Positions 1 to 64,000 of a DNA stretch of 64,000 bases are shown one piece after another. Position 1 is the stretch's first letter, and the number at the start of each line of letters is the position of its first letter. The translations under genes were made by a program, and so were the position numbers. The notes below the pieces were generated by a model. That model was given only the letters and a program-made list of their open reading frames with translations, did no database searches and had not been told where the DNA came from. This stretch comes from Caldithrix abyssi DSM 13497 (lineage in GTDB: Bacteria; Calditrichota; Calditrichia; Calditrichales; Calditrichaceae). Location of the stretch: the NCBI RefSeq assembly GCF_001886815.1, contig NZ_CP018099.1, positions 4,772,501 through 4,836,500 of the forward strand. The letters run 5' to 3'.

Positions 1-711
1 CGCATCAAAGACCGCAATCAACAGAGCGTATTTGAATTAAAGGCCGCTGGCAGCGCTTTCTTTAAAGAAAAAAAGATTTCGGCCATTCCCGTATTTGTCA
101 TTGCTTTGCACGCGACCATTAAACAATTTACCGGCAGGCACCCCAACATCCACCAGTTTGTTTCGCTTTCGCACTATCGCTGCATGGATCTGACCACTGT
201 CAATGTCAGCACCGCACAGGTGAAAGCATTTGTGGAGCAATTCAACAACCGTCAGCATTTTTCACCCGCACTTTACGCAAAATTGATGGACGCGGTACGA
301 TCTCAAAAGGAGATCATCGCCCGTCGGCGCCAATATCTCTCTTTTGCCGACATCCTGACTCTCTTCTTTTTAAACGCTTCTCCCATCAAAAGAAGCGGGG
401 CGCGGGTTCTGATTCTCTTTGCCCTGCGCTTACTAAAAAGTTTGCATTTACTTACGCTCGAAAAGCGCGAAGTGTTAATCTCCCATCCGGCCCTGCACCC
501 GGAAGTTCCGCTTGTGGGCAGGCCCGGCATCCGGCTGCCCTACGTAAAATACCTTGGCCTGCATTACCAGATATGGCCAGAGAAGATTGTAATCACTTAC
601 ATGCCGGCCATTCACTGGTCTGTAAGTAATGAAATCTTTACTCAAAAACTCGAAGCAAACCTGAGGCGCCTTAAAGAGTTGATCGCTTCTGCTACGCAAT
701 TTTCATCCTGA
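1..711 (+). CDS. C-terminal part of an unrecognised protein (5' end outside window)
   Basis: The reading frame is open from base 1 and ends at TGA 709-711, giving the last 236 residues; an internal ATG at 181 is not needed because the frame continues upstream. I do not recognise the family. What can be seen: a short helical N-terminal part, a hydrophobic stretch around residues 115-145 that could be one amphipathic or membrane-associated segment, then a mixed part rich in His, Tyr and Pro and a charged helical C-terminus. No clear catalytic motif is visible. The next gene starts 77 bp downstream on the same strand, so co-transcription with the ABC exporter is possible but unproven. Confidence 0.7.
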   Translation, partial: RIKDRNQQSVFELKAAGSAFFKEKKISAIPVFVIALHATIKQFTGRHPNIHQFVSLSHYRCMDLTTVNVSTAQVKAFVEQFNNRQHFSPALYAKLMDAVRSQKEIIARRRQYLSFADILTLFFLNASPIKRSGARVLILFALRLLKSLHLLTLEKREVLISHPALHPEVPLVGRPGIRLPYVKYLGLHYQIWPEKIVITYMPAIHWSVSNEIFTQKLEANLRRLKELIASATQFSS

Positions 712-788
712 TGAACTTTTTTTTACTGTTTCTGAGTTACATTCTTTATTAAATTTACCGGTAATCAAAGTACAGGATTGAAGTACCC

Positions 789-2543
789 ATGGATGTGTTC
801 CGCTTATTTCGCCAGCTATGGCCCTATTTAATGCGTTACAGACTCAAGCTTTTTTTGGGTTTAATTTTTATCGTCATCAGTAATTTGATCGCCATCGTCA
901 ATCCCCAGATTGTGCGCCAGGCCATCGATTATTTAAAAGGCGATATCCAGACCATGCGCCTTTTCCAATATGCAGGATTAATCGTTTTAATCACCCTGGT
1001 TCAGGGCGTTTTTCGTTTTTTAATGCGCAGAACGGTTATCGTGGTTTCGCGTTTGGTGGAATTTGATCTGCGCAACGAGCTTTTTGCCCGTCTTCAAAGC
1101 CTTTCGCAAAACTTCTTTCAGCGTACGCCAACCGGCGATCTCATCGCCCGGATGACCAGCGATTTAAACGCCATTCGCTCGGTAATGGGCCCGGGCATCA
1201 TGTACACCATCAACACCGCCACCACCATGATTCTGGTTTTTGTGATGATGATAAGTATTAGCAGGCTTCTGACGCTCATCGCCTTACTGCCCATTCCATT
1301 GCTGGTTTTTCTGGTCAGCTATTTCAGCCGGCAGATCAACAAACGTTACTCGGCGGTTCAGGCGCAGTTTGCCGAAATCAGCACCAGAGTTCAGGAAAAT
1401 CTTGCTGGCATCCGCATCATCAAATCTTACGTTAAAGAAAAAAGTGAACTGCAGGATTTTAACCGCATTAACCGCGAATACATCAACAAAAGCCTGCACT
1501 ATGTAAAGGTGCATGCGGCGTTCAGACCGATGATGATGCTGCTGGTGGGGCTTAGCGTGGTGTTAACCCTGTTAATCGGCGGGCGGTTGATTATTTCCGG
1601 GACGATCACCCTGGGTCAGTTTGTAGCCTTTAACATGTACCTGGGAATGCTCGTCTGGCCTTCGATCGCGCTGGGCTGGGTGCTTGGCCTGTTTTACCAG
1701 GGCGTGGCTTCCATGAAACGCCTGAACCTGATCTTTGACGCCCGGCCGGATATCGTCGACGCCCCCGACGTTAAAAAAGTGACGCGACTGCATGGCGCCA
1801 TTCGCTTTGAACGCCTCAACTTTTCATACGCCAACGGCTCTTCAGAAGTTTTAAAAGATATCGATTTTCAGGTTGAAGCCGGACAGGTGGTTGCCTTAAT
1901 CGGCCGAACGGGAAGCGGCAAATCTACCATCATCAAGCTAATTGCGCGGATTTACGACGCCCCCGATGATTCCATTTTGATCGACGATATTCCCATCAAA
2001 AAAATCCCTCTTAAAACTTTACGCGAGCACATCGGTTACGTTCCGCAAGAAACCTTTCTCTTTTCCGACACCATCCGCAACAACATCGCTTTTGCCCGAC
2101 CGGACGCCTCACTTGAGGAAATTGAATGGGCGGCCAGAATGGCCGAAGTCCATCAGAGTATTGTCGAATTTCCCGACGGTTACGACACATTGTTAGGCGA
2201 ACGGGGCATCAATCTTTCCGGAGGACAAAAACAACGTTTAACTCTGGCCCGCGCTCTTTTAAAAAAACCGTCCATTCTTTTGTTAGACGACGCCCTGTCT
2301 GCCGTGGATAACCTGACGGAAGAACGTATTCTGCAGCATCTAAAACAGGTCATGAAGAACAAAACCTGCTTCTGGGTGTCGCACCGCATTTCGGCCATTC
2401 GACACGCCGACCTAATTCTCGTTCTTGACCAGGGCCAGATCGTGGAACGCGGCACGCACGAATCTCTGTTGGCACTGGGTGGCCTTTATGCCGATATTTT
2501 TGAAAAACAGCAGCTGGAAGAATTTGTTACGCAGGTGGATTAA
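789..2543 (+). CDS. ABC exporter half-transporter (fused permease and ATPase), degenerate-site type
   Basis: A 584-residue fused exporter subunit of the MsbA/MdlAB class. The N-terminal ~320 residues hold six predicted membrane helices; the nucleotide-binding domain follows from ~340. Visible motifs are Walker A 'GRTGSGKST' (~372-380), Q-loop 'YVPQETFLF', signature 'LSGGQKQR' (~476-483), Walker B 'LLLDD' ending at D500-D501, D-loop 'SAVD' and H-loop 'WVSHR'. D501 stands where the catalytic glutamate is usually found. In heterodimeric exporters (MdlA, BmrC, TM287) this 'DD' marks the degenerate-site half, so this subunit probably needs a partner, and none is adjacent. The start ATG 789 gives the full first helix. 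The next gene begins one base after its stop. Substrate cannot be read from sequence; lipid or drug export are both possible. Confidence 0.92.
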   Translation: MDVFRLFRQLWPYLMRYRLKLFLGLIFIVISNLIAIVNPQIVRQAIDYLKGDIQTMRLFQYAGLIVLITLVQGVFRFLMRRTVIVVSRLVEFDLRNELFARLQSLSQNFFQRTPTGDLIARMTSDLNAIRSVMGPGIMYTINTATTMILVFVMMISISRLLTLIALLPIPLLVFLVSYFSRQINKRYSAVQAQFAEISTRVQENLAGIRIIKSYVKEKSELQDFNRINREYINKSLHYVKVHAAFRPMMMLLVGLSVVLTLLIGGRLIISGTITLGQFVAFNMYLGMLVWPSIALGWVLGLFYQGVASMKRLNLIFDARPDIVDAPDVKKVTRLHGAIRFERLNFSYANGSSEVLKDIDFQVEAGQVVALIGRTGSGKSTIIKLIARIYDAPDDSILIDDIPIKKIPLKTLREHIGYVPQETFLFSDTIRNNIAFARPDASLEEIEWAARMAEVHQSIVEFPDGYDTLLGERGINLSGGQKQRLTLARALLKKPSILLLDDALSAVDNLTEERILQHLKQVMKNKTCFWVSHRISAIRHADLILVLDQGQIVERGTHESLLALGGLYADIFEKQQLEEFVTQVD

Positions 2544-2544
2544 A

Positions 2545-4500
2545 ATGAAACTTTTACATTCCTTTTTGTGGCTCGGCTTTTTGATCGCTTTTTGTGGCGC
2601 TCAACACTTTGCGCAAGATAAACGCTCGATTCCTTCGTCTTACAGCCCCAGCTCCGCGCCCACGACAATTGAAAAATTTGACGTGCAATACTACCGCATC
2701 GAGATGCAGATCGATATCCCGCGCAGAAATGTTGTGGGAAAAACCACGCTGCGTCTGGCCAGTCTTCAGGATAACCTGCAAACGGTAACCCTGGATTTTA
2801 AAACGCCTTTAACCGTTGATTCCGTTGGCGGCGCGGCGGCAGCTTTTGCAAGACAGGACGGTCTTTTAACCTTAACTTTAAATCAATCCTTTAACCGCGG
2901 CCAGCAGGCAGAGGTCTGGATCGCCTATTCCGGCAACCCGCAAGTGCCCGGCAGCATCGCCTTTGTGTTCGATCGAATGCCCGACGAATCGCCCTATGTG
3001 TGGACTTTAAGCGAACCTTACGGCGCGCGCCAGTGGTGGCCCTGCAAAGACACGCCGGCCGACAAGGCAGATTCCGTCGATTTGATCATCACCGTGCCGC
3101 AGGGAAATCTGGTCGCTTCCAACGGCCTGCTAACCGAAGTTCGAAGCGATCCTTCCGGCTGGCAAACCTTCCACTGGCAGGTGCGCTACCCCATTGCCAC
3201 CTACCTCGTCTCCATTGTGGCCGGCCCGTTATTTCACTTTACAGATTACTATCATTACAGCCCGGTCGACTCCATGCTGCTGGATTACTACGTTTTTCCG
3301 GATGACAAAATAATAGCTCAGCAAAAGTTTACCGAAATGCACGATTATCTGGACGCCCTTTCGCATTATTTTGGCCCTTACCCCTTTCTTAAAGAAAAGT
3401 ACGGTCAGGCGCAGTTCGGCTGGGGCGGAGGCATGGAACACCAGACCATAACCAGCATCGGAAGGGTAAGCGATGCCTGGACCTATCTCTACGTCCACGA
3501 ACTGGGGCATCAATGGTTTGGCGACATGGTGACCTGCGCCTCCTGGCACGATATCTGGTTAAACGAAGGGTTCGCCAGCTACAGCGAAGCGCTTTACGCC
3601 GAATGGGCCGGCTACAACGGCCAGCCGCCGGGGCTGGATTCCTATCTGGATTACATGAGCACCCAGCTCTATTTCGACGCCGGAACCATCTACATCGAAG
3701 ACACCACCAGTTTCGCCCAGCTTTTTAGCAGAATTGTTTACGATAAAGGCTCATGGGTGCTGCACATGCTGCGCAAGGTGATCGGCGAAGACAATTTGTT
3801 CGAAGCCTTTAAAGCCTACCTTAACGATGCTCGCTGGACGTACGGTTCGGTGCGCACGGAAAATTTTAAAGAAATCTGCGAACAAATTTCGGGCGTGGAT
3901 CTGGACGCCTTTTTCGACCAGTGGCTCAATTATCCTTACTATCCTCAATACGAATATGAATGGACGCCCCATTCCAATGTAGATCAAAGCTACACCGTTG
4001 AGCTCGTCATCCGTCAAACCCAGCAACAAACGCTGTATGTTATGCCCATTGATTTACGCTTTCTGTTTGCCGACGAAACAGACACCACGCTAACCGTTCA
4101 GAACAACCAGTTTACGCAGGAATACCTCTTCCATTTTGCCAAACAACCCATTTACCTTCAGTTTGATCCGGACAACTGGCTGCTAAAAGAGAGCAAGGAA
4201 ACCTCGCCGACCACGTTGATCACCGGCTACGGTTTTCACAAAATTTTTCCCAATCCATCGCCGGGCGCCGTAAATATTGAACTGATTTACTGGCAGCGTG
4301 AAGACTATCCCGTCTACGTTTTTGATCTTCTTGGTAAAAAGGTAAGAACGCTGCTTCCCAACAATCGGATTTTTAATCAGCACCAATACTTCTGGGACGG
4401 TAAAAACGACAGAGGAAAGGCGGTGAGCTCCGGCCTCTATTTTTTAAAGGCGCCAACCGTTGCCGAAGGGCAGACGCGTAAAATAATGATCATCCGCTAA
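2545..4500 (+). CDS. Secreted M1-family zinc aminopeptidase with T9SS sorting domain
   Basis: A 651-residue secreted metallopeptidase that would trim N-terminal residues from peptides outside the cell. The start is ATG 2545, right after the ABC gene stop; it gives a clean signal peptide (KLLHSFLWLGFLIAFCGAQ), whereas longer upstream starts overlap the ABC gene. An M1 N-terminal beta domain is followed by the exopeptidase motif 'GGMEH' (family: GxMEN) and the zinc site HELGH (H318, E319, H322) with the third ligand E341 in 'NEGFAS', the canonical 18-residue spacing. The last ~85 residues, from 'FPNPSPGAVNIE' to '..GLYFLK', are a type A T9SS sorting domain, so the protein should be exported through the outer membrane and anchored or released. 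Immediate spacing suggests translational coupling with the ABC exporter. Confidence 0.93.
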   Translation: MKLLHSFLWLGFLIAFCGAQHFAQDKRSIPSSYSPSSAPTTIEKFDVQYYRIEMQIDIPRRNVVGKTTLRLASLQDNLQTVTLDFKTPLTVDSVGGAAAAFARQDGLLTLTLNQSFNRGQQAEVWIAYSGNPQVPGSIAFVFDRMPDESPYVWTLSEPYGARQWWPCKDTPADKADSVDLIITVPQGNLVASNGLLTEVRSDPSGWQTFHWQVRYPIATYLVSIVAGPLFHFTDYYHYSPVDSMLLDYYVFPDDKIIAQQKFTEMHDYLDALSHYFGPYPFLKEKYGQAQFGWGGGMEHQTITSIGRVSDAWTYLYVHELGHQWFGDMVTCASWHDIWLNEGFASYSEALYAEWAGYNGQPPGLDSYLDYMSTQLYFDAGTIYIEDTTSFAQLFSRIVYDKGSWVLHMLRKVIGEDNLFEAFKAYLNDARWTYGSVRTENFKEICEQISGVDLDAFFDQWLNYPYYPQYEYEWTPHSNVDQSYTVELVIRQTQQQTLYVMPIDLRFLFADETDTTLTVQNNQFTQEYLFHFAKQPIYLQFDPDNWLLKESKETSPTTLITGYGFHKIFPNPSPGAVNIELIYWQREDYPVYVFDLLGKKVRTLLPNNRIFNQHQYFWDGKNDRGKAVSSGLYFLKAPTVAEGQTRKIMIIR

Positions 4501-4524
4501 ACGGTTTCTTTAGCGGTATTTTTT
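4494..4524 (+). terminator. Intrinsic terminator overlapping the stop codons of two convergent genes
   Basis: The inverted repeat CCGCTAAA (4494-4501) / TTTAGCGG (4509-4516), with a 7-nt loop, is followed by TATTTTTTC. The left arm contains the stop codon of the aminopeptidase gene and the right arm contains the stop codon of the convergent mocA gene. It should stop plus-strand transcription; the minus-strand T-run is poor. Confidence 0.7.
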
Positions 4525-5121
4525 CTCTAATTCAAGCAATGTTTCGCGCGTGTCAATGTCTTCTAAAACAGCTGGATCGTCCACCGCTACGCGCCGAATG
4601 TCTTTTGCGTGTTTTAGCATGATTTCCCTCAACGTAACCTGACGGGCATCGGCCTGAATAATTTCTTTAAAAAACACTGCCGGAATAATGACCGGGTGTC
4701 CGCCTCTGTTTGCAAATCGGGGAAGCAAAAACGCCCGGGGAAAGCGCCTGGCCGACTCCAGCAAACGCAAATAGGTCGTTGATGCCACATGGGGCTGATC
4801 GACCAGACACATCACAATCCCTTTTGCCTGCGGATGCACCTGCTGTAAACCGACCTGCAGCGAGCTGAACTGCCCGAGATCAAAATTGCTGTTGACCGCT
4901 ATTTTAAAATATCCGACATCCGGGATGTGCGGGATTAAATTCTGCGCCTGAAAACCAAGAACCAGCACCATTTCCTGAATGCCGCGCTCTTCCAGATTTT
5001 TTCTGATTCTGGTTACAAACGGCACGCCGTTAAAGGACTGTAGCGCTTTTGGCGCGCCGAATCGTTGCGAACGGCCAGCCGCCAGAATGACCGCGCTCCA
5101 TTGCGAAAAATCATCCGCCAT
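4510..5121 (-). CDS. mocA: MocA-type molybdenum cofactor nucleotidyltransferase
   Basis: A 203-residue NTP transferase of the MobA/MocA family. MocA attaches CMP to molybdopterin to make the dinucleotide cofactor used by xanthine-oxidase-family enzymes. The nucleotide-binding N-terminus 'VILAAGRSQRFG' with the following 'PKALQ' is intact, as are 'CLVDQPHV' (metal-binding aspartate) and 'GGHPVII' (family GxP motif). Length is normal. It lies 6 bp downstream of xdhC and on the same strand as the PaoABC genes, which fits its job of supplying MCD cofactor to that enzyme. MobA (GMP transfer) is the alternative, but MocA is favoured by the GGHP motif and the neighbours. Confidence 0.88.
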   Translation of the reverse strand: MADDFSQWSAVILAAGRSQRFGAPKALQSFNGVPFVTRIRKNLEERGIQEMVLVLGFQAQNLIPHIPDVGYFKIAVNSNFDLGQFSSLQVGLQQVHPQAKGIVMCLVDQPHVASTTYLRLLESARRFPRAFLLPRFANRGGHPVIIPAVFFKEIIQADARQVTLREIMLKHAKDIRRVAVDDPAVLEDIDTRETLLELEKKYR

Positions 5122-5127
5122 GGGTCG

Positions 5128-5934
5128 TTACTCTTTCTTTGCTACAAGTTTTTTAAGCGATCGGCCTTCCAGCGGTTTTTCGTAGCGCACGGCAATCAAT
5201 TCGGCCATGATGCTGATGGCAATCTCAAAGGGCGTTTCCGCCCCGATGTCAAAACCGACCGGCATAAACACGCGTGCAATTTCCTCTTGCGTATGACCCG
5301 CTTCTGTTAGTTCTTTGAAAAACGTTCGGGCCTTTTTACGGCTGCCAATTACGCCAAGATACTTAAACGGTTGTTTTAAGCAGTAATCGGCAATGATTTG
5401 ATCAAAGCCGTGGCCGTGTGTCATTACCATGATGTAGGTGTTTTCATCGAAGCGCAATTCCTCAAAAACTTGCGGATAGTCGCCGCACAGCACACGATGC
5501 GCGGCGGGTAAACGTTCTTGGCGAGCGTACTCAGGACGGTTATCCACCACTGTGGTGAAAAAGTTGGCTTTCGGCGCCAGATCGGCCAGGGCGCTACCCA
5601 CGTGTCCGGCTCCGAAAATGATCAGCTTTTCTTTTAGCCCGAACGGTTCGTACAAAATTTCCACTTTTCCGCCGCACAACATGCCTGCGTCTTCGCTTAA
5701 CACATAACTGTTGCGCCAGGCCGCGTTGCGGCTCATGTTGTCCAGCGCTTCCTGAATGGCTAAATATTCAATTTGCCCTCCGCCTACCGTGCCAAAATGC
5801 TCGCCATCTTCAAAAACAAGCATCTTGCCGCCCATCTTGCCAGGGGAAGAGCCTTTAACATCAATAACCGTCAACAACACGCCGCTGCGGTTCTGTTCAA
5901 TGGCCTCGGCCAGTTTCTGGTAAATCTCTTTCAT
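5128..5934 (-). CDS. xdhC: XdhC/CoxI-family molybdoenzyme maturation factor (PaoD-like)
   Basis: A 268-residue cytoplasmic protein. XdhC-family proteins bind molybdenum cofactor, help convert it to the sulfurated form and hand it to xanthine-oxidase-family apoenzymes. The N-terminal XdhC/CoxI domain (~1-90) contains 'GSSPGKMGGKM' and 'GTVGGGQIE'; a Rossmann domain follows with 'IIFGAGHVGSAL' (~107-118) and the C-terminal signature 'GAETPFEIAISIMAE'. The cysteine in 'DAGMLCGGKVE' is the conserved one. It is directly upstream of mocA (6-bp gap). The enzyme it serves is most likely the PaoABC complex encoded upstream on the same strand, although an 862-bp spacer with a repeat separates them. Confidence 0.92.
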   Translation of the reverse strand: MKEIYQKLAEAIEQNRSGVLLTVIDVKGSSPGKMGGKMLVFEDGEHFGTVGGGQIEYLAIQEALDNMSRNAAWRNSYVLSEDAGMLCGGKVEILYEPFGLKEKLIIFGAGHVGSALADLAPKANFFTTVVDNRPEYARQERLPAAHRVLCGDYPQVFEELRFDENTYIMVMTHGHGFDQIIADYCLKQPFKYLGVIGSRKKARTFFKELTEAGHTQEEIARVFMPVGFDIGAETPFEIAISIMAELIAVRYEKPLEGRSLKKLVAKKE

Positions 5935-6796
5935 AATCGCTCTTTATTTTTTCCACTTTTAACGCACATTCGCTTTTCTAACCTGTTAAAAAACGGTCTC
6001 ATTTTGAACCTGACGATCAAAACAGATCTTCTTTTTTTAATAAAACAAAGTTAACCGCAGATAGACTGAGTTTCAAATTTTCTCGGGTAAAATTTGGCTT
6101 TTTTACAAAATCTCTTCCCGGGCGCCAGCCGTTTTTTATGAAGCGACAATGTTGAAGGCGTTTCTTGCGGGCATGGCCATCCGAGAAATTTTTTTTGCCG
6201 CTGGATTGGTTGAATAGTTAATTAGTTGAATGGTTGAATAGAAATTTACAAATGCGCAAATATTGAACATCAATGGAGAAAAATTTCCAACGAACAGTTC
6301 TTCCCACTCTCCCAGACTCTTCTTCTTGGAAAGGGGGCGATGGCAATTGAAACGATTTTTAATTTAAAACATTCTTTATGCCTTTTATGAATTTTCTGTG
6401 CGCTCGGTGGTCGCTTAAATTCCTGCAGGAATGTTTTTGTTTGCTGGTATGCTGTACTACAATTAAAAATTACGAATTACGAATTACGAATTATCACGCG
6501 GAGCGGGAGGCTGTGCCCGAATAGTAGAGTGCCAGTTTGCTTAGCTTTAGTCTTAAATGTTAAATATTTTTCTGCGATGATTGGCGTAATCTCCGAGAAG
6601 ATTACTATGCGCGCGTTGCGGTTGATTTTGGTTGCGGATTTGCTGCCCTGGATCCATTAACAAGGATCAATAAGCCGCACCGAGTCCGGGGCGGGGGGAA
6701 CAAAATGACGAGTTTCACACATCCCCTTTTTTCATAGGTTTCAAAAAATTACAGCAAAATCGTATCTACAACAGCGCACAGCAAAGACGACAGAAA
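5935..6796. other. 862-bp gene-free spacer between paoB and xdhC
   Basis: No convincing reading frame is seen. It holds short A/T-rich direct repeats (the unit AATTACG three times near 6467-6490; GTTGAATAG-type repeats near 6206-6240), a copy of the window's dispersed repeat (6529-6651) and otherwise featureless sequence. It splits what would normally be one oxidoreductase/maturation operon. Confidence 0.6.
6529..6651 (+). repeat. Dispersed repeat, copy A (3' module only)
   Basis: From 'GTGCCAGTTTGCTTAGC' to 'GCTGCCCTGG', this is nearly identical to the end of the first full tandem unit (11623-11745), including the stretch TCTGCGATGATTGGCGTAAT. The upstream hairpin part found in other copies is absent here. 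Confidence 0.85.
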
Positions 6797-7780
6797 TCAG
6801 CCGCTCAATTGCAGGAGTAACCGTCCAAGCAGATTGCGGGCCAGAGGCACCTTGTAAGCATTTTGTTGCATAGGCTCAGCGTCTTTTAAAGCCAGGCTTT
6901 TCAGCATTTTTAGGTTTTGTTCTGAAACTTCGAGTCCCCGTAGCCGCTCATTCAACTCTTTTTCTTCCCAGGGTTTGGGAGCCACACCGCCAAAGGCGAT
7001 CTTCCCCTCAACAATTTTTGAATTTTTAATCTTTAGGCTTGCGGCCACGCTGACCACGGCAAAATCCCACACATCGCGTTCTTTAAATTTTAAATAGCCG
7101 CTCACCTGCTCTTCCCCTGCAAAGGGCACATGAATTTTTGTGACAATCTCTCCGGGGAATAGAATGTTTTCGCGGTAGGGATCATCTTCCGGCAGCACAA
7201 AAAATTTGGCAACGGGCACCGTTTTACTGCCTTTTTGTGAAACGATAGTCAGCTCTGCGTCCAGGGCCAATAAGGCCACGGCCAGGTCCGAAGGATGCAC
7301 GATAAAACAGGGGCCGCCGCCAATCACACAATGGTATTTATTTTCCCCGTCCACGGCAAAGCATTCATCTCCGCCTTTGCGCAGGCAATCAAAGTCGCCG
7401 CGGAAATACCAGCAGCGCGGACGCTGACACAAATTGCCGCCGACCGTGCCCATGTTCCGCAGTTGAGGCGACGCAGTTTCGGCCGCCGCCTGAGCCAGCG
7501 CTGGAAAATATCTCTTAATGTCTGGATGCTCTGCAATTTCGGCAACGGTTACAAGCGCCCCGATGGTTAATCCTTTTTCTTTTGAAAATTCAATGCCCTG
7601 CAAACCGTCCACAGATTTAAGATTAACCAGGGCTTCCGGCGTTTCAACCCCATCTTTTAAAAGGCCAAGTACATCCGTACCGCCGGCAAACAAAATGGCT
7701 TTTTGCCAGCCCTGCCCGGCCAGAGCGCTGGCCTGCTTTATATCTTTCGGTTGTTGATAGACAAAAGGTTTCATCATCAT
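6797..7780 (-). CDS. paoB: FAD-binding subunit of PaoABC-type aldehyde oxidoreductase, with [4Fe-4S] insertion
   Basis: A 327-residue FAD subunit of the CoxM/XdhB/PaoB family, which passes electrons from the iron-sulfur subunit to an external acceptor. FAD-contact motifs are 'FAGGTDVLG' (~31-39), 'ASPQLRNMGTVGGNL' (~103-117) and 'FAVVSVAASL'. Between residues 118 and 158 there are six cysteines (C118, C123, C132, C140, C151, C158) in a segment beginning 'CQRPRCWYFRG'. Such an insertion carries an extra [4Fe-4S] cluster in E. coli PaoB and in 4-hydroxybenzoyl-CoA reductase. Start ATG 7780 follows AGGAG. The gene begins 13 bp after paoC. PaoB-like aldehyde oxidation is favoured by the Tat-exported small subunit; a hydroxybenzoyl-CoA reductase is less likely because that enzyme is cytoplasmic. 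Confidence 0.88.
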   Translation of the reverse strand: MMMKPFVYQQPKDIKQASALAGQGWQKAILFAGGTDVLGLLKDGVETPEALVNLKSVDGLQGIEFSKEKGLTIGALVTVAEIAEHPDIKRYFPALAQAAAETASPQLRNMGTVGGNLCQRPRCWYFRGDFDCLRKGGDECFAVDGENKYHCVIGGGPCFIVHPSDLAVALLALDAELTIVSQKGSKTVPVAKFFVLPEDDPYRENILFPGEIVTKIHVPFAGEEQVSGYLKFKERDVWDFAVVSVAASLKIKNSKIVEGKIAFGGVAPKPWEEKELNERLRGLEVSEQNLKMLKSLALKDAEPMQQNAYKVPLARNLLGRLLLQLSG

Positions 7781-7793
7781 GGCTCCTGTTTGG

Positions 7794-10088
7794 TTAACTT
7801 TGTAAAGCCATTAACACTTTATCGGGCGTCATGGGCAAACTGGTCATTCGTACGCCAATCGCATTGTAAACGGCATTGGCAATGGCCGCCGGCGTTGGAA
7901 TTATCGCCGGTTCGCCCACCCCTTTAACGCCGGTATTGCTCAATTTCTCATCGCCTTCGCTAACAATGTAAATTTCGATCTCCGGCGTATCTTTGATGGT
8001 TGGAATTTTGTAGTCGTGCAAATTGGCGTTAACCAACTTTCCGATGTTGCGGTCGATCAGGCGTTCTTCGAACAGGGCGTAACCCAACCCCTGAATAATA
8101 CCGCCGTGAATCTGATTATCCAGCATTTGCCGATTTAAAACGCGACCCAGATCATAAGCGGCCACGATTTTTTTCACGCGGATTTTACCTGTTTCGGTGT
8201 CCACTTCTACCTCGGCAAACTGAACGCCAAAGGTGTTGACGGCGTAACCCTCCGGATTGGCCTCGCGTCGGCCGGTGGTCACCAGTACGCGCTCGCCCAT
8301 TTTTCGCGCCAGCTGGCCGATATCCAAGGACGCGCTTTTTTCGCCAGCGCTGTAAAATTTTCCGCCGGCATACTTCAATTGGCTTTCTGGCACGCCCAGA
8401 TGAGCCGCAGCGGCAGAGAACAATTTTGCTTTCATCTGCTCGGCCGCATCGCGCACCGCCGGCGAAACGGAGGGCGCCGTGGTGCTGCCGCCGCTGGAAC
8501 CGCAGTAGGGAGCCACGTCTGTATCGCCCAGAATGACTTCGATTTTTTCCACAGGAATATCGAGCACTTCGGCCGCCACCTGAGCCAGAATGGTGTACGT
8601 GCCCGTGCCCAGATCCTGGCTGCCGGCAATAATCTGAACGCTGCCGTCGCGGTTGAGTTTTAAGTTGGCGTAAGCCGGCGGTCCGCCGCCGCCCCACCAG
8701 ATTTGTGAAGACATGCCAATTCCGGTTTTAACAGGGCCCGGCTGCTCACCGGGCGTTTTATTGCGTCGCTCCCAGCCGATGGCTTTTGCTCCTTTTAAAT
8801 AAGCTTCTTTAAGCAGCTTGGTGGTATAGGGGATGTTCCAGTTGGGTTCTTTATCGGCGTAATTCTTTAATCGAAATTCCAGCGGATCCATTCCCACCTT
8901 TTCGGCCAGCTCATCGATTAGTTGCTCCAGCGCGAAAAAACCCTGTACATGTCCGGGCGCACGATATGCCCTTGCCCGACCGGCGTTAATGTAAACCGAA
9001 TACTCTTCTACTTTTACATTGGGGCAGGCGTACATGCTGCGTAATGGCCATGCACAGCCTGTTCCCGCCGGATATGCTCCGGCCGAACCGATGGATTTTA
9101 AATACAACGCGGTAAGCGTGCCGTCTTTTTTGACGCCCGCTTTTAGAGTTTGATATGAATCCGGACGATTGCCCACTGCCAGGTTCATTTCTCGCCGATC
9201 TAATGCGATGCGCACCGGCCGGCCTATTTGTCTGGCTAAGAGGGCGGCCATGACCGTGTATTTGCCGGCTTCCAGTTTGGCGCCAAATCCGCCGCCCATG
9301 TATTTTTTAATCACACGCACATTGCTTTCCGGCAGGCCCAACACCGAAGCGACCCGACTGCGTACGCTAAACACGCCCTGGGTGGAATCCCAGATTGTTA
9401 AATGATCGCCATCCCACTTTACCACACTAACGTGGGGCTCTGTGGGATTGTGAACAACCACCTGGGTATCAAATCTTCTTTCTAATACAACATCTGCCTC
9501 CTGCAAGCCCTTTTCCAGATCGCCGCGTTCATATTTAGAAGGTTTCCCTCTCATCAGATTTCCGTCTTCATATAATTGGGGCGCGTTTTTTTGCAGGGCC
9601 TGCTGCGCATCAACCACAAAAGGCAAAATTTCGTATTCAACCTTAATGGACCGCACGGCCTGCCTGGCGATGCGTTCGCTTTCGGCCACCACACACGCCA
9701 CTTCATCTCCTTCATAACGCAGATGCGGATCAAACAAAAACGAACGACCGTACCACTCAATACGCGGGGCGTTCTCATGCGTCAAAATCCCCAGCACACC
9801 TTTCAGTTTTTCTGCTTCACTGGTATCAATGGATTTAATACGCGCATGGGGATGCGGACAGCGAAGGGTTGCGGCGTGAGCCATACGCGGCAAAATAACG
9901 TCAAATGTGTAAACCGCGCTACCGCTCACTTTATCGTAGCCGTCCAGACGGGGCAGCCCCTTCCCGACAACTTTTAGTTTTTCATTCTTCTCCCATGGTC
10001 GATATTGATGCGTGGAAACCTCAGCTAATTGCTCGATTTCTTCTTCTTCAAAAAAATATTTTGATTTGATGATTTTATTCTCAGCCAT
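7794..10088 (-). CDS. paoC: Molybdenum-binding catalytic subunit of PaoABC-type aldehyde oxidoreductase
   Basis: A 764-residue subunit of the xanthine-oxidase family that binds molybdopterin cytosine dinucleotide and oxidises aldehydes, or related substrates, to acids. Visible are the N-terminal 'a/b hammerhead' domain (~40-160, 'GKGLPRLDGYDKVSG'), 'GGGFGAK' (cofactor contact), 'RAYRAPGHVQG', 'GSQDLGTGTYT', 'GSSGGSTT' and the C-terminal 'KGVGEPAIIPTPAAIANA' containing the catalytic glutamate. It has no signal peptide, as expected if the folded heterotrimer rides the Tat signal of PaoA. RBS GGGAGGGG precedes ATG. Order paoA-paoC-paoB differs from E. coli paoABC. True substrate is not readable from sequence. 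Confidence 0.93.
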   Translation of the reverse strand: MAENKIIKSKYFFEEEEIEQLAEVSTHQYRPWEKNEKLKVVGKGLPRLDGYDKVSGSAVYTFDVILPRMAHAATLRCPHPHARIKSIDTSEAEKLKGVLGILTHENAPRIEWYGRSFLFDPHLRYEGDEVACVVAESERIARQAVRSIKVEYEILPFVVDAQQALQKNAPQLYEDGNLMRGKPSKYERGDLEKGLQEADVVLERRFDTQVVVHNPTEPHVSVVKWDGDHLTIWDSTQGVFSVRSRVASVLGLPESNVRVIKKYMGGGFGAKLEAGKYTVMAALLARQIGRPVRIALDRREMNLAVGNRPDSYQTLKAGVKKDGTLTALYLKSIGSAGAYPAGTGCAWPLRSMYACPNVKVEEYSVYINAGRARAYRAPGHVQGFFALEQLIDELAEKVGMDPLEFRLKNYADKEPNWNIPYTTKLLKEAYLKGAKAIGWERRNKTPGEQPGPVKTGIGMSSQIWWGGGGPPAYANLKLNRDGSVQIIAGSQDLGTGTYTILAQVAAEVLDIPVEKIEVILGDTDVAPYCGSSGGSTTAPSVSPAVRDAAEQMKAKLFSAAAAHLGVPESQLKYAGGKFYSAGEKSASLDIGQLARKMGERVLVTTGRREANPEGYAVNTFGVQFAEVEVDTETGKIRVKKIVAAYDLGRVLNRQMLDNQIHGGIIQGLGYALFEERLIDRNIGKLVNANLHDYKIPTIKDTPEIEIYIVSEGDEKLSNTGVKGVGEPAIIPTPAAIANAVYNAIGVRMTSLPMTPDKVLMALQS

Positions 10089-10103
10089 GTTCCCCCCTCC
10101 CTT

Positions 10104-10712
10104 TTACTTAATTTTCGCCGCTTCGAGTACGGAATCGATGATTTTAGGATAGGCGGCGCAACGACAGAGATTGCCGGACATCCCTTCCAGAACGTCTTCT
10201 CTGGAAGGATTCGGCTTTTTAAGAAGTAGCGCCCGGGCGGCCATCACCTGGCCCGGCGTACAAAATCCACACTGATAGCCATCCTTTTTAACAAATGCCT
10301 TTTGCAGGGGATGCAACTCTTCTCCGCTCAGCAGTCCTTCGATGGTGGTAATCTCTTTCCCCTGTGCGTCAATTGCCAGCATGTGGCAGGAATAAACCGC
10401 CTTGCCATCGAGCAAAACCGTACAGGCGCCGCACTCGCCATGATTGCAAACGACTTTTGTCCCCGTTAACTGTAATCGTTCTCGCAATACCTCGACAAGC
10501 GTTGTTTGCGGCTCCACATGAAACCTCTTTTCACGTCCATTAACCTTTAAGGTAATTAGCACCTGTCCAGGAGGCGGGCTGGCTTTTTCCAGCTCTTCAA
10601 GAGGTAAAGCCCTGGCAATTTTACTGGCGGCTATGCTTCCGGCAACGCCTGTCCCCACGCCCTTTAAAAACTGGCGTCGGGAAAGGGAAGATTTTTTACT
10701 CTGTTCTGACAT
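10104..10712 (-). CDS. paoA: Tat-exported 2x[2Fe-2S] subunit of PaoABC-type aldehyde oxidoreductase
   Basis: A 202-residue iron-sulfur subunit. The start is ATG 10712, preceded by GGGAGGAG; a longer frame reaches 10784 but would bury the signal peptide. The Tat signal 'SRRQFLKGVG' (11-20) precedes a short hydrophobic stretch, so the complex is periplasmic. Plant-type [2Fe-2S] cluster I ligands are C89, C94, C97 and C109; cluster II ligands are C148, C151, C183 and C185 ('CGFC' and 'CRC'). This matches PaoA/YagT and differs from cytoplasmic XDH small subunits. It is first in the paoA-paoC-paoB run with 15- and 13-bp gaps. Upstream lies the repeat-filled gap. Confidence 0.93.
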   Translation of the reverse strand: MSEQSKKSSLSRRQFLKGVGTGVAGSIAASKIARALPLEELEKASPPPGQVLITLKVNGREKRFHVEPQTTLVEVLRERLQLTGTKVVCNHGECGACTVLLDGKAVYSCHMLAIDAQGKEITTIEGLLSGEELHPLQKAFVKKDGYQCGFCTPGQVMAARALLLKKPNPSREDVLEGMSGNLCRCAAYPKIIDSVLEAAKIK

Positions 10713-11107
10713 GGCTCCTCCCAATTTTAACTTACTTGTAAAAGATGGAAAAAAATGTATAAAATTGCAAGTTATTATTAACAAAAATTAGAATGTCCTC
10801 CAAAATTTGTAGAATACCGAATTGTTTGTTAAACATTATTTTTAACTCACTCCCTAATCCGCTTATTCCAGCACGTTTGGTGAATTGACCTCCCCTCTCT
10901 TTAAAAAAATTTCACAGAGCAAGGGGAGAATAAAAGGAAGTGAGTTTTTCAGAGAACAACCTTTTTAATGCTTTAAATATCTACGAGTCTGCTCAAAAAA
11001 GGGTGATTCGTCATTTCGAACGAAGAGCGCTATCTTATCCCTTCTTTTAATAGATTTTCTTACTGGAATGAAAAAAAATAACTTTTTCCAATTTTTTCTT
11101 TCGATGT

Positions 11108-11134
11108 AACGTTTCAGCGTGTGAAACGTTTTTT
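11108..11134 (+). terminator. Hairpin followed by T-run
   Basis: A perfect 9-bp inverted repeat, AACGTTTCA / TGAAACGTT, with loop GCGTG (11117-11121) and a T-run at 11129-11134. No coding gene ends nearby on the plus strand, so it may end an unseen transcript or belong to repeat debris. Confidence 0.45.
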
Positions 11135-11280
11135 ATGTGTAACACGTAATGAGTTGATCTAATTGTTTTCAGTTCTTAAAACTGATTCGTTGATGATAAA
11201 CGCTTTAGGTTGCGGAGGTAACTCATTACACGTCGCGCGTTACCTGTTACCCATTACACACTACTCAAAAGTTATTATCT

Positions 11281-11351
11281 TTTTCTGGCGTTCTTTGCGA
11301 TAGCTTTGCGCCCTTTGCGCTTTTTTAAAGGTTGCGGTTATGCTGCCCTGG
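11281..11351 (+). repeat. Degenerate partial copy of the dispersed repeat 3' module
   Basis: 'CTTTGCGC', then 'GTTGCGGTTATGCTGCCCTGG', matches the end of each tandem unit and leads directly into tandem unit 1, so the array starts with a truncated unit. Confidence 0.6.
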
Positions 11352-11745
11352 GGATAGTTTTTGAACCTTGATTTTCAGGATTAAAGGATTTTCTTGATTT
11401 TTTACTACAATTAAACGATGCATCTCTTTTTAAAGATAAATTCTGGAATGCAAAAAAAATAATCCCGTTAATCCAAAAATCAAGCAAATCCTGGTTCAAA
11501 ATTTAAATTATTCACCGGCCGGTCATTCCAAATTCCCATCTGGCGGAATGCGAAAATTTTTGTGCTGTTTTAAAAACTCATCCCCCGGCCCCTTCTCTTT
11601 AAAAAAGAGAAGGGGAGCAATTGTGCCAGTTTGCTTAGCTTTAGTCTTAAATGTTAAATATTTTTCTGCGATGATTGGCGTAATCTCCGAGAAGATTACT
11701 TTGCGCGCGTTACGGTTGATTTTGGTTGCGGGTTTGCGGCCCTGG
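11352..11745 (+). repeat. Tandem repeat unit 1 (~394 bp)
   Basis: The unit begins 'GGATAGTTTTTGAACCTTG' and ends 'GCGGCCCTGG'. Its first ~150 bp are an imperfect palindrome (TTGAACC...CTTGATTTTT against AAAAATCAAG...GGTTCAA). A mid-section includes 'CACCGGCCGGTCATTCC', a hairpin CCCCTTCTC...GAGAAGGGG follows at 11589-11615, and the 3' module starts at 11623. There is no plausible coding content. Confidence 0.9.
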
Positions 11746-12143
11746 GGATAGTTTTTGAACCTTGATTTTCAGGATTAAAGGATTTTCTTGATTTTTTACT
11801 ACAATTAAACGATGCATCTCTTTTTAAAGATAAATTCTGGAATGCAAAAAAAATAATCCCGTTAATCCAAAAATCAAACAAATCCTGGTTCAAAAATTAA
11901 ATTATTCACCGGCCGGTCATTCCAAATTCCCATCTGGCGGAATGCGAAAATTTTTGTGCTGTTTTAAAACTCATCCCCCAGCCCCTTCTCTTTAAAAAAG
12001 AAGGGGCGTAAATAGCGCCGGTTTGCTTAGCTTTAGTCTTAGAATAGTTTGTTTAATCATTTTCTGCGATTATTGGCGTAATCTGCGAGAAAATTACTTT
12101 GCGCGCGTTGCGCTTGATTTTGGTTGCGGCTTCGCTGCCCTGG
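11746..12143 (+). repeat. Tandem repeat unit 2 (~398 bp)
   Basis: Very close to unit 1 over its whole length. The 3' module here carries the variant 'AGAATAGTTTGTTTAATCA' in place of 'AAATGTTAAATATTT', a variant shared with unit 3 and nearly with the copy at 17415-17615. That suggests recent duplication of units 2 and 3. Confidence 0.9.
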
Positions 12144-12543
12144 GGATAGTTTTTGAACCTTGATTTTCAGGATTACAAGATTTTCTTGATTTTTTATTAC
12201 AATTAAACGATGCATCTCTTTTTAAAGATAAATTCTGGAATGCAAAAAAAATAATCCCGTTAATCCAAAAATCAAGCAAATCCTGGTTCAAAAATTAAAT
12301 TATTCACCGGCCGGTCATTCCAAATTCCCATCTGGCGGAATGCGAAAATTTTTGTGCTGTTTTAAAACTCATCCCCCATCTCATTATCTTTAAAAAAGAG
12401 AAGGGGCGTAAATAGTGCCGATTTGCTTAGCTTTAGTCTTAGAATAGTTTGTTTAATCATTTTCTGCGATGATTGGCGTAATCTGCGAGAAAATTACTTT
12501 GCGCACGTTGCGCTTGATTTTGGTTGCGGCTTCGCTGCCCTGG
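12144..12543 (+). repeat. Tandem repeat unit 3 (~400 bp)
   Basis: Third unit in the same orientation, ending 'GCTGCCCTGG' at 12543, after which unique sequence leads into the peptidase promoter region. The CCCCTTCTC hairpin arm has drifted here (CATCTCATTATC), while the opposite arm GAGAAGGGG is kept. Confidence 0.9.
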
Positions 12544-12695
12544 TAATTTTACACCTAACTTTTTTTCAAACGCCAATATGTGACTTTTTTGTGATGATTT
12601 GACGCTCGAAAATTGGTATATTTTTGCGGGCATGATCTACGTCATGGCTAAAACTCTTTATATTGAGTATAATAAATAAAAAATCGGAGCGCCCG

Positions 12696-15600
12696 ATGAG
12701 ATATTCTATTTTAATACTTCTTACCGCTTTTTCGCTTTTAATCGGCCAGAGTGTAGAGATACGCCATTCCTATTTTAATGTTGAAATTACACAGGAAGGG
12801 GCATATCATCACATAAATTATAAAGGCGTTTTTAACGGCGCCTCGTTAAAAAACGATGCCGGAAATCCTGATCTGCCTTTTTACGTCAAACGAATACTAC
12901 TTGAACCCGGACAGGAGATCGCTTCCTTTTCCATTAATAAAGTTGAAACAGCGGCGCTGGACGGTGATTTTAAGGTTTTCCCCAAACAGCCGCTATGGAG
13001 CTCTGAACAAAACCCTGCTTTTACGCCGCCCAACCCAACCGTTTACAACAGCGAAGAGCCTTTCCCTGCCAGAGTTGTTGAATACCTGGGGACGCAGCTC
13101 TTTCATGGGCGATCCATTGCCCATTTTGCCATTTATCCTTACCAGTATCGGCCCGCCCAACAAAAGCTCATCTTTATCCAGCAAGTAAATTTTACTTACA
13201 CTACCAGAGCGATGGAAAAAGCCGTTGTTCAGCCGACCATCGCGCAGGATGCCAATGTGGTTGACAAACTGCTAAACGATTCGCCGACCAATCTTCTGGC
13301 CGCTAAATTTTCTCTGCCGGCGAGTACAGACCAAATTGATCTTGATCTGCTGTCCAGCGGCCTGATCGATCGCTATGTGATTATCACCACCGATTCCCTT
13401 GCTTCCGCTTTTGAGCCGCTGGCGGAGTGGAAAACACAGCGCGGCGTTCCGGCCGTTATTCGCACCATGAGCTGGATCAGGGAGAACTTCCCCGACGGCG
13501 TGGACGATGCAGAGCGCATGCGCAGTTTCATCCGCTGGGCCTATGCCAAACGAGGCACGCGCTACGTCCTTCTGGGTGGCGATACGGAAATCGTTCCCAC
13601 ACGATTCATCCACACCGGTAATTTTACCTTTCCCACTGATTATTATTTTGCCGACCTGGACGGCACATGGAACGGCGATCAGGACGATACGTTTGGTGAA
13701 GCAAAAGACGCCGTGGAAGGCTATCCCGAAGTTTACGTGGCCCGCATTCCTGTTTTAAGCGGCAAAGAAGTGAATCTGTTCGTGAAAAAGCTTTTTGAAT
13801 ATGAGAAACTGGAAAACATCGATGCCGAAACCTTTCCGGCCTCCATTCTGTACCTGGCCGGCGATTTGCAAAGAGAAAACGACAGCCGCGATCAATTGAT
13901 CTTGAAACACATCGATCCGCTTATTCCCGCCGAGTTTCAACGAACGATGATTAGCCAGTCCGAGCACACCGGCAGCAGGCCCGACGTGCCCTTACGCGAG
14001 CTGAACAAAAGTTACGGTCTTATCTTTTCCGAAGGGCACGGTTTGTATTTTACCTATCGCCCCGGAGCCCGCGGTTCCGATCTTTACAATTACCATTTGA
14101 ATGAACTAAGAACGCCCGATCCGGCCATCTGGTACATGGCCAGTTGTTACACCAACGACATTAGCAAGCGCTGTTTTGGCGAAGATTATCTTTTAAGTCC
14201 CAAAGGCGGGGGCGTAGCCTACATCGGCAATTCAAGCTGGGAATATCCCTTTAGCGGCATCTACCTGCAAAAGGAATTTTTTAATCTCGTTTTTTACGAA
14301 GGGTTTTATCATCTTTCCGAGGCGCACTATCTTTCCCGTCTTCCTTACCTGGGCTATCTCAATTTTGAAGGGCCTTCACGGATCATTGTTTACTCGACCA
14401 TCGTGCTGGGCGACCCGGAAATGCCCGTATGGACGGCTAAAACGCGCACTTTTAATTTACGCGATTCCTTAATGGTAACGCAGGCCGAACGCTATTTACA
14501 GGTTAACCTGACGCGCAATGATTCCACTAACCTGCCCGTGGCCAACGCTCTGATTGTGCTTTACAAAAAAGACGCCCTTTACAAAATGGCGCGTACGGAT
14601 AATATGGGTGTTGCCCGCTTAGACCTGAACGGCGTTGTTCTGGATAGCGTTACCTTAACCGCCTGGGCCAGAAATTATAAACCCCAACAGAAAACGATCG
14701 ATTTGAGCGCCGACGAATCGTTTACATTTAAACTTCACGATCCAACATTTGAACAAGTAAGCGGCAACAACAACAATCAATGCGAGCCCGGCGAAATATT
14801 TCGCTTAAAATTAAACCTAAAAAACACAGGCTCTTCCGCCTGGTTAGTTAATACAAGAATTCACATCAACGAACGCAGCAATTTGTGTCAGCTATCCGAT
14901 ACGCTACAAATTTTAAACAGCGCCGTTTTGCCCGGCGATACGCTAAAGGCGCAACCCGTTGAACTGCAAATTGCTTCCGGCATTCAAACCGACACAACCG
15001 TGTTTATGGAAATTGCCGTGGAGCCCGTTCGGGGGAAGAAAATGACCGTCGTTTTACCGTTCAATATTTACGTTCCGCGCCTGAAAATCAACAAACTCAC
15101 GTTTTCTACTTTAGCCGACTCCGGAGAATTTAACACTTCCATTGTTGCTCTGGAACTCTTTAACCAGGGTAAGGGAAAGGCCTGGCAAATTTTCGGAAGA
15201 ATTACCACCGCCGATTCTCTGGCGCAAATCGAAGAAGACCGCTTTTATCTGGATGGTCTGGCGCCCAACAGCGCGCATCTGGTGGAACATGCTTTTGTCG
15301 TAAAACATAAAGCGGCGCTTACGCAAGCTTCATTTAATCTTATTTTAAGCGACGCCAGCGGCAACACATGGCGGCAGAAGCTGGACTTTAATCCGCCGCA
15401 AAAGGTAGAAACGGTTTCCTTTCGTCCGGCTGCCGCAGATGGCATTTTGTTAAGCTGGCCAGCAGCGCCGGATTCTGATGTGGCCGGCTATTTAATCTAT
15501 CGTTCAGCGACAAAAAACGGGCCTTTTGAACTGGTAACGCCAACGCCCGTTTTGAATGCCGGTTATTTTGTGGATCACACCACCGATCCTGCATCAAACT

Positions 15601-17366
15601 ATTTTTACACCATTCAGGTTGTAGACAGCAGCGGCAATTACAGCGCTTTTAGCGATACCATCCAGACCTGGAGCGCGCTGCCTTTTCAGGCGGGCTTTCC
15701 CGTGCGGCCCAGCGTCCGGGCCATCGGTTCAGAAGTAAACGGTGTGGTTGCCTACGATTTGAACGGCGACCGCCGCAAGGAACTCATCGTTTCCGGCGGT
15801 AATGGCCAACTTCATGTTTACGACTGGCAGGGCGGTCTATTGTTTAGCGTAGAAGGCCTGGAAGGCGACTTAACCGTTCCGGCCATCGGACAGGTGACCG
15901 GCGACGCGCAGGTTGAAATTGTCGTGGCCGGCTCCAAAGAAGGCCTTACTCTTAACAATGTGTACGTTATCGACTCGAAAAACGGACAGCTTCTGGCCAG
16001 CGCCAATCTGCATTACAATGTACCGTCCTCTGCCGTGCTGGCCGATCTTGACGCCGACGGCTACGACGAAATCCTGCTTCTCACGCACGGCAACAATGCG
16101 CCCGAACCGCCTCAAAACAGCCGCATTTTTATTTTTACCGACAGCAGCGGCGTGCTGACCGGTTTTAAAGACTGGCCAGACGATGGCTACGCGCTGGTCG
16201 GTTCCGCTTCGGTCGGCAACCTGGCCGCAGCCGATCTGGATCAAAGCGGGCAGCTTTCCGTTGTTGTCCCTACCGTCGAGAGCAAACTGTACTGCTTTAA
16301 GCCGGACAGCGCTGTGGAGCCGCGCTGGATCAAAACCATGCCCAACCCTCTGGAAGCGCCCGTCAGTCTGGCCGATCTGGACCTGGACGGGTTCGTTGAA
16401 ATCATTGTGCCGGTCATTAAATCCGACCTGCTCTATGTTTTAAAACACGACGGATCGGAATACGCGGGATGGGAAAACGGCCAGCCCTGCAACGTAACCA
16501 ATCCTTACTGGCATGTTTCGCCGGCCATTGTGGGCAATGTGGACGAAGACCCCGAGCTGGAAATTGTTTATGTGGGGCGCGACGCCATCTATCTTTACGA
16601 GCACGACGGCAGGCTGAAAGCCGACTACCCGATCGCTATTAATAACGGCGATGATTTTTTCGACAACAACTGGGAAGTGCTGCCGCCTTACAATTCGCCC
16701 ATCCTGGCCGACGTCAACCAGGACGGCGCGCAGGACATTATTTACCTTGACGCGTATGGCTATATTCACGCCTTTAGCTCCCTTTCTGGCCAGGAAGTGG
16801 GAGGGTTTCCGTTATACATTAAAAACAGCTTCATTAAGGGGCAGTCTCCTGCAATTGATGATCTGGACGGCGACGGCGACCTTGATATTTTAATGGCCAA
16901 CCACGAAGGCGTTTTGCTGGTGTGGGATGCCCCGCAAAAATACGATGAAACAACCACCATTATGTGGAATCAACCCTTTGCCAATGTTCAACACAGCGGA
17001 CTTTACACGCCTCTGCGCCTTGAAATAATAAGCGGTTTGGCAGATGAAAAGCCGAGCATACCGCAGGAATTTTTCCTTAAACCCAATTACCCCAACCCCT
17101 TCAATCCGCAAACCGCCATTGTTTTTGGTTTAAGGCAAACGGCGCAAATTCGTTTAACCATCTACAATATTTTAGGGCAAAAAATTGCCGAACTGGGGCA
17201 AGACCAGAGCTTTGGCCCGGGCGTGCACAAGCTGATCTGGAACGGTAAAAACGCCCTGCAGCAGGAAATGGCCTCGGGCGTCTACTTTTACCGACTGACG
17301 GTCAGGGATCCCGCCTCCGGGAAAATCTTGTTTACCAAAGTGAACAAGATGATTAAGTTAAAATGA
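12696..17366 (+). CDS. Gingipain-like C25 cysteine peptidase with Fn3, FG-GAP propeller and T9SS domain
   Basis: A 1556-residue secreted protein. Start ATG 12696 (GGAG upstream) gives signal peptide 'MRYSILILLTAFSLLIGQS'; an in-frame TTG at 12663 is less likely. After a ~190-residue propeptide-like region comes a peptidase C25 domain (~210-580) with 'YVLLGGDTEIVPTRF', catalytic H448 in 'EGHG' and nucleophile C484 in 'MASCYTN'. Then follow a carboxypeptidase-regulatory-like/CARDB-like beta region (~590-900), a fibronectin type III domain (~915-990, 'GYLIYRSATKNGPF'), an FG-GAP/VCBS beta-propeller (~1000-1430) with Asp-rich loops such as 'DLDGDGDLDI' that probably bind calcium, and a T9SS sorting domain (~1470-1556, 'NYPNPFNP'). 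It is probably an extracellular protease/adhesin; cleavage preference cannot be told. Flanking repeats on both sides suggest a mobile or recombining context. Confidence 0.92.
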   Translation: MRYSILILLTAFSLLIGQSVEIRHSYFNVEITQEGAYHHINYKGVFNGASLKNDAGNPDLPFYVKRILLEPGQEIASFSINKVETAALDGDFKVFPKQPLWSSEQNPAFTPPNPTVYNSEEPFPARVVEYLGTQLFHGRSIAHFAIYPYQYRPAQQKLIFIQQVNFTYTTRAMEKAVVQPTIAQDANVVDKLLNDSPTNLLAAKFSLPASTDQIDLDLLSSGLIDRYVIITTDSLASAFEPLAEWKTQRGVPAVIRTMSWIRENFPDGVDDAERMRSFIRWAYAKRGTRYVLLGGDTEIVPTRFIHTGNFTFPTDYYFADLDGTWNGDQDDTFGEAKDAVEGYPEVYVARIPVLSGKEVNLFVKKLFEYEKLENIDAETFPASILYLAGDLQRENDSRDQLILKHIDPLIPAEFQRTMISQSEHTGSRPDVPLRELNKSYGLIFSEGHGLYFTYRPGARGSDLYNYHLNELRTPDPAIWYMASCYTNDISKRCFGEDYLLSPKGGGVAYIGNSSWEYPFSGIYLQKEFFNLVFYEGFYHLSEAHYLSRLPYLGYLNFEGPSRIIVYSTIVLGDPEMPVWTAKTRTFNLRDSLMVTQAERYLQVNLTRNDSTNLPVANALIVLYKKDALYKMARTDNMGVARLDLNGVVLDSVTLTAWARNYKPQQKTIDLSADESFTFKLHDPTFEQVSGNNNNQCEPGEIFRLKLNLKNTGSSAWLVNTRIHINERSNLCQLSDTLQILNSAVLPGDTLKAQPVELQIASGIQTDTTVFMEIAVEPVRGKKMTVVLPFNIYVPRLKINKLTFSTLADSGEFNTSIVALELFNQGKGKAWQIFGRITTADSLAQIEEDRFYLDGLAPNSAHLVEHAFVVKHKAALTQASFNLILSDASGNTWRQKLDFNPPQKVETVSFRPAAADGILLSWPAAPDSDVAGYLIYRSATKNGPFELVTPTPVLNAGYFVDHTTDPASNYFYTIQVVDSSGNYSAFSDTIQTWSALPFQAGFPVRPSVRAIGSEVNGVVAYDLNGDRRKELIVSGGNGQLHVYDWQGGLLFSVEGLEGDLTVPAIGQVTGDAQVEIVVAGSKEGLTLNNVYVIDSKNGQLLASANLHYNVPSSAVLADLDADGYDEILLLTHGNNAPEPPQNSRIFIFTDSSGVLTGFKDWPDDGYALVGSASVGNLAAADLDQSGQLSVVVPTVESKLYCFKPDSAVEPRWIKTMPNPLEAPVSLADLDLDGFVEIIVPVIKSDLLYVLKHDGSEYAGWENGQPCNVTNPYWHVSPAIVGNVDEDPELEIVYVGRDAIYLYEHDGRLKADYPIAINNGDDFFDNNWEVLPPYNSPILADVNQDGAQDIIYLDAYGYIHAFSSLSGQEVGGFPLYIKNSFIKGQSPAIDDLDGDGDLDILMANHEGVLLVWDAPQKYDETTTIMWNQPFANVQHSGLYTPLRLEIISGLADEKPSIPQEFFLKPNYPNPFNPQTAIVFGLRQTAQIRLTIYNILGQKIAELGQDQSFGPGVHKLIWNGKNALQQEMASGVYFYRLTVRDPASGKILFTKVNKMIKLK

Positions 17367-17414
17367 TGTTTAGGATACTTCCTCTGAAAGATCTAGTCCC
17401 GCCCGGGCCGGATT

Positions 17415-17615
17415 TGAAAATTTTTGTGCTGTTTTAAAAACTCATCCCCCAGCCCCTTCTCTTTAAAAAAGAGAAGGGGCGTAAATAGCACCGGTTTTGT
17501 TTAGCTTTAGTCTCAGAATAGTTTATTTAATCATTTTCTGCGATTATTGGCGTAATCTGCGAGAAAATTACTTTGCGCACGTTGCGTTTGATTTGGTTGC
17601 GGCTTCGCTGCTTTG
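17415..17615 (+). repeat. Dispersed repeat, copy E (hairpin plus 3' module)
   Basis: From 'GAAAATTTTTGTGCTG' through the hairpin CCCCTTCTC...GAGAAGGGG to 'GGCTTCGCTGCTTTGG', this matches the second half of tandem units 1-3. The first half of the unit (palindrome with TTGAACC) is missing, which shows the half-unit is itself a mobile or independently copied module. Confidence 0.85.
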
Positions 17616-17637
17616 GCTTCATCCATCAAGCATTTTC

Positions 17638-17665
17638 AGGTTCCGCTTTTTCGGAACCTTTTTTT
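17638..17665 (+). terminator. Intrinsic terminator upstream of the B12 locus
   Basis: AGGTTCCG (17638-17645) / CGGAACCT (17652-17659) with a 6-nt loop, followed by seven T. It would end read-through from the C25 peptidase gene before the riboswitch. Confidence 0.8.
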
Positions 17666-17732
17666 ATCGTTGATTCCAATTTAAACGACAATTTCTCTTT
17701 CCCTTTAAAAAACGAGAAACGGTAAAAAAAAT

Positions 17733-17760
17733 TTGATTTTAAGCGCAGCCGAATTATATT
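17733..17760 (+). promoter_or_regulatory. Candidate sigma-70-type promoter for the B12 operon
   Basis: -35 TTGATT (17733-17738), 16-bp spacer, -10 TATATT (17755-17760). It sits just before the cobalamin riboswitch, where the transcript must start. The same -10 TATATT is seen upstream of tRNA-Asp and sdhC in this window. Confidence 0.5.
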
Positions 17761-17767
17761 AAACCGT

Positions 17768-17985
17768 CGTTCTTTTGAAACAAAAAGAACCCTTTCAGTA
17801 ACGGGAAGCGCGGTGAAAATCCGCCACTGCCCCGCAACTGTGATGGGGGACGAAAGCCAGAACAACGCCACTGTTCCGCTTTAGCGGGATGGGAAGGCCT
17901 GGCGAGTAGGATGATCCCAGAGTCAGGAGACCGACTGAAAAGGGCGCGCTCACATCTTCCACGCGGGTGGATGGTGAGGCAAAGT
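17768..17985 (+). ncRNA. Cobalamin (B12) riboswitch
   Basis: The conserved cobalamin aptamer parts are in order: 'GGGAAGCGCGGTGAAAATCC' (17800-17819), 'GCCACTGCCCCGCAACTGTG', 'GAAAGCCAGAAC', and the B12 box 'AGTCAGGAGACC' near 17920-17933. A GC-rich 3' part (GCGCGC...CGCGGGTGGATGGTGAGG) follows that may form the L5-L13 partner and the expression platform. Adenosyl- or other cobalamin binding should lower expression of the downstream btuB-btuG-btuF genes. The ATG of btuB is ~90 nt after the aptamer. No clear T-run terminator is seen, so control of translation initiation is the simpler guess. Confidence 0.95.
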
Positions 17986-18074
17986 TTGGTTGTTAATTCC
18001 GGCCATTCTTCACCCCTTTTTAGTCCTTTCATCGCTCTTCCCGTTTGTTTTAACCTTTTTTAAAAAAGAGAAAA

Positions 18075-20222
18075 ATGCTCAAACACTTTATTTTTTTACT
18101 GTTCGTAATCGGTTTTGCTGCGGCGCAGAATGTTTTTTTAACTTTACAGGTGCGCGATATCTGGTCGGGGGAACCCATTCCCCGCGCTTTACTGCTGGTA
18201 AATAATGACACGCTGCGCACCGATCAGAATGGCATTGCCAAACTTGCGGTATCCGATTCTTTAAGCATGGTTAAAATTTCGGCCGGCGGCTATTTCAGCG
18301 AACAGTTTTCCATCAAAAGCTTGAAAACTTCGGCGCTGGTTTATCTGACTCCCATTCGGCAAACGACCTACATTACAGTGGTGGGGCGGCGCTACTATTC
18401 ATCGCCGGCTGGCATTCCCTCGCACAAAAGCGTTCTTCTTTTTAACGGTCTGGCAAACAACCAGGATATTTCCCGCGCGCTCAGCCTGCAAAGCGGCGCC
18501 TTTCTCAAATCTTACGGGCCTCCGGGCAGCCTGCAATCCATTTCCATCAGGGGAATGTCTTCCGAACAAACTCAGGTGCTACTGGACGGCATTCCCCTTA
18601 ACAACCTGCAGCTGGGCGGCGTTGATTTCAGTCTTTTCGCCGGCGCAGATATTAACGCGCTTGAAATTTATCGCGGCTCTTCTTCTTTGCTTGGCGGTAG
18701 CGGCGCCGTTGGCGGAACCATTCATCTGCAATCCGCCATACCTGCCGACGAGCTGCGTTTAAAACTTAATTCAGGGCGTTCTTCACTGGGCAATCAATTT
18801 TTAGTCGCGCAGCTCCATTTCCCTTTTAAAAAATTTAAAAACCTTTTGACCTTCAATCATGCCAATGGTCTTAACCATTACTCCGTCAGGCAGGACGGTG
18901 AGACCGTTGATTTAAGGAATCGCGATTTTCGGCAAAATTTCCTGAGCTTTAAAACACTCTTTGAACCGGTCAGATCAATGGCCTTTAGCGTAAGGATTTC
19001 TCATTTTAAAAAGGCCGGCGGTTCTCCCAGGCCGTTTACTAACCTCAGCGGCGAACAGGTCAATAAAGCCCGATTAAACATTGACAATACGTTAATCCAT
19101 GGCGTTCTGCGCTATTTGCAAAATGACACAGAACTTTATTTAAGCGCTTATTTGCGCAACGAATGGATGACCTACGATGATCCGCTTTTAATCCTTAATA
19201 ATCAGCCTTTACACAGTATTCATTTTAATCAGGAAAAAGGCCTGCAAGGACGTATCCATTACTCTCCTCGCCAATCGCTCTTAATCAAGAGCGGAATGGA
19301 ATATGCCCGGCAAAACATTTCAAGCAGCGAAGCCGGTAAACACGGGAGATCGCGCGCTTCTTTCTACGTGTTGAGCGACTGGCAAGCGCTTGAAAACTGC
19401 CATTCCTTGCAGGCTTTTCATTTTAATTCTGGTTTTAGAATCGAACAATATTCCGGGCAGGCGGCTCTTTTTTTGCCCACGGTCGGAGTTTCTCTCCAGT
19501 GGCCGGTCATTCAATTGTTTGCCTCGCTGGGCAAAAATTTTCGCATGCCCTCCTTTAACGACCTATACTGGACGCCCGGCGGCAATCCGCAATTAAAGCC
19601 CGAAACTTCCGTAAACGCCGAATTCGGTTTAAGGGCGCAAAAAGCGTTTGGACTTTTTCTTACCGGCGCTGAAATCAGCCTTTTTCACAATCGCGTAAAA
19701 GATCAAATAAAATGGCTGCCGGGCGCTAACGGCCTGTGGCAACCCATCAATATCCTCGCTGTTAAAAGCCGGGGCATTGAGGCCGATTTTACGCTTAGCG
19801 ATTTAACCGATCGTCATAAACTAACTTTCACCTACACTTACACGCAAACATTAAAAGACAAAGCCGAATACGCCAACGATCCGACCGTCGGAAATCAATT
19901 GCCTTTTTTGCCCGTGGAGCAAGCGGCGCTTATTTTACAAACCGCCTGGCGGAATTGGAGAATTGAGCTGAGCGGTCATTATGCCAGCTTTCGCTATCTT
20001 GATTTTTCAAATGATCCTCAGCGCATTTTGCCCTCATATTTTGAGTCGCATCTCAAGCTGAGTTATCTGCTTGAATTTAAAAACGTTTCCCTTCGCCCCG
20101 CCTTACAGATCGAAAATCTTTTAGATAAGCAATACGCCATTTTGCCTGGCTACCCCATGCCCGGAAGGTATTTTAATGTTCATCTTTCAATGCAGTTAAA
20201 TAAACCAAATAAAGGAGGTTAG
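18075..20222 (+). CDS. btuB: TonB-dependent outer-membrane cobalamin receptor
   Basis: A 715-residue TonB-dependent receptor directly behind a cobalamin riboswitch, hence assigned to vitamin B12 uptake. It has a signal peptide ending 'FAAAQN', a ~80-residue carboxypeptidase-regulatory-like (CarboxypepD_reg/CNA-B) domain typical of Bacteroidota-type receptors, a plug domain (~120-235) with 'SIRGMSSEQTQVLLDGIPLN' and 'ALEIYRGSSSLLGGSGAVGG', and a 22-strand-type barrel with C-terminal 'GRYFNVHLSMQL'. Length is slightly above E. coli BtuB because of the N-terminal extra domain. It is followed 2 bp later by btuG. TonB/ExbBD must be elsewhere. Confidence 0.93.
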   Translation: MLKHFIFLLFVIGFAAAQNVFLTLQVRDIWSGEPIPRALLLVNNDTLRTDQNGIAKLAVSDSLSMVKISAGGYFSEQFSIKSLKTSALVYLTPIRQTTYITVVGRRYYSSPAGIPSHKSVLLFNGLANNQDISRALSLQSGAFLKSYGPPGSLQSISIRGMSSEQTQVLLDGIPLNNLQLGGVDFSLFAGADINALEIYRGSSSLLGGSGAVGGTIHLQSAIPADELRLKLNSGRSSLGNQFLVAQLHFPFKKFKNLLTFNHANGLNHYSVRQDGETVDLRNRDFRQNFLSFKTLFEPVRSMAFSVRISHFKKAGGSPRPFTNLSGEQVNKARLNIDNTLIHGVLRYLQNDTELYLSAYLRNEWMTYDDPLLILNNQPLHSIHFNQEKGLQGRIHYSPRQSLLIKSGMEYARQNISSSEAGKHGRSRASFYVLSDWQALENCHSLQAFHFNSGFRIEQYSGQAALFLPTVGVSLQWPVIQLFASLGKNFRMPSFNDLYWTPGGNPQLKPETSVNAEFGLRAQKAFGLFLTGAEISLFHNRVKDQIKWLPGANGLWQPINILAVKSRGIEADFTLSDLTDRHKLTFTYTYTQTLKDKAEYANDPTVGNQLPFLPVEQAALILQTAWRNWRIELSGHYASFRYLDFSNDPQRILPSYFESHLKLSYLLEFKNVSLRPALQIENLLDKQYAILPGYPMPGRYFNVHLSMQLNKPNKGG

Positions 20223-20224
20223 CA

Positions 20225-21280
20225 ATGAAACCTATTTTACTGATTTTCATTTTTTCATTGTTCTTTTTGTTTTCCTGCGAAAAAGACCCAACCGGAACAA
20301 AAGAAGAAAACGCCGTACAATCGGTTGGCGCTTTTATTGTAAACGAAGGTAATTTCGGAAAGGGCAACGGCTCTTTATCCTTTTACAGCTATCGGGATGA
20401 GACCATTCAGAACGATATTTTCAAAAACATCAACGGACGTCCGCTGGGCGATACGCCAAACAGTATGACCATTTACGATTCGCTCGGCTTTATTGTGGTT
20501 AACAACTCCAACACCATCGAAGTAATCAGTCTGAAAACATGGAAGAGTAAAAAGACCATCGTTCTGGAAGGCGGTCCCAGTCCACGATTTTTAGCCATTG
20601 TTTCCGACGATAAAGCCTACGTCAGTAATTTGTACGCCAACAATGTGGCCGTCATCGATCTGAAAACGTTGACCTTAACCGGCGCAACAATTGCCGTTGG
20701 CGCCAATCCAGAAGAAATTGCCGTGGCCGAAGGTAAGGCCTTTGTTTTGAACAGCGGGTTTGGTTCGGCTAACACCGTTTCCGTTATCGACATCAGTCAG
20801 GACAGGGTGGTGGCAACGCTAACAGTAGGCGATAATCCGACCAGCGTTGCCCTGGACGACGACGGCGAACTGAATGTGCTGTGCACCGGACGCTGGCCTG
20901 CCTGGGGCGACACCACGGACACAGGCACCAACGGCGGGGTGTACGTCATCGATCCGGGTAAACTTACGGTGGTCGATTCTGTTACCATTGAAGGCCATCC
21001 TTCTAAAATCACTTACGCCGGCGGCGATAAAGCCTATTTCTTACTCAACGGGCAGGTGGTACAGTTTTCAACCGCCGAAAACAACGTAATAAATCCTTCT
21101 TTTATCGCCGGCTTTTTTTACGGAATAGAAGCCGATCCCATCGCCCAATTGCTCTTTGTGCTGGATGCCAAAGATTATCAAAGCAATGGAGAATTGAAGA
21201 TTTATGATTTTAATGGTACCTTACAAAAATCATTAACCGTTGGAATTATTCCGGGAGCTGTGACCTTTGTTTATGAATAA
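20225..21280 (+). CDS. btuG: BtuG-like surface lipoprotein (YncE-type beta-propeller)
   Basis: A 351-residue lipoprotein: signal sequence then lipobox 'LFSCEKD' (Cys ~18) followed by a charged linker. The rest is a seven-bladed YncE/DUF5074-like beta-propeller with repeated blades such as 'KAYVSNLYANNVAVIDL', 'KAFVLNSGFGSANTVSVIDI' and 'GGVYVIDPGKLTVVDS'. In Bacteroides thetaiotaomicron, BtuG is a propeller lipoprotein that caps BtuB and captures cobamides with very high affinity. The riboswitch, the 2-bp spacing to btuB and the overlap with btuF make the same role likely here. RBS AAAGGAGG precedes ATG. Identification rests on fold pattern and context, not on a search. Confidence 0.82.
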   Translation: MKPILLIFIFSLFFLFSCEKDPTGTKEENAVQSVGAFIVNEGNFGKGNGSLSFYSYRDETIQNDIFKNINGRPLGDTPNSMTIYDSLGFIVVNNSNTIEVISLKTWKSKKTIVLEGGPSPRFLAIVSDDKAYVSNLYANNVAVIDLKTLTLTGATIAVGANPEEIAVAEGKAFVLNSGFGSANTVSVIDISQDRVVATLTVGDNPTSVALDDDGELNVLCTGRWPAWGDTTDTGTNGGVYVIDPGKLTVVDSVTIEGHPSKITYAGGDKAYFLLNGQVVQFSTAENNVINPSFIAGFFYGIEADPIAQLLFVLDAKDYQSNGELKIYDFNGTLQKSLTVGIIPGAVTFVYE

Positions 21281-22163
21281 GAAACTTTCCTTTTTACTCA
21301 TTGTTTTACTTTTTTTTCTGGCGGGCTGCAAGCGGCAGCCTGCCGATTTTCAACGCGCCTCCTTTGAACGCATCATCAGCCTTTCGCCCAATCTCACAGA
21401 AACCCTTCATGCGCTTGGCCAGGGAGATAAGATCGTGGCCGTGTCTGATTATTGCTTCTATCCTCCTGAAGTTAATCACAAAGAGCGCATCGGAGGGTTG
21501 TTGAATCCTAACCTGGAAAAAATTCTGCTTTTAAAACCCGATTTGCTCATCGGGACGCCGGCTCATGCCGAGCTTGCCCGCAAGCTGCAAGCCTATCAGA
21601 TTCCTTTTGTTTTGCTGCCCAATGACGGTTTGAACGACGTCTTTTTTACCATCGATTCGCTGGGGCGTCTGTTAAATTGCCCGGGTAGAGCAAAACAGCT
21701 CCTTAAAACGATTAAAGATAGTTTAAGCTATTATCAGGCGCTTTCCAGACAAATAGTAAAACGCGCTCCCGGGGCAGCCCTCATCATCGGACGCGATCCG
21801 GGCTCTGTGCGGCATCTTACCGTGGTTGGCCCGCACACCTTTCTCGACTCCGTCTGGACCTTTTTAGGGGGGAAAAATATCTTTTCCGATCTGGCCGTAA
21901 AATATTCGCAAGTGGGCCAGGAGAGCTTTTTAACCCGCCAACCGGACCTCATCATTGAATTTAAATTTAAGGAGCAGTGGAGCGCCAGAAGGGATTCGCT
22001 CAATAAAATTGAGTGGCAACCGCTTTCTAAAATTCCTGCGGTTAAACACAACCAGATTTACGTGCTGACCGGCGACTACACCTTAATTCCCGGACCGCGT
22101 GTTTACGAATTGGCCAGAGATTACTACCGCATTTTACGCCAATACGCTCAAAAGCCATTTTAA
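21273..22163 (+). CDS. btuF: Cobalamin-binding periplasmic lipoprotein of a BtuCDF importer
   Basis: A 296-residue solute-binding protein. The chosen ATG 21273 overlaps the btuG stop by 8 bp and gives lipoprotein signal 'SFLLIVLLFFLAGC'; an in-frame TTG six bases earlier adds only two residues. The two-lobed helical-backbone fold of BtuF/FhuD is indicated by 'RIISLSPNLTETLHALGQGDKIVAVSDYC', 'IGGLLNPNLEKILLLKPDLLI', the long linker helix and 'YVLTGDYTLIPGPRV'. It should pass cobalamin to a BtuCD permease/ATPase, which is not encoded directly downstream. The gene shares the riboswitch-controlled transcript. A haem- or siderophore-binding role is less likely in this context. Confidence 0.9.
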   Translation: MNKKLSFLLIVLLFFLAGCKRQPADFQRASFERIISLSPNLTETLHALGQGDKIVAVSDYCFYPPEVNHKERIGGLLNPNLEKILLLKPDLLIGTPAHAELARKLQAYQIPFVLLPNDGLNDVFFTIDSLGRLLNCPGRAKQLLKTIKDSLSYYQALSRQIVKRAPGAALIIGRDPGSVRHLTVVGPHTFLDSVWTFLGGKNIFSDLAVKYSQVGQESFLTRQPDLIIEFKFKEQWSARRDSLNKIEWQPLSKIPAVKHNQIYVLTGDYTLIPGPRVYELARDYYRILRQYAQKPF

Positions 22164-22419
22164 ACCACATGGAATGGTAGAAAAACTTTCTGGAGAGGGG
22201 CACTCTAATAATCAGAGCTGCCTTTTCGCCTAACAAATTTTCATAGCCTGATTCTACCGTTCCTTTTTTCACTCTGATCAATAATGGTTGTTTTTGACAG
22301 CCTTCCTGTTTGGTGATTTTTTTAATTCGCCAAACAGCTGGCCGTGTAAATACCTCTTGCCTTTTGCGAAATAACCCGTAAATTTTTTTCGTTTACAGAG
22401 CAAAAAAATCGAAGGTTCC

Positions 22420-23718
22420 ATGGCAAAAAACATAAACTGGCAGCAAAAGCTTAACTCCTATAAGGAACAAACGCTTTTTAAGCTATTAGCGGAAGATGAA
22501 AAACGCTTTCTGGAAGAGCTGTTTTTTACCTTTCACTTTTCCTATCAGGAATTTTTACAACTTACCAACACGGCGCGCGATTTTGAAATGTGGGGGCATG
22601 CCAGCCTGAGCCAGTGGATTAAAAACGAAGTTCTTCCTTCTTTAGAACAGGCGCCCGGCAGAACGCCTCGCGAAAAATTCTTTACTGTGTTTAACGCTCG
22701 CCTTCACGAGCTAAAGAGTAAACCCAAGTCCTACAATGGATTTAAAGGCGCCGTCCCCAAAGCCATCCATCCCACCAAACTGGTTGATCAGGTTTCGCAA
22801 AAAAATATTTTTGGCTGGTGTCCGGTGGCTTCCGAAAAAACGGTGTGTTGTAATCTGCGCACCATTGATGCGGTTGAAACCTGCTCCTATGGCTGCAGCT
22901 ACTGCACCATTCAAACTTTTTACAGCAATAGGGTTGTTTTTGAGGCCGACTTAAAATCCAAGCTGGATAAAATTGAAATTGATCCTGCGCGCCTATTGCA
23001 CATCGGCACCGGTCAATCGTCCGACTCGCTGGTCTGGGGCAACCGTAACAGCATGCTGGACGATTTATTTGATTTTGCGCGCAAACATCCCAATGTTTTG
23101 TTAGAGCTAAAAACCAAGTCGGCCAATGTCAGTTATTTTCTGGAAAACGACGTCCCGCCTAACGTTGTCTGTACCTGGTCGCTCAATCCGCAAATCATCA
23201 TCGATAATGAAGAGCATTTTACGGCCAGCCTGACCAATCGTCTGAAAGCAGCTAAAAAAGTGGCTGACCGCGGCGTTAAAGTGGGTTTTCATTTTCATCC
23301 TATGATTTACTACGATCAATGGGCCGATGCCTACCCGGCCATCGCCCGGCAAATTATGGATTCTTTTGATCCTGATTCCGTCCTGTTTATCTCCATGGGC
23401 TCGGTGACCATGATCCGTCCGGTGATCAAACAAATCCGTAAAAAGGGCTTTAAAACCAGAATTCTGCAAATGGAATTAGTGCCCGATCCTCACGGAAAAT
23501 GGACCTATCCTGATGAAATTAAAATCGAAATGTTTAAAACCATGTACCGCGCCTTTGCCGACTGGCATCAAAAGGTCTTTTTTTATCTGTGCATGGAAAA
23601 AGCCGACATCTGGCTAAAAAGCTTTGGCTTTGTTTTCCAAAATAATGAAGAATTTGAGGAGGCCTTGCTAAAAAGTAGTTTTGAAAAAATTGGTTTCCCG
23701 GAACCAATTACTGCCTGA
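22420..23718 (+). CDS. Radical SAM protein of the spore photoproduct lyase family
   Basis: A 432-residue protein with the SPL-type cysteine motif C-x3-C-x2-C ('CSYGCSYC', C155, C159, C162), which binds a [4Fe-4S] cluster and S-adenosylmethionine. Conserved parts around it are 'IHPTKLVDQVSQKNIFGWCPVA', 'YCTIQTFYSN' and, further on, 'LLELKTKSANV', 'WSLNPQIIIDNEEHFTASL' and 'GVKVGFHFHPMIYYD'. True spore photoproduct lyase repairs the thymine dimer of spores. Homologues called 'DNA repair photolyase' occur in non-sporulating bacteria and their substrates are mostly unknown. It has its own 256-bp upstream gap and no operon partner. The ATG follows a GGTTCC sequence and a weak RBS. Confidence 0.85.
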   Translation: MAKNINWQQKLNSYKEQTLFKLLAEDEKRFLEELFFTFHFSYQEFLQLTNTARDFEMWGHASLSQWIKNEVLPSLEQAPGRTPREKFFTVFNARLHELKSKPKSYNGFKGAVPKAIHPTKLVDQVSQKNIFGWCPVASEKTVCCNLRTIDAVETCSYGCSYCTIQTFYSNRVVFEADLKSKLDKIEIDPARLLHIGTGQSSDSLVWGNRNSMLDDLFDFARKHPNVLLELKTKSANVSYFLENDVPPNVVCTWSLNPQIIIDNEEHFTASLTNRLKAAKKVADRGVKVGFHFHPMIYYDQWADAYPAIARQIMDSFDPDSVLFISMGSVTMIRPVIKQIRKKGFKTRILQMELVPDPHGKWTYPDEIKIEMFKTMYRAFADWHQKVFFYLCMEKADIWLKSFGFVFQNNEEFEEALLKSSFEKIGFPEPITA

Positions 23719-23864
23719 GAATCTTTTCCCTGTGTCCGGCAAAAATTTGTCTGGCCGGATGATGCACGCCGCAGGTTAAAAATAAACGGTTTTCCCGGAA
23801 ATAATATTATTTGAATTACCGTTCATAAGTCAAACAAGTAACATTAAAAATAAGAGAGGTTAAA

Positions 23865-24365
23865 ATGGCTAAAATTACTTTAAAAGGAAATCCCATTAAC
23901 ACTATTGGCGAATTACCTGCCATTGGCAATACCGCGCCGGACTTTAGTTTAACCACCACCGATCTTGGAGACGTCCATTTAAAAGACTTTTCCGGGCAAA
24001 GACTGGTTTTAAACATCTTCCCCAGCCTGGACACAGAAGTGTGCGCCACCAGCGTTCGTAAATTTAACGAAATGGCCGCTAATCTTGAAAACACAAAAGT
24101 ACTGTGTATTTCCATGGATTTGCCTTTTGCGCACAAACGATTCTGCACTACCGAAGGCATTGAAAATGTGATTTCACTTTCCGAACTGCATGAACGCGGC
24201 TTTGGCGAAAGCTACGGCGTACGCATTATCGATGGCCCATTACGCGGTTTATTTACGCGCGCGGTTGTGGTGATCGATGAAAAAGGAAAGGTAATTTACA
24301 CCGAACTGGTGCCCGAAATTACGCAGGAGCCCAATTATGAAAAGGCCTTAAAAGCGCTGGAATAA
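23865..24365 (+). CDS. tpx: Thiol peroxidase (Tpx-type atypical 2-Cys peroxiredoxin)
   Basis: A 166-residue cytoplasmic peroxidase that reduces hydrogen peroxide and alkyl hydroperoxides with thioredoxin. The peroxidatic cysteine is C60 in 'PSLDTEVCATS' and the resolving cysteine C94 in 'RFCTTEGI', the spacing of the Tpx subfamily. N-terminal 'ITLKGNPINTIGELPAIG' and C-terminal 'RAVVVIDEKGKVIYTELVPEI' are also family-typical. A good RBS (AGAGAGG) precedes the ATG. It is monocistronic: a hairpin terminator lies beyond it and the next gene converges. Confidence 0.96.
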   Translation: MAKITLKGNPINTIGELPAIGNTAPDFSLTTTDLGDVHLKDFSGQRLVLNIFPSLDTEVCATSVRKFNEMAANLENTKVLCISMDLPFAHKRFCTTEGIENVISLSELHERGFGESYGVRIIDGPLRGLFTRAVVVIDEKGKVIYTELVPEITQEPNYEKALKALE

Positions 24366-24481
24366 CTGCGGACCATTAACGTTTATCGGGCATCCAAAAT
24401 TTTGATTCCAGAAACGATCCCGGGGTTGAAAGGGATCGCAATGGCTGCTTCACTATTTTGATCGATTTTTCAAAAAAAAAC

Positions 24482-24510
24482 AAAGCCATCCCTGAGGGAT
24501 GGCTTTCTTA
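24482..24510. terminator. Bidirectional terminator between tpx and nuoN
   Basis: An 11-bp perfect inverted repeat AAAGCCATCCC (24482-24492) / GGGATGGCTTT (24496-24506) with a 3-nt loop. T-rich sequence follows on the plus strand (CTTATTT) and a longer T-run follows on the minus strand. It serves convergent tpx and the nuo operon. Confidence 0.88.
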
Positions 24511-24536
24511 TTTAAAATCGATTTTATCTGCTGACT

Positions 24537-25985
24537 TTAAAACATGGCCGCCTGAATACTTGCGATTAAACCCGTTGGGAACACGCCCAGCCAGACCAGA
24601 GCAACGGTTAACAGGGCCAGCAGCAATCCGCTAAAAATGCCAACATTCGGTTTTAACAGGCCTGCTTTTTCTTCTTCGTTTACATTGCTAAACATTTCTA
24701 CCGTTACGCGCAGGTAATAGTAAACGCCCAGCGCGCTGTTAATGATTAAAATGATGACCAGCGTCCATAGTTTGACCGAAATACCAGAGGACAGAATGTA
24801 GTACTTGGCAATAAATCCCGATGTTAAGGGGATGCCTGCCAGCGAAAACATCATTGCCGAAAGGGCCACCGAAAGCCAGGGATGCCGCCAATACAATCCG
24901 CGATACTCTTTCAGCTCCATTCCTTCACGTTCTTCGGAAGAGATCAACCCTACAATGATAAAGGCGCCGATAATGGTAATAAAATATGAGACAATGTAAA
25001 AGGTCGCCGCTTCTACGCCTTTAAAATTTTGTTGGGCATTTCCTGCCATAAATGCCACCAGAATGTAACCAAAATGGGCAATGGAAGAATAGGCGAGCAA
25101 TCGTTTGATATTGGTCTGCAACAGAGCCAGTAAATTGCCACCAAACATGGAAAGAATGGCAATCACGGCGAAAATGGCGAACAATGGTTTGGATTGTACG
25201 ATGTTAAAATCGCCAAAGAAACGGAAAAGCAAGGCCAGAATGCCGCCCTTTGAAACCGAAGCGATAAAGGCCGTGACCGGCGCAGGCGCTCCTTCGTAAA
25301 CATCGGGCGACCACATGTGGAATGGAACGACCGCCAGCTTAAATCCAAATCCAACCATCATTAGCGCAACGCCGCCTACCGCGATCAAATCATAATTGCT
25401 TTTTTCTTTCAAAAAGGCAATGATCGCGCCAAACTCCATACTGCCCGTTTTAGCGAACACCAGCGCCATGCCAAAAATCAGAAAAGCCGAAGAAACCGCA
25501 GCCAGAATCAAATATTTAAACCCCGCTTCAATGCCTTCGTTGGTCTGTCTTAAATAGGCAATTAAGGCGTAAAGCGAAACGCTGAGTATTTCCAGGCCCA
25601 AAAAGAAACTGACAAAGTGCGTGCTGGCGGCAAGCACGGCCGAGCCAAGCGTGGCCGTTAGCATTAACAAATAGTATTCTTCCCGGTTTCCCTTAAAACG
25701 CATTTCCAGATACTGGTACGAGGGAATAATGATGGCAATCGTCGCCCAGAACATTAACACAAAATAAAACAGGGCATATTTATCGATAATCAACAATTTT
25801 CCTATCTGATCGCCAGAGGCAGAATAGGCCGCCGGCACGGCAATAAAGGCAGCCAATAAACCGATCACCGCCAGCACAACGGCGATTAAATGACTGCGTT
25901 TTACAGAAATGGCCAGCATCATCACCAGGGGTGTTGCGGCTAAAATAATCAATGGCATTAACTTTAACCAATCGTTTGCGGTCAT
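24537..25985 (-). CDS. nuoN: NADH-quinone oxidoreductase subunit N
   Basis: A 482-residue antiporter-like membrane subunit of complex I with about 14 helices. The conserved lysine segment 'GFGFKLAVVPFHMWSPDVY' and 'FIASVSKGGILALL', and the glutamate-bearing helix near 'LGLEILSVSLYALIAYL', belong to its proton channel. It is the last gene of the thirteen-gene nuo operon; its ATG overlaps the nuoM stop by 4 bp. Confidence 0.96.
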   Translation of the reverse strand: MTANDWLKLMPLIILAATPLVMMLAISVKRSHLIAVVLAVIGLLAAFIAVPAAYSASGDQIGKLLIIDKYALFYFVLMFWATIAIIIPSYQYLEMRFKGNREEYYLLMLTATLGSAVLAASTHFVSFFLGLEILSVSLYALIAYLRQTNEGIEAGFKYLILAAVSSAFLIFGMALVFAKTGSMEFGAIIAFLKEKSNYDLIAVGGVALMMVGFGFKLAVVPFHMWSPDVYEGAPAPVTAFIASVSKGGILALLFRFFGDFNIVQSKPLFAIFAVIAILSMFGGNLLALLQTNIKRLLAYSSIAHFGYILVAFMAGNAQQNFKGVEAATFYIVSYFITIIGAFIIVGLISSEEREGMELKEYRGLYWRHPWLSVALSAMMFSLAGIPLTSGFIAKYYILSSGISVKLWTLVIILIINSALGVYYYLRVTVEMFSNVNEEEKAGLLKPNVGIFSGLLLALLTVALVWLGVFPTGLIASIQAAMF

Positions 25986-27550
25986 TCCAGACCTCCGTAA
26001 TTCGAACGACTTTTCTTTAACTCATCTACCGTTGGGTTTTCAGGCGCATTTTTTGTTGGCGTAAAATATTCTCTGGTAATGGTTTGCAAATTTTTCAAGG
26101 CCTGGCGCGAGGTCTTAAGAACCGTATTGGGAAACAAGCCCAGCCACAGCAATGCCAGAACAAGCGCCGTAAAAATGGAAATTTCTCGAGCCGTGGCATC
26201 CGGCATCTTCCATTTTTTTTCGTTTTTGCCAAAGAACACTTTTTGAATCATCCACAAGGAATAGACGGTGGCGGCAATAAAGCCCAGCGTTGCCAGGGCA
26301 GCGATGGGAATACTAACCTGGTAAACGCCTAACAGGACCAGAAACTCACCGACAAAGTTAGCCAGCCCAGGCAGCCCCAGCGAGGCCATCGCAAACACCA
26401 TTCCAAAACCGCCGAAGCGCGGCGCAATATCCCATAAACCGCCCATCTTATCCATGTCGCGCGTGTGTAAACGTTCATAGATATCGCCCACCAGGATAAA
26501 GAGAGCGCCCGTACTCAAACCGTGCGACAGGATGATTAAAACAGCGCCCTGCAGCGCCAGCTGATTCCAGGCAAAAACACCTAACAAAACAAATCCCATG
26601 TGGCTGACGCTGGTGTAAGCGACCAGACGTTTTAAATCATTTTGCGCAAAGGCCACAATGGCCGCGTAAATGATGCCGATAATACCCAGAACCATGGCGA
26701 ACATGGCAAACTCTTTACCGGCCTGTGGAAAGAGAGGCATTAAAAAGCGGATAAAACCATAGGCGCCCGCCTTTAGCACCAATCCGGCCAGCACAACGCT
26801 ACCGGCGGTGGGCGCTTCGGTGTGTGCATCGGGCAGCCAGTTATGGAGCGGCACGATCGGTAATTTTACGCCAAAACCAACAAAAAAGCCCAACATCAGC
26901 CAGAAGGCGACTTTGGGAGATACCTGCGTTCCCAGCAATTCCAGATAATCGAATGTGTAATGGCCGGTTTGGGAACCGTGGATAAAATACAGAGCCAGAA
27001 TAGAAATAAGCATAAATAGCCCGCTGGCCTGCGTAAAAATAAAAAACTTTATGGTTGCATAAATGCGGTTGGAGTGCCCCCAGATGCCGATTAAAAAATA
27101 AAGGGGAATGAGCATGACTTCCCAGAAGAAGTAAAACAAAAATAAATCCAGCGCCATGAACACGCCGCTAATGCCAGCCAGGATCCAGAGCAGGTTAAAA
27201 TGAAAAAATCCAACTCGCTCTTGAATGCCTTTCCAGGAACAGGCAACCGCCAAAAGGCCAAGAAAGCCCGTCAACACGATGAGCAGAATGCTCAGCCCGT
27301 CAACCGCCAGAAAGTACTGAATGCCCCACTGCGGGATCCAGGAGGTTTTTTCCATCAAAAACCAATCCTGCCGGGCAAGGGTCAGGCCTTTTTCCGAGAG
27401 AAAAGAGATCCACAAGCGGACGCTAACCGCCAGATGCACAGCCGTAAAAAAGAGCGATATCCAGCGCGGCGCTTCTTTATTCCAGCGACCGGCCAGCCAG
27501 GCCAGTAAGCCGCCTAAAATCAACCATGAGAATAAAAACGTTAATGTCAT
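25982..27550 (-). CDS. nuoM: NADH-quinone oxidoreductase subunit M
   Basis: A 522-residue antiporter-like proton-pumping subunit. Key residues are the glutamate in 'YFFWEVMLIPLYFLIGIWG', the lysine in 'GFGVKLPIVPLHNWLPDAH' and a lysine-bearing helix 'LVLKAGAYGFIRF'. Its ATG overlaps the nuoL stop codon by 4 bp. About 30 polar residues extend the C-terminus after the last helix. Confidence 0.97.
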   Translation of the reverse strand: MTLTFLFSWLILGGLLAWLAGRWNKEAPRWISLFFTAVHLAVSVRLWISFLSEKGLTLARQDWFLMEKTSWIPQWGIQYFLAVDGLSILLIVLTGFLGLLAVACSWKGIQERVGFFHFNLLWILAGISGVFMALDLFLFYFFWEVMLIPLYFLIGIWGHSNRIYATIKFFIFTQASGLFMLISILALYFIHGSQTGHYTFDYLELLGTQVSPKVAFWLMLGFFVGFGVKLPIVPLHNWLPDAHTEAPTAGSVVLAGLVLKAGAYGFIRFLMPLFPQAGKEFAMFAMVLGIIGIIYAAIVAFAQNDLKRLVAYTSVSHMGFVLLGVFAWNQLALQGAVLIILSHGLSTGALFILVGDIYERLHTRDMDKMGGLWDIAPRFGGFGMVFAMASLGLPGLANFVGEFLVLLGVYQVSIPIAALATLGFIAATVYSLWMIQKVFFGKNEKKWKMPDATAREISIFTALVLALLWLGLFPNTVLKTSRQALKNLQTITREYFTPTKNAPENPTVDELKKSRSNYGGLE

Positions 27551-29439
27551 AGGATCACCACAATTGTTATTGAAACCAGAACACCAAGGGCAATGCCCAC
27601 AATGTAACGACGCACTTTACCGGTTTGCGTTAATTTAAACAGATAATGGAATTGTCTGGAAATCCAGGGCAGGAAAACATAAATAAGATCGATGAAATCT
27701 CGTTTGTTAATGCGCGCGATCCAGACATAAGGCCGAATGAACACTCTTTCGTAAAGCCAGTCAAATCCCAGGCCAGAAAGCAGGAATTGCTGCAATCCAC
27801 GGCCAAGCGGAGTCGCGGTAAAGCCGGCCACAATTTTTGTGTTCTTAAGATACAGATAATAAGCAAGATAGATAGAAATGATAGCCAATACGGCCGTTAA
27901 TACCTGCGAAAATATCTCCAGCGCTACTTCATGATGCCCGCCTTCAAGCCCTGGCAAAACCTGCTTCATAAAATCGCTGAACAGGGTCAGGTGGCCCATG
28001 GTAGCAGGCAGTTCAATAAAGCCGCCAAACACGGCAAAAACAGACAGCACGATCAACGGCACATGCACGGTCCATTTCGGAAAGTGCGATACTTCGATTT
28101 TCTGTTCGCCAAAAAAGGTGACAAACACCATGCGAAAGGTGTAAAAAGCGGTTATCACCGCGCCAAAGAGGGCCGCCAGCCACAGATAAATACTGCCGTT
28201 GGGCCCGCTCCAGGCGTACCAGATGATGGCGTCTTTACTGTAAAAGCCGGCTGTAATCAACGGCAACGCGGCCAGCGAAGCCGAACCGATCAAAAACGTC
28301 CAGAAGGTAACCGGCAAAGCCTTTGCCAGTCCGCCCATCTTGAACATATTTTGTTCATGATGCTGAGCGAGAATAATGGCGCCCGCGCCCAAAAAGAGCA
28401 GCGCTTTAAAAAAGGCGTGAATCATAAAGTGAAAAACACCCGCGCTCCAGGCGCCCACACCCAGGGCTAAAAACATGTAGCCAATTTGACTGACCGTTGA
28501 ATAGGCCAGAACGCGTTTAATATCGGTTTGCGCCATTCCGGCCAGACCGGCAACCAGCAAAGTAGCCGCGCCAACAATAGCCACCGCCGTCATGGAAATG
28601 GGAGCCAGTAGGTAAATACCGTTCATTCGGGCGATCAAATAAACGCCGGCGGTTACCATGGTTGCGGCATGGATCAAAGCGCTGGTTGGCGTGGGGCCGG
28701 CCATGGCGTCTGGCAACCACACCTGCAGAGGTAACTGAGCCGACTTGCCAACGGCGCCGCCCAGCAGCAGCAACGTGGAAGCCACCGCCAGTTTGTTACC
28801 CGGCGACCAGACATGAGGCGCAACCGTTAAAATTTCTTGAATATTTAAAGATCGAAAACTGTAAAACAGCAAAAACAATCCAATGGCCATGGCGGCATCG
28901 CCCACGCGCGTTACAATAAAGGCCTTGCGCGCCGCGTAACCGTTAGCCGGATCGCTGTACCAGAAGCCGATTAACAGGTAACTGCACAACCCTACGCCTT
29001 CCCAACCCAGGTAGAGCAACAGCAGGTTATCGCCCATCACCAGCATCAGCATGGCGCCGACAAACAGGTTCATATAGGCAAAAAAGCGGCTAAAGGCTGC
29101 GTCGTCGGCCATGTATTCGGTTGAATAAAGATGAATCCAGAAACCGACAAAGGTAATCACAAAAATAAAGACCATGGAAAGCGCATCCAGGTGGAAGGCG
29201 ATATTCACCTGAAAATCATCGGCTGCAATCCAGTTCCACAGCGTTTGAACGAATATCCCGTTTTCCGGAGGACTGGTCAAAAACTGAAAACCAATCAATA
29301 AGGTAATAAGGGCCGAAAGGCCAACCGAGCCCACGCCGACAAAGGCGGAAAGTTTATTGCCTAATTTTTTGCCGAAAATTGCTAAGATCAAAAATCCCAA
29401 AAAGGGAAATGTTGGTACAAGCCATAAAAATTCGTACAT
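27547..29439 (-). CDS. nuoL: NADH-quinone oxidoreductase subunit L
   Basis: A 630-residue antiporter-like subunit, the distal proton pump with the long lateral helix at its C-terminus. Visible are 'LYLGWEGVGLCSYLLIGFW', 'GGAVGKSAQLPLQVWLPDAM' (key lysine) and 'GPTPTSALIHAATMVTAGVY'. Length is usual for bacteria. One base separates it from nuoK. Confidence 0.97.
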   Translation of the reverse strand: MYEFLWLVPTFPFLGFLILAIFGKKLGNKLSAFVGVGSVGLSALITLLIGFQFLTSPPENGIFVQTLWNWIAADDFQVNIAFHLDALSMVFIFVITFVGFWIHLYSTEYMADDAAFSRFFAYMNLFVGAMLMLVMGDNLLLLYLGWEGVGLCSYLLIGFWYSDPANGYAARKAFIVTRVGDAAMAIGLFLLFYSFRSLNIQEILTVAPHVWSPGNKLAVASTLLLLGGAVGKSAQLPLQVWLPDAMAGPTPTSALIHAATMVTAGVYLIARMNGIYLLAPISMTAVAIVGAATLLVAGLAGMAQTDIKRVLAYSTVSQIGYMFLALGVGAWSAGVFHFMIHAFFKALLFLGAGAIILAQHHEQNMFKMGGLAKALPVTFWTFLIGSASLAALPLITAGFYSKDAIIWYAWSGPNGSIYLWLAALFGAVITAFYTFRMVFVTFFGEQKIEVSHFPKWTVHVPLIVLSVFAVFGGFIELPATMGHLTLFSDFMKQVLPGLEGGHHEVALEIFSQVLTAVLAIISIYLAYYLYLKNTKIVAGFTATPLGRGLQQFLLSGLGFDWLYERVFIRPYVWIARINKRDFIDLIYVFLPWISRQFHYLFKLTQTGKVRRYIVGIALGVLVSITIVVIL

Positions 29440-29440
29440 A

Positions 29441-29749
29441 TCAGCCCCTCAAATTACTGGCAGCATCGGAATTGAGTGTTTTAAATTTCTGATAAATCTG
29501 AATGAGCAGCGCCAGGCCTACAGCCACTTCGGCGGCTGCCATGGTCAAAATAAAAAGAAACATGACCTGCCCATCCGCCAGGCCATGGTGCGCCCCGGCA
29601 AAAACAAACGCCAATCCGGCGGCATTCAGCATAATTTCAACCGATATGAGCATAAACATGATATTCTTGCGGATCATAACGCCGACAAAGCCTGTAAAGA
29701 ACATTATGCTGGCAATCAATAAGCCTGTATTTAAAGAAACGGAACTCAT
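29441..29749 (-). CDS. nuoK: NADH-quinone oxidoreductase subunit K
   Basis: A 102-residue three-helix subunit. Both conserved membrane glutamates are present, in 'MLISVEIMLNAAGLAF' and 'AAAEVAVGLALLIQIY'. These are essential to proton translocation in the E. coli protein. Its start overlaps the nuoJ stop by 4 bp. Confidence 0.96.
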   Translation of the reverse strand: MSSVSLNTGLLIASIMFFTGFVGVMIRKNIMFMLISVEIMLNAAGLAFVFAGAHHGLADGQVMFLFILTMAAAEVAVGLALLIQIYQKFKTLNSDAASNLRG

Positions 29750-30279
29750 TCTTCGGCTCCTTCTGTTTTTAAAAAGCGGTGAACAACATGTTTTTTGCGC
29801 CGTGCCAGATGATAGGCCCCAATAATGCCGGCCATCAATAGAATAGCAGCCAGCTCCACGGCGATGATGTAGGTTGAAAACAGCGCTTTTCCGACTTCCC
29901 GCGGATCAATCGGCGCGCCCTTGATGGTCAAAGTTTCGCCAGAAATAATAATATAAATCACTTCAACTAACAGGATCAGGCTCAACACGGAAGGGAAATA
30001 CCAGCCTTCGGTAGAAAGCCATCTTTTTTCCTGTTCAACCGCCGCACGCCCCAGATTAAGCATCATCACCACAAACACAAAGAGCACCATAATAGCCCCG
30101 GCGTAAATGATGATTTCCATGGCCGCAATAAACGGCGCCCCGATTAAAAAGAACATGACTGCGGTGGCTAACAACGATACAACCATGTACAACAGAGCGT
30201 GCACTACATTGGTTCGCGTAATCACCAGAATGGAAGAAACAATGGCAACCAGAGCCGCAATGTAAAACAAAATTGTCAT
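29746..30279 (-). CDS. nuoJ: NADH-quinone oxidoreductase subunit J
   Basis: A 177-residue subunit with five predicted helices; the third carries the conserved 'EIIIYAGAIMVLFVFVVMML' segment whose pi-bulge is part of the coupling mechanism. Length is in the normal range. It follows nuoI by ~36 bp. Confidence 0.95.
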   Translation of the reverse strand: MTILFYIAALVAIVSSILVITRTNVVHALLYMVVSLLATAVMFFLIGAPFIAAMEIIIYAGAIMVLFVFVVMMLNLGRAAVEQEKRWLSTEGWYFPSVLSLILLVEVIYIIISGETLTIKGAPIDPREVGKALFSTYIIAVELAAILLMAGIIGAYHLARRKKHVVHRFLKTEGAEE

Positions 30280-30315
30280 TGGTTATGACCCTTTACTCTC
30301 AACTTTAACTTAAAA

Positions 30316-30831
30316 TTAAGGATTCAAATCCCGAATATCGATGGGCGGATCTTCGTGTTGCGCTTCGCCCTTGCCTTTTCCGCCAACCGTATAGCCGGCC
30401 ACGCGGTAAAAATTGTAGCCATGATATTTGCCCTGTCCGTCAATGAGCAGATGCTCTTTTTCGTAAACCAGGTTTTGCCGCTCGTATTCAGCCAGTTCAA
30501 AATCCGGCGTCAACTGGATGGCGTAGGTAGGACAGGCATCCTCGCAATAGCCGCAAAAAATACAGCGCGAAAAATTAATGCGGAAAAATTTTGGATAGCG
30601 CCGTCCTATTTCGTCTTCCGTTGCTTCCAGGGCAATGCAGTCCACCGGGCAGGCCGCGGCGCACAGATTGCAGGCCACACAGCGTTCCTGGCCGTCCGGA
30701 TCGCGCGTTAACACAATGCGTCCGCGATATCGCGCCGGAAGTTTTGGTTTTTCTTCCGGATATTGCACGGTAAATCGCCTGTAAAACGTATGAAGTAGCG
30801 TTAACCAAATGCTTCGTAAAATGCTAAACAT
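30316..30831 (-). CDS. nuoI: NADH-quinone oxidoreductase subunit I (2x[4Fe-4S])
   Basis: A 171-residue peripheral-arm subunit holding clusters N6a and N6b. Both ferredoxin motifs are intact: '[12 protein letters not shown]' and '[12 protein letters not shown]'. An amphipathic N-terminus ([20 protein letters not shown]) contacts the membrane arm. A 111-bp gap to nuoH is the largest inside the operon and could hold an internal promoter, though none is obvious. Confidence 0.96.
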
Positions 30832-30942
30832 CTATTCTCCCAGCTATATCTTTCCTGGTTAAGAGTATTTGCGTTTTTTGTTTGGTCTGATAAATTCCTT
30901 TGACCATCATGCTGTTTTTTTTAACCCTTAACTCTTTATTCC

Positions 30943-31902
30943 TTAAGATCCAAAATACAACTTCAGTGCGCCTGTTGCCAGAACGTTTAAGAGAGACAAT
31001 GGCAGCAGAACTTTCCAGCCCAGGGCCATCAACTGGTCGTAGCGCGGCCTTGGCAGAGCGGCTCTGACCAGCACAAACAAGGTGATAAAGACCATCGTTT
31101 TAAGAAAGAACCAGACCACCGGCGGCAAAAATGAGGGCCCAAGCCATCCGCCGAAAAAGAGGGTGGCGATCATGGCCGAAATTAGCGTAATACCCAGGTA
31201 TTCGCCGACAAAGAACATGCCGAATTTCATGCCGGAATATTCCGAATGAAAACCGGCCACCAGCTCGCTTTCCGCTTCCGGTAAATCCAGTGGCGCGCGA
31301 TGCGATTCTGCAAATCCGGCAATCACAAAAATGACAAAACCAATAAACTGCGGAATCACAAACCAGACCGTTTTTTGCGCTTCTACTATTTTTACCAGAC
31401 TAAAAGAGTCGCTCATGATAACCACGCCCATTAAAGAAAGGCCCATAAAAACTTCGTAAGATATGACCTGCGCCGCGCCGCGCAATGCGCCAATCAACGA
31501 ATATTTGTTATTGGACGACAATCCGCCCAGAAAAATGCTGTAAGCGCCCAGCGAAGACATGGCCAAAAAGAAGAGCAGACCGATATTCATATCCGAAACG
31601 ACCAGTCCGGGGCCAAAGGGCACAACCGCAAACCCCAACAATACGGCAATCATCACAAAAGTCGGGGCAATGATAAAAACCCATTTATCGGCAAACGGCG
31701 CGATCCAGTCTTCCTTAAAAAAGATCTTTACCATGTCGGCCAGCACCTGCATCAGGCCAAAGGGGCCCACGCGGTTCGGGCCGTAACGATCCTGCCACAA
31801 AGCCAGCATGCGTCGTTCGTACCAGATCAACAGGGCGGCAATGGTCAGCATTACGCCCAGAACGCCAACGATTAACAACAGATAAAACAGCGTCTCATTC
31901 AT
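30943..31902 (-). CDS. nuoH: NADH-quinone oxidoreductase subunit H
   Basis: A 319-residue membrane subunit forming much of the quinone-binding site. Conserved parts are '[19 protein letters not shown]', '[21 protein letters not shown]' (charged loop facing quinone) and '[13 protein letters not shown]'. About eight helices. It starts 4 bp after the nuoG stop. Confidence 0.97.
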
Positions 31903-31906
31903 ATTC

Positions 31907-34606
31907 TCATCCTGTGATTTTTGCCATGATTGGTAAATTCACAAATCCGATTTCCGGCATTCCGATGGGGATGCCGGCCATACCTTGCAGAAAAGTCGGA
32001 CTGGTTTTCACCTCAAGTTCAACCGTCCTGTTCAAAATATGGATTTTTACTCTGGAACTTTTCAGCGCTTCGGCGTCTTTTTCATTGAGCAAAATAAAAG
32101 GCGACGGAATTACTTCTTCCACGCCCGGCGTCAGGCGGCTCAACTCATCGCTGCCATAAAAAAGGTAAATAGGAACGGCCAGCCACTGGTCTTTTTCTGC
32201 TTTAAAAGCCGCCGGAACGTCTTTAAAATATTCCGTTTTGTTTGTTAGCTGAGCTTTAAAAATACGGACGCCCGGATCGCCGCCATGCAACCCACCGCCG
32301 ACTTCGACTTGAAATTTGTTCACCGCCTGATTGGAGTTCCACCCCGGATACCAGAAACGGGAAAGAGCGGCAGAAGGAGCCGGGCCCTGGTAACCTTCCA
32401 TGGTGAACGACAGCGGAGAATCTTCGTCTTGCGGAGGTTTGGGTTCGCTGACGTCAACATGGGCGTTAATGGCCGTCCGACCGGAAAAACGGTGCGACTG
32501 ACGCGGGATCTTTTGTCCGTTGATGCGAAAACGGCTATCCGGCGCTGCTTCTTTAACGGCCTGCAATTGCGGATACTCTGCCGTCAGGGCGTTGATCACA
32601 TCATCCAGGTTATTCAGCTCGTCTTCGGCGATCAGGCCGTTGTCTTCCATAAAGCCGGCCAGCCAGCGCCAGCTTTCTTTAATGGTTTGCTCAGGGTTAA
32701 ACACCTGAAAGAAGCGTTGCGCCCGGCCTTCGTTGTTGATCAGCGTGCCGTCGCTTTCGGTAAACGGCCCGACCGGAACCACCAGGTGCGCTTTTTGCGT
32801 TGTTTCGTTTGGTAGATAATGCAGAACAACCACTTTTTCTGCGGCGCTCAGCAAGTTATCAACCCGTTCTTTTTCCATGCGACGGTACAGGTCATTTTCC
32901 AGAACAAATAGCGCATCGTATTTTCCGGCCTCCACCGCTTGCAGCGCGTCATCCAGCGCTTTTTCTTCTAACATGGCCAGCCCAAAACTATTGGCCTCGG
33001 GTAGGGCAAAGAACAGGTCTGCCGTTTTTTGCTTTTCATTAATAGCGCGCCCAATATTGGCCGCGGCTTCAAGAATTTTTTCATTCATCAAAGAAACGCC
33101 GCTGACGATGAGCGGTTTTTTAGCGTTTAGCAATTCTCGCGCAATTTGTTTGGCCAGTTTTGCCTCTTCTTCGCTTAAATCGTCAACGCCCGGCGCCGAA
33201 GGATCAATTTCGTGGGCAATGGCAAAGCCAAGCCGGGCAATGCTGTCCGGCGCATTGCGGTAGGTGGCTGTTGCCAAATCGTCCAGTTTGGTCTCTGCAG
33301 GCGTTAAAACAAAGAAAGGCCCCAGTTCATCCTGAATAATTTCCATGGCGGCCAGCTCGTGCCATGTGGGAATATTCATGCTGATGGGCAGTTCCATGGG
33401 CCGCACGCGCGCCGCCTGTCGTAAACTGAGAGCCAGCAGGGGCGCGGTGTTGGTAACGTCTTCGCCAAGCACCAGCACCACGTCGGCCTTTTCCGTTTCG
33501 CGCAGCGAAGGTACATTAAACGGGCCGTTCTGCATGATGCTTATGGCCTTGCGCGTTACGCGATGTTCCGTCTGCGAAACACCGGCAAAAAAGTTTTCTT
33601 TACCGACCAGCTTTTGCAGGGCGTAGTTGGATTCCAGCGAAGCCTTTGGCGAACCGATGCCCAGCAAACGGCCTTTTTTATTTACAATCTTTTTGACGAA
33701 TTCAAACGCCGTGGAAATATCAACCGCTTCCAGTTCGCCGGAAGCCTGGCCGCGGCGCAGGGGTTGTTTGATGCGTTTGTCGCTGTTCACGTATTCGTAT
33801 CCAAAGCGTCCCCGATCGCAAATGAAATAACCGTTCACCTGTCCGTTGTAGCGGCTGGTAATGCGCCGCACGGTTCCGTAGCGTTCACTGGCAATGATGT
33901 TGCAGCCCAGGCTGCAATTGTGACAGATGGAAGGCGCTGTGGTTAAATCCCATTTACGCGTGTAATGTTTTTTGTAAGTTTTGTCGGAAAACACGCCGGT
34001 GGGGCACACTTCAACCAGGTTGCCGCTAAATTCATTTTCCAGCACGCCGTCTTCGTAACGGCCAAAAAAGACACGGTTACGCGAGGCAAAAACATTAAAA
34101 TCCCGACCGCCGGCGTACTCTCTGTAAAAACGGACACAGCGGTAGCAGGCAATGCAACGATTCATTTCGTGATTAATGAATGGGCCGAGATACTGATTGT
34201 TGTGCGTGCGTTTGTTGAATTCATAACGGCGGTAGTTGTGCCCGGACATTAAGGTCATGTCCTGCAAATGACACTCGCCGCCCTCGTCGCACACCGGGCA
34301 ATCGTGGGGATGGTTGGTCATCAACAATTCAATGATGTTTTCCCGGAATTTTTTTACTTCCGGATCATTTAACGAAATGCGCATGCCGTCCACAACCGGC
34401 TCCATGCAGGCCATGACGATGCGGCCTTTCTGGTCGTTTTCGTCGGCATATTTTTTAACGGCGCATTGCCGGCAGGAGCCGACCGATCCCATGGCTGGAT
34501 GCCAGCAAAAATAAGGCAAGTCCAGACCCAACGAAAGAACCGTTTGCAGCAGATTGTTTTTTGGCTCTACTTCGTAAACTTTGCCATCTATATTAATCTT
34601 CACCAT
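31907..34606 (-). CDS. nuoG: NADH-quinone oxidoreductase subunit G (with N7 cluster site)
   Basis: An 899-residue subunit. N-terminal [2Fe-2S] N1b ligands lie in '[15 protein letters not shown]'; the His-Cys cluster N5 is in '[14 protein letters not shown]'; N4 is in 'RCIACYRC' with the later 'EVCPTG'. A fourth set, 'CHNCSLGC' plus a cysteine in 'YFICDRG', matches the extra cluster N7 found in E. coli and Thermus. The rest is a molybdopterin-oxidoreductase-like domain without cofactor function. RBS TGGAGG is located 8 bases before ATG and overlaps the nuoF end. Confidence 0.96.
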
Positions 34607-34608
34607 TC

Positions 34609-35898
34609 TCAGGACCTCCAGGGGCAGCGTTTTTCTTTAATGTGACGCTCAAAATCTTCTCTAAAATATTTTAATGCGCTTTGCAAGGGTTCCATGGCGC
34701 CAGGGGCCAGAGCGCAAAAGGAATTACCGGGCGACAGGGTTTGCGTAAGGCTTTCCAGTAGTTCAAGGTCTTCCATTTTGCCCTGCCCGTTTTCAATGGC
34801 CCACAAAATATTGCGCGTCCAGGGCAGGCCGTCGCGACACGGCGTACACCAGCCGCATGATTCCTGGGCAAAAAACTGCTCTAAATTGTGCACCATACCC
34901 ACCACGCAGGTCTGGTCATCCAGCACAATCATGGTGCCCGTTCCCAGTCGGCTGCCAGCTTGCTCCACGCCTTTGTAATCCAATTTGATTTCCAGGTGTT
35001 CTTCCACCAGAAAGTCGGTCGATGCACCGCCCGGCAACAGGCCTTTAAACTTCAGACCGTCGCGCATCCCGCCGGCTTTTTCTTCCAGCACCTCGCGCAT
35101 GGTTACGCCAAGCGGCAATTCCCATAATCCGGGATTTTTAACCTTGCCGCTTACGCCATAAATTTTCGTTCCGCCGTCTTCGCTTATACTGATGCTCTTG
35201 TACCAGTCCGAGCCATTGCGCAAAATGTGCGGCACATTACACAGCGTTTCGATATTGTTTACGATGCTTGGCTTGCCAAACAAACCGCTTGTTTGCGGAA
35301 AGGGCGGCTTGGCTCGTGGGTTGGCCCGTTTGCCTTCCAGCGAATTGATTAACGCCGTTTCTTCACCGCAAATGTAACGTCCGGCGCTGGTGTGCAGATA
35401 CAGGTCAAAATCAAAACCGCTCCCCAAAATATTCTTGCCCAGCAAACCGGCTTCATAGGCTTCTGCCAGCGCTTTGCTAATGGTTTGCGCCGCCTTTTTG
35501 TAAGCCCAGCGCAAAAAGATGTAGCCGATTTCGGCCTGAATGGCGTAAGCGGAGATGATCATTCCTTCAATCAGCTGGTGGGGGTCTCCTTCGAGCAGCA
35601 GGCGGTCTTTAAAAGTGCCCGGCTCCATTTCGTCGCCGTTGGCGATCAGATATTTAGGCCGCGGCGCATCATCGCCAATGGGCACAAAACTCCATTTCAG
35701 CCCGGTGGGGAACCCTGCTCCGCCTCGCCCACGAAGGCCCGCCTTTTTAACAACTTCCTGCACCTCTTTAGGCGTCATCTTCAAAGCGGCTTTCAATCCT
35801 TCGTAGCCGCCGTTTTTCTGATAATCTGCCAGCGAGTTGGTTTCTCCCGGCCGAATATGCTGTGTTAGTGGTCTTTCCATACGCTCATCTATTCTCAT
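34609..35898 (-). CDS. nuoF: NADH-quinone oxidoreductase subunit F (NADH/FMN site)
   Basis: A 429-residue subunit that binds NADH and FMN. 'GRGGAGFPTGLKWSF' is the FMN/NADH glycine-rich loop and 'ESCGWCTPCRDG', with a later cysteine in 'NSFCALAPGA', binds [4Fe-4S] N3. Its ATG overlaps the nuoE stop by 4 bp. Presence of nuoE, F and G shows this complex I uses NADH rather than ferredoxin or F420. Confidence 0.97.
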   Translation of the reverse strand: MRIDERMERPLTQHIRPGETNSLADYQKNGGYEGLKAALKMTPKEVQEVVKKAGLRGRGGAGFPTGLKWSFVPIGDDAPRPKYLIANGDEMEPGTFKDRLLLEGDPHQLIEGMIISAYAIQAEIGYIFLRWAYKKAAQTISKALAEAYEAGLLGKNILGSGFDFDLYLHTSAGRYICGEETALINSLEGKRANPRAKPPFPQTSGLFGKPSIVNNIETLCNVPHILRNGSDWYKSISISEDGGTKIYGVSGKVKNPGLWELPLGVTMREVLEEKAGGMRDGLKFKGLLPGGASTDFLVEEHLEIKLDYKGVEQAGSRLGTGTMIVLDDQTCVVGMVHNLEQFFAQESCGWCTPCRDGLPWTRNILWAIENGQGKMEDLELLESLTQTLSPGNSFCALAPGAMEPLQSALKYFREDFERHIKEKRCPWRS

Positions 35899-36371
35899 TT
35901 GTATTGATCTAAAATTTCATCGATTTTTTCGGGCGTTAAATTGCCGTACAGTTCGTTGTCCACCATCATTGCCGGGGCACGGTCACAGGCGCCAAGACAG
36001 GGGATGGTTAACAACGTAAATTTTTTGTCTTCGGTTGTCTGCCCCAGATCAATCTTTAGCTTATCCTTCAGATGATCTCTCACATTTTCGTAGCCCATAA
36101 TCCAGCAGCTTATGCTATCGCACAGTAAAATTACGTGCTCGCCCACCGGTTTACGGAAAATCAGATTGTAAAAGGTGGCCACGCTATCCACTTCATCCGG
36201 GGTCATCTCCAGAAATTCGGCAACGTCTTTTACGCTTTCGTCGGATACATATCCGCGATGTTCCTGCACCACCTTTAAAGCTTCTATGACCGCGGCCTGT
36301 TTGCGCGGATAGTGCTTTAAATGTTCTTTAATTTCTACAATTTCTTTATCTGTAAGCATAATGCGTTCCAT
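35895..36371 (-). CDS. nuoE: NADH-quinone oxidoreductase subunit E
   Basis: A 158-residue thioredoxin-fold subunit carrying [2Fe-2S] N1a. Ligands follow the C-x4-C ... C-x3-C pattern: 'LLCDSISCW' and 'PCLGACDRAPAMM'. ATG 36371 is used here; a second ATG four codons on is possible. Confidence 0.95.
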   Translation of the reverse strand: MERIMLTDKEIVEIKEHLKHYPRKQAAVIEALKVVQEHRGYVSDESVKDVAEFLEMTPDEVDSVATFYNLIFRKPVGEHVILLCDSISCWIMGYENVRDHLKDKLKIDLGQTTEDKKFTLLTIPCLGACDRAPAMMVDNELYGNLTPEKIDEILDQYK

Positions 36372-36379
36372 TTATTGAT

Positions 36380-38128
36380 TTACCTGTCAACATCAGCCAA
36401 AACATAATCGATGCTGGCCAGAATGGCCAGTAAGTCGGCAATGGTATGCCCGCGACTTATGTAAGGCACCATCTGGATGTGCGGGAACGACGGCGTTCGA
36501 ACGCGCGTTCGGTAAGAGTTGGTTCCGCCATCGCTGACCAGATAAAAGCCGTTGTTTCCTTTGGTGGCTTCAATACCAAAAAAAGCCTCGCCCACCGGCA
36601 TGACCGGTCCCCATGTGACGTTCAAAAAGTGATTGATCAACGTTTCAATATCTTTCATGGTGCGCTCTTTGCGTGGCGGGGTGGTAAGCGGATGGTCGGA
36701 TTTGTAATGGCCGTCGGGCATGTTTTTCAAACATTGCTCAACAATGCGCAAGCTCTGGCGCATCTCTTCCACGTGCACCATGGCCCGATCGTAACAATCG
36801 CCGTGCTGGCCGACGGGAATCTCAAACTCAAACTGGTCGTAGCCGCCGTAAGGACGCTTTTTACGAAAATCCCATTCCAGTCCCGTGGCGCGCAATCCCG
36901 GCCCTGTTACACCCCATTCAATGGCCTCTTCCGTTGTGTAGGCGCCAATGCCAACCGTGCGCGCTTTGATGATTTTGTTCTTCATGACCAGTTTGTCGTA
37001 GGTTTTCAATTGTTTGGGGAAGTAATCGACAAAATCTTTTACCAGCTTCTCCCAGCCCTTCGGTAAATCCTGAGCCACGCCGCCAATACGGAACCAGTTG
37101 GGGTGCATTCGGTCGCCGGTAATGGCTGCCACAATATCAAAAATGCGTTCACGATCGTTAAACATGTAAAATACCGGCGACATCTGTCCCACGTCCTGGG
37201 CAAACGTGCCATACCACACCAGATGGCTGGCGATGCGGAACAGTTCGCTCAACATAATGCGAATGACTTTGGCGCGATCGGGCACCTCAATACCGGCCAG
37301 TTTTTCAACGGCCAGTACATAGGCAAAATTGTTCATTACCCCGCCCAGGTAATCGATGCGATCGGTATAGGGCAAATAGGTGTGCCAGGTCTGGCGTTCG
37401 GCCATTTTTTCCTGTCCGCGGTGGTGGAATCCGATGTCTGGCACCACATCCACCAGCTCTTCGCCGTCTAATTGCAAAATTAAACGCAATACGCCATGCG
37501 TACCGGGATGCTGCGGCCCCAGATTCAAAAACATAAAATCCGTATCCTCAGAAGAGCGCTGAAGTCCCCATTCTTCCGGCTTGAATTTCAGAGCTTCCTG
37601 CTCTTTATCCAGTTTGTCATCCGGCATTTGAAAGGGGCCCATCTCTGTGGCGCGCGCAGGATGATCTTTACGCAGCGGGTAGCCCTCCCAGGTGTCGGGC
37701 ATTAAAATGCGGCGCAGGTGGGGATGGCCTTCGAATTTGATGCCAAACATATCGTACACTTCGCGCTCGTACCAGTTGGCGTTGGCCCATACGTTGGTGA
37801 CCGTTTTAACGGAAGGATACTCGCCCTGCAAGGCCACCTTGATGCGCACATCAGAATTGCGCTCAAACGACATCAGGTGGTACACCACGGTAAAGTCGCC
37901 TTCCGGCAGTCCCTCGCGATGCGTACGGTTGCGTTCGTCAATTGCCGTCAGGTCATAAAGCATTTTATACGGCCTGGCAATTTTATTTTTCAGGAAATTC
38001 AGGACCGCTTCAACCTTATCCTGCGGGACATAAACCGTGGGCATTTCATCCCGCGTTTCCTGCAGTACAAGATTTTTCTCGCCAAACTCCCGCTTTAACT
38101 CGTCGATAACAGTGTGATCGTATGTCAT
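36380..38128 (-). CDS. nuoCD: NADH-quinone oxidoreductase fused subunits C/D
   Basis: A 582-residue fusion. Residues ~1-165 are NuoC (30-kDa-like, '[20 protein letters not shown]' and 'YPLRKDHP'); ~195-582 are NuoD (49-kDa-like, '[16 protein letters not shown]', '[14 protein letters not shown]'), which lines the quinone cavity. The His and Tyr that contact the quinone head ('QHPGTHG', '[13 protein letters not shown]') are present. Fusion is known in Enterobacteria and in several other lineages. Confidence 0.97.
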
Positions 38129-38166
38129 ATTAGTGTCTTTATTATTATTTTGACCAACAAACTTTT

Positions 38167-38805
38167 CTAAATCTCATCTGGCGGCGTTAAGAAGGTTGTC
38201 TTTTTCTTCTCCGGCCAGCGTTCGTCTCGGACGATTCGTTTTTCCGGCTTAATTACGCCCTGCGGGCCGATCACCCAGCTCAACGGCCGTTTTTCATTGC
38301 CCACCAGTTCCTGCAGCTTTATCAAACCATCCAGAAAGGCATCCGGCCGCGGCGGGCAACCCGGCACATACACATCCACCGGCATAAATTTATCCACGCC
38401 CTGCACTACCGAATAGATATCGAACATGCCGCCGGAATTGGCGCACGAGCCCATGGAAATAACCCAGCGCGGCTCCATCATCTGTTCATAAAGCCTTTTA
38501 ATGATGGGCGCCATCTTCAAGAAAACCGTTCCGGCCACAATCATCATATCCGCTTCACGGGGTGTGCCGCGAATAACCTCCGCACCGAAACGAGCAAGGT
38601 CGTATTTACTGGTGATGCTGGTGGCCATCTCCACATAACAACAGGACAGGCCAAAGTTAAACGGCCACAAAGAATTTTTCCGTCCCCAGGCTACCAGGTC
38701 CTGCAGGCGCGTTAAGACTACGCTTTGCTTAACCGCCGCTTCGATGGACGGGTCGTCTGGAACGCTATTTATGGATTCGTTCGGTTTACTTAACCACCAC
38801 TTCAT
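38167..38805 (-). CDS. nuoB: NADH-quinone oxidoreductase subunit B (N2 cluster)
   Basis: A 212-residue subunit binding the terminal [4Fe-4S] cluster N2, which reduces quinone. The tandem cysteines in 'GLSCCYVEM', plus '[10 protein letters not shown]' and '[10 protein letters not shown]', give the four ligands. A ~40-residue charged C-terminal tail is longer than in many homologues. It starts 3 bp after nuoA. Confidence 0.96.
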
Positions 38806-38808
38806 AAT

Positions 38809-39225
38809 TTACTTTTCACCTTCTTTAATGGATTTCATTCGTTTAATAATCTCTTTTCCATCGGCTGCAAAATTCAAAGCACCAATGCGCCATTCGTAAA
38901 CCAGCACAATCAACAAAATCAAAATAAAGATCGCCACGCCAATAAATCCAGCCCAACCAACTTCTTTATAGGCGATGGCCCAGGCAATGATAAATACGGC
39001 TTCCAGGTCAAAAATAATGAAAAATAATGCGATTAAATAAAAGTGGGCTGTAAAACGAATTTGCGATGTTCCGGTGTGCAGGATTCCGGATTCAAAATAT
39101 TCACCGGTTGCTCTTTCTTTGTGACGCTGCCCCAATAAATAAGAAAGACCAAGCATGAAGATTACAAGGCCCAGGACAGCAACAATATAAACCAACAAAG
39201 GCCATTGCGGCGTAGTTACTTCCAA
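38809..39225 (-). CDS. nuoA: NADH-quinone oxidoreductase subunit A
   Basis: A 138-residue three-helix membrane subunit and first gene of the nuo operon. 'EYFESGI' in the first loop and 'IIFDLEAVFI' in helix 2 are the conserved motifs. The 259 bp upstream (39226-39484), shared with the HD-GYP gene end, must hold the operon promoter. On the minus strand around 39375 there is 'TATCTTTG', which resembles the Bacteroidota -7 element TAnnTTTG, but this is weak evidence. Confidence 0.95.
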   Translation of the reverse strand: MEVTTPQWPLLVYIVAVLGLVIFMLGLSYLLGQRHKERATGEYFESGILHTGTSQIRFTAHFYLIALFFIIFDLEAVFIIAWAIAYKEVGWAGFIGVAIFILILLIVLVYEWRIGALNFAADGKEIIKRMKSIKEGEK

Positions 39226-39484
39226 ACCAAATCCCTTTCTGAAACTGGATTGAACATTGTGAAAATTTTCTGTAATTCGCGTGCTATTGTTTTTTTACGC
39301 ACTTTTACGGGCAACTTATTCCCGTCAATATGAAAATTTTCTCAAAGAGCTTTGCAAAGCACAAAGATAAAAATAAAATTATTACAACGCTAATCATTTT
39401 TTAAATTTTTTAAAAAAAATTTTGGTGAATCAAAAAAAAATCTTAAAAAACGTTTAAATATCCCGGCTTGAAACAGGCCATGAA

Positions 39485-40729
39485 TTATTCGGCAGGATTT
39501 TTATCAGGATACTTTGATGCAAGGGAACGAATCATATCCAGCCGGGCAAAGAAGCAGTCCACCAATTGCGGATCGAATTGCTTGCCCCGCTCTTCTTCGA
39601 TGATTTGCAAAACCTTTTCTTCGCTCCATGCTTTTTTGTAAACACGGGCAGAAGAAAGGGCGTCATACACATCGGCAAGGGCTACAATGCGCCCGAACAG
39701 AGGGATTTCTTCTTCTCGTTTGCCGCGCGCCTTTCCACTTTTTCCCTGATAACCGGGCAGGGGCGCGCCGCTTGCAGGATCCACATGCCCCGGATAGCCA
39801 TTGCCATCCCATCTTTCGTGATGGTTTAAGGCGACAATGGCGGAGAACTCATCAAAATCAGAACGGGGATCGATAAAGAGTCGCGCGCCATGAATGGTGT
39901 GTTTTTTCATAATTTCATATTCGTCATCGGATAGCTTTCCCGGTTTTTTCAGAATGGTATCCGAAATGGCTACCTTTCCCACATCGTGCAACATGGCCGC
40001 CATGCGCAGCGCATCCCGCGTGCATTCAACCTCTTTTTGAGGCAGATTCTTTTTCTGGGCATAAGCCTCGTAAAGCTCAACGGAAAATGCGGCAACACGA
40101 TTGGCGTGTGGCCCCGTTTCTCTGGGGTCTCTTAATTCGGCCATGCGGATCATGCGTTCGATGGTGTCGCGCGTCATCTGCGCACGTTCAATGGCATTGG
40201 CCGCGTAAATGGCAAAATGCTTGACGATCGGCTCATCCTCGGCGTCAAAGGGAATGATTTTTCCCTGATCGTCCTGGGCATTGATCAACTGAAGCACGCC
40301 CACAATCTGATTCCTGGTATTTTTCATGGGGATGGTCAACATCGATTGCGTGTGATAGTCGCTCATCCGATCAAATTCTTTATTAAACGAAAAGGGCAAA
40401 TCAGGCCTCAGTTGATAAACATCCGGTATGTTTAACGCCTGGTCATTATTGGCCACATATCCGGCGATTGACTGGTTATTTATGGGTAAAGTAAAAGAAG
40501 TGTAAATTAATTTCTGGCCCTTTGGCAATCTTTTTTGCAATGTTTCGTTCTGCGATATGGTAAAGCGTAATTTTTCGCCTTCCTTAATATAAATGGAACC
40601 GGCGTCTGCGTTAAAGAGAAAACGGGCCTCGCTAAGAACCTTTTCCAGCAACAAGTCTAAATCGGCAACGTGGCTGATTTCCAGACCAAATTCCACCAAA
40701 CGATTTAGTTTTTGAGTGTGGTTTAGCAT
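39485..40729 (-). CDS. GAF-HD-GYP domain protein, probable cyclic-di-GMP phosphodiesterase
   Basis: A 414-residue cytoplasmic signalling protein. An N-terminal GAF domain (~10-190, 'NADAGSIYIKEGEKLRF', 'SMLTIPMKN') senses an unknown ligand; the HD-GYP domain (~195-395) has 'HDVGK' (H248) and 'HHERWDGNGYP', the full signature of active c-di-GMP hydrolases. Between 'GYP' and 'PLFGRIVALADVYDAL' there is an extra ~20-residue polar insertion (GHVDPASG...KREEE) not usual for the domain. It stands alone: a tRNA is upstream and the nuo promoter region is downstream. Confidence 0.9.
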   Translation of the reverse strand: MLNHTQKLNRLVEFGLEISHVADLDLLLEKVLSEARFLFNADAGSIYIKEGEKLRFTISQNETLQKRLPKGQKLIYTSFTLPINNQSIAGYVANNDQALNIPDVYQLRPDLPFSFNKEFDRMSDYHTQSMLTIPMKNTRNQIVGVLQLINAQDDQGKIIPFDAEDEPIVKHFAIYAANAIERAQMTRDTIERMIRMAELRDPRETGPHANRVAAFSVELYEAYAQKKNLPQKEVECTRDALRMAAMLHDVGKVAISDTILKKPGKLSDDEYEIMKKHTIHGARLFIDPRSDFDEFSAIVALNHHERWDGNGYPGHVDPASGAPLPGYQGKSGKARGKREEEIPLFGRIVALADVYDALSSARVYKKAWSEEKVLQIIEEERGKQFDPQLVDCFFARLDMIRSLASKYPDKNPAE

Positions 40730-40923
40730 CCTGCTAACCTCTTTTGATTAAATCTTTAAATTCATTGTTCGGCACAAATCTACAGATGTTTAAAACGGAA
40801 GGGTAATTAAAAATAATCCATGGTAAAATAAAGAGCGCCCATTTGCTTCCGGAAGCCTTTAGGAGGCGGCGCAAATTCAGAGTCTTCGGCATGCGCTGAG
40901 CAAATGAAACAGCTTTTTTCCAC

Positions 40924-40967
40924 AAAAAAAAAAGTGGTTCACGAATTTGCATTCATGAACCACTTTC
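40924..40967 (-). terminator. Terminator of tRNA-Asp
   Basis: On the minus strand an ~11-bp stem (AAGTGGTTCATGAATG... pairing with ...TTCGTGAACCACTT) is followed by an 11-base T-run. It starts 4 nt after the tRNA. Confidence 0.9.
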
Positions 40968-40970
40968 AGG

Positions 40971-41045
40971 CGGTCCGGACGGGACTCGAACCCGCAACTT
41001 CCTGCGTGACAGGCAGGTGCTCTAACCAAATTGAACTACCGGACC
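40971..41045 (-). tRNA. tRNA-Asp (GTC)
   Basis: The minus strand reads GGTCCGG (acceptor 5'), D-arm 'TAGTTCAATTTGGTTAGAGCA', anticodon arm CCTGC-CTGTCAC-GCAGG with anticodon GTC, T-arm 'GCGGGTTCGAGTCCCGT', acceptor 3' CCGGACC and discriminator G. CCA is not encoded. It is a single tRNA unit with its own promoter and terminator. Confidence 0.97.
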
Positions 41046-41078
41046 AAGACCTTATGTTCTGCGTTGTTGCAGATTTCA

Positions 41079-41107
41079 AATATAATAACATTTTTCATCC
41101 ATTTCAA
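41079..41107 (-). promoter_or_regulatory. Candidate sigma-70-type promoter of tRNA-Asp
   Basis: On the minus strand -35 TTGAAA (41107-41102), a 17-bp spacer and -10 TATATT (41084-41079). The inferred start lies ~25 nt before the tRNA 5' end. Confidence 0.65.
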
Positions 41108-41266
41108 ATGATTTTTTTGTCTATCATTTTTTTTCTGTAAATCACAGAAAAATTTTACCTTATCTTTCTATTGTTCTCTTCTTGACAATGATCTGATGTT
41201 TATCTAAATTGATTAAGTCTTTGTTAAGTAATTAAAATTTTTAATCTTAGTTAAAACTAAAGGCCT

Positions 41267-41872
41267 ATGGATCGTTACAAAGTTCCTGCCCATGAAGCTG
41301 TCGGCAAACTGACCGTTAAGGGCTCAAAATTCATTAGCCACATTTTCCCCGTTTCCAGCAAGGAAGAAGCTGAATCCAGGTACGAAGCAATAAAAAAGCG
41401 TTACTACGACGCCACGCACAATTGCTTTGCCTATCGCATTGACGCGCAAACCTACCGTTATTCTGACGACGGAGAACCATCGGGCACAGCCGGCCGTCCC
41501 ATTTTTCAGGTTCTGGAAGGCAGCGAACTTTTTGAAGCGCTTTGCGTGGTTACCAGATATTTTGGCGGAACCAAGCTTGGAACCGGCGGTTTAATTCGCG
41601 CCTACAGCGAAGCGGCCAAAGAAGCCTTAAAACAACTCAAAATCAAAGAAAAAATACGAACCAGAATCGTTGAACTAAAAATCGACTACGCGAACGAACA
41701 ACATGTTTACCGCCTGCTGAGTCAGTTTGAAGGCAAAACGCTTCAATCCGATTATTCTAACGGCGTTTCCATTCAGGTCGAATTACCCTGGAGCGCAGCC
41801 GAATCCTTTTTAAATAAGTTAACAGATTTAACACACGGGCAGTATGAGTTAATTAAAATTTCGGGCAATTAA
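41267..41872 (+). CDS. yigZ: YigZ/IMPACT-family protein
   Basis: A 201-residue two-domain protein. The N-terminal IMPACT/UPF0029 domain (~15-125) contains 'GSKFISHIFPV', 'ATHNCFAYRI', 'SDDGEPSGTAGRP' and 'VVTRYFGGTKLGTGGLIRAYSEA', the family signature; a DUF1949-like C-terminal domain follows. Bacterial YigZ has been linked to translation-related functions, but its reaction is not established. It is 1 bp from the start of the ABC exporter operon, so it is probably co-transcribed. Confidence 0.93.
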   Translation: MDRYKVPAHEAVGKLTVKGSKFISHIFPVSSKEEAESRYEAIKKRYYDATHNCFAYRIDAQTYRYSDDGEPSGTAGRPIFQVLEGSELFEALCVVTRYFGGTKLGTGGLIRAYSEAAKEALKQLKIKEKIRTRIVELKIDYANEQHVYRLLSQFEGKTLQSDYSNGVSIQVELPWSAAESFLNKLTDLTHGQYELIKISGN

Positions 41873-41873
41873 T

Positions 41874-42794
41874 ATGGAACAAAACATTTTAGAAGTTCAG
41901 AAGATCAGCAAAAGTTTTAAAGATCATGTGGTTTTGAAGGATTTAAGTTTTACCGTGCGCGGCGGCGAAACCTTCGGCCTGTTAGGGCCTAACGGCGCCG
42001 GTAAAACAACCACCATGCGCATGATCATGAATATTCTGCAGCCGGACGAGGGCGAAATTCTATTCAACGGCATCAAGCGCCAGCGCTTAAAAGGCGTTCA
42101 TTTTGGTTATTTGCCGGAAGAGCGCGGCCTGTATCCCCGGGCCAAAGTGCTGGACGTGCTGGTTTACTTTGGCACATTAAACAATCTCACCATGCGCAAG
42201 GCAGAAGTCGAAGCCATTCGCTATCTCGATCGTCTGGGCATTGTGGAATACACCGATGCGCACATCAACGAACTTTCCAAAGGAATTCAACAAAAAATCC
42301 AGTTCATCGCCGCCTTTTTGCACGACCCGGATGTTTTGATTTTAGACGAACCTTTTACCGGGCTCGACCCAATCAACCAGACGGTTCTTTATGAGATACT
42401 CGAAGAGTTCAGGCGTAAAAACAAAATCCTGATTCTCTCCACACACCTGATGGATCAGGCCGAAAAGCTTTGCGACCATATTTGCCTGATTAATCAGGCG
42501 CAGGTGGTAATCGACGGTTCCATTGAAAGTATCCGAAAGCGATTCAGGGAAGACGCTTATTTTATCGAAGCCGACGCCCCTATCCCCATTCTGAGCGAAA
42601 TGGAGGGCATTCAAATTATTGAAGAGGGGAAAAACAGCTACAAATTCATTCTGGAAAATAACACGTTAAAGCTTTCTGAGATCATGAAGCGGATCGAGCA
42701 AAAGGCAAGAATTTTACGTTTCGAAGTTTTTGAGCCTTCTTTACACGATATTTTCATTCGTTTAATTCAGGAACAGGCAGAGGTTTTAAAATGA
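41874..42794 (+). CDS. natA: ABC exporter ATPase (NatA-type)
   Basis: A 306-residue ATPase. Walker A 'GPNGAGKTT' (~40-48), signature 'LSKGIQQKIQ' (NatA/YhaQ variant of LSGGQ), Walker B 'VLILDEPFTGLDP' and H-loop 'STHLM' are all present. A ~90-residue C-terminal domain ('IQIIEEGKNSYKFILENN...HDIFIRLI') is typical of NatA-like proteins. The stop overlaps natB by 4 bp. It powers the NatB-like permease; sodium extrusion is the named role of the family in Bacillus, but substrate here is unknown. Confidence 0.92.
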   Translation: MEQNILEVQKISKSFKDHVVLKDLSFTVRGGETFGLLGPNGAGKTTTMRMIMNILQPDEGEILFNGIKRQRLKGVHFGYLPEERGLYPRAKVLDVLVYFGTLNNLTMRKAEVEAIRYLDRLGIVEYTDAHINELSKGIQQKIQFIAAFLHDPDVLILDEPFTGLDPINQTVLYEILEEFRRKNKILILSTHLMDQAEKLCDHICLINQAQVVIDGSIESIRKRFREDAYFIEADAPIPILSEMEGIQIIEEGKNSYKFILENNTLKLSEIMKRIEQKARILRFEVFEPSLHDIFIRLIQEQAEVLK

Positions 42795-44293
42795 AAAATA
42801 TGTTTAGAATTGCCCGCTGGGAATTCATGACGCGCATCAAATCGCGTTCTTTTTTGTTCAACACATTCGTTTCGCCCTTTTTGTTTGCGGCGGTTATTAC
42901 GCTTCCCCTGTTTATTTTTAGTTTGCAGCCACAAATTACCACAAAGTTGATTGGTTTAATCGATCTTTCTGGCCAAAACATCAAAGAAGAACTCCAGCGG
43001 GAGTTGAGCCGCAGCTATCGCCTGGATAACCAATCCTCAGAATATCTGGTGATGAATGTGGCGGTTGGCAATTCCCAGCCTTACAAGCAAATGCTTTCCA
43101 AATACGAAGAGATCAAAGCCCGGCTCGATTCCATTTCGCAGGTTTACGAACAGATTAAAGCCGAGCGCATGCAATATTACAAGAACACGCGCATCCCCAA
43201 CCGCGATTACGTTTTGAGAACTTCGTACGAAAAACTGCAGAACACGCGTGAAGAAAAAGAATTGATCGAAATTGAACTCTCCCGCTTTAAATCGGCCATG
43301 GATTCTCTGTACAAGCGCGAAGCATTAAAAACAGCCGACTCCTTATTGCACATGGATGTTTTAAACGCCTACCTGGTTTTTGGGCCGGATTTTGCCAAAA
43401 GCGGGGTGGTGGAATACCATACCAAAACCCCGGGCGATTTGAAAGAGATCGATCGCTTTGAAAAAATCTTACAAACCATCATTATTAAAAAGCGCATTTT
43501 AAACGATCAGATCCCCCGCAGTAAAATACGACGCTGGTTCCGACCGATTTACATGAAAAAATATCAGCTTTTACCGGAGGGACAGCAGGAGTGGAATTTT
43601 TACGTTCAATTTTACGGGCCGCTGATCGGCGTGTTCCTGTTGTTTATGGCCATCTTTACCGCCGGAGGCTACGTATTTAGCAGCGTTTTGTTAGAGAAAT
43701 CGAATCGTGTGATCGAAATACTGCTTTCTTACGTGTCCAGCAGTCAGTTAATGGGCGGCAAGATTTTCGGGCTGGGCCTGCTGGGACTTGTGCAAATATT
43801 AAGCTGGTTTGTCATTACGCTTATTTTTATGTCGGCCGGTATTATCCCTGCGGATAAAATCGCTTATCTCAACTGGCAAAACGCCTTTTACTTTTTAACT
43901 TACTTTAGTCTTGGCTTTTTGTTTTACGGCTCCATTTTTGTAACCATTGGATCGGTTTCAGCCAGTGAATACGATGCACAGCAGATCAATCAGCTGCTGC
44001 GCACCGTCGCTATCTTCCCGGTTCTCTTATCGTTGCTGGTATTGGCCGACCCCAATGCGCCATTGATTCGCATTTTGAGTTTTATCCCATTTTTAACGCC
44101 GTCTTTCATGATCATGCGCATTCCGCTTTCCACCACGCCCATCATGTTTGATATTTACGGCACCATTATTTTAATGATTGTTTCCATTGTGGCTATGGTC
44201 TTTATTTCCGGACGCATCTTTCGCATGTCCACTTTGATGGTCGGGAAAAAACCCACGCCTCAGGAAATCTGGAACTGGATTAAAGTCTGGTAA
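42791..44293 (+). CDS. natB: ABC-2 type permease (NatB-type)
   Basis: A 500-residue permease. One helix near the N-terminus (~25-45) is followed by a long extracytoplasmic domain (~60-265) rich in charged helices that may form a coiled coil ('KQMLSKYEEIKARLDSISQV'), then five or six helices from ~270 with 'SSVLLEKSNRVIEILLSYVSS', the ABC-2 signature. It partners the preceding ATPase. The large outer domain is a general trait of the ABC2_membrane_3 group. Confidence 0.9.
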   Translation: MKNMFRIARWEFMTRIKSRSFLFNTFVSPFLFAAVITLPLFIFSLQPQITTKLIGLIDLSGQNIKEELQRELSRSYRLDNQSSEYLVMNVAVGNSQPYKQMLSKYEEIKARLDSISQVYEQIKAERMQYYKNTRIPNRDYVLRTSYEKLQNTREEKELIEIELSRFKSAMDSLYKREALKTADSLLHMDVLNAYLVFGPDFAKSGVVEYHTKTPGDLKEIDRFEKILQTIIIKKRILNDQIPRSKIRRWFRPIYMKKYQLLPEGQQEWNFYVQFYGPLIGVFLLFMAIFTAGGYVFSSVLLEKSNRVIEILLSYVSSSQLMGGKIFGLGLLGLVQILSWFVITLIFMSAGIIPADKIAYLNWQNAFYFLTYFSLGFLFYGSIFVTIGSVSASEYDAQQINQLLRTVAIFPVLLSLLVLADPNAPLIRILSFIPFLTPSFMIMRIPLSTTPIMFDIYGTIILMIVSIVAMVFISGRIFRMSTLMVGKKPTPQEIWNWIKVW

Positions 44294-44309
44294 AAAAGAA
44301 AGGAATTGC

Positions 44310-44684
44310 ATGCGTTTTTGCACCGTCATTAATTGTATGGATGGAAGAGTTCAACTACCCGTTATCCAATATTTGCAAAACCGATTTAATTGTGAATATG
44401 TGGATGTGATCTCTGAGCCCGGCCCCAATCGTATTTTAGCCGAACAGACCGATTCGACGTTAATTGCCTCTATTTTGTCGCGTTTAACGATTTCTGTGGA
44501 TAAGCACCAATCCAGGCAAATCGCCGTTGTGGGCCATCACGACTGTGCTGGCAACCCCGTTTCAAAAGAGACGCAACTCGAACATCTGCACAAAGCGGTG
44601 CAGTTTATTGCCCGGCGCTATCCTGAGCACACGGTCATCGGATTGTGGGTTGACGAAAACTGGCGCGTGGAAGAGGTGTGTTAA
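44310..44684 (+). CDS. Miniature beta-carbonic-anhydrase-like protein
   Basis: A 124-residue protein, about half the size of a beta-carbonic anhydrase, yet it keeps the zinc-site pattern: 'CMDGR' (C9, D11, R13; family CxDxR) and 'GHHDCAGN' (H76, C79; family HxxC). The Rossmann-like order strand-C, strand-H..C also matches. The bicarbonate-handling parts between and after these motifs are shortened, so either a minimal anhydrase or another zinc enzyme is possible. RBS AAGGAA; it starts 17 bp after natB and ends at a terminator hairpin, so it may be the last gene of the yigZ-natA-natB-orf unit. Confidence 0.72.
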   Translation: MRFCTVINCMDGRVQLPVIQYLQNRFNCEYVDVISEPGPNRILAEQTDSTLIASILSRLTISVDKHQSRQIAVVGHHDCAGNPVSKETQLEHLHKAVQFIARRYPEHTVIGLWVDENWRVEEVC

Positions 44685-44698
44685 TCAACACGCTTTTT
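44676..44698 (+). terminator. Intrinsic terminator overlapping a stop codon
   Basis: GTGTGTT (44676-44682) / AACACGC (44687-44693), one G-T pair, loop AATC, followed by five T and ATTT. The hairpin includes the stop codon of the small carbonic-anhydrase-like gene (44682-44684). Confidence 0.65.
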
Positions 44699-44702
44699 AT
44701 TT

Positions 44703-46640
44703 CTAAAGATTTATCATCAACTGCAGGCGAAACAAACGATCTGTTTTCGTTTGCTGGCGGCCGTAATCGATGTCTGTTAACACGGGGTCGTTGAGCCTTA
44801 AATAACGAAACTTAAACCAGACCCCCAGCCGCGGTAAAGGGCGCCACCCCAAACGCACATACCACTTAAAACCCTGGCCGTACATGGGAAAATTGGCGAA
44901 GCTGCCCGGCACATCGCTTTCGTACTCGTAAATTCTGGTACGATAAGAAGGGGTTCTGAAAAAAGTAACCCGCCCCACCAGCGACAGGCGCCGTCTGAAG
45001 TTCCACCTCAATTCCTGAAAGCTCAGCGCCCCCTTTTCTGCAGGATGGTTTAGCCAGGCCAGCTCCAGACGCGTGGTAGATTCCAGTCGCTTTTCAATCG
45101 GAATTTTTAACTGCAAACGAAGACCGCGTACCCTCTGCCGGGCGATGGTAGAAGCTTCAGGGGCTGCATCCGTGCTTCTTTCCCGCCAGCGCACCTCAAG
45201 CTGCCCACTGCGAAAAACGTAATTCAGGTTTAGCAGCCATTCATCCTTCAAAGGGGGGAACTGCTGGCGATACGTTCGCCATAAATTTTGAACCAGCATC
45301 TTGTAAAAATCAATGCGCAAGCGATCGTTTTGCCAGGTAAGAGCAAAGTAAATTCCGCGAACGGCCTGCGGGAAGGGACTATTCCAATCAAAAACTCGAC
45401 CGTAAGGCGATTGAAAATTTGGCGTCAGATTCCAGAACATGACGCCGCTCCGAAAGGTTTCATCTTCTAACCAGACGCTTTGCGTAATACCTGTTCCGCC
45501 GTTTTTGCCGGCCGCCAGCTCTCCGGCCAGACGTAAAGCGGCAATGCGGAAATCATAAGCCATGCTGCCCAGTAAAATTTGGTTGCCGCTAAAATGATAA
45601 AAATCCTTTCTTAATTCACTAAACGTAACGTTCCGCGCGTTAAATTCAATGGCCGGGCTATAATCAATACTGGCTGCCGACAGAGTTAAACCGCCATTTT
45701 TTCCAATGGTACGTTTAAAAGAAAATCCGGCTACCTTTTCCATAATTAAATCTTTTCTGGATTCTTCCAGAGCAGTCCTGTGGTAACCGCTAAAATCGAA
45801 GCCCGTAATTTTTTTAGTTTGTGGATTGTACCGCGCATCCCGCAGGTTTGTGCTCCAGAAAAGAGCCAGTTCCGTTCCATGAAAGGGCTGCCCTGTAAAA
45901 CACACCCCCGTTTGCGCAAAATTTTCGCTCGCCCCCAGATAGGTTCGCGCCACGATTTTGTTCGCCTGGAAGGGCAACATGGCCATACTGCTTTTCATCC
46001 TCCCAAAGGGCGATGAAAACAACAGGCCCTGTGCCAGCTGCAAATAAAAACTTCCAAAGATTAACCGCCCCTTCTTAAAATTGACGGCAAGCATGGCGTT
46101 CCAGTAGTCGTTGTATTGACGTTCTCCCACGTCTTTTTGTAAAACCAGACCGGCTTTCCAGGGATATCTGCCGCTTGTGCCTCGATACTGTAAGCGGGTA
46201 AGATTGTAAATCCCGCTTCCTAAAAATTTTTCGTTTTCTCCTTCTGCTGGTGTTTGCACATTCCAGTAATTGCGCTGAACTACCTGCAAAGATTTTTTCT
46301 TTGGAGCGCGTAAGATCAGAAAAGGTCGGATTCTTTTAAATTTTTCCTTTCCGATGATTTTAGCGATCTGGCGCACAGAACGAAATGCCCCCTGCCTGCT
46401 TTGGCGAGTTAGGATGCTGTCGATGTCTTCGGAAGTTAACAGAGGAATGCGCTGCCAGTCCTGCCTTTCGGCCTGATTGACGGCAACGGGGTTCTCCAGC
46501 AAATCCGCCAGCGCTTCGGCGATGGCCGGGTCTTCTTTAATCAAATCGAGCCAGGGTTCCAGCGCATCCGCCTGCTGGGCAAAGGAAAAAGAAAATCCCC
46601 CAAAAACCAAAAACAGCCAGAGCGGAAATATTTTAATCAT
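44703..46640 (-). CDS. Outer-membrane barrel protein with N-terminal helix-hairpin-helix region
   Basis: A 645-residue protein with signal peptide (KIFPLWLFLVFGGFSFSFAQQ). Residues ~25-110 resemble tandem helix-hairpin-helix modules of the ComEA/Tex type ('IPLLTSEDIDSILTRQSRQGAFRSVRQIAKIIG'). The remaining ~530 residues alternate polar and aromatic residues in strand-length segments ('WKAGLVLQKDVGERQYNDYWNA', 'LRIDFYKMLVQNLW') and end in '..FRLQLMINL', as expected for a beta-barrel. Such HhH-barrel proteins are known as uncharacterised in Bacteroidota. DNA contact at the cell surface or in the periplasm (uptake) is a guess. It converges on the small CA-like gene. Confidence 0.75.
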   Translation of the reverse strand: MIKIFPLWLFLVFGGFSFSFAQQADALEPWLDLIKEDPAIAEALADLLENPVAVNQAERQDWQRIPLLTSEDIDSILTRQSRQGAFRSVRQIAKIIGKEKFKRIRPFLILRAPKKKSLQVVQRNYWNVQTPAEGENEKFLGSGIYNLTRLQYRGTSGRYPWKAGLVLQKDVGERQYNDYWNAMLAVNFKKGRLIFGSFYLQLAQGLLFSSPFGRMKSSMAMLPFQANKIVARTYLGASENFAQTGVCFTGQPFHGTELALFWSTNLRDARYNPQTKKITGFDFSGYHRTALEESRKDLIMEKVAGFSFKRTIGKNGGLTLSAASIDYSPAIEFNARNVTFSELRKDFYHFSGNQILLGSMAYDFRIAALRLAGELAAGKNGGTGITQSVWLEDETFRSGVMFWNLTPNFQSPYGRVFDWNSPFPQAVRGIYFALTWQNDRLRIDFYKMLVQNLWRTYRQQFPPLKDEWLLNLNYVFRSGQLEVRWRERSTDAAPEASTIARQRVRGLRLQLKIPIEKRLESTTRLELAWLNHPAEKGALSFQELRWNFRRRLSLVGRVTFFRTPSYRTRIYEYESDVPGSFANFPMYGQGFKWYVRLGWRPLPRLGVWFKFRYLRLNDPVLTDIDYGRQQTKTDRLFRLQLMINL

Positions 46641-46740
46641 CTTTAAAACATTTTAAAACAATCGTTGAAATTTTAAAAATACAGGCAAGAAAGAATCATC
46701 CTTGTGTGCCGATCATAAAATCGTAAAATACAGAAATGGA

Positions 46741-47472
46741 TCAGGCATTGAAAAATTTTTGCACGGGTTCAATATCCGATTTTAAGGCGTCGCTTAACTT
46801 ACCGTAAAAAACGGCCTTTCCTTCGTGTAAAAAGAGAATTCGGTCGGCAATGCGCCGGATGCTTCCCACTTCGTGCGTTACCACCACCAGGGTCATGCCC
46901 AGTAAATCGCGCAGGTTTAAAAGCAGGCGATCCAGCGCGGCGGCGGTCACCGGGTCCAGACCTGCGGCGGGTTCATCAGCAAACAAAACCTTTGGGTCCA
47001 GGGCAATGGCGCGCGCCAGCGCCGCTCGCTTGCGCATACCGCCCGACAGTTCAGAAGGCAGGGCATGGGCGGCGCGCTCCAGCCCCACCAGTGATAATTT
47101 TAAACGCACCAGATCTTCGATCAATTCTTTGCTCAAATCCGTGTGCTGCTCCAGCGGAATGGCCACGTTTTCGGCCACCGTAATCGAATTCAACAGAGCG
47201 CCGTTCTGAAACAGCACGCCAATCTGACGCATCATTTTCAGCATTTCTTTTTCATCGGCTTTTAATAGATCATGCCCTAATAACTGAATCTCTCCGGAAT
47301 AAGGCTGCATCAAGCCCATCAAATGTTTTAGCAAGGTGGTTTTGCCGCAGCCGCTTGTGCCCAGGATGACCAGAATTTCGCCCTCAACCACCTCGAATAA
47401 GATGTCGTCCAGAACGATGCGTTCGTCATAGCCGCTAACCAGATTCTGAACTCGAATCACTTTCTTATCCAT
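46741..47472 (-). CDS. mlaF: MlaF-type ATPase of a phospholipid/MCE transporter
   Basis: A 243-residue ABC ATPase. Walker A 'GTSGCGKTTLLKH', Q-loop 'GVLFQNGALLNS' (MlaF-type), signature 'LSGGMRKRAALARA', Walker B 'VLFADEPAAGLDPVTA' and 'VVTHEV' are intact. It energises lipid movement between inner and outer membrane with MlaE and MlaD. Its ATG overlaps the last base of the mlaE stop codon (1-bp overlap). Confidence 0.94.
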   Translation of the reverse strand: MDKKVIRVQNLVSGYDERIVLDDILFEVVEGEILVILGTSGCGKTTLLKHLMGLMQPYSGEIQLLGHDLLKADEKEMLKMMRQIGVLFQNGALLNSITVAENVAIPLEQHTDLSKELIEDLVRLKLSLVGLERAAHALPSELSGGMRKRAALARAIALDPKVLFADEPAAGLDPVTAAALDRLLLNLRDLLGMTLVVVTHEVGSIRRIADRILFLHEGKAVFYGKLSDALKSDIEPVQKFFNA

Positions 47473-48563
47473 CAGAACGCCGGTTCTCCAAAATAAAAGA
47501 TCAACCCCAGAATACTATCGGCCACAATCACAAAAAAAATGGAAGCCACCACCGAGGCGGTGGTAACGCGCCCCACGCCTTCTGCGCCGCCTTTAACGCG
47601 AAAGCCAAAATAGGTGGCCGTTAACAAAATAATGACAGAAAAACTCAGGCTTTTAACCATGCCGGTAACGATCTCTTTGTAGCGCAGCACGGAAAAGACT
47701 TCTTTAAAGAAAGGATAAAAGCTGATGTCCAGATACGTTACGCCAATGACCGCGCCGCCAAATATGCCGATCACATTGGCAAATACGGTGAGCAAAGGCA
47801 GCGTAATAATCAGAGCGTACAGTTTGGGGACGATCAAATAGGGAATCGGATCAACGCCCATCACGGTCAGAGCGTCGATTTCCTCGCTAACCTTCATGGT
47901 GGCGATTTCGGCCGTGATAGCAGAGCCCGATCGACCGGCGACCAGAATAGCCGTAATCAATGGCCCCATTTCGCTGACCATGGCGATGGCGATCAAATCG
48001 GCGACATAAATATTGGCGCCAAACTGCCTGAGCTGAGCCGCTGACTGCAGGGCAAGGATGAAGCCGATTAAAAAGGCGATCAAAGCCACGATGGGCAGGG
48101 CGTTCACGCCAATCAATACGCCCTGATTGCTAACTTCTCCTTTTCTACGCATGGAAGGTTTGACAAGACCCACCAGCGCCCAGAATCCGATATTGGAAAA
48201 GAGAAAGAGCGATTGGACAAAATGCATGAGCCCCTCGTAGCCCCACTCGCCAATGGTTTCAAAAATGTTTTTAGATGGGACCGGCGGTTCAGACGTTTTG
48301 ACCGGCGAAAAGAGATTTAAGGTTTTTTCTATCTCGGGGGCTGTATTGATCCATTGAAGCTGTATTTTTTTCTTTTTAAACGCATCTTTGACACGGTGCA
48401 AAAAGAGCGCGCCGGCGCTGTCTAAATTTTTTACGTTCTGAAAGTCGATTACAATCGTTGCGCCTTCAAACTTTTTGCCTTTGTACGGCGACAATTCCTT
48501 TTGAATGCGCTTTATTTGATCGTGCGTAACGCTTTGTGGAAGTGTAATCAGTATTGGTTCCAT
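47472..48563 (-). CDS. mlaE: MlaE-type permease fused to an N-terminal STAS (MlaB-like) domain
   Basis: A 363-residue protein. Residues ~1-90 form a STAS domain ('ATIVIDFQNVKNLDSAGALFLHRV'), the fold of MlaB, which binds and stimulates MlaF in E. coli. Residues ~115-363 are the MlaE permease with 'ALVGLVKPSMRRKGEV', 'AGRSGSAITAEIATMKVSEEIDALTVMGVDP' shortened here to its start 'AGRSGSAITAEIATM', and 'GFRVKGGAEGVGRVTT'. The fusion explains why no separate mlaB gene is present in the operon. Confidence 0.93.
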   Translation of the reverse strand: MEPILITLPQSVTHDQIKRIQKELSPYKGKKFEGATIVIDFQNVKNLDSAGALFLHRVKDAFKKKKIQLQWINTAPEIEKTLNLFSPVKTSEPPVPSKNIFETIGEWGYEGLMHFVQSLFLFSNIGFWALVGLVKPSMRRKGEVSNQGVLIGVNALPIVALIAFLIGFILALQSAAQLRQFGANIYVADLIAIAMVSEMGPLITAILVAGRSGSAITAEIATMKVSEEIDALTVMGVDPIPYLIVPKLYALIITLPLLTVFANVIGIFGGAVIGVTYLDISFYPFFKEVFSVLRYKEIVTGMVKSLSFSVIILLTATYFGFRVKGGAEGVGRVTTASVVASIFFVIVADSILGLIFYFGEPAF

Positions 48564-48574
48564 GGCAACAGCGG

Positions 48575-49207
48575 CTATTGAAGTGATTTTAAAATTTTTT
48601 GAATAAAAACGTCTAACTCTTCATTAACCATCTGATTGACGCGTTCCACGAATTGATTCATGCCAAATTTTTTAGGGAGTTTTGCCGAACGATCAAACTC
48701 ATGCCAGACCACAACCTGCCTATTTTTTAAATCGAATAACTCCAGCCTGGCCTTTATTCTGGCCTGCGGATAGTGCGTCTTTTTATCGGGATTTTTTACT
48801 TCGATGCGATCGATAGAGCCCGAAATGCCATAATTGGGATAAGCCTGCCCGATGGCCAGATCGACATTTTGAAAGACATTCAAAGTTTTCAGCTTTCGCC
48901 ACAGCAGAAAGCGCAAGGCAACGTCCGGCGCTTCCGCCCATTGATGGTAGTAGTAGTACTCCAATTCATGGCTGCGTGTGCGCAGGGCGATCTGCCTGGT
49001 TTTGTAAGCCGGATGAGCCCAGAATGGTTCAATAATCACGGAAAACGGCAGGGCATTTTTTTGAATCAGTGTGGAATCGCTTTGCGCATCCAGAGCATAA
49101 TATTTTTTCAGGATGCGCTTGCTGGTGCAGTTGGTAAGCAAAATAACGAAAAACACCAACAAGCAGGTTGCTACGATTTTATTCTTTAAGTTTTTCATCG
49201 GGCGCAT
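48575..49207 (-). CDS. ABC-transport auxiliary lipoprotein (PqiC/ABC_trans_aux-like)
   Basis: A 210-residue lipoprotein with signal 'ATCLLVFFVILLTNC'. 'YYALDAQSDS', 'FSVIIEPFWAHPAYKTRQIALRT' and 'YYYHQWAEAPD' follow the ABC_trans_aux/PqiC pattern, whose members link MCE systems to the outer membrane. It lies between mlaD and mlaE. The start overlaps mlaD by 29 bp; the internal Met4 (49198) would shorten the overlap and still keep the signal peptide. No separate MlaC-like gene is seen, so this may serve the outer-membrane side. Confidence 0.8.
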   Translation of the reverse strand: MRPMKNLKNKIVATCLLVFFVILLTNCTSKRILKKYYALDAQSDSTLIQKNALPFSVIIEPFWAHPAYKTRQIALRTRSHELEYYYYHQWAEAPDVALRFLLWRKLKTLNVFQNVDLAIGQAYPNYGISGSIDRIEVKNPDKKTHYPQARIKARLELFDLKNRQVVVWHEFDRSAKLPKKFGMNQFVERVNQMVNEELDVFIQKILKSLQ

Positions 49208-50171
49208 TCTCCGGTTTACTGCCGCCGAGTAAAATAGACGGATCTTCGTCTATTTGCCTGGCGGCGCTATTTAAATATCGAACAGTCTGGTTGAGCTGTT
49301 CCATGGTTTGGTTAAAGCGCACGCCGTTCATATTGATGAGCAGATCCATTTGTCTCAATAAATTATTAAGACGATCCACCGCAAAATTCAGGTCTTCATC
49401 CAGGTTGTAAATATTGGCTTTGTTCAATTTTTCGGCCACTTCGGCAATATTGCGCATGGTCTTTTTTAAGGTATCCGAGCCCACCACGCTTTCGATTCTT
49501 TCCAGAGTTGTGCGGGCTGATCTGGCGGCAAATGACAGATGGGTCAAACTGGTGTCTAATTTGCTGGCCATGCTGTTTAAACGCGGTTCCGTCTTTGCTA
49601 AAATGCGATTAACACGCTTGATGGCCAGCCGGGATTCTTCTATTAATTGAATAATTTTCTTTTGATTAATCGGATCGGTTAGCTGAATCAGGTTATTGAG
49701 AATCAACTCCATTTTTTCGGCCAGTACTTCGGCCTTGCCCGTGATCTCTTCTGTCAATGAGCGACCTGGCTGAATGTAGCCGCCCGGCTTCAGCAGAGGG
49801 GCTTCCTGCGTGCCGCCGCGCAGCTCGATAATCTTAAGGCCGGTAATACCAATGGTAGAGATGTCGGCCACAACGTCCTGTTTTATGGGCGTGCCGCGCC
49901 GCACCCCGATGGTTACGATTATCTGGCTGATGTTTTGAGGATTGATCTCAATCTTTTCTACAGAACCAATGTGAACGCCCAGATATTTTACCGCGCTGCC
50001 CGCATCAAGCCCACTAACGGACACATTTTCATATTTGATGTAATAAATATCTTTTTCTTTAAAATATTTTTCAATGGAAAGGATTAAAACCATTCCTATG
50101 AGCAGCAGAAGGCCGATAACAATAAAAATGCCCAGCCGAATCTTTTGTGCTTTAGACTTCATTTGACTCAT
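49179..50171 (-). CDS. mlaD: MlaD-type MCE-domain protein
   Basis: A 330-residue protein: one N-terminal membrane helix (~11-31), an MCE domain (~38-118, 'VSVSGLDAGSAVKYLGVHIGSV', 'GITGLKIIELRGG') and a long helical C-terminal region (~130-315) with heptad-like pattern that probably forms the hexameric tunnel or needle. It is first in the mlaD-lipoprotein-mlaE-mlaF operon and carries lipids across the periplasm. C-terminal helix is longer than in E. coli MlaD. Confidence 0.93.
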   Translation of the reverse strand: MSQMKSKAQKIRLGIFIVIGLLLLIGMVLILSIEKYFKEKDIYYIKYENVSVSGLDAGSAVKYLGVHIGSVEKIEINPQNISQIIVTIGVRRGTPIKQDVVADISTIGITGLKIIELRGGTQEAPLLKPGGYIQPGRSLTEEITGKAEVLAEKMELILNNLIQLTDPINQKKIIQLIEESRLAIKRVNRILAKTEPRLNSMASKLDTSLTHLSFAARSARTTLERIESVVGSDTLKKTMRNIAEVAEKLNKANIYNLDEDLNFAVDRLNNLLRQMDLLINMNGVRFNQTMEQLNQTVRYLNSAARQIDEDPSILLGGSKPENAPDEKLKE

Positions 50172-50293
50172 TCCCTATTTTCAGTGAAAATAAAGAAAGA
50201 AACTAAACAATTCAAAAAAAATAAAAAAATTTTTGCACGGTTGCGAAAATCTCTTTATATTTAACGCTCTAATTTTAAATGAGAGAAAAAAAG

Positions 50294-50545
50294 ATGGCCA
50301 AAGCAGTCAGCAAGAGAGAACTTAAGAAACGCCAGGAAAAAAAGGTAGAAGCCCTGGTAATTGGAAGAAAAAATATCCAAATTTTTCTTCTGGGCCTGGG
50401 ACTAATAATTCTCGGCTACATTTTAATGGCGCAACCGCCGGCTGACGGTTTTTTATCCTTACACCTTGCGCCGACGATTTTGATCATCGCCTATCTGGCG
50501 ATCATTCCGCTGGCCATCATGGCAAAAGACAAAAAGGGCGATTAG
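50294..50545 (+). CDS. Small two-helix membrane protein (DUF3098-like)
   Basis: An 83-residue protein: a basic N-terminus (KAVSKRELKKRQEKK) then two membrane helices (~28-47 and ~57-77) separated by 'QPPADGFLSLHLAP'. The helix 'IFLLGLGLIILGYILM' and 'LAPTILIIAYLAIIPLAIM' resemble DUF3098 proteins of Bacteroidota, of unknown function. ATG 50294 is favoured because GAGAG stands 8 nt before it; an ATG at 50279 lacks any RBS. Its last codons GGC GAT and stop TAG lie inside the following tRNA gene. Confidence 0.75.
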   Translation: MAKAVSKRELKKRQEKKVEALVIGRKNIQIFLLGLGLIILGYILMAQPPADGFLSLHLAPTILIIAYLAIIPLAIMAKDKKGD

Positions 50546-50610
50546 CTCAGTTGGTTTAGAGCACCTGCCTTACAAGCAGGGGGTCGTAGGTTCGAATCCT
50601 ACATCGCCCA
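50536..50610 (+). tRNA. tRNA-Val (TAC), overlapping the end of the upstream CDS
   Basis: GGGCGAT acceptor, D-arm 'TAGCTCAGTTGGTTTAGAGCA', anticodon arm CCTGC-CTTACAA-GCAGG with anticodon TAC, T-arm 'GTAGGTTCGAATCCTAC', acceptor ATCGCCC and discriminator A. CCA is not encoded. The first 10 nt are also the last 10 nt of the upstream coding sequence. Confidence 0.97.
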
Positions 50611-50618
50611 CAGATTTT

Positions 50619-50647
50619 AAGCCTGCCAACACGGCAGGCTTTTTTTA
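50619..50647 (+). terminator. Terminator of tRNA-Val
   Basis: AAGCCTGCC / GGCAGGCTT with loop AACAC, followed by a run of T to 50647. It starts 8 nt after the tRNA. Confidence 0.9.
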
Positions 50648-50808
50648 TTGACGAAAATCAGCTCCATTGGCTATGGAACATTAAACCGGCCAATAAACTG
50701 TCCAGTAAGCCATAGGCGTCATCCTACAATTTTTTTATGGAAGAATGCATCTTATTGTTTAAATTGTCGTAGTACCCAAAAAAAACAATTTTCACGAAGG
50801 TTTTTATT

Positions 50809-53355
50809 GTGGTTCAAGCGGACAGGTTTAAATTCGATCGTCTTTTAAGCCCCTTGCGAAATTTTTTTCGGCAGGAACCGGCGCTGAGAAAAAAGTTATT
50901 TATTTATCTGGCTATTTTCAGCGGCCTGTTTTTTGTAACGACCGGTGAAATCATCCCTTCTTCGACGGTTCATTCCATTTTCTTCGTGGCCATGTTCATT
51001 TTCTGGTTCAAATCCAACCAGATCATCTTAAATAAGATAAAAGCAACTCCAGCCTTTTATCTGGCCGTATTTTTTGCCGCCGGTTTTTTACACAACTTTC
51101 TGCTGGGTTTTGTGAATGTATCTGCAGATGCGCCAGGTTTAATAAAATATCCACAACTATTATTATTCCAGGCTCTCTGGCTATTAATGATCTGGTCGGC
51201 CGGGCTTTTATTTACTTCCGAATCCAAGAACAGGCAGGGCTATCTGGCGCTTGCCGCCTTATTTCTTTTTATTTCGCACCATCTGCTAATCTTCGGGCAT
51301 CCCATCAGTCAATGGATTTTTTATTTAATGATCTTTTACTCGTTAATGAAAAGAAGCACCTGGCTGGAAAACCTGTCCCGCGCCGAATTAGGCGTTTATT
51401 TAATTCTGGTTTTCGCCCTTTACGTGCAGTTTCAGCGGCCTGAATATTTTGACCAAATGAAGAAAATAGCGGATTCGACAGACAACGCTCTGTGGACCTA
51501 TTCGCTTCCTTATTTACTTTATTACACCGGCAAAATCTACCTGATCGTTCTGCTCATAAAAATTCCCCTGGTTCTCATTTACAATTACGCGCCAATCTCC
51601 CGCAAACTCTGGCTTGCCAGCCTGTTTCAATCCACCATTCCGCAGTTTGTTCAGTTAGCGCTTTTATTGTTTATTTTCTTTTTATTTATTTCCGGCTGGC
51701 AGGCCGACAACTTGCGCCAGGAAGTTTTTCGTTTATGTAAAGAGGCAGTTGAGGGGCAAAAAACAACGCTTAAGGTAGAAAAAACATCTGTAAAACAATT
51801 GTACCACAAAACTCATAATACCAGGGTTTTCACTCGGGATTTAAGCGTCGCCACATTGCAGAGGACGTCAGCACAAAAATTGATCCTTTTCTTTCGACCG
51901 GAAACGCTAAGCGGCGACTCGCTATTTGCGGTTCATCTAGATAGTACATTTCTAAGGGAATTGTTCAGTCAGACCAATTTAATCATTGGCAGCGGTCTGG
52001 TCGCTTACAGATTCAGGCCCAACCCATTTCTTGCCTATCTTTACCGCATACGCTTCTGGCAGGCCGGCGCCATCAGGATTAATCCGCTGGGCTTGATCAA
52101 TCCTTTTTTTAGCTTAAAAAGAAATTACGAACACATACTAACCTGGCCTCCAAACGCCTTTGAGCGTGAAAACCCCAAAATTTTAGAATGGACCAAATTG
52201 AACGCCTATCCGATTATTGTTGGTCGAATCTTTTTCTCTTTAGATGAAGACGACACTTATTTCGCTATAGATATCTTTTACGATTTAAAAGATTTATTTC
52301 AATGGAATTTCATGACTCAGGTGTTGTTGATTTTAATCTTTGTCTTTTTTCTGATTAACTCACTGGTGATCCGGCGTGTGGTTAAGCTGGGGGTGCAGAT
52401 TAATCAATTAATTATCCGGCGTATTGCCCAGTTAAGAAAAGCCGTCAGGGCAATTTCTGGCGGAAATCTGGATTATCGTGTTACATTCACGGGCGACGAT
52501 GAATTCACCGAGTTGGCTTCGCATTTTAATCGCATGTCGCGCGATTTAAAGCGCTTTATGAACGAAGCGCGTGAAAAAGAGCGCCTTAATCAGGAATTGA
52601 AGATTGCTCATGAGGTACAGTTGAAAATGTTGCCGACCTCTTTGCCCAAAATTGCCGGGTACCAAATTGCCGCGGATCTTACAACGGCCAACGAAGTGGG
52701 CGGCGACTTTTACGACGTGTTCGCCCTGGATGACCATCGTTATTTAATAGCCATCGGCGATGTTTCCGGCAAGGGGATGTCCGCCGCCTTTTACATGGCG
52801 CAAATCATCAGCCTGCTGAGATATTCCAGACCTTTTATCGACGACTTAAAAAAACTTGTTTTACAGCTGAACGACTTTTTAATGAAAGAAGTACTGGACA
52901 GCAACGTATTCGTAACCATCATCCTTGGCATTCTGGATGCAAAACGAAGCACCTTCCAATATATTCGCGCCGGCCATCCGCTGCCCATTATCATAGAATC
53001 TAAAGCTGATCAAAAAGCTTTAAAAGAAATCCAGACAAAAGGCATTGGCCTGGGCATAACGCGATCTGCCAGCGTGCTCGAAAAAAATCTGGAAATCAAA
53101 AAAATTAAACTAAAAACGGGCCAGACACTCATTCTTTACACCGACGGTTTTACGGAAGCGACTATAGAAGCGGATGCTGTGAACAAAATCATCTATGGCG
53201 AAGAACGCTTTAAGCAGCATTTAATGCGCTGTTTCCATTCCGATCCGGAGAGAATGCTTATCTGCATTAAAAATGATCTTGAGCGATTTTATGGAGCGCG
53301 ACCAAAATTTGATGATCAGACCATTTTGATATTACAAAAAGAACCGTCTTCTTAA
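50809..53355 (+). CDS. Membrane SpoIIE/RsbU-type PP2C phosphatase with HAMP domain
   Basis: An 848-residue protein starting at GTG 50809 (GAAGG upstream). About eight helices occupy residues ~25-310, followed by an extracytoplasmic region (~310-495), a final helix (~500-522, 'VLLILIFVFFLINSLVI'), a HAMP domain (~525-585, 'LRKAVRAISGGNLDYRVTF') and a short coiled coil ('REKERLNQELKIAHEVQLKM'). The SpoIIE/PP2C phosphatase domain (~610-845) has 'EVGGDFYDVF', 'AIGDVSGKGMSAAFYMA', 'RAGHPLPI' and 'YTDGFTEA'. Members dephosphorylate anti-anti-sigma proteins. No anti-sigma or STAS gene is adjacent, so its partner is elsewhere. The sensing region is not recognised. Confidence 0.9.
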   Translation: MVQADRFKFDRLLSPLRNFFRQEPALRKKLFIYLAIFSGLFFVTTGEIIPSSTVHSIFFVAMFIFWFKSNQIILNKIKATPAFYLAVFFAAGFLHNFLLGFVNVSADAPGLIKYPQLLLFQALWLLMIWSAGLLFTSESKNRQGYLALAALFLFISHHLLIFGHPISQWIFYLMIFYSLMKRSTWLENLSRAELGVYLILVFALYVQFQRPEYFDQMKKIADSTDNALWTYSLPYLLYYTGKIYLIVLLIKIPLVLIYNYAPISRKLWLASLFQSTIPQFVQLALLLFIFFLFISGWQADNLRQEVFRLCKEAVEGQKTTLKVEKTSVKQLYHKTHNTRVFTRDLSVATLQRTSAQKLILFFRPETLSGDSLFAVHLDSTFLRELFSQTNLIIGSGLVAYRFRPNPFLAYLYRIRFWQAGAIRINPLGLINPFFSLKRNYEHILTWPPNAFERENPKILEWTKLNAYPIIVGRIFFSLDEDDTYFAIDIFYDLKDLFQWNFMTQVLLILIFVFFLINSLVIRRVVKLGVQINQLIIRRIAQLRKAVRAISGGNLDYRVTFTGDDEFTELASHFNRMSRDLKRFMNEAREKERLNQELKIAHEVQLKMLPTSLPKIAGYQIAADLTTANEVGGDFYDVFALDDHRYLIAIGDVSGKGMSAAFYMAQIISLLRYSRPFIDDLKKLVLQLNDFLMKEVLDSNVFVTIILGILDAKRSTFQYIRAGHPLPIIIESKADQKALKEIQTKGIGLGITRSASVLEKNLEIKKIKLKTGQTLILYTDGFTEATIEADAVNKIIYGEERFKQHLMRCFHSDPERMLICIKNDLERFYGARPKFDDQTILILQKEPSS

Positions 53356-53380
53356 ACACGCATTCTGTCAGCGTGTTTTA
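53354..53380 (+). terminator. Hairpin terminator overlapping the phosphatase stop codon
   Basis: AAACACGC (53354-53361) / GCGTGTTT (53371-53378), 9-nt loop, then TTA. The left arm starts inside the TAA stop (53353-53355). T-tail is short. Confidence 0.55.
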
Positions 53381-53439
53381 AATCAGAACATAAAAAAACT
53401 TTTCTGTTCACCAAGAAAACTTCCTTCGTAGCATCTGTC

Positions 53440-53495
53440 TCGCCATGGCGGGATGCAAAAAATTTTATGCTGTATTAAAACTCATCCCCCGTCCC
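53440..53495 (+). repeat. Dispersed repeat, copy F, left part
   Basis: 'GCGGGATGCAAAAAATTTTATGCTG...AAAACTCATCCCCCGTCCC' matches the middle of the tandem units (GCGGAATGCGAAAATTTTTGTGCTG...CTCATCCCCCAGCCCC). It stops at the hairpin, where the mobile block is inserted; the remainder of this copy continues at 57481. Confidence 0.8.
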
Positions 53496-53581
53496 GGGGC
53501 TGTCTCAAAAGCGAAATTAAATGCATATTTATTTAAATTCATGGTAAATCTTACATTAGCCCTCACCCCCTGCCCCCCTCT
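53496..53581 (+). mobile_element. IS1182-type MITE, left half
   Basis: It begins with inverted terminal repeat GGGGCTGTCTCAAAAG and ends '..CCCTCACCCCCTGCCCCCCTCT', where the IS110-family element begins. Its partner half is 57390-57480. The termini match those of the IS1182 element at 54391-56398, so it could be moved by that transposase. Confidence 0.7.
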
Positions 53582-53653
53582 GATTTATTATAGTCAAATA
53601 TTTTAATAATAAAGTTATTAACAATATGTTAATAACTGTAGAGGGTGTGGATA

Positions 53654-53718
53654 TGTGGATAACTCATTTTTTACACACCTAACTCCTTTCTTTTTAATAT
53701 GTTAATTATTGTGGATAA
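53654..53718 (-). other. Two perfect DnaA boxes in the IS110 3' non-coding region
   Basis: TGTGGATAA at 53654-53662 and at 53710-53718, i.e. TTATCCACA on the minus strand, 56 bp apart and in the same orientation, next to A/T-rich sequence with the palindrome AGTTATTAAC-AATAT-GTTAATAACT (53613-53637). Confidence 0.5.
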
Positions 53719-53819
53719 CTTTTTCGCCTATTTTTTGAGATATTTTACCTTGTTCTACCCTGATATTCGAGAGTCTGTATTTTAACAGCTCTTATCTTAC
53801 TTAATCGGAACTAAGGTAA

Positions 53820-53908
53820 ATATGACGGGAAGCCTTTTTTTGCTCTCTTACCGAAGGTCATACTATCTGTATGCCTTTATGGGGGGGCCGAAGGTCTTCC
53901 CGCCATAT
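53820..53908 (-). ncRNA. Candidate bridge RNA/seekRNA of the IS110-family element (target-binding loop)
   Basis: Read on the minus strand, ATATGGCGGGAAG (53908-53896) pairs with CTTCCCGTCATAT (53832-53820), 13 bp with one G-U. Inside, AAGG-CATAC pairs with GTATG-A-CCTT around loop AGATA (53877-53854). The two sides of the internal loop contain GCCCCCC and GAGAGC. The first equals the DNA just left of the insertion core (53572-53578) and the second is complementary to the DNA across the core on the right (GCTCTC 57387-57392). Bridge RNAs of IS110 elements have this stem, internal loop and hairpin layout with left and right guides on opposite strands. In IS1111-type elements the RNA is encoded after the transposase gene, as here. 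The full RNA is probably longer, within 53582-53923. Confidence 0.55.
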
Positions 53909-53923
53909 CTCAAATTGTTGCTT

Positions 53924-54390
53924 TTAGGCTGCTTTATTTGATTTTTTATAGCCTTCTATGTAGAAACTATCATCTCTTACTAATGCAAAAATAATGGCTA
54001 ATATCTTTCTGGATAACGCCGTTAAAGCCTTGGCGCTGGCCATCCCTTTCTCCTTATGTACCTGATAAACTTCTTGTAAGATACCTCTACTTGCATTGAT
54101 GGCTATATAAAAAAGAGCTTTTCTTAATAAACTCCGACCGCGTTTGCTTATGTGATGTTTACCTTTATGTTGGCCAGAACTGACTTCATACAGGTTTAAT
54201 CCCGCTATCTTCTCTAACTCACGATAACTTTTATATCTGCGGATATCTCCTAACTCTCCTATTAAAATGGCTGCGATTATGGGTCCTATCCCTTTTATGG
54301 ATAATATGTTCCTGCTGTATGGCACTTCTTTTAAATAATTCTCTATCTCATCCTTTAGTGACTTTTGATAAGATTCTAAACGATCTATCT
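53924..54390 (-). pseudogene. C-terminal fragment of the IS110-family transposase
   Basis: About 155 residues from 'IDRLESYQKSLKDEI' to the stop. It holds the Transposase_20 domain: 'IKGIGPIIAAILIGELGD', 'LEKIAGLNLYEVSSGQHKG' (catalytic serine region) and 'SKRGRSLLRKALFYIA'. The frame continues into the IS1182 end but this is not the original start. The joined protein would be about 405 residues when read with the 56538-57293 part, with a 'ME|IDRL' junction. Confidence 0.85.
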
Positions 54391-56398
54391 GGGGCTGTCC
54401 CAAAAGTCGATGAAAGTAAATTTTTATACAAAACATATTTTGGCGTTGAAGAGACAGGATGAATATTTAACAACTATTTTTTCCTTAATTTCTATAAAAA
54501 ACCGCTCTAACGATTTTAAAATGGTATTTTTTGGGCCTAAATTTTGACACTGGCTTGCCCGGTTTAAATTAAAAAAGATGTTAGCGCTATACTTATACAT
54601 CTCGTTAACTAAACCGTACTCTTTCATCTGATTAAACATCTTTTTTAAATTATACGCTACTGCTATTATACCAAATTCTGTTTTTACTTTCTCTAATCCT
54701 CTTAATAAAAAGCCCCTTATTCCAAGATTATGCTTTATTTGTCCAAAAATTGTTTCTATCTCCGAACCTCGTTTGCTGATTAATCTTCTTCCTTCTTCCG
54801 TATTCAATCGAGAACGAACCTGCTTTTTATAATCATTAAGCATGACATTTACTCTAACAACACGTGCAGTCTGGCCCTTGTAGCACTTTTCTTTCAATAC
54901 ACAGCCTTCACAACTCTCACTACGGTAAATACGATGCTTTACTTTAAATCCCGTCGACGTAACACTTTCCTGTTCTCCAACATATTCTAAATACCGACCG
55001 GCAGGACATTCATAGCGATCTAATTCAGGATCATACCGCATGTTATCTATCAAAAAAGGATTCTCTTTGTATGACTTCTTTTGCTCTTTGTAATAACTAC
55101 TGTATTTGATATAAGCTTCTACACCTTCTGATTCCAAATATGCATAATTCTCCTCACTTCCATAGCCTGCATCGCCTATTACTCGATTTGGTTGCCTACC
55201 ATAACAACGCTTGTATGACTCCATAAAGGGCTTTAATAATACGCTATCATTCGCGTTCTGATTTATCGTATAATTCACTATAAATTGATTCTCACTTCCT
55301 ACCTGAACATTATAACTCGGAAGCAAATCCGTATTATTATGATGATCCCGCTTCTTACTCATAAAGGTAGCATCCGGGTCCGTCTGGCTATAGCTATTCC
55401 TACCATTTAGAAGCTTTCGTTGCTTTTCATATTTACGTTGGCGCGGTAAATAATCCTTCTCTATTTTATTTTTTGCTCTCTTTAATTCCTTATTGTCCGG
55501 TTCCTTTTTTAACCGCTCATTCAATATATCTACTATTTGTTCAATCTGATGAGAGCTTAAATTAACATCCTCTCCTAATTCTCCTAAATCTTTATTACCG
55601 TATAAACGATTCTCTAAATCATTCTCGCTATCTATCTTCTTTAGTAATTCCTTTAGCTTCTCTTGAAGTACTCTCTGGTAACGGTCTACATTCTTCTTCC
55701 AGACTGCCTTGTATTTATTCGCATTCGCCTGAAATTTGCTCCCGTCTATAAAAAGATCATTTAATTCGATATAGCCCAACTCCAATAATTGCTCAACTAC
55801 ATAGGTGAATACTTCCTCTATTTTTCCCTTCAATCGTGATGAACGAAAACGATTTATCGTCCTAAAATCCGGACGACTGTTCCCTGATAACCACATGAAA
55901 TGAATATTCTCTCTTAAGGCCTTAGCTATCTGGCGCGAAGTAAATATCTTCTGCGTATAGGCATAAATGACTACTTTTAATAGCATCCGCGGATGATACG
56001 CGGCCCGACCGCCTCCTTTGTATTCTTTAATTAAAAAATCAATATCCATCTTGTCTATGATGGCATTGATAAACCGAACCATATGATTGGGTTCTATGAG
56101 CTCATCTAATGAAGGCGGAAGAATAGTAAGTTGGTTTTGATCGGTAGTTTTAAATGGGATTTTCCGACAACGTTTTGGCTTCATGGTTTTTATTTTAAAT
56201 TTAATATTTTCAAACTATTAATGCAAGTTATTTTATGTGCTAAAGACAATAAATAGAACCAATTTAAATCTTGTTTTTATTCATGTTTTTTGGTTGAAAT
56301 CTTTTACCTTTTCCATAATTTCGTATCACATTTACCAATAAAATTATATTTAAAAACCTGCATATTTATACATCTTGATTTACTTTTGGGACAGCCCC
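54391..56398 (-). mobile_element. IS1182-family insertion sequence, apparently complete
   Basis: 2008 bp, bounded by GGGGCTGTCCCAAAAGT and its inverted copy ACTTTTGGGACAGCCCC. It contains one intact transposase gene on the minus strand. It lies within the IS110-family transposase gene. On one side it touches IS110 sequence directly; on the other it touches a 139-bp MITE::IS110 fragment. A/T-rich composition contrasts with the neighbouring host genes. Confidence 0.88.
54424..56184 (-). CDS. IS1182-family DDE transposase
   Basis: A 586-residue transposase. N-terminal DUF772-type domain ('HPRMLLKVVIYAYTQKIFTSRQIAKAL', with 'SGNSRPDFRTINRFR') is followed by a DDE catalytic core: 'DLFIDGSKFQANANKY' (first D), 'VIGDAGYGSEENYAYLE' (second D) and 'ETIFGQIKHNLGIRGF' (E). 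A zinc-like C-x-C motif 'CEGCVLKEKC' sits before the last part. Length is standard for the family and no frameshift is seen, so it may be active and could also mobilise the MITEs that share its termini. Confidence 0.95.
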   Translation of the reverse strand: MKPKRCRKIPFKTTDQNQLTILPPSLDELIEPNHMVRFINAIIDKMDIDFLIKEYKGGGRAAYHPRMLLKVVIYAYTQKIFTSRQIAKALRENIHFMWLSGNSRPDFRTINRFRSSRLKGKIEEVFTYVVEQLLELGYIELNDLFIDGSKFQANANKYKAVWKKNVDRYQRVLQEKLKELLKKIDSENDLENRLYGNKDLGELGEDVNLSSHQIEQIVDILNERLKKEPDNKELKRAKNKIEKDYLPRQRKYEKQRKLLNGRNSYSQTDPDATFMSKKRDHHNNTDLLPSYNVQVGSENQFIVNYTINQNANDSVLLKPFMESYKRCYGRQPNRVIGDAGYGSEENYAYLESEGVEAYIKYSSYYKEQKKSYKENPFLIDNMRYDPELDRYECPAGRYLEYVGEQESVTSTGFKVKHRIYRSESCEGCVLKEKCYKGQTARVVRVNVMLNDYKKQVRSRLNTEEGRRLISKRGSEIETIFGQIKHNLGIRGFLLRGLEKVKTEFGIIAVAYNLKKMFNQMKEYGLVNEMYKYSANIFFNLNRASQCQNLGPKNTILKSLERFFIEIKEKIVVKYSSCLFNAKICFV

Positions 56399-56537
56399 AG
56401 TTATTAACATATTGTTAATAACTTTATTATTAAAATATTTGACTATAATAAATCAGGGGGGCAGGGGGTGAGGGCTACTGTAAGATTTTTCCTATCTTTG
56501 TATAATTTTTCATTAGATGTCGCTTTTGGGACACCCT
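56399..56537 (-). mobile_element. Fragment of a second MITE::IS110 composite
   Basis: On the minus strand this reads GAGGGTGTCCCAAAAGCG, then the MITE left end with '..CCCTCACCCCCTGCCCCCCT', then 'GATTTATTATAGTCAAATA..GTTAATAACT', i.e. the same MITE-IS110 junction as 53496-53637, but in inverted orientation and with a diverged MITE tip. It is cut off at the IS1182 end. On the other side it abuts the IS110 transposase at 'GGAG'. Confidence 0.7.
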
Positions 56538-57293
56538 CTCCATTACAATGGACCGGGTTCCTTCTTTGATGCCTCCGCTCATCTTAGCAGCTTCATATAA
56601 AGCAAGGGCCTTTTCTTCACCTAATCGGTTTTTACTTACTGACTTTATTAGCTCTGTTAGCTTTGTTAAGCCTAAATCCAATATGAATTGAGGTAAAGTA
56701 TAATGAGCCAAAAGATAACGTGAAGTCTTTGTAGTTAAATCTCTCATGACCTGAGAGAATTCCGGAAATATCTTAAATAACTGTCCCTCAATTCGATTAT
56801 AACTCCTTCGTAGATCTTCAAGTATTTTCTCTCTTAAATGAACCAATTCGCGTAATTCCGCAAAAATTCCCTCTGGGATGATTACTGTTAAATATTTGTT
56901 TAATTCTATTATATCTGCTATGACCTTTGGGTCTTTTTTATCTGTCTTATTGGGACTATTGTCCGTTAATTCTTTCAGGCGCTTGGTATGCATCGGATTT
57001 ATTTGTACAATCTCATAGCCCCTTCGATGTAGATAATGAATGAGCGCAAGCCCATAGCTGCCAGTGGATTCCAGGCCAAATAAACAATTCTTAAGACCGG
57101 TCTTTGCTCTGAAGCTTTCTACTTTTTTTAAAAAATATTCGAATCCTTTACCTGTGTTAAAAAACTTAAACACTTCTAACTCCTGACCATCTTTTGTACG
57201 TGCATAACCGTAATTAAATTTTTTGCCTATATCCACTGTAACTAATAAGGTTTCTTCGTTGAATTTTCTCTCTTTTTTGTTTATTTTCCCCAT
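56538..57293 (-). pseudogene. N-terminal fragment of the IS110-family transposase
   Basis: About 252 residues from ATG 57293 (RBS AAAGGAG) before the inner insertion; the frame runs on to a stop at 56475 inside foreign sequence. It is the DEDD_Tnp_IS110 domain: 'VTVDIGKKFNYGYA' (D), 'FGLESTGSYGLAL' (E) and 'NKTDKKDPKVIAD' (D, D), so the catalytic tetrad is intact. Without the C-terminal half it should not recombine DNA. Confidence 0.88.
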
Positions 57294-57389
57294 GACTATG
57301 CTCCTTTCTTTTTTTTTAAATCAGCTTACAATTTAAGGAGTATAGTCTTTTCTTTCATCCTTTTGTTGACAACTATAATATAGTAAGCT

Positions 57390-57480
57390 CTCCCGAAAAT
57401 CGGGAGAGAGGGAATTAAAGGGGGTGAGGGAAAGAAAAAATTTATAAAAATACATCTTCTTTGACTTTTGGGACAGCCCC
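57390..57480 (+). mobile_element. IS1182-type MITE, right half
   Basis: From the hairpin remainder 'CTCCCGAAAATCGGGAGAG' to inverted terminal repeat CTTTTGGGACAGCCCC. Joined to 53496-53581 it gives a non-coding element of about 177 bp with a central hairpin. Confidence 0.7.
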
Positions 57481-57614
57481 GGGCGTAAATTGCGCCGGTT
57501 TATTTAGCTTTTGTCTTAAATGTTAAATAATTTTCTGCGATTATTTCAGTAATCTGCAAGAAAATTACTTTGCGCACGTTGCGGTTGGTTTTTAGTTGCG
57601 GCTATGCTACCCTT
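57481..57614 (+). repeat. Dispersed repeat, copy F, right part
   Basis: 'GGGCGTAAATTGCGCCGG...TTGCGGCTATGCTACCCTTG' matches the 3' module of the other copies. Together with 53440-53495 it would restore one half-unit, with the TTCTCTTTAAAAAAGAGAA loop of its hairpin replaced by the mobile block. Confidence 0.8.
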
Positions 57615-57781
57615 GACTGTTTTACGGCCAAAAATTTTTCCGAAATAAGAGCAGCTTAGAGAAAAAAGACAGAATATTAAAACAATCAAACCGCTTATTT
57701 AGGCCATTTTCAAACTTTTACTGCCTCTTAAAATAATTTTGTTGAATTAATTTAACTCTTTGTAAAAAGAAGAAATTATTA

Positions 57782-57810
57782 TTGCTACAATTTGTGAAAA
57801 GTAGTATATT
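57782..57810 (+). promoter_or_regulatory. Candidate sigma-70-type promoter of sdhCAB
   Basis: -35 TTGCTA (57782-57787), exactly 17 bp, -10 TATATT (57805-57810), placing the start near 57817. Confidence 0.55.
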
Positions 57811-57822
57811 CTCACGGAAAAG

Positions 57823-57859
57823 TGGTTTGCTCATTATCCTGCAATTTGGGGGCAAACCA
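57823..57859 (+). promoter_or_regulatory. Inverted repeat at the sdh transcript start
   Basis: TGGTTTGC (57823-57830) / GCAAACCA (57852-57859), 21 bp apart. It starts ~6 nt after the inferred transcription start, so it could be an operator for a dimeric regulator or a 5' mRNA hairpin. Confidence 0.4.
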
Positions 57860-57923
57860 TTAAAGGCGCCCAAAGATGGAAAGTATTCAACGGGGATTGT
57901 AACCATAAATATGGAGTTGGCCT

Positions 57924-58619
57924 ATGCAATTTAAAATGATTTTGACGTCTTCTTTATCCAAGAAGATCTTCATGAGCATTGCGGGCTTGGTATGGACAGG
58001 ATTTTTGCTGATTCACCTGATTGGTAATCTGCAATTATTGAACACCGATCCTGATCCATTTAACAAGTACGCGTATTTTTTGACACATCAGTCGGGGGCG
58101 ATTATTTATTTTGCCGAATTTTTACTGATCTTTTTTTTGTTAGCGCATCTGGGTTACGGCATCTGGGTACAAATCGGGAACTGGCGCGCCAGGCCCCAGG
58201 GATATTCAATGGTTACCTGGGCAAAGGGTAAAAGCCGACGCTCGTTTGGGTCGGTAACCATGATTTACACCGGTGTTCTGATTTTCATTTTCATCATTTT
58301 TCATCTATTACACTTTAAATATGGGAACGTGACTATGTACACGCCGGATGGTTATACGCACCAAATTCCCAATCTCTACCAAACCGTAATAGAATTTTTT
58401 CAGAATCCATGGAATGTTGCCTTTTACGTTATTATTATGATTTTAGTCGGCTTTCATCTAAGTCATGCTGTGTGGAGCGCATTTCAGTCCCTTGGGCTGG
58501 GCAGTAAATGGTTCACTTCATTCATTTACACGGTTGGTGCTTTATACGCCATCATCGTTTCCTTTGGATTTGTATTTTTGCCGATCTGGATCTACTTCAC
58601 GAGAGGAGGCGCATTATGA
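57924..58619 (+). CDS. sdhC: Succinate dehydrogenase/fumarate reductase cytochrome b subunit
   Basis: A 231-residue single membrane-anchor subunit of the b558 type with five helices, the two-haem (type B) form that replaces SdhC+SdhD. Haem-ligand histidines are seen in '[10 protein letters not shown]', 'HQSGAIIYF', '[10 protein letters not shown]', '[10 protein letters not shown]' and '[16 protein letters not shown]'. It passes electrons between SdhB and quinone. Its stop (TGA 58617-58619) overlaps the sdhA start. RBS GGAG lies 9 nt before the ATG. Confidence 0.93.
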
Positions 58620-60526
58620 AATTAGATTCCAAAGTACCCAGCGGGCCCTTATCGGAGAAATGGGACATCCATAAGAACAACCTGAAGCTGGTCAGCCCTA
58701 AAAACAAACGGAAATTTTCCGTTATCGTTGTTGGCACCGGTCTGGCGGGGGCGTCTGCCGCGGCTTCGCTTGGCGAGTTGGGTTACAAAGTAACCACTTT
58801 TTGCATTCAGGATTCACCGCGCCGCGCGCACAGCATCGCCGCACAGGGTGGAATTAATGCCGCTAAGAATTATCAGAATGACAACGACAGCATCTGGCGT
58901 CTGTTTTACGACACCATAAAAGGCGGTGATTACCGCGCCAGGGAAGCGAATGTTTATCGCCTGGCGCAGGTCAGTAATAATATTATTGATCAGGCTGTGG
59001 CGCAGGGCGTGCCATTTGCCAGGGAATATGGCGGCTATTTTGCCAATCGCTCATTTGGCGGCGCATTGGTTTCGCGCACTTTTTATGCCCGCGGTCAAAC
59101 AGGGCAGCAGTTGCTGCTGGGCGCATACAGCGCTTTGATGCGTCAGGTGGATGAAGGCACCGTTAATCTGCTGCCGCGCAGAGAGATGGTTGATCTGGTT
59201 GTAATTAACGGCAAAGCGCGCGGCGTTGTGGTTCGCAACCTGATTACCGGAGAACTGGAATCGTACTGGGCAGATGCGGTTATTCTGGCCACCGGCGGTT
59301 ACGGGGTTGCTTATTACCTTTCCACCAACGCCATTAATTCTAATGGTTCGGCCATCTGGAAGGCGCACAAAAAAGGCGCTTTTTTCGGCAACCCCTGTTA
59401 CGTGCAAATTCACCCCACCTGCATTCCGCGTTCCGGCGATTATCAGTCGAAGCTCACCTTGATGAGCGAAAGTTTACGGAACGACGGGCGGGTTTGGGTG
59501 CCAAAGAAAAAAGGCGACAAACGCCATCCGAACGATATTCCTGAAGAAGAGAGAGATTATTATCTGGAACGCAAGTATCCGACTTATGGTAACATGGTGC
59601 CTCGCGACGTGGCTTCGCGCAACGCCAAAATGGTCTGTGATGAAGGGCGCGGCGTCGGTGAAACAGGCATGGCCGTTTACCTGGATTTCCGTGACGCCAT
59701 TCGTGATTTTGGCCGCGAAACCATAGAAGAGCGCTACGGCAATCTTTTTGAAATGTACAAAGAGATCACCGGCGAAGACGCCTACGAAGTTCCGATGCGC
59801 ATTTATCCGGCGGTGCATTACACCATGGGCGGCCTGTGGGTCGATTACAACCTGATGAGCACCATTCCCGGTTTATTCGTATTGGGCGAAGCCAACTTTT
59901 CTGACCATGGCGCAAACCGGCTGGGAGCCAGCGCATTAATGCAGGGTCTGGCTGACGGTTACTTTGTCATCCCTTACACCATTGGCGATTATTTTGCCAG
60001 CACACAACTGGAAAAAGTCAACGAAGAGCACGAAGCCTTTAAAGAAGCCAAAGAAGAAGCCCGCAAACTTTATGAAAAGCTCCTCTCCATCAAGGGTACT
60101 AAAACCGTTCGTGAATTTCATCGTGAATTAGGCGATATTATGTGGAATAAAGTTGGTATGTCGCGCAACGAACAGGGCCTAAAAGAAGCGATAGAGGAGA
60201 TCAAAAAATTACGCCAAGAATTCTGGAACAACGTGCGCGTGGCCGGCGGAATGAACACTATGAATAAAAACTTAGAGATGGCCGGCCGGGTGGCGGATTT
60301 TCTGGAGATTGGCGAATTAATGGCTATCGATGCGCTGCACCGTAAGGAATCCTGCGGCGGGCACTTCCGTGAAGAGAGTCAGACGCCTGAAGGCGAAGCG
60401 CTGCGTGACGACGAGAACTTTTCTTATGTGGCGGCATGGGAATTCAAAGAACTTGGAGACTGGGAGCTACACAAAGAAGAGCTAAAATTTGAATATGTAA
60501 CACCCACCCAACGCAGCTACAAGTAA
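58616..60526 (+). CDS. sdhA: Succinate dehydrogenase/fumarate reductase flavoprotein
   Basis: A 636-residue flavoprotein that interconverts succinate and fumarate. Start ATG 58616 follows GAGAGGAGG and overlaps the sdhC stop; a longer frame upstream only reads through sdhC. Motifs: '[20 protein letters not shown]' (dinucleotide fold), '[18 protein letters not shown]' with the histidine that binds FAD covalently, 'QIHPTCIP' and 'VPRDVASRN' (active site), '[11 protein letters not shown]' and '[17 protein letters not shown]'. The C-terminal domain ends normally. The preferred direction (oxidation or fumarate respiration) cannot be told. Confidence 0.97.
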
Positions 60527-60537
60527 GGAGGCAGGCT

Positions 60538-61293
60538 ATGGAAAAGAAAACAATAACCATACATTTAAAAGTCTGGCGTCAAAAGGATGCAAGTTCGCGT
60601 GGCGAATTTAAAAATTATCTGGTTAAAGATGTCAATCCCGACATGTCTTTTCTGGAGATGTTGGATGTATTGAATGAAGACCTGATCAAAAAAGACGAAG
60701 AACCGATTGAATTCGATAATGACTGCCGTGAGGGCATTTGTGGAATGTGCGGCGCGGTAATCAACGGCACAGCGCACGGCCCTAAAAGCGGAACCACCAC
60801 CTGCGACATCCGCATGCGCATGTTTAAAGACGGCGATACCATTGTGGTTGAGCCATTCCGGGCAAAGGCCTTTCCGGTGATAAAAGACCTGGTTGTCGAT
60901 CGTAGCTCACTGGATCGGATTATGTCCAAAGGTGGCTACACCTCGGTAAGAACCGGCGGGGTTCCGGAAGCGCTGAGCATCCCGGTGCCTAAAGAGAATG
61001 CCGATGAAGCGATGGACATGGCCGCCTGCATCGGCTGCGGCGCCTGTGTTGCCGCCTGCCCCAATGCATCTGCTGCGTTGTTTGTGGGCGCTAAAGTTTC
61101 TCAGCTGGCCCTGCTGCCTCAGGGCAGACCGGAAGCGGCCCGACGCGTGGAACGTATGGTGGCCCAAATGGACGAAGAAGGTTTTGGCGCCTGCTCCAAT
61201 CACGGTGAGTGTGAAGCGGTTTGTCCTAAAGAAATTTCCATTACGGCCATCGCGCGCATGCGCAGAGAATACTGGAAAGCGATGTTCAAGTAA
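60538..61293 (+). CDS. sdhB: Succinate dehydrogenase/fumarate reductase iron-sulfur subunit
   Basis: A 251-residue subunit with three clusters. [2Fe-2S]: '[15 protein letters not shown]' and a later cysteine in 'TTTCDIR'. [4Fe-4S]: '[12 protein letters not shown]'. [3Fe-4S]: '[14 protein letters not shown]' with ligands shared across the two motifs. RBS GGAGG 6 nt before ATG; 11 bp after sdhA. Last gene of the operon, followed by a strong terminator. Confidence 0.97.
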
Positions 61294-61315
61294 AGCGTGC
61301 AATGCTTTTAAATTG

Positions 61316-61351
61316 AAAAAGGCATCTCGAATTTATTCGAGATGCCTTTTT
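61316..61351. terminator. Bidirectional terminator between sdhB and the FadL-type gene
   Basis: GGCATCTCGAA (61321-61331) / TTCGAGATGCC (61336-61346), loop TTTA, flanked by AAAAA (61316-61320) and TTTTT (61347-61351), so it works in both directions. Confidence 0.93.
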
Positions 61352-61375
61352 GTGTTTCAGGGGCCTTAATTTGCT

Positions 61376-62821
61376 TTAAAAACTGTAGCGCAATCCGACC
61401 TGGATTCTGTCAATCTGATATTTTTCATGGGTTGCCATGGGCTCTAAACTCTGATCGTAATCCCAGTCGTAACGATAGTACTTATCCGTTTCGTAGATTC
61501 CCCGGATTACCGCCACATCGATTTGTGTGTTTTTGCTAATTATGAATCCTGCGCCAACCGACACATATGTTTTATCGAAAGATTTTTCGGAATCTTTAAT
61601 GGGCGACGGCACATATCGATACCCTGCTCTTAGCTGTAATGAATTATTCAATATTGAAAGCTGGGCGCCCAATGAATAGGAAAAAACGTCGGTCAAAATT
61701 AGAGGAGCCATATCGTTTTGACGTGTAAAATAGGTTTCGTAGCCGGCAGGGGCATCATCACCTTTTTCCAGTTCAAGCTGCGTCCAGTCAACATAGCGTC
61801 CGGAAGCTGCCAGCAATAGATTTTTGAATGTATATGAAAATCCAAGATCAAATTTAAACGGCACCTTGATGTTGTAATTGAACTGACCGAGACTGTCGTA
61901 GGGCTCAACAAAGCGATAGGTTGCATCCTCGCCAATGACGTAAACATCATAGGAAAGTTCGTCCGCATAGGTCCAGGTTTCGTCCACAGAAAGCTTCATG
62001 GGAAAGGTAATATTAGCTCCCACGCGCAGATTTTGATTCAAGCGCCAGAGCCCGCCAAGTTTGAGTTCAATCCCCGAATAGTCTGTGGAGATCAGTTGTT
62101 CGATCTGATAGTAGTTGTAGTAAAAATTTTCTATGAGCTGGCCGTCGGCATCGTAAATATCATAACTATTGGTTCCCCTGGCATCTTCCTGAAGATATTT
62201 AAGTCGATAATCGCTTGAGCCGCCAATAAAATTAACGGTGGCGCCGGCTGAAAAATTGGGAGCCAGATCGATGGCGCCGCCAATGGACCACTGCGACAGA
62301 TGACCGTCTTCTTTAATATTTTGTGAAAGATTCAGATCGGCATCGAATGGCAGAATTAATCCATCATAACCCAGATCATTGTAAATGGAAAAAGCCAGGT
62401 CATTGCTGTTGGGGTTGAAACCGGAAAATTGCACAATTTTGTTCAAATCTTTCGTGCGCTGGTAGCCCAGGGCCAGAACCATGCTTCCACGCCGAACGGG
62501 AAAAGGATAAACATAACCAAAGCTTTGAAACTTAGTGTAGCCCTGATCGAGGGTTGTTTTATTGCCTAAAAAGGTCGTTTCTGTATTCAACTTGAGATGG
62601 TTGAGCGAGCCGTACATCTGCTGCATTTTAATCTGAGCCAGGCCGGCCGGGTTCCAATAAATGGCCGAATAATCATCGGCAATTGCCGTAAAGGCATTGC
62701 CCAGCGCGGCGGCTTTTACGCCAAATCCGCTCTCGTTTTCAACGAGGAGGGTCGCCTCTTCCACCGTCTGGGCGAAAACGTTAACAGTAAAGAATAAAAT
62801 CAATGCCACAATGCGCTTCAT
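61376..62821 (-). CDS. OmpP1/FadL-family outer-membrane transport protein
   Basis: A 481-residue barrel protein with signal peptide 'RIVALILFFTVNVFAQ'. The FadL/OmpP1 N-terminal hatch motif is clear: 'GVKAAALGNAFTAIADDYSAIYWNPAGLAQ' (shown here as its core 'AIYWNPAGLA'). The rest is strand-rich and ends 'IQVGLRYSF', a typical C-terminal strand. FadL proteins let long-chain fatty acids or other hydrophobic molecules cross the outer membrane. Transcribed toward the sdh terminator. Confidence 0.87.
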   Translation of the reverse strand: MKRIVALILFFTVNVFAQTVEEATLLVENESGFGVKAAALGNAFTAIADDYSAIYWNPAGLAQIKMQQMYGSLNHLKLNTETTFLGNKTTLDQGYTKFQSFGYVYPFPVRRGSMVLALGYQRTKDLNKIVQFSGFNPNSNDLAFSIYNDLGYDGLILPFDADLNLSQNIKEDGHLSQWSIGGAIDLAPNFSAGATVNFIGGSSDYRLKYLQEDARGTNSYDIYDADGQLIENFYYNYYQIEQLISTDYSGIELKLGGLWRLNQNLRVGANITFPMKLSVDETWTYADELSYDVYVIGEDATYRFVEPYDSLGQFNYNIKVPFKFDLGFSYTFKNLLLAASGRYVDWTQLELEKGDDAPAGYETYFTRQNDMAPLILTDVFSYSLGAQLSILNNSLQLRAGYRYVPSPIKDSEKSFDKTYVSVGAGFIISKNTQIDVAVIRGIYETDKYYRYDWDYDQSLEPMATHEKYQIDRIQVGLRYSF

Positions 62822-62849
62822 AGTCGTTACCTTCCTTAGAATTCGTTAG

Positions 62850-63869
62850 TTATTTTCTACTTTTGCTTGTACGCGAAGAACTGCGCGTGGTAGTAGCCGA
62901 GCGTGACGAACTGCGCGAAGAGCTGGAGCGAATGGTGCTCGTGGATCGATGGCTGCTGCTGCGCGACGGCGTACTGTACGTTGGACGGGGCGCCGAACTT
63001 CTGCGCGTGTTGGTGTAAGTCGAACGGCTGCTTCCGTAGGATTTATTCGTAGAGCGAGCTTGTGTTTTGATCATCTTACGCGAAGTGGCCTTTGGCTGTT
63101 TTACGGTTGTTTTTGGTTTGGTGGAACGAATTGTGGTGATGGGATAGTATTTCCGTTCGTTTCTTGTTTTTTTGCGAATCACCGTTGACTTTTTTGTTGT
63201 TCTTTCGGTCGTTCCTTTTCTTACAACCGTTCTATTCGACTCCGTACTACGCGTCGTTTTTCGAATATCCGTATTGCTAATGGTTTTACGAACACTTGTA
63301 CGGGAAGCGCTTTTCGAGGTCAGGCTACCGGAAGTTCGAGTCGGTAAAAAGGTTGCATCTCCGACGGAGCGGTCGTCCCCGCCAGTTTTAGATATTCGAA
63401 CGCGTTTACTGCCGCCGCCGCGTAAAAGGGAGCCGTCTTTAACAAAAGGGCGCGGTCCGTAAGGCGTGGTGTAAACAGGGCCTCTGTTCCATGCCCAGTA
63501 ATCATAATAATAATCCCAATAAAAAGGATCATAAACGATTAGCCCCGGATACATCCAGTATGGGCCAATTGGGCGGATGGGATAGAAAACGTGGGGCCAG
63601 TAACCGACGTAAGGATAATACCAATCACTCCACAACCACCAGCTATCATAAAATCCGATATGCATACCCATATTAAAGTCATACGGTACGTCGTTGTAGA
63701 AGTTTTGGACAATTACTGGCGATCCATCTGTGTAAATGGTATCGCCCGGCGGATAGTAGTAATCTTCGCTTTGATAGACTTCGCGCTCCACTAACGCTAA
63801 CTGCGTGTAACACGAGGTCATCAAAAAGATTCCGCCCAGCAACAGAGTTAATATTTTTATGGTTCTCAT
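62850..63869 (-). CDS. Lipoprotein with aromatic-rich domain and long basic Ser/Thr/Arg tail
   Basis: A 339-residue protein of no recognised family. Start ATG 63869 is preceded by AGGTGG; an upstream in-frame ATG would spoil the signal. Lipobox 'LMTSC' (Cys ~19). Residues ~35-130 are rich in Tyr, Trp, Pro and Asp ('WWLWSDWYYPYVGYWPHVFY'); residues ~140-339 are almost entirely Ser, Thr, Arg and Lys, with tandem S/R blocks at the end ('SSSRSSSRSATTTRSSSRTS'). The tail is strongly positive and should be disordered; binding to nucleic acid, LPS or peptidoglycan is possible but unproven. It is 28 bp upstream of the FadL-type gene and probably shares its transcript. Confidence 0.7.
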   Translation of the reverse strand: MRTIKILTLLLGGIFLMTSCYTQLALVEREVYQSEDYYYPPGDTIYTDGSPVIVQNFYNDVPYDFNMGMHIGFYDSWWLWSDWYYPYVGYWPHVFYPIRPIGPYWMYPGLIVYDPFYWDYYYDYWAWNRGPVYTTPYGPRPFVKDGSLLRGGGSKRVRISKTGGDDRSVGDATFLPTRTSGSLTSKSASRTSVRKTISNTDIRKTTRSTESNRTVVRKGTTERTTKKSTVIRKKTRNERKYYPITTIRSTKPKTTVKQPKATSRKMIKTQARSTNKSYGSSRSTYTNTRRSSAPRPTYSTPSRSSSHRSTSTIRSSSSRSSSRSATTTRSSSRTSKSRK

Positions 63870-64000
63870 GGCAACCACCTTTATTTTGTTTATTTCACCC
63901 ATTTATAATACAAACTTCATGCCATAACCAATATATGGCTAAAAGCCTTGTTCTTCAAACCTTTTTCTTATACGCCGGATACCTAAAATAGTTTACGCTG
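63870..64000. other. Upstream region of the last gene, nothing further seen
   Basis: 131 bp to the window edge, presumably holding the promoter of the minus-strand lipoprotein gene. No motif is clear. Confidence 0.5.

Follow-up and report, generated by a model that had tools for sequence, protein, structure and literature searches.

The window analysed here (64,000 nucleotides of Caldithrix abyssi DSM 13497, contig NZ_CP018099.1, positions 4,772,501 to 4,836,500 of the forward strand) encodes a real and well-conserved small relative of the beta-carbonic anhydrases (beta-CAs), which is probably a cytosolic carbonic anhydrase (CA). The protein is a member of Pfam family PF20393, a widespread family that hardly ever shares a genome with canonical beta-CAs (PF00484), and its predicted model has the beta-CA fold at 124 residues.

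A complete PF20393 protein

The open reading frame begins with an ATG, has an AGGA stretch ahead of it, and stands in a same-strand run of genes; the genome is a single contig of 4.98 Mb.

44310..44684, + strand: PF20393 (Pro_CA_2) protein, a small beta-CA relative of 124 aa (ORF, Pfam, AlphaFold2, VIA-align, alignment A1)
42791..44293, + strand: ABC-2 type permease (ABC2_membrane_3), immediately upstream (ORF, Pfam, tblastn)
41874..42794, + strand: ABC ATPase (DrrA/GldA-like) that pairs with the permease (ORF, Pfam, NCBIfam)
41267..41872, + strand: YigZ/IMPACT family protein, upstream in the same-strand run (ORF, Pfam, NCBIfam)

Sixteen bases separate the last base of the permease gene (44293) from the small ORF, and the two genes are probably co-transcribed. 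A scan of 41100-44800 found 10 promoter-like sites (5.6 expected) and 5 terminator-like sites (5.5 expected); a 10-of-12 promoter-like site lies at 41182, before YigZ.

The protein matches PF20393 ("Putative carbonic anhydrase") at E 8.7e-51 and 171.8 bits against a curated cut-off of 30, and the match is near full-length, pairing residues 2-124 with positions 4-125 of the 125-position model. Its score against PF00484 is 23.9 bits, under the curated cut-off of 25.7, and NCBIfam returned no match. Relatives number 74 in genome_contigs, at 42-71% identity; together with the PF20393 match they rule out a chance motif or a fragment. By record titles PF20393 relatives are spread over many phyla, and nearly all are MAGs. 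They are under purifying selection, with dN/dS of 0.04-0.21 across 10 close pairs of relatives, the window gene being in no pair.

We aligned the window protein with 71 of the 74 relative loci (A1, 72 sequences); the alignment omits L021 (a near copy of L020), L075 and L092 (both partial) and L003-L019, L009 included. All 72 members match PF20393, and 15 of them also match PF00484 at E ≤0.001 (best 7.5e-6). Lengths in A1 run from 123 to 153 aa with a median of 126, so that what an earlier note on this DNA described as half the normal size is normal for PF20393. The description holds against the eight canonical beta-CA relatives compared (192-244 aa), but the protein is full-length for its own family: it is a complete PF20393 member and no truncated canonical enzyme.

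Zinc motif and predicted fold

The zinc motif that the earlier note had read, CxDxR at C9 followed by HxxC at H76 and C79, is exactly as claimed and in the proper order (C9-M-D11-G-R13 and H76-H-D-C79), and a third conserved segment lies beyond it.

44334..44348, + strand: C-M-D-G-R, codons 9-13, first predicted zinc Cys and Asp/Arg pair (sequence; A1; aligned to CSDSR of the canonical enzyme L098)
44535..44546, + strand: H-H-D-C, codons 76-79, predicted zinc His and second Cys (A1; aligned to HTQC of L098)
44637..44663, + strand: IGLWVDENW, codons 110-118, family signature, lying in strand 108-114 and the loop beyond (AlphaFold2, A1)

C9, D11, H76 and C79 are kept in all 72 A1 sequences and R13 in 71, so both the Cys, His, Cys ligand order, as judged by sequence and alignment only, and the Asp/Arg pair adjoining the first Cys are present. 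Other invariant positions are F3, T5, G12, Q15, D32, S62, H66, N82 and L112, with W113 kept in 71 of 72. The member with a changed R13 is from Lentisphaerae (L089:4992-5381), with R13 replaced by Ser and D78 by Ala; its near relatives L079, L081 and L083 keep both residues, and all four adjoin the same large gene, which is mfd-like where tested (L083).

Sequence searches for solved relatives were so weak that a comparison of folds was needed: phmmer with the single window protein gave nothing beyond a trypsin match attributable to chance (E 1.5), and a profile of the 72 sequences reached 3las at E 0.095, with weaker matches to 1ddz and two unrelated chains. AlphaFold2, given A1, returned a single-chain model, without zinc, at pLDDT 97.6 and pTM 0.91, having strands at 3-8, 30-35, 70-76, 108-114 and 120-122; C9 directly follows strand 1 and H76 ends strand 3. 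Foldseek listed 50 matches, all of them beta-CAs apart from a COS hydrolase (3vqj), the best being 1g5c (E 3.1e-5, probability 1.00), and the 50 VIA-align rows listed are all beta-CAs or CS2 hydrolase, with Z of 11.1-13.3 (3las at the top) over 108-117 residues. By both comparisons the predicted model has the beta-CA fold, at only 13-24% identity between the listed structures and the window protein.

Ungapped counting from the start of the aligned ranges places C9 at Cys46 of Burkholderia pseudomallei 6yjn (range 38..198) and at Cys35 of Rv1284 1ylk (range 27..162), which are described as the zinc cysteines of those enzymes (PMC7287614 and PMC6834203, respectively). An hhalign comparison with the eight canonical relatives (probability 92.7%) pairs C9, D11, R13, H76 and C79 with C49, D51, R53, H102 and C105. 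The outcome that the earlier note regarded as fatal to its reading, a predicted structure that holds C9, H76 and C79 apart, did not appear: the fold is that of a beta-CA, the strand ends fit and C9 lies on a known zinc Cys, from which we infer the ligand distances. Sequence and model together support the suggestion that a zinc site of the beta-CA type sits on a very compact form of the fold.

Distribution, neighbours and function

Among 385 genomes, 48 carry PF20393 over the cut-off, 39 of them at no less than 100 bits, and 122 match PF00484, 120 over its cut-off. Not one of the 39 strong PF20393 genomes has PF00484 over the cut-off, where 12.2 would be expected (P(0) 1.8e-7 if genomes are independent); this and the other exclusion P values are guides, since genomes are related and lifestyle is uncontrolled. 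The 39 include G138, whose PF00484 match (E 5.5e-4) is presumably one of the two below the cut-off; they exclude nine genomes whose PF20393 matches are weaker (31-75 bits), two of which (G230 and G311) also have a canonical beta-CA. Eight of the nine weak matches were fetched (L103-L110; the ninth, G077, was left out), and each has a CxDxR and HxxC frame of 129-187 aa lacking GLWVDENW, only frames with that pattern having been listed. One of them, L105, from G230, has a signal-like N-terminus by eye. Below the cut-off, the PF20393 matches in G076, G091 and G221 fall on canonical beta-CA proteins.

The same separation is seen within groups. Among the 40 genomes of the window's phylum, PF20393 is present in 18 and PF00484 in 10, with both in none; the phylum of G275 (seven genomes) has PF20393 in two, PF00484 in four and both in none; and the three genomes of the phylum of G356 (G079, G224 and G356) are not among the 122 that match PF00484. 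All 40 genomes of the window's phylum lie within the 385, as do G137 and G275 of the seven, and G079, G224 and G356. Families f1, f5 and f104 are those with both kinds of protein, never in one genome (stratified product P 0.0038); f2, f3, f4 and f6 have one kind each, so give no test of exclusion. A profile search of the C. abyssi genome itself found no PF00484 match. The exclusion could partly reflect lifestyle or the relatedness of genomes; many anaerobes may need no CA.

An alpha-class CA is present in five of the 40 genomes of the phylum, all five of which carry PF20393 (P 0.013), although one of the five is a fragment at 27.6 bits. This fits a compatibility of the two classes in separate compartments, with the alpha-CA outside the cytoplasm and the PF20393 protein inside. 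The alpha-class CA of the window's genome (L102; G000:C1:1237479-1238114) has a lipoprotein-like leader by eye.

We consider it probable that the window protein is a minimal, cytosolic, zinc-dependent CA that replaces a canonical beta-CA; its activity is predicted. Strand 1 starts at residue 3, and there is thus no room for a signal peptide. In the mechanism that we propose, Zn(II) would be coordinated by C9, H76 and C79 where strands 1 and 3 reach their C-terminal ends; D11, kept in place by R13, would orient the zinc-bound hydroxide, which would attack CO2 to give bicarbonate; and the protein would form a dimer or larger assembly that closes the active site, lacking the N-terminal arm that known beta-CAs have. 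Zinc binding, catalysis and oligomeric state are what we infer for the window protein from its relatives and model.

The beta-CA zinc chemistry could instead hydrolyse another small substrate, such as COS or CS2. In the comparisons with the predicted model, fold alone does not separate CS2/COS hydrolases from CAs; VIA-align scores for the CS2 hydrolase entries 3ten (Z 13.0) and 3teo (Z 12.7) equal those of the top CAs, 3vqj is in the Foldseek list, and the record titles of many relatives name Deltaproteobacteria or Desulfo- groups. We nonetheless regard such a substrate as unlikely, because the mutual exclusion points to a protein that has taken over from the canonical beta-CA, something not required of a COS or CS2 hydrolase, and no sulfur-metabolism gene stood out by eye in the neighbour clusters that recur across 73 loci, most neighbours being unannotated. 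A zinc binder that is no enzyme, serving as a bicarbonate or CO2 sensor or persisting as a structural remnant, might explain why some canonical-invariant residues are absent and why L089 does without R13 and D78. It too seems doubtful, given the near-complete conservation of D11 and R13, the purifying selection among relatives and the exclusion with an enzyme; as to a sensor, 124 residues leave no room for an output domain.

From its place at the end of an exporter operon, the earlier note had also drawn a link with ion or pH balance. The positional part stands, the permease gene being the adjacent one on the same strand, and the permease adjoins the copy in a congener (L019) as well; but that the window protein acts together with the NatAB-type exporter to balance ions or pH is very improbable, as the adjacency was seen only within the genus. 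With tblastn at E 1e-5, a NatB permease relative was found in one of 91 PF20393 loci, that of the congener (91.6% identical), and YigZ in none of the 91, many of these loci having short flanks; the ATPase gave seven hits over the 91 loci at 22-31% identity, as expected for any ABC ATPase, and neighbours differ elsewhere. Nothing points to a shared function of permease and PF20393 protein despite their adjacency. The reading frame of the congener copy (L019:317-700) is not open near the N-terminus, from assembly error or decay.

A survey of neighbours in 73 loci, using a mechanical gene caller and with L092 and L009 left out, found no recurring cluster in more than nine loci, most neighbours being without annotation; the largest was generic two-component or PAS-type by eye. 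The commonest specific neighbour was an MFS carrier at +1 or -1, in six loci, which represent fewer than six independent cases since L085-L087 are near copies.

L074:944-2134, MFS carrier beside the PF20393 gene (neighbour survey, as are the next five)
L085:1925-3163, MFS carrier beside the PF20393 gene
L086:5456-6694, MFS carrier beside the PF20393 gene
L087:5456-6694, MFS carrier beside the PF20393 gene
L088:1-909, MFS carrier beside the PF20393 gene
L090:3662-4909, MFS carrier beside the PF20393 gene

In the three tested (L074, L086 and L090) the carrier is of the SfMCT L-lactate family, and three of the six loci have an acetate-CoA ligase upstream, the ligase family having been tested on L086 only. 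The MFS-flanked loci come from Tissierellales, Desulfotomaculum/Peptococcaceae-type Firmicutes, Chloroflexi and a delta MAG.

Returning to a cytosolic CA as the preferred function, a broader proposal is that PF20393 forms a separate, minimal class of beta-type CAs of about 124 residues that has repeatedly taken the place of the usual cytosolic enzyme, in bacterial phyla that are mostly uncultured. Lacking the N-terminal arm, such enzymes would form a different dimer or might even be active as monomers. We advance this only tentatively, as a possibility somewhat short of an even chance; if true, it would show how little of the fold CO2 hydration needs. If active, the window protein would fall well below Rv1284, at 163 aa the shortest known beta-CA met in the sources used (PMC6834203), and would offer a natural minimal scaffold. 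Because canonical beta-CA and PF20393 exclude each other, the "putative" family gains a testable function, and surveys that rely on PF00484 only may call PF20393 bacteria beta-CA-free (39 of 385 genomes here).

Comparison with known beta-class enzymes

PF20393 is already a named Pfam family; a literature search, judged in part by title, found no report of its activity, and a CA survey that lists Caldithrix abyssi does not mention the window protein in the passages available (PMC10295459). The window protein is an ordinary member of that family, from which we see no difference, the family's own function being only putative. What we add is a comparison at the level of fold, an account of the missing parts, the mutual exclusion of PF20393 and canonical beta-CA, and the finding that a natAB link does not reach beyond the genus.

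The short beta-CAs Cab (1g5c), Rv1284 (1ylk) and the Streptococcus mutans enzyme (3las) have the same fold (Z 12.4-13.3), zinc ligands and Asp/Arg pair at 20-24% identity, and the S. mutans enzyme shares the CMDxR wording of the motif; their chains are 155-169 residues long, and the first 23-29 of these, as well as later segments, have no equivalent in the window protein. The carbon disulfide hydrolase 3ten likewise shares the fold, with Z 13.0 across 110 residues, in a chain of 201 residues, compared with 124 aa.

Canonical PF00484 enzymes (Escherichia coli 1i6o, 6yjn and L098) have their C, D, R, H and C in the same order, pairing with those of the window protein. The fold of 1i6o matches at Z 11.3 over 113 residues, with window residues 1..124 corresponding to 1i6o 34..192; the model thus begins at E. 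coli residue 34, and the canonical N-terminal arm is absent, as is much of the canonical C-terminal half. Relative to 6yjn, whose zinc ligands are given as Cys46, His102 and Cys105 (PMC7287614), the window protein is 11 residues longer between the first Cys and the His but 48 shorter beyond the second Cys (6yjn aligned end 198). Q40, P42 and R71 of RxAGN (L098 numbering) are invariant in the eight canonical relatives and have no clear counterpart in the window protein. The conserved residues ahead of strand 1 (Q40 and P42) are missing together with the arm; RxAGN seems to be replaced by EPGPN, by eye, at a point where hhalign is gapped. Known beta-CAs are described as active as dimers or tetramers with the site at the dimer interface (PMC5746736, PMC7287614).
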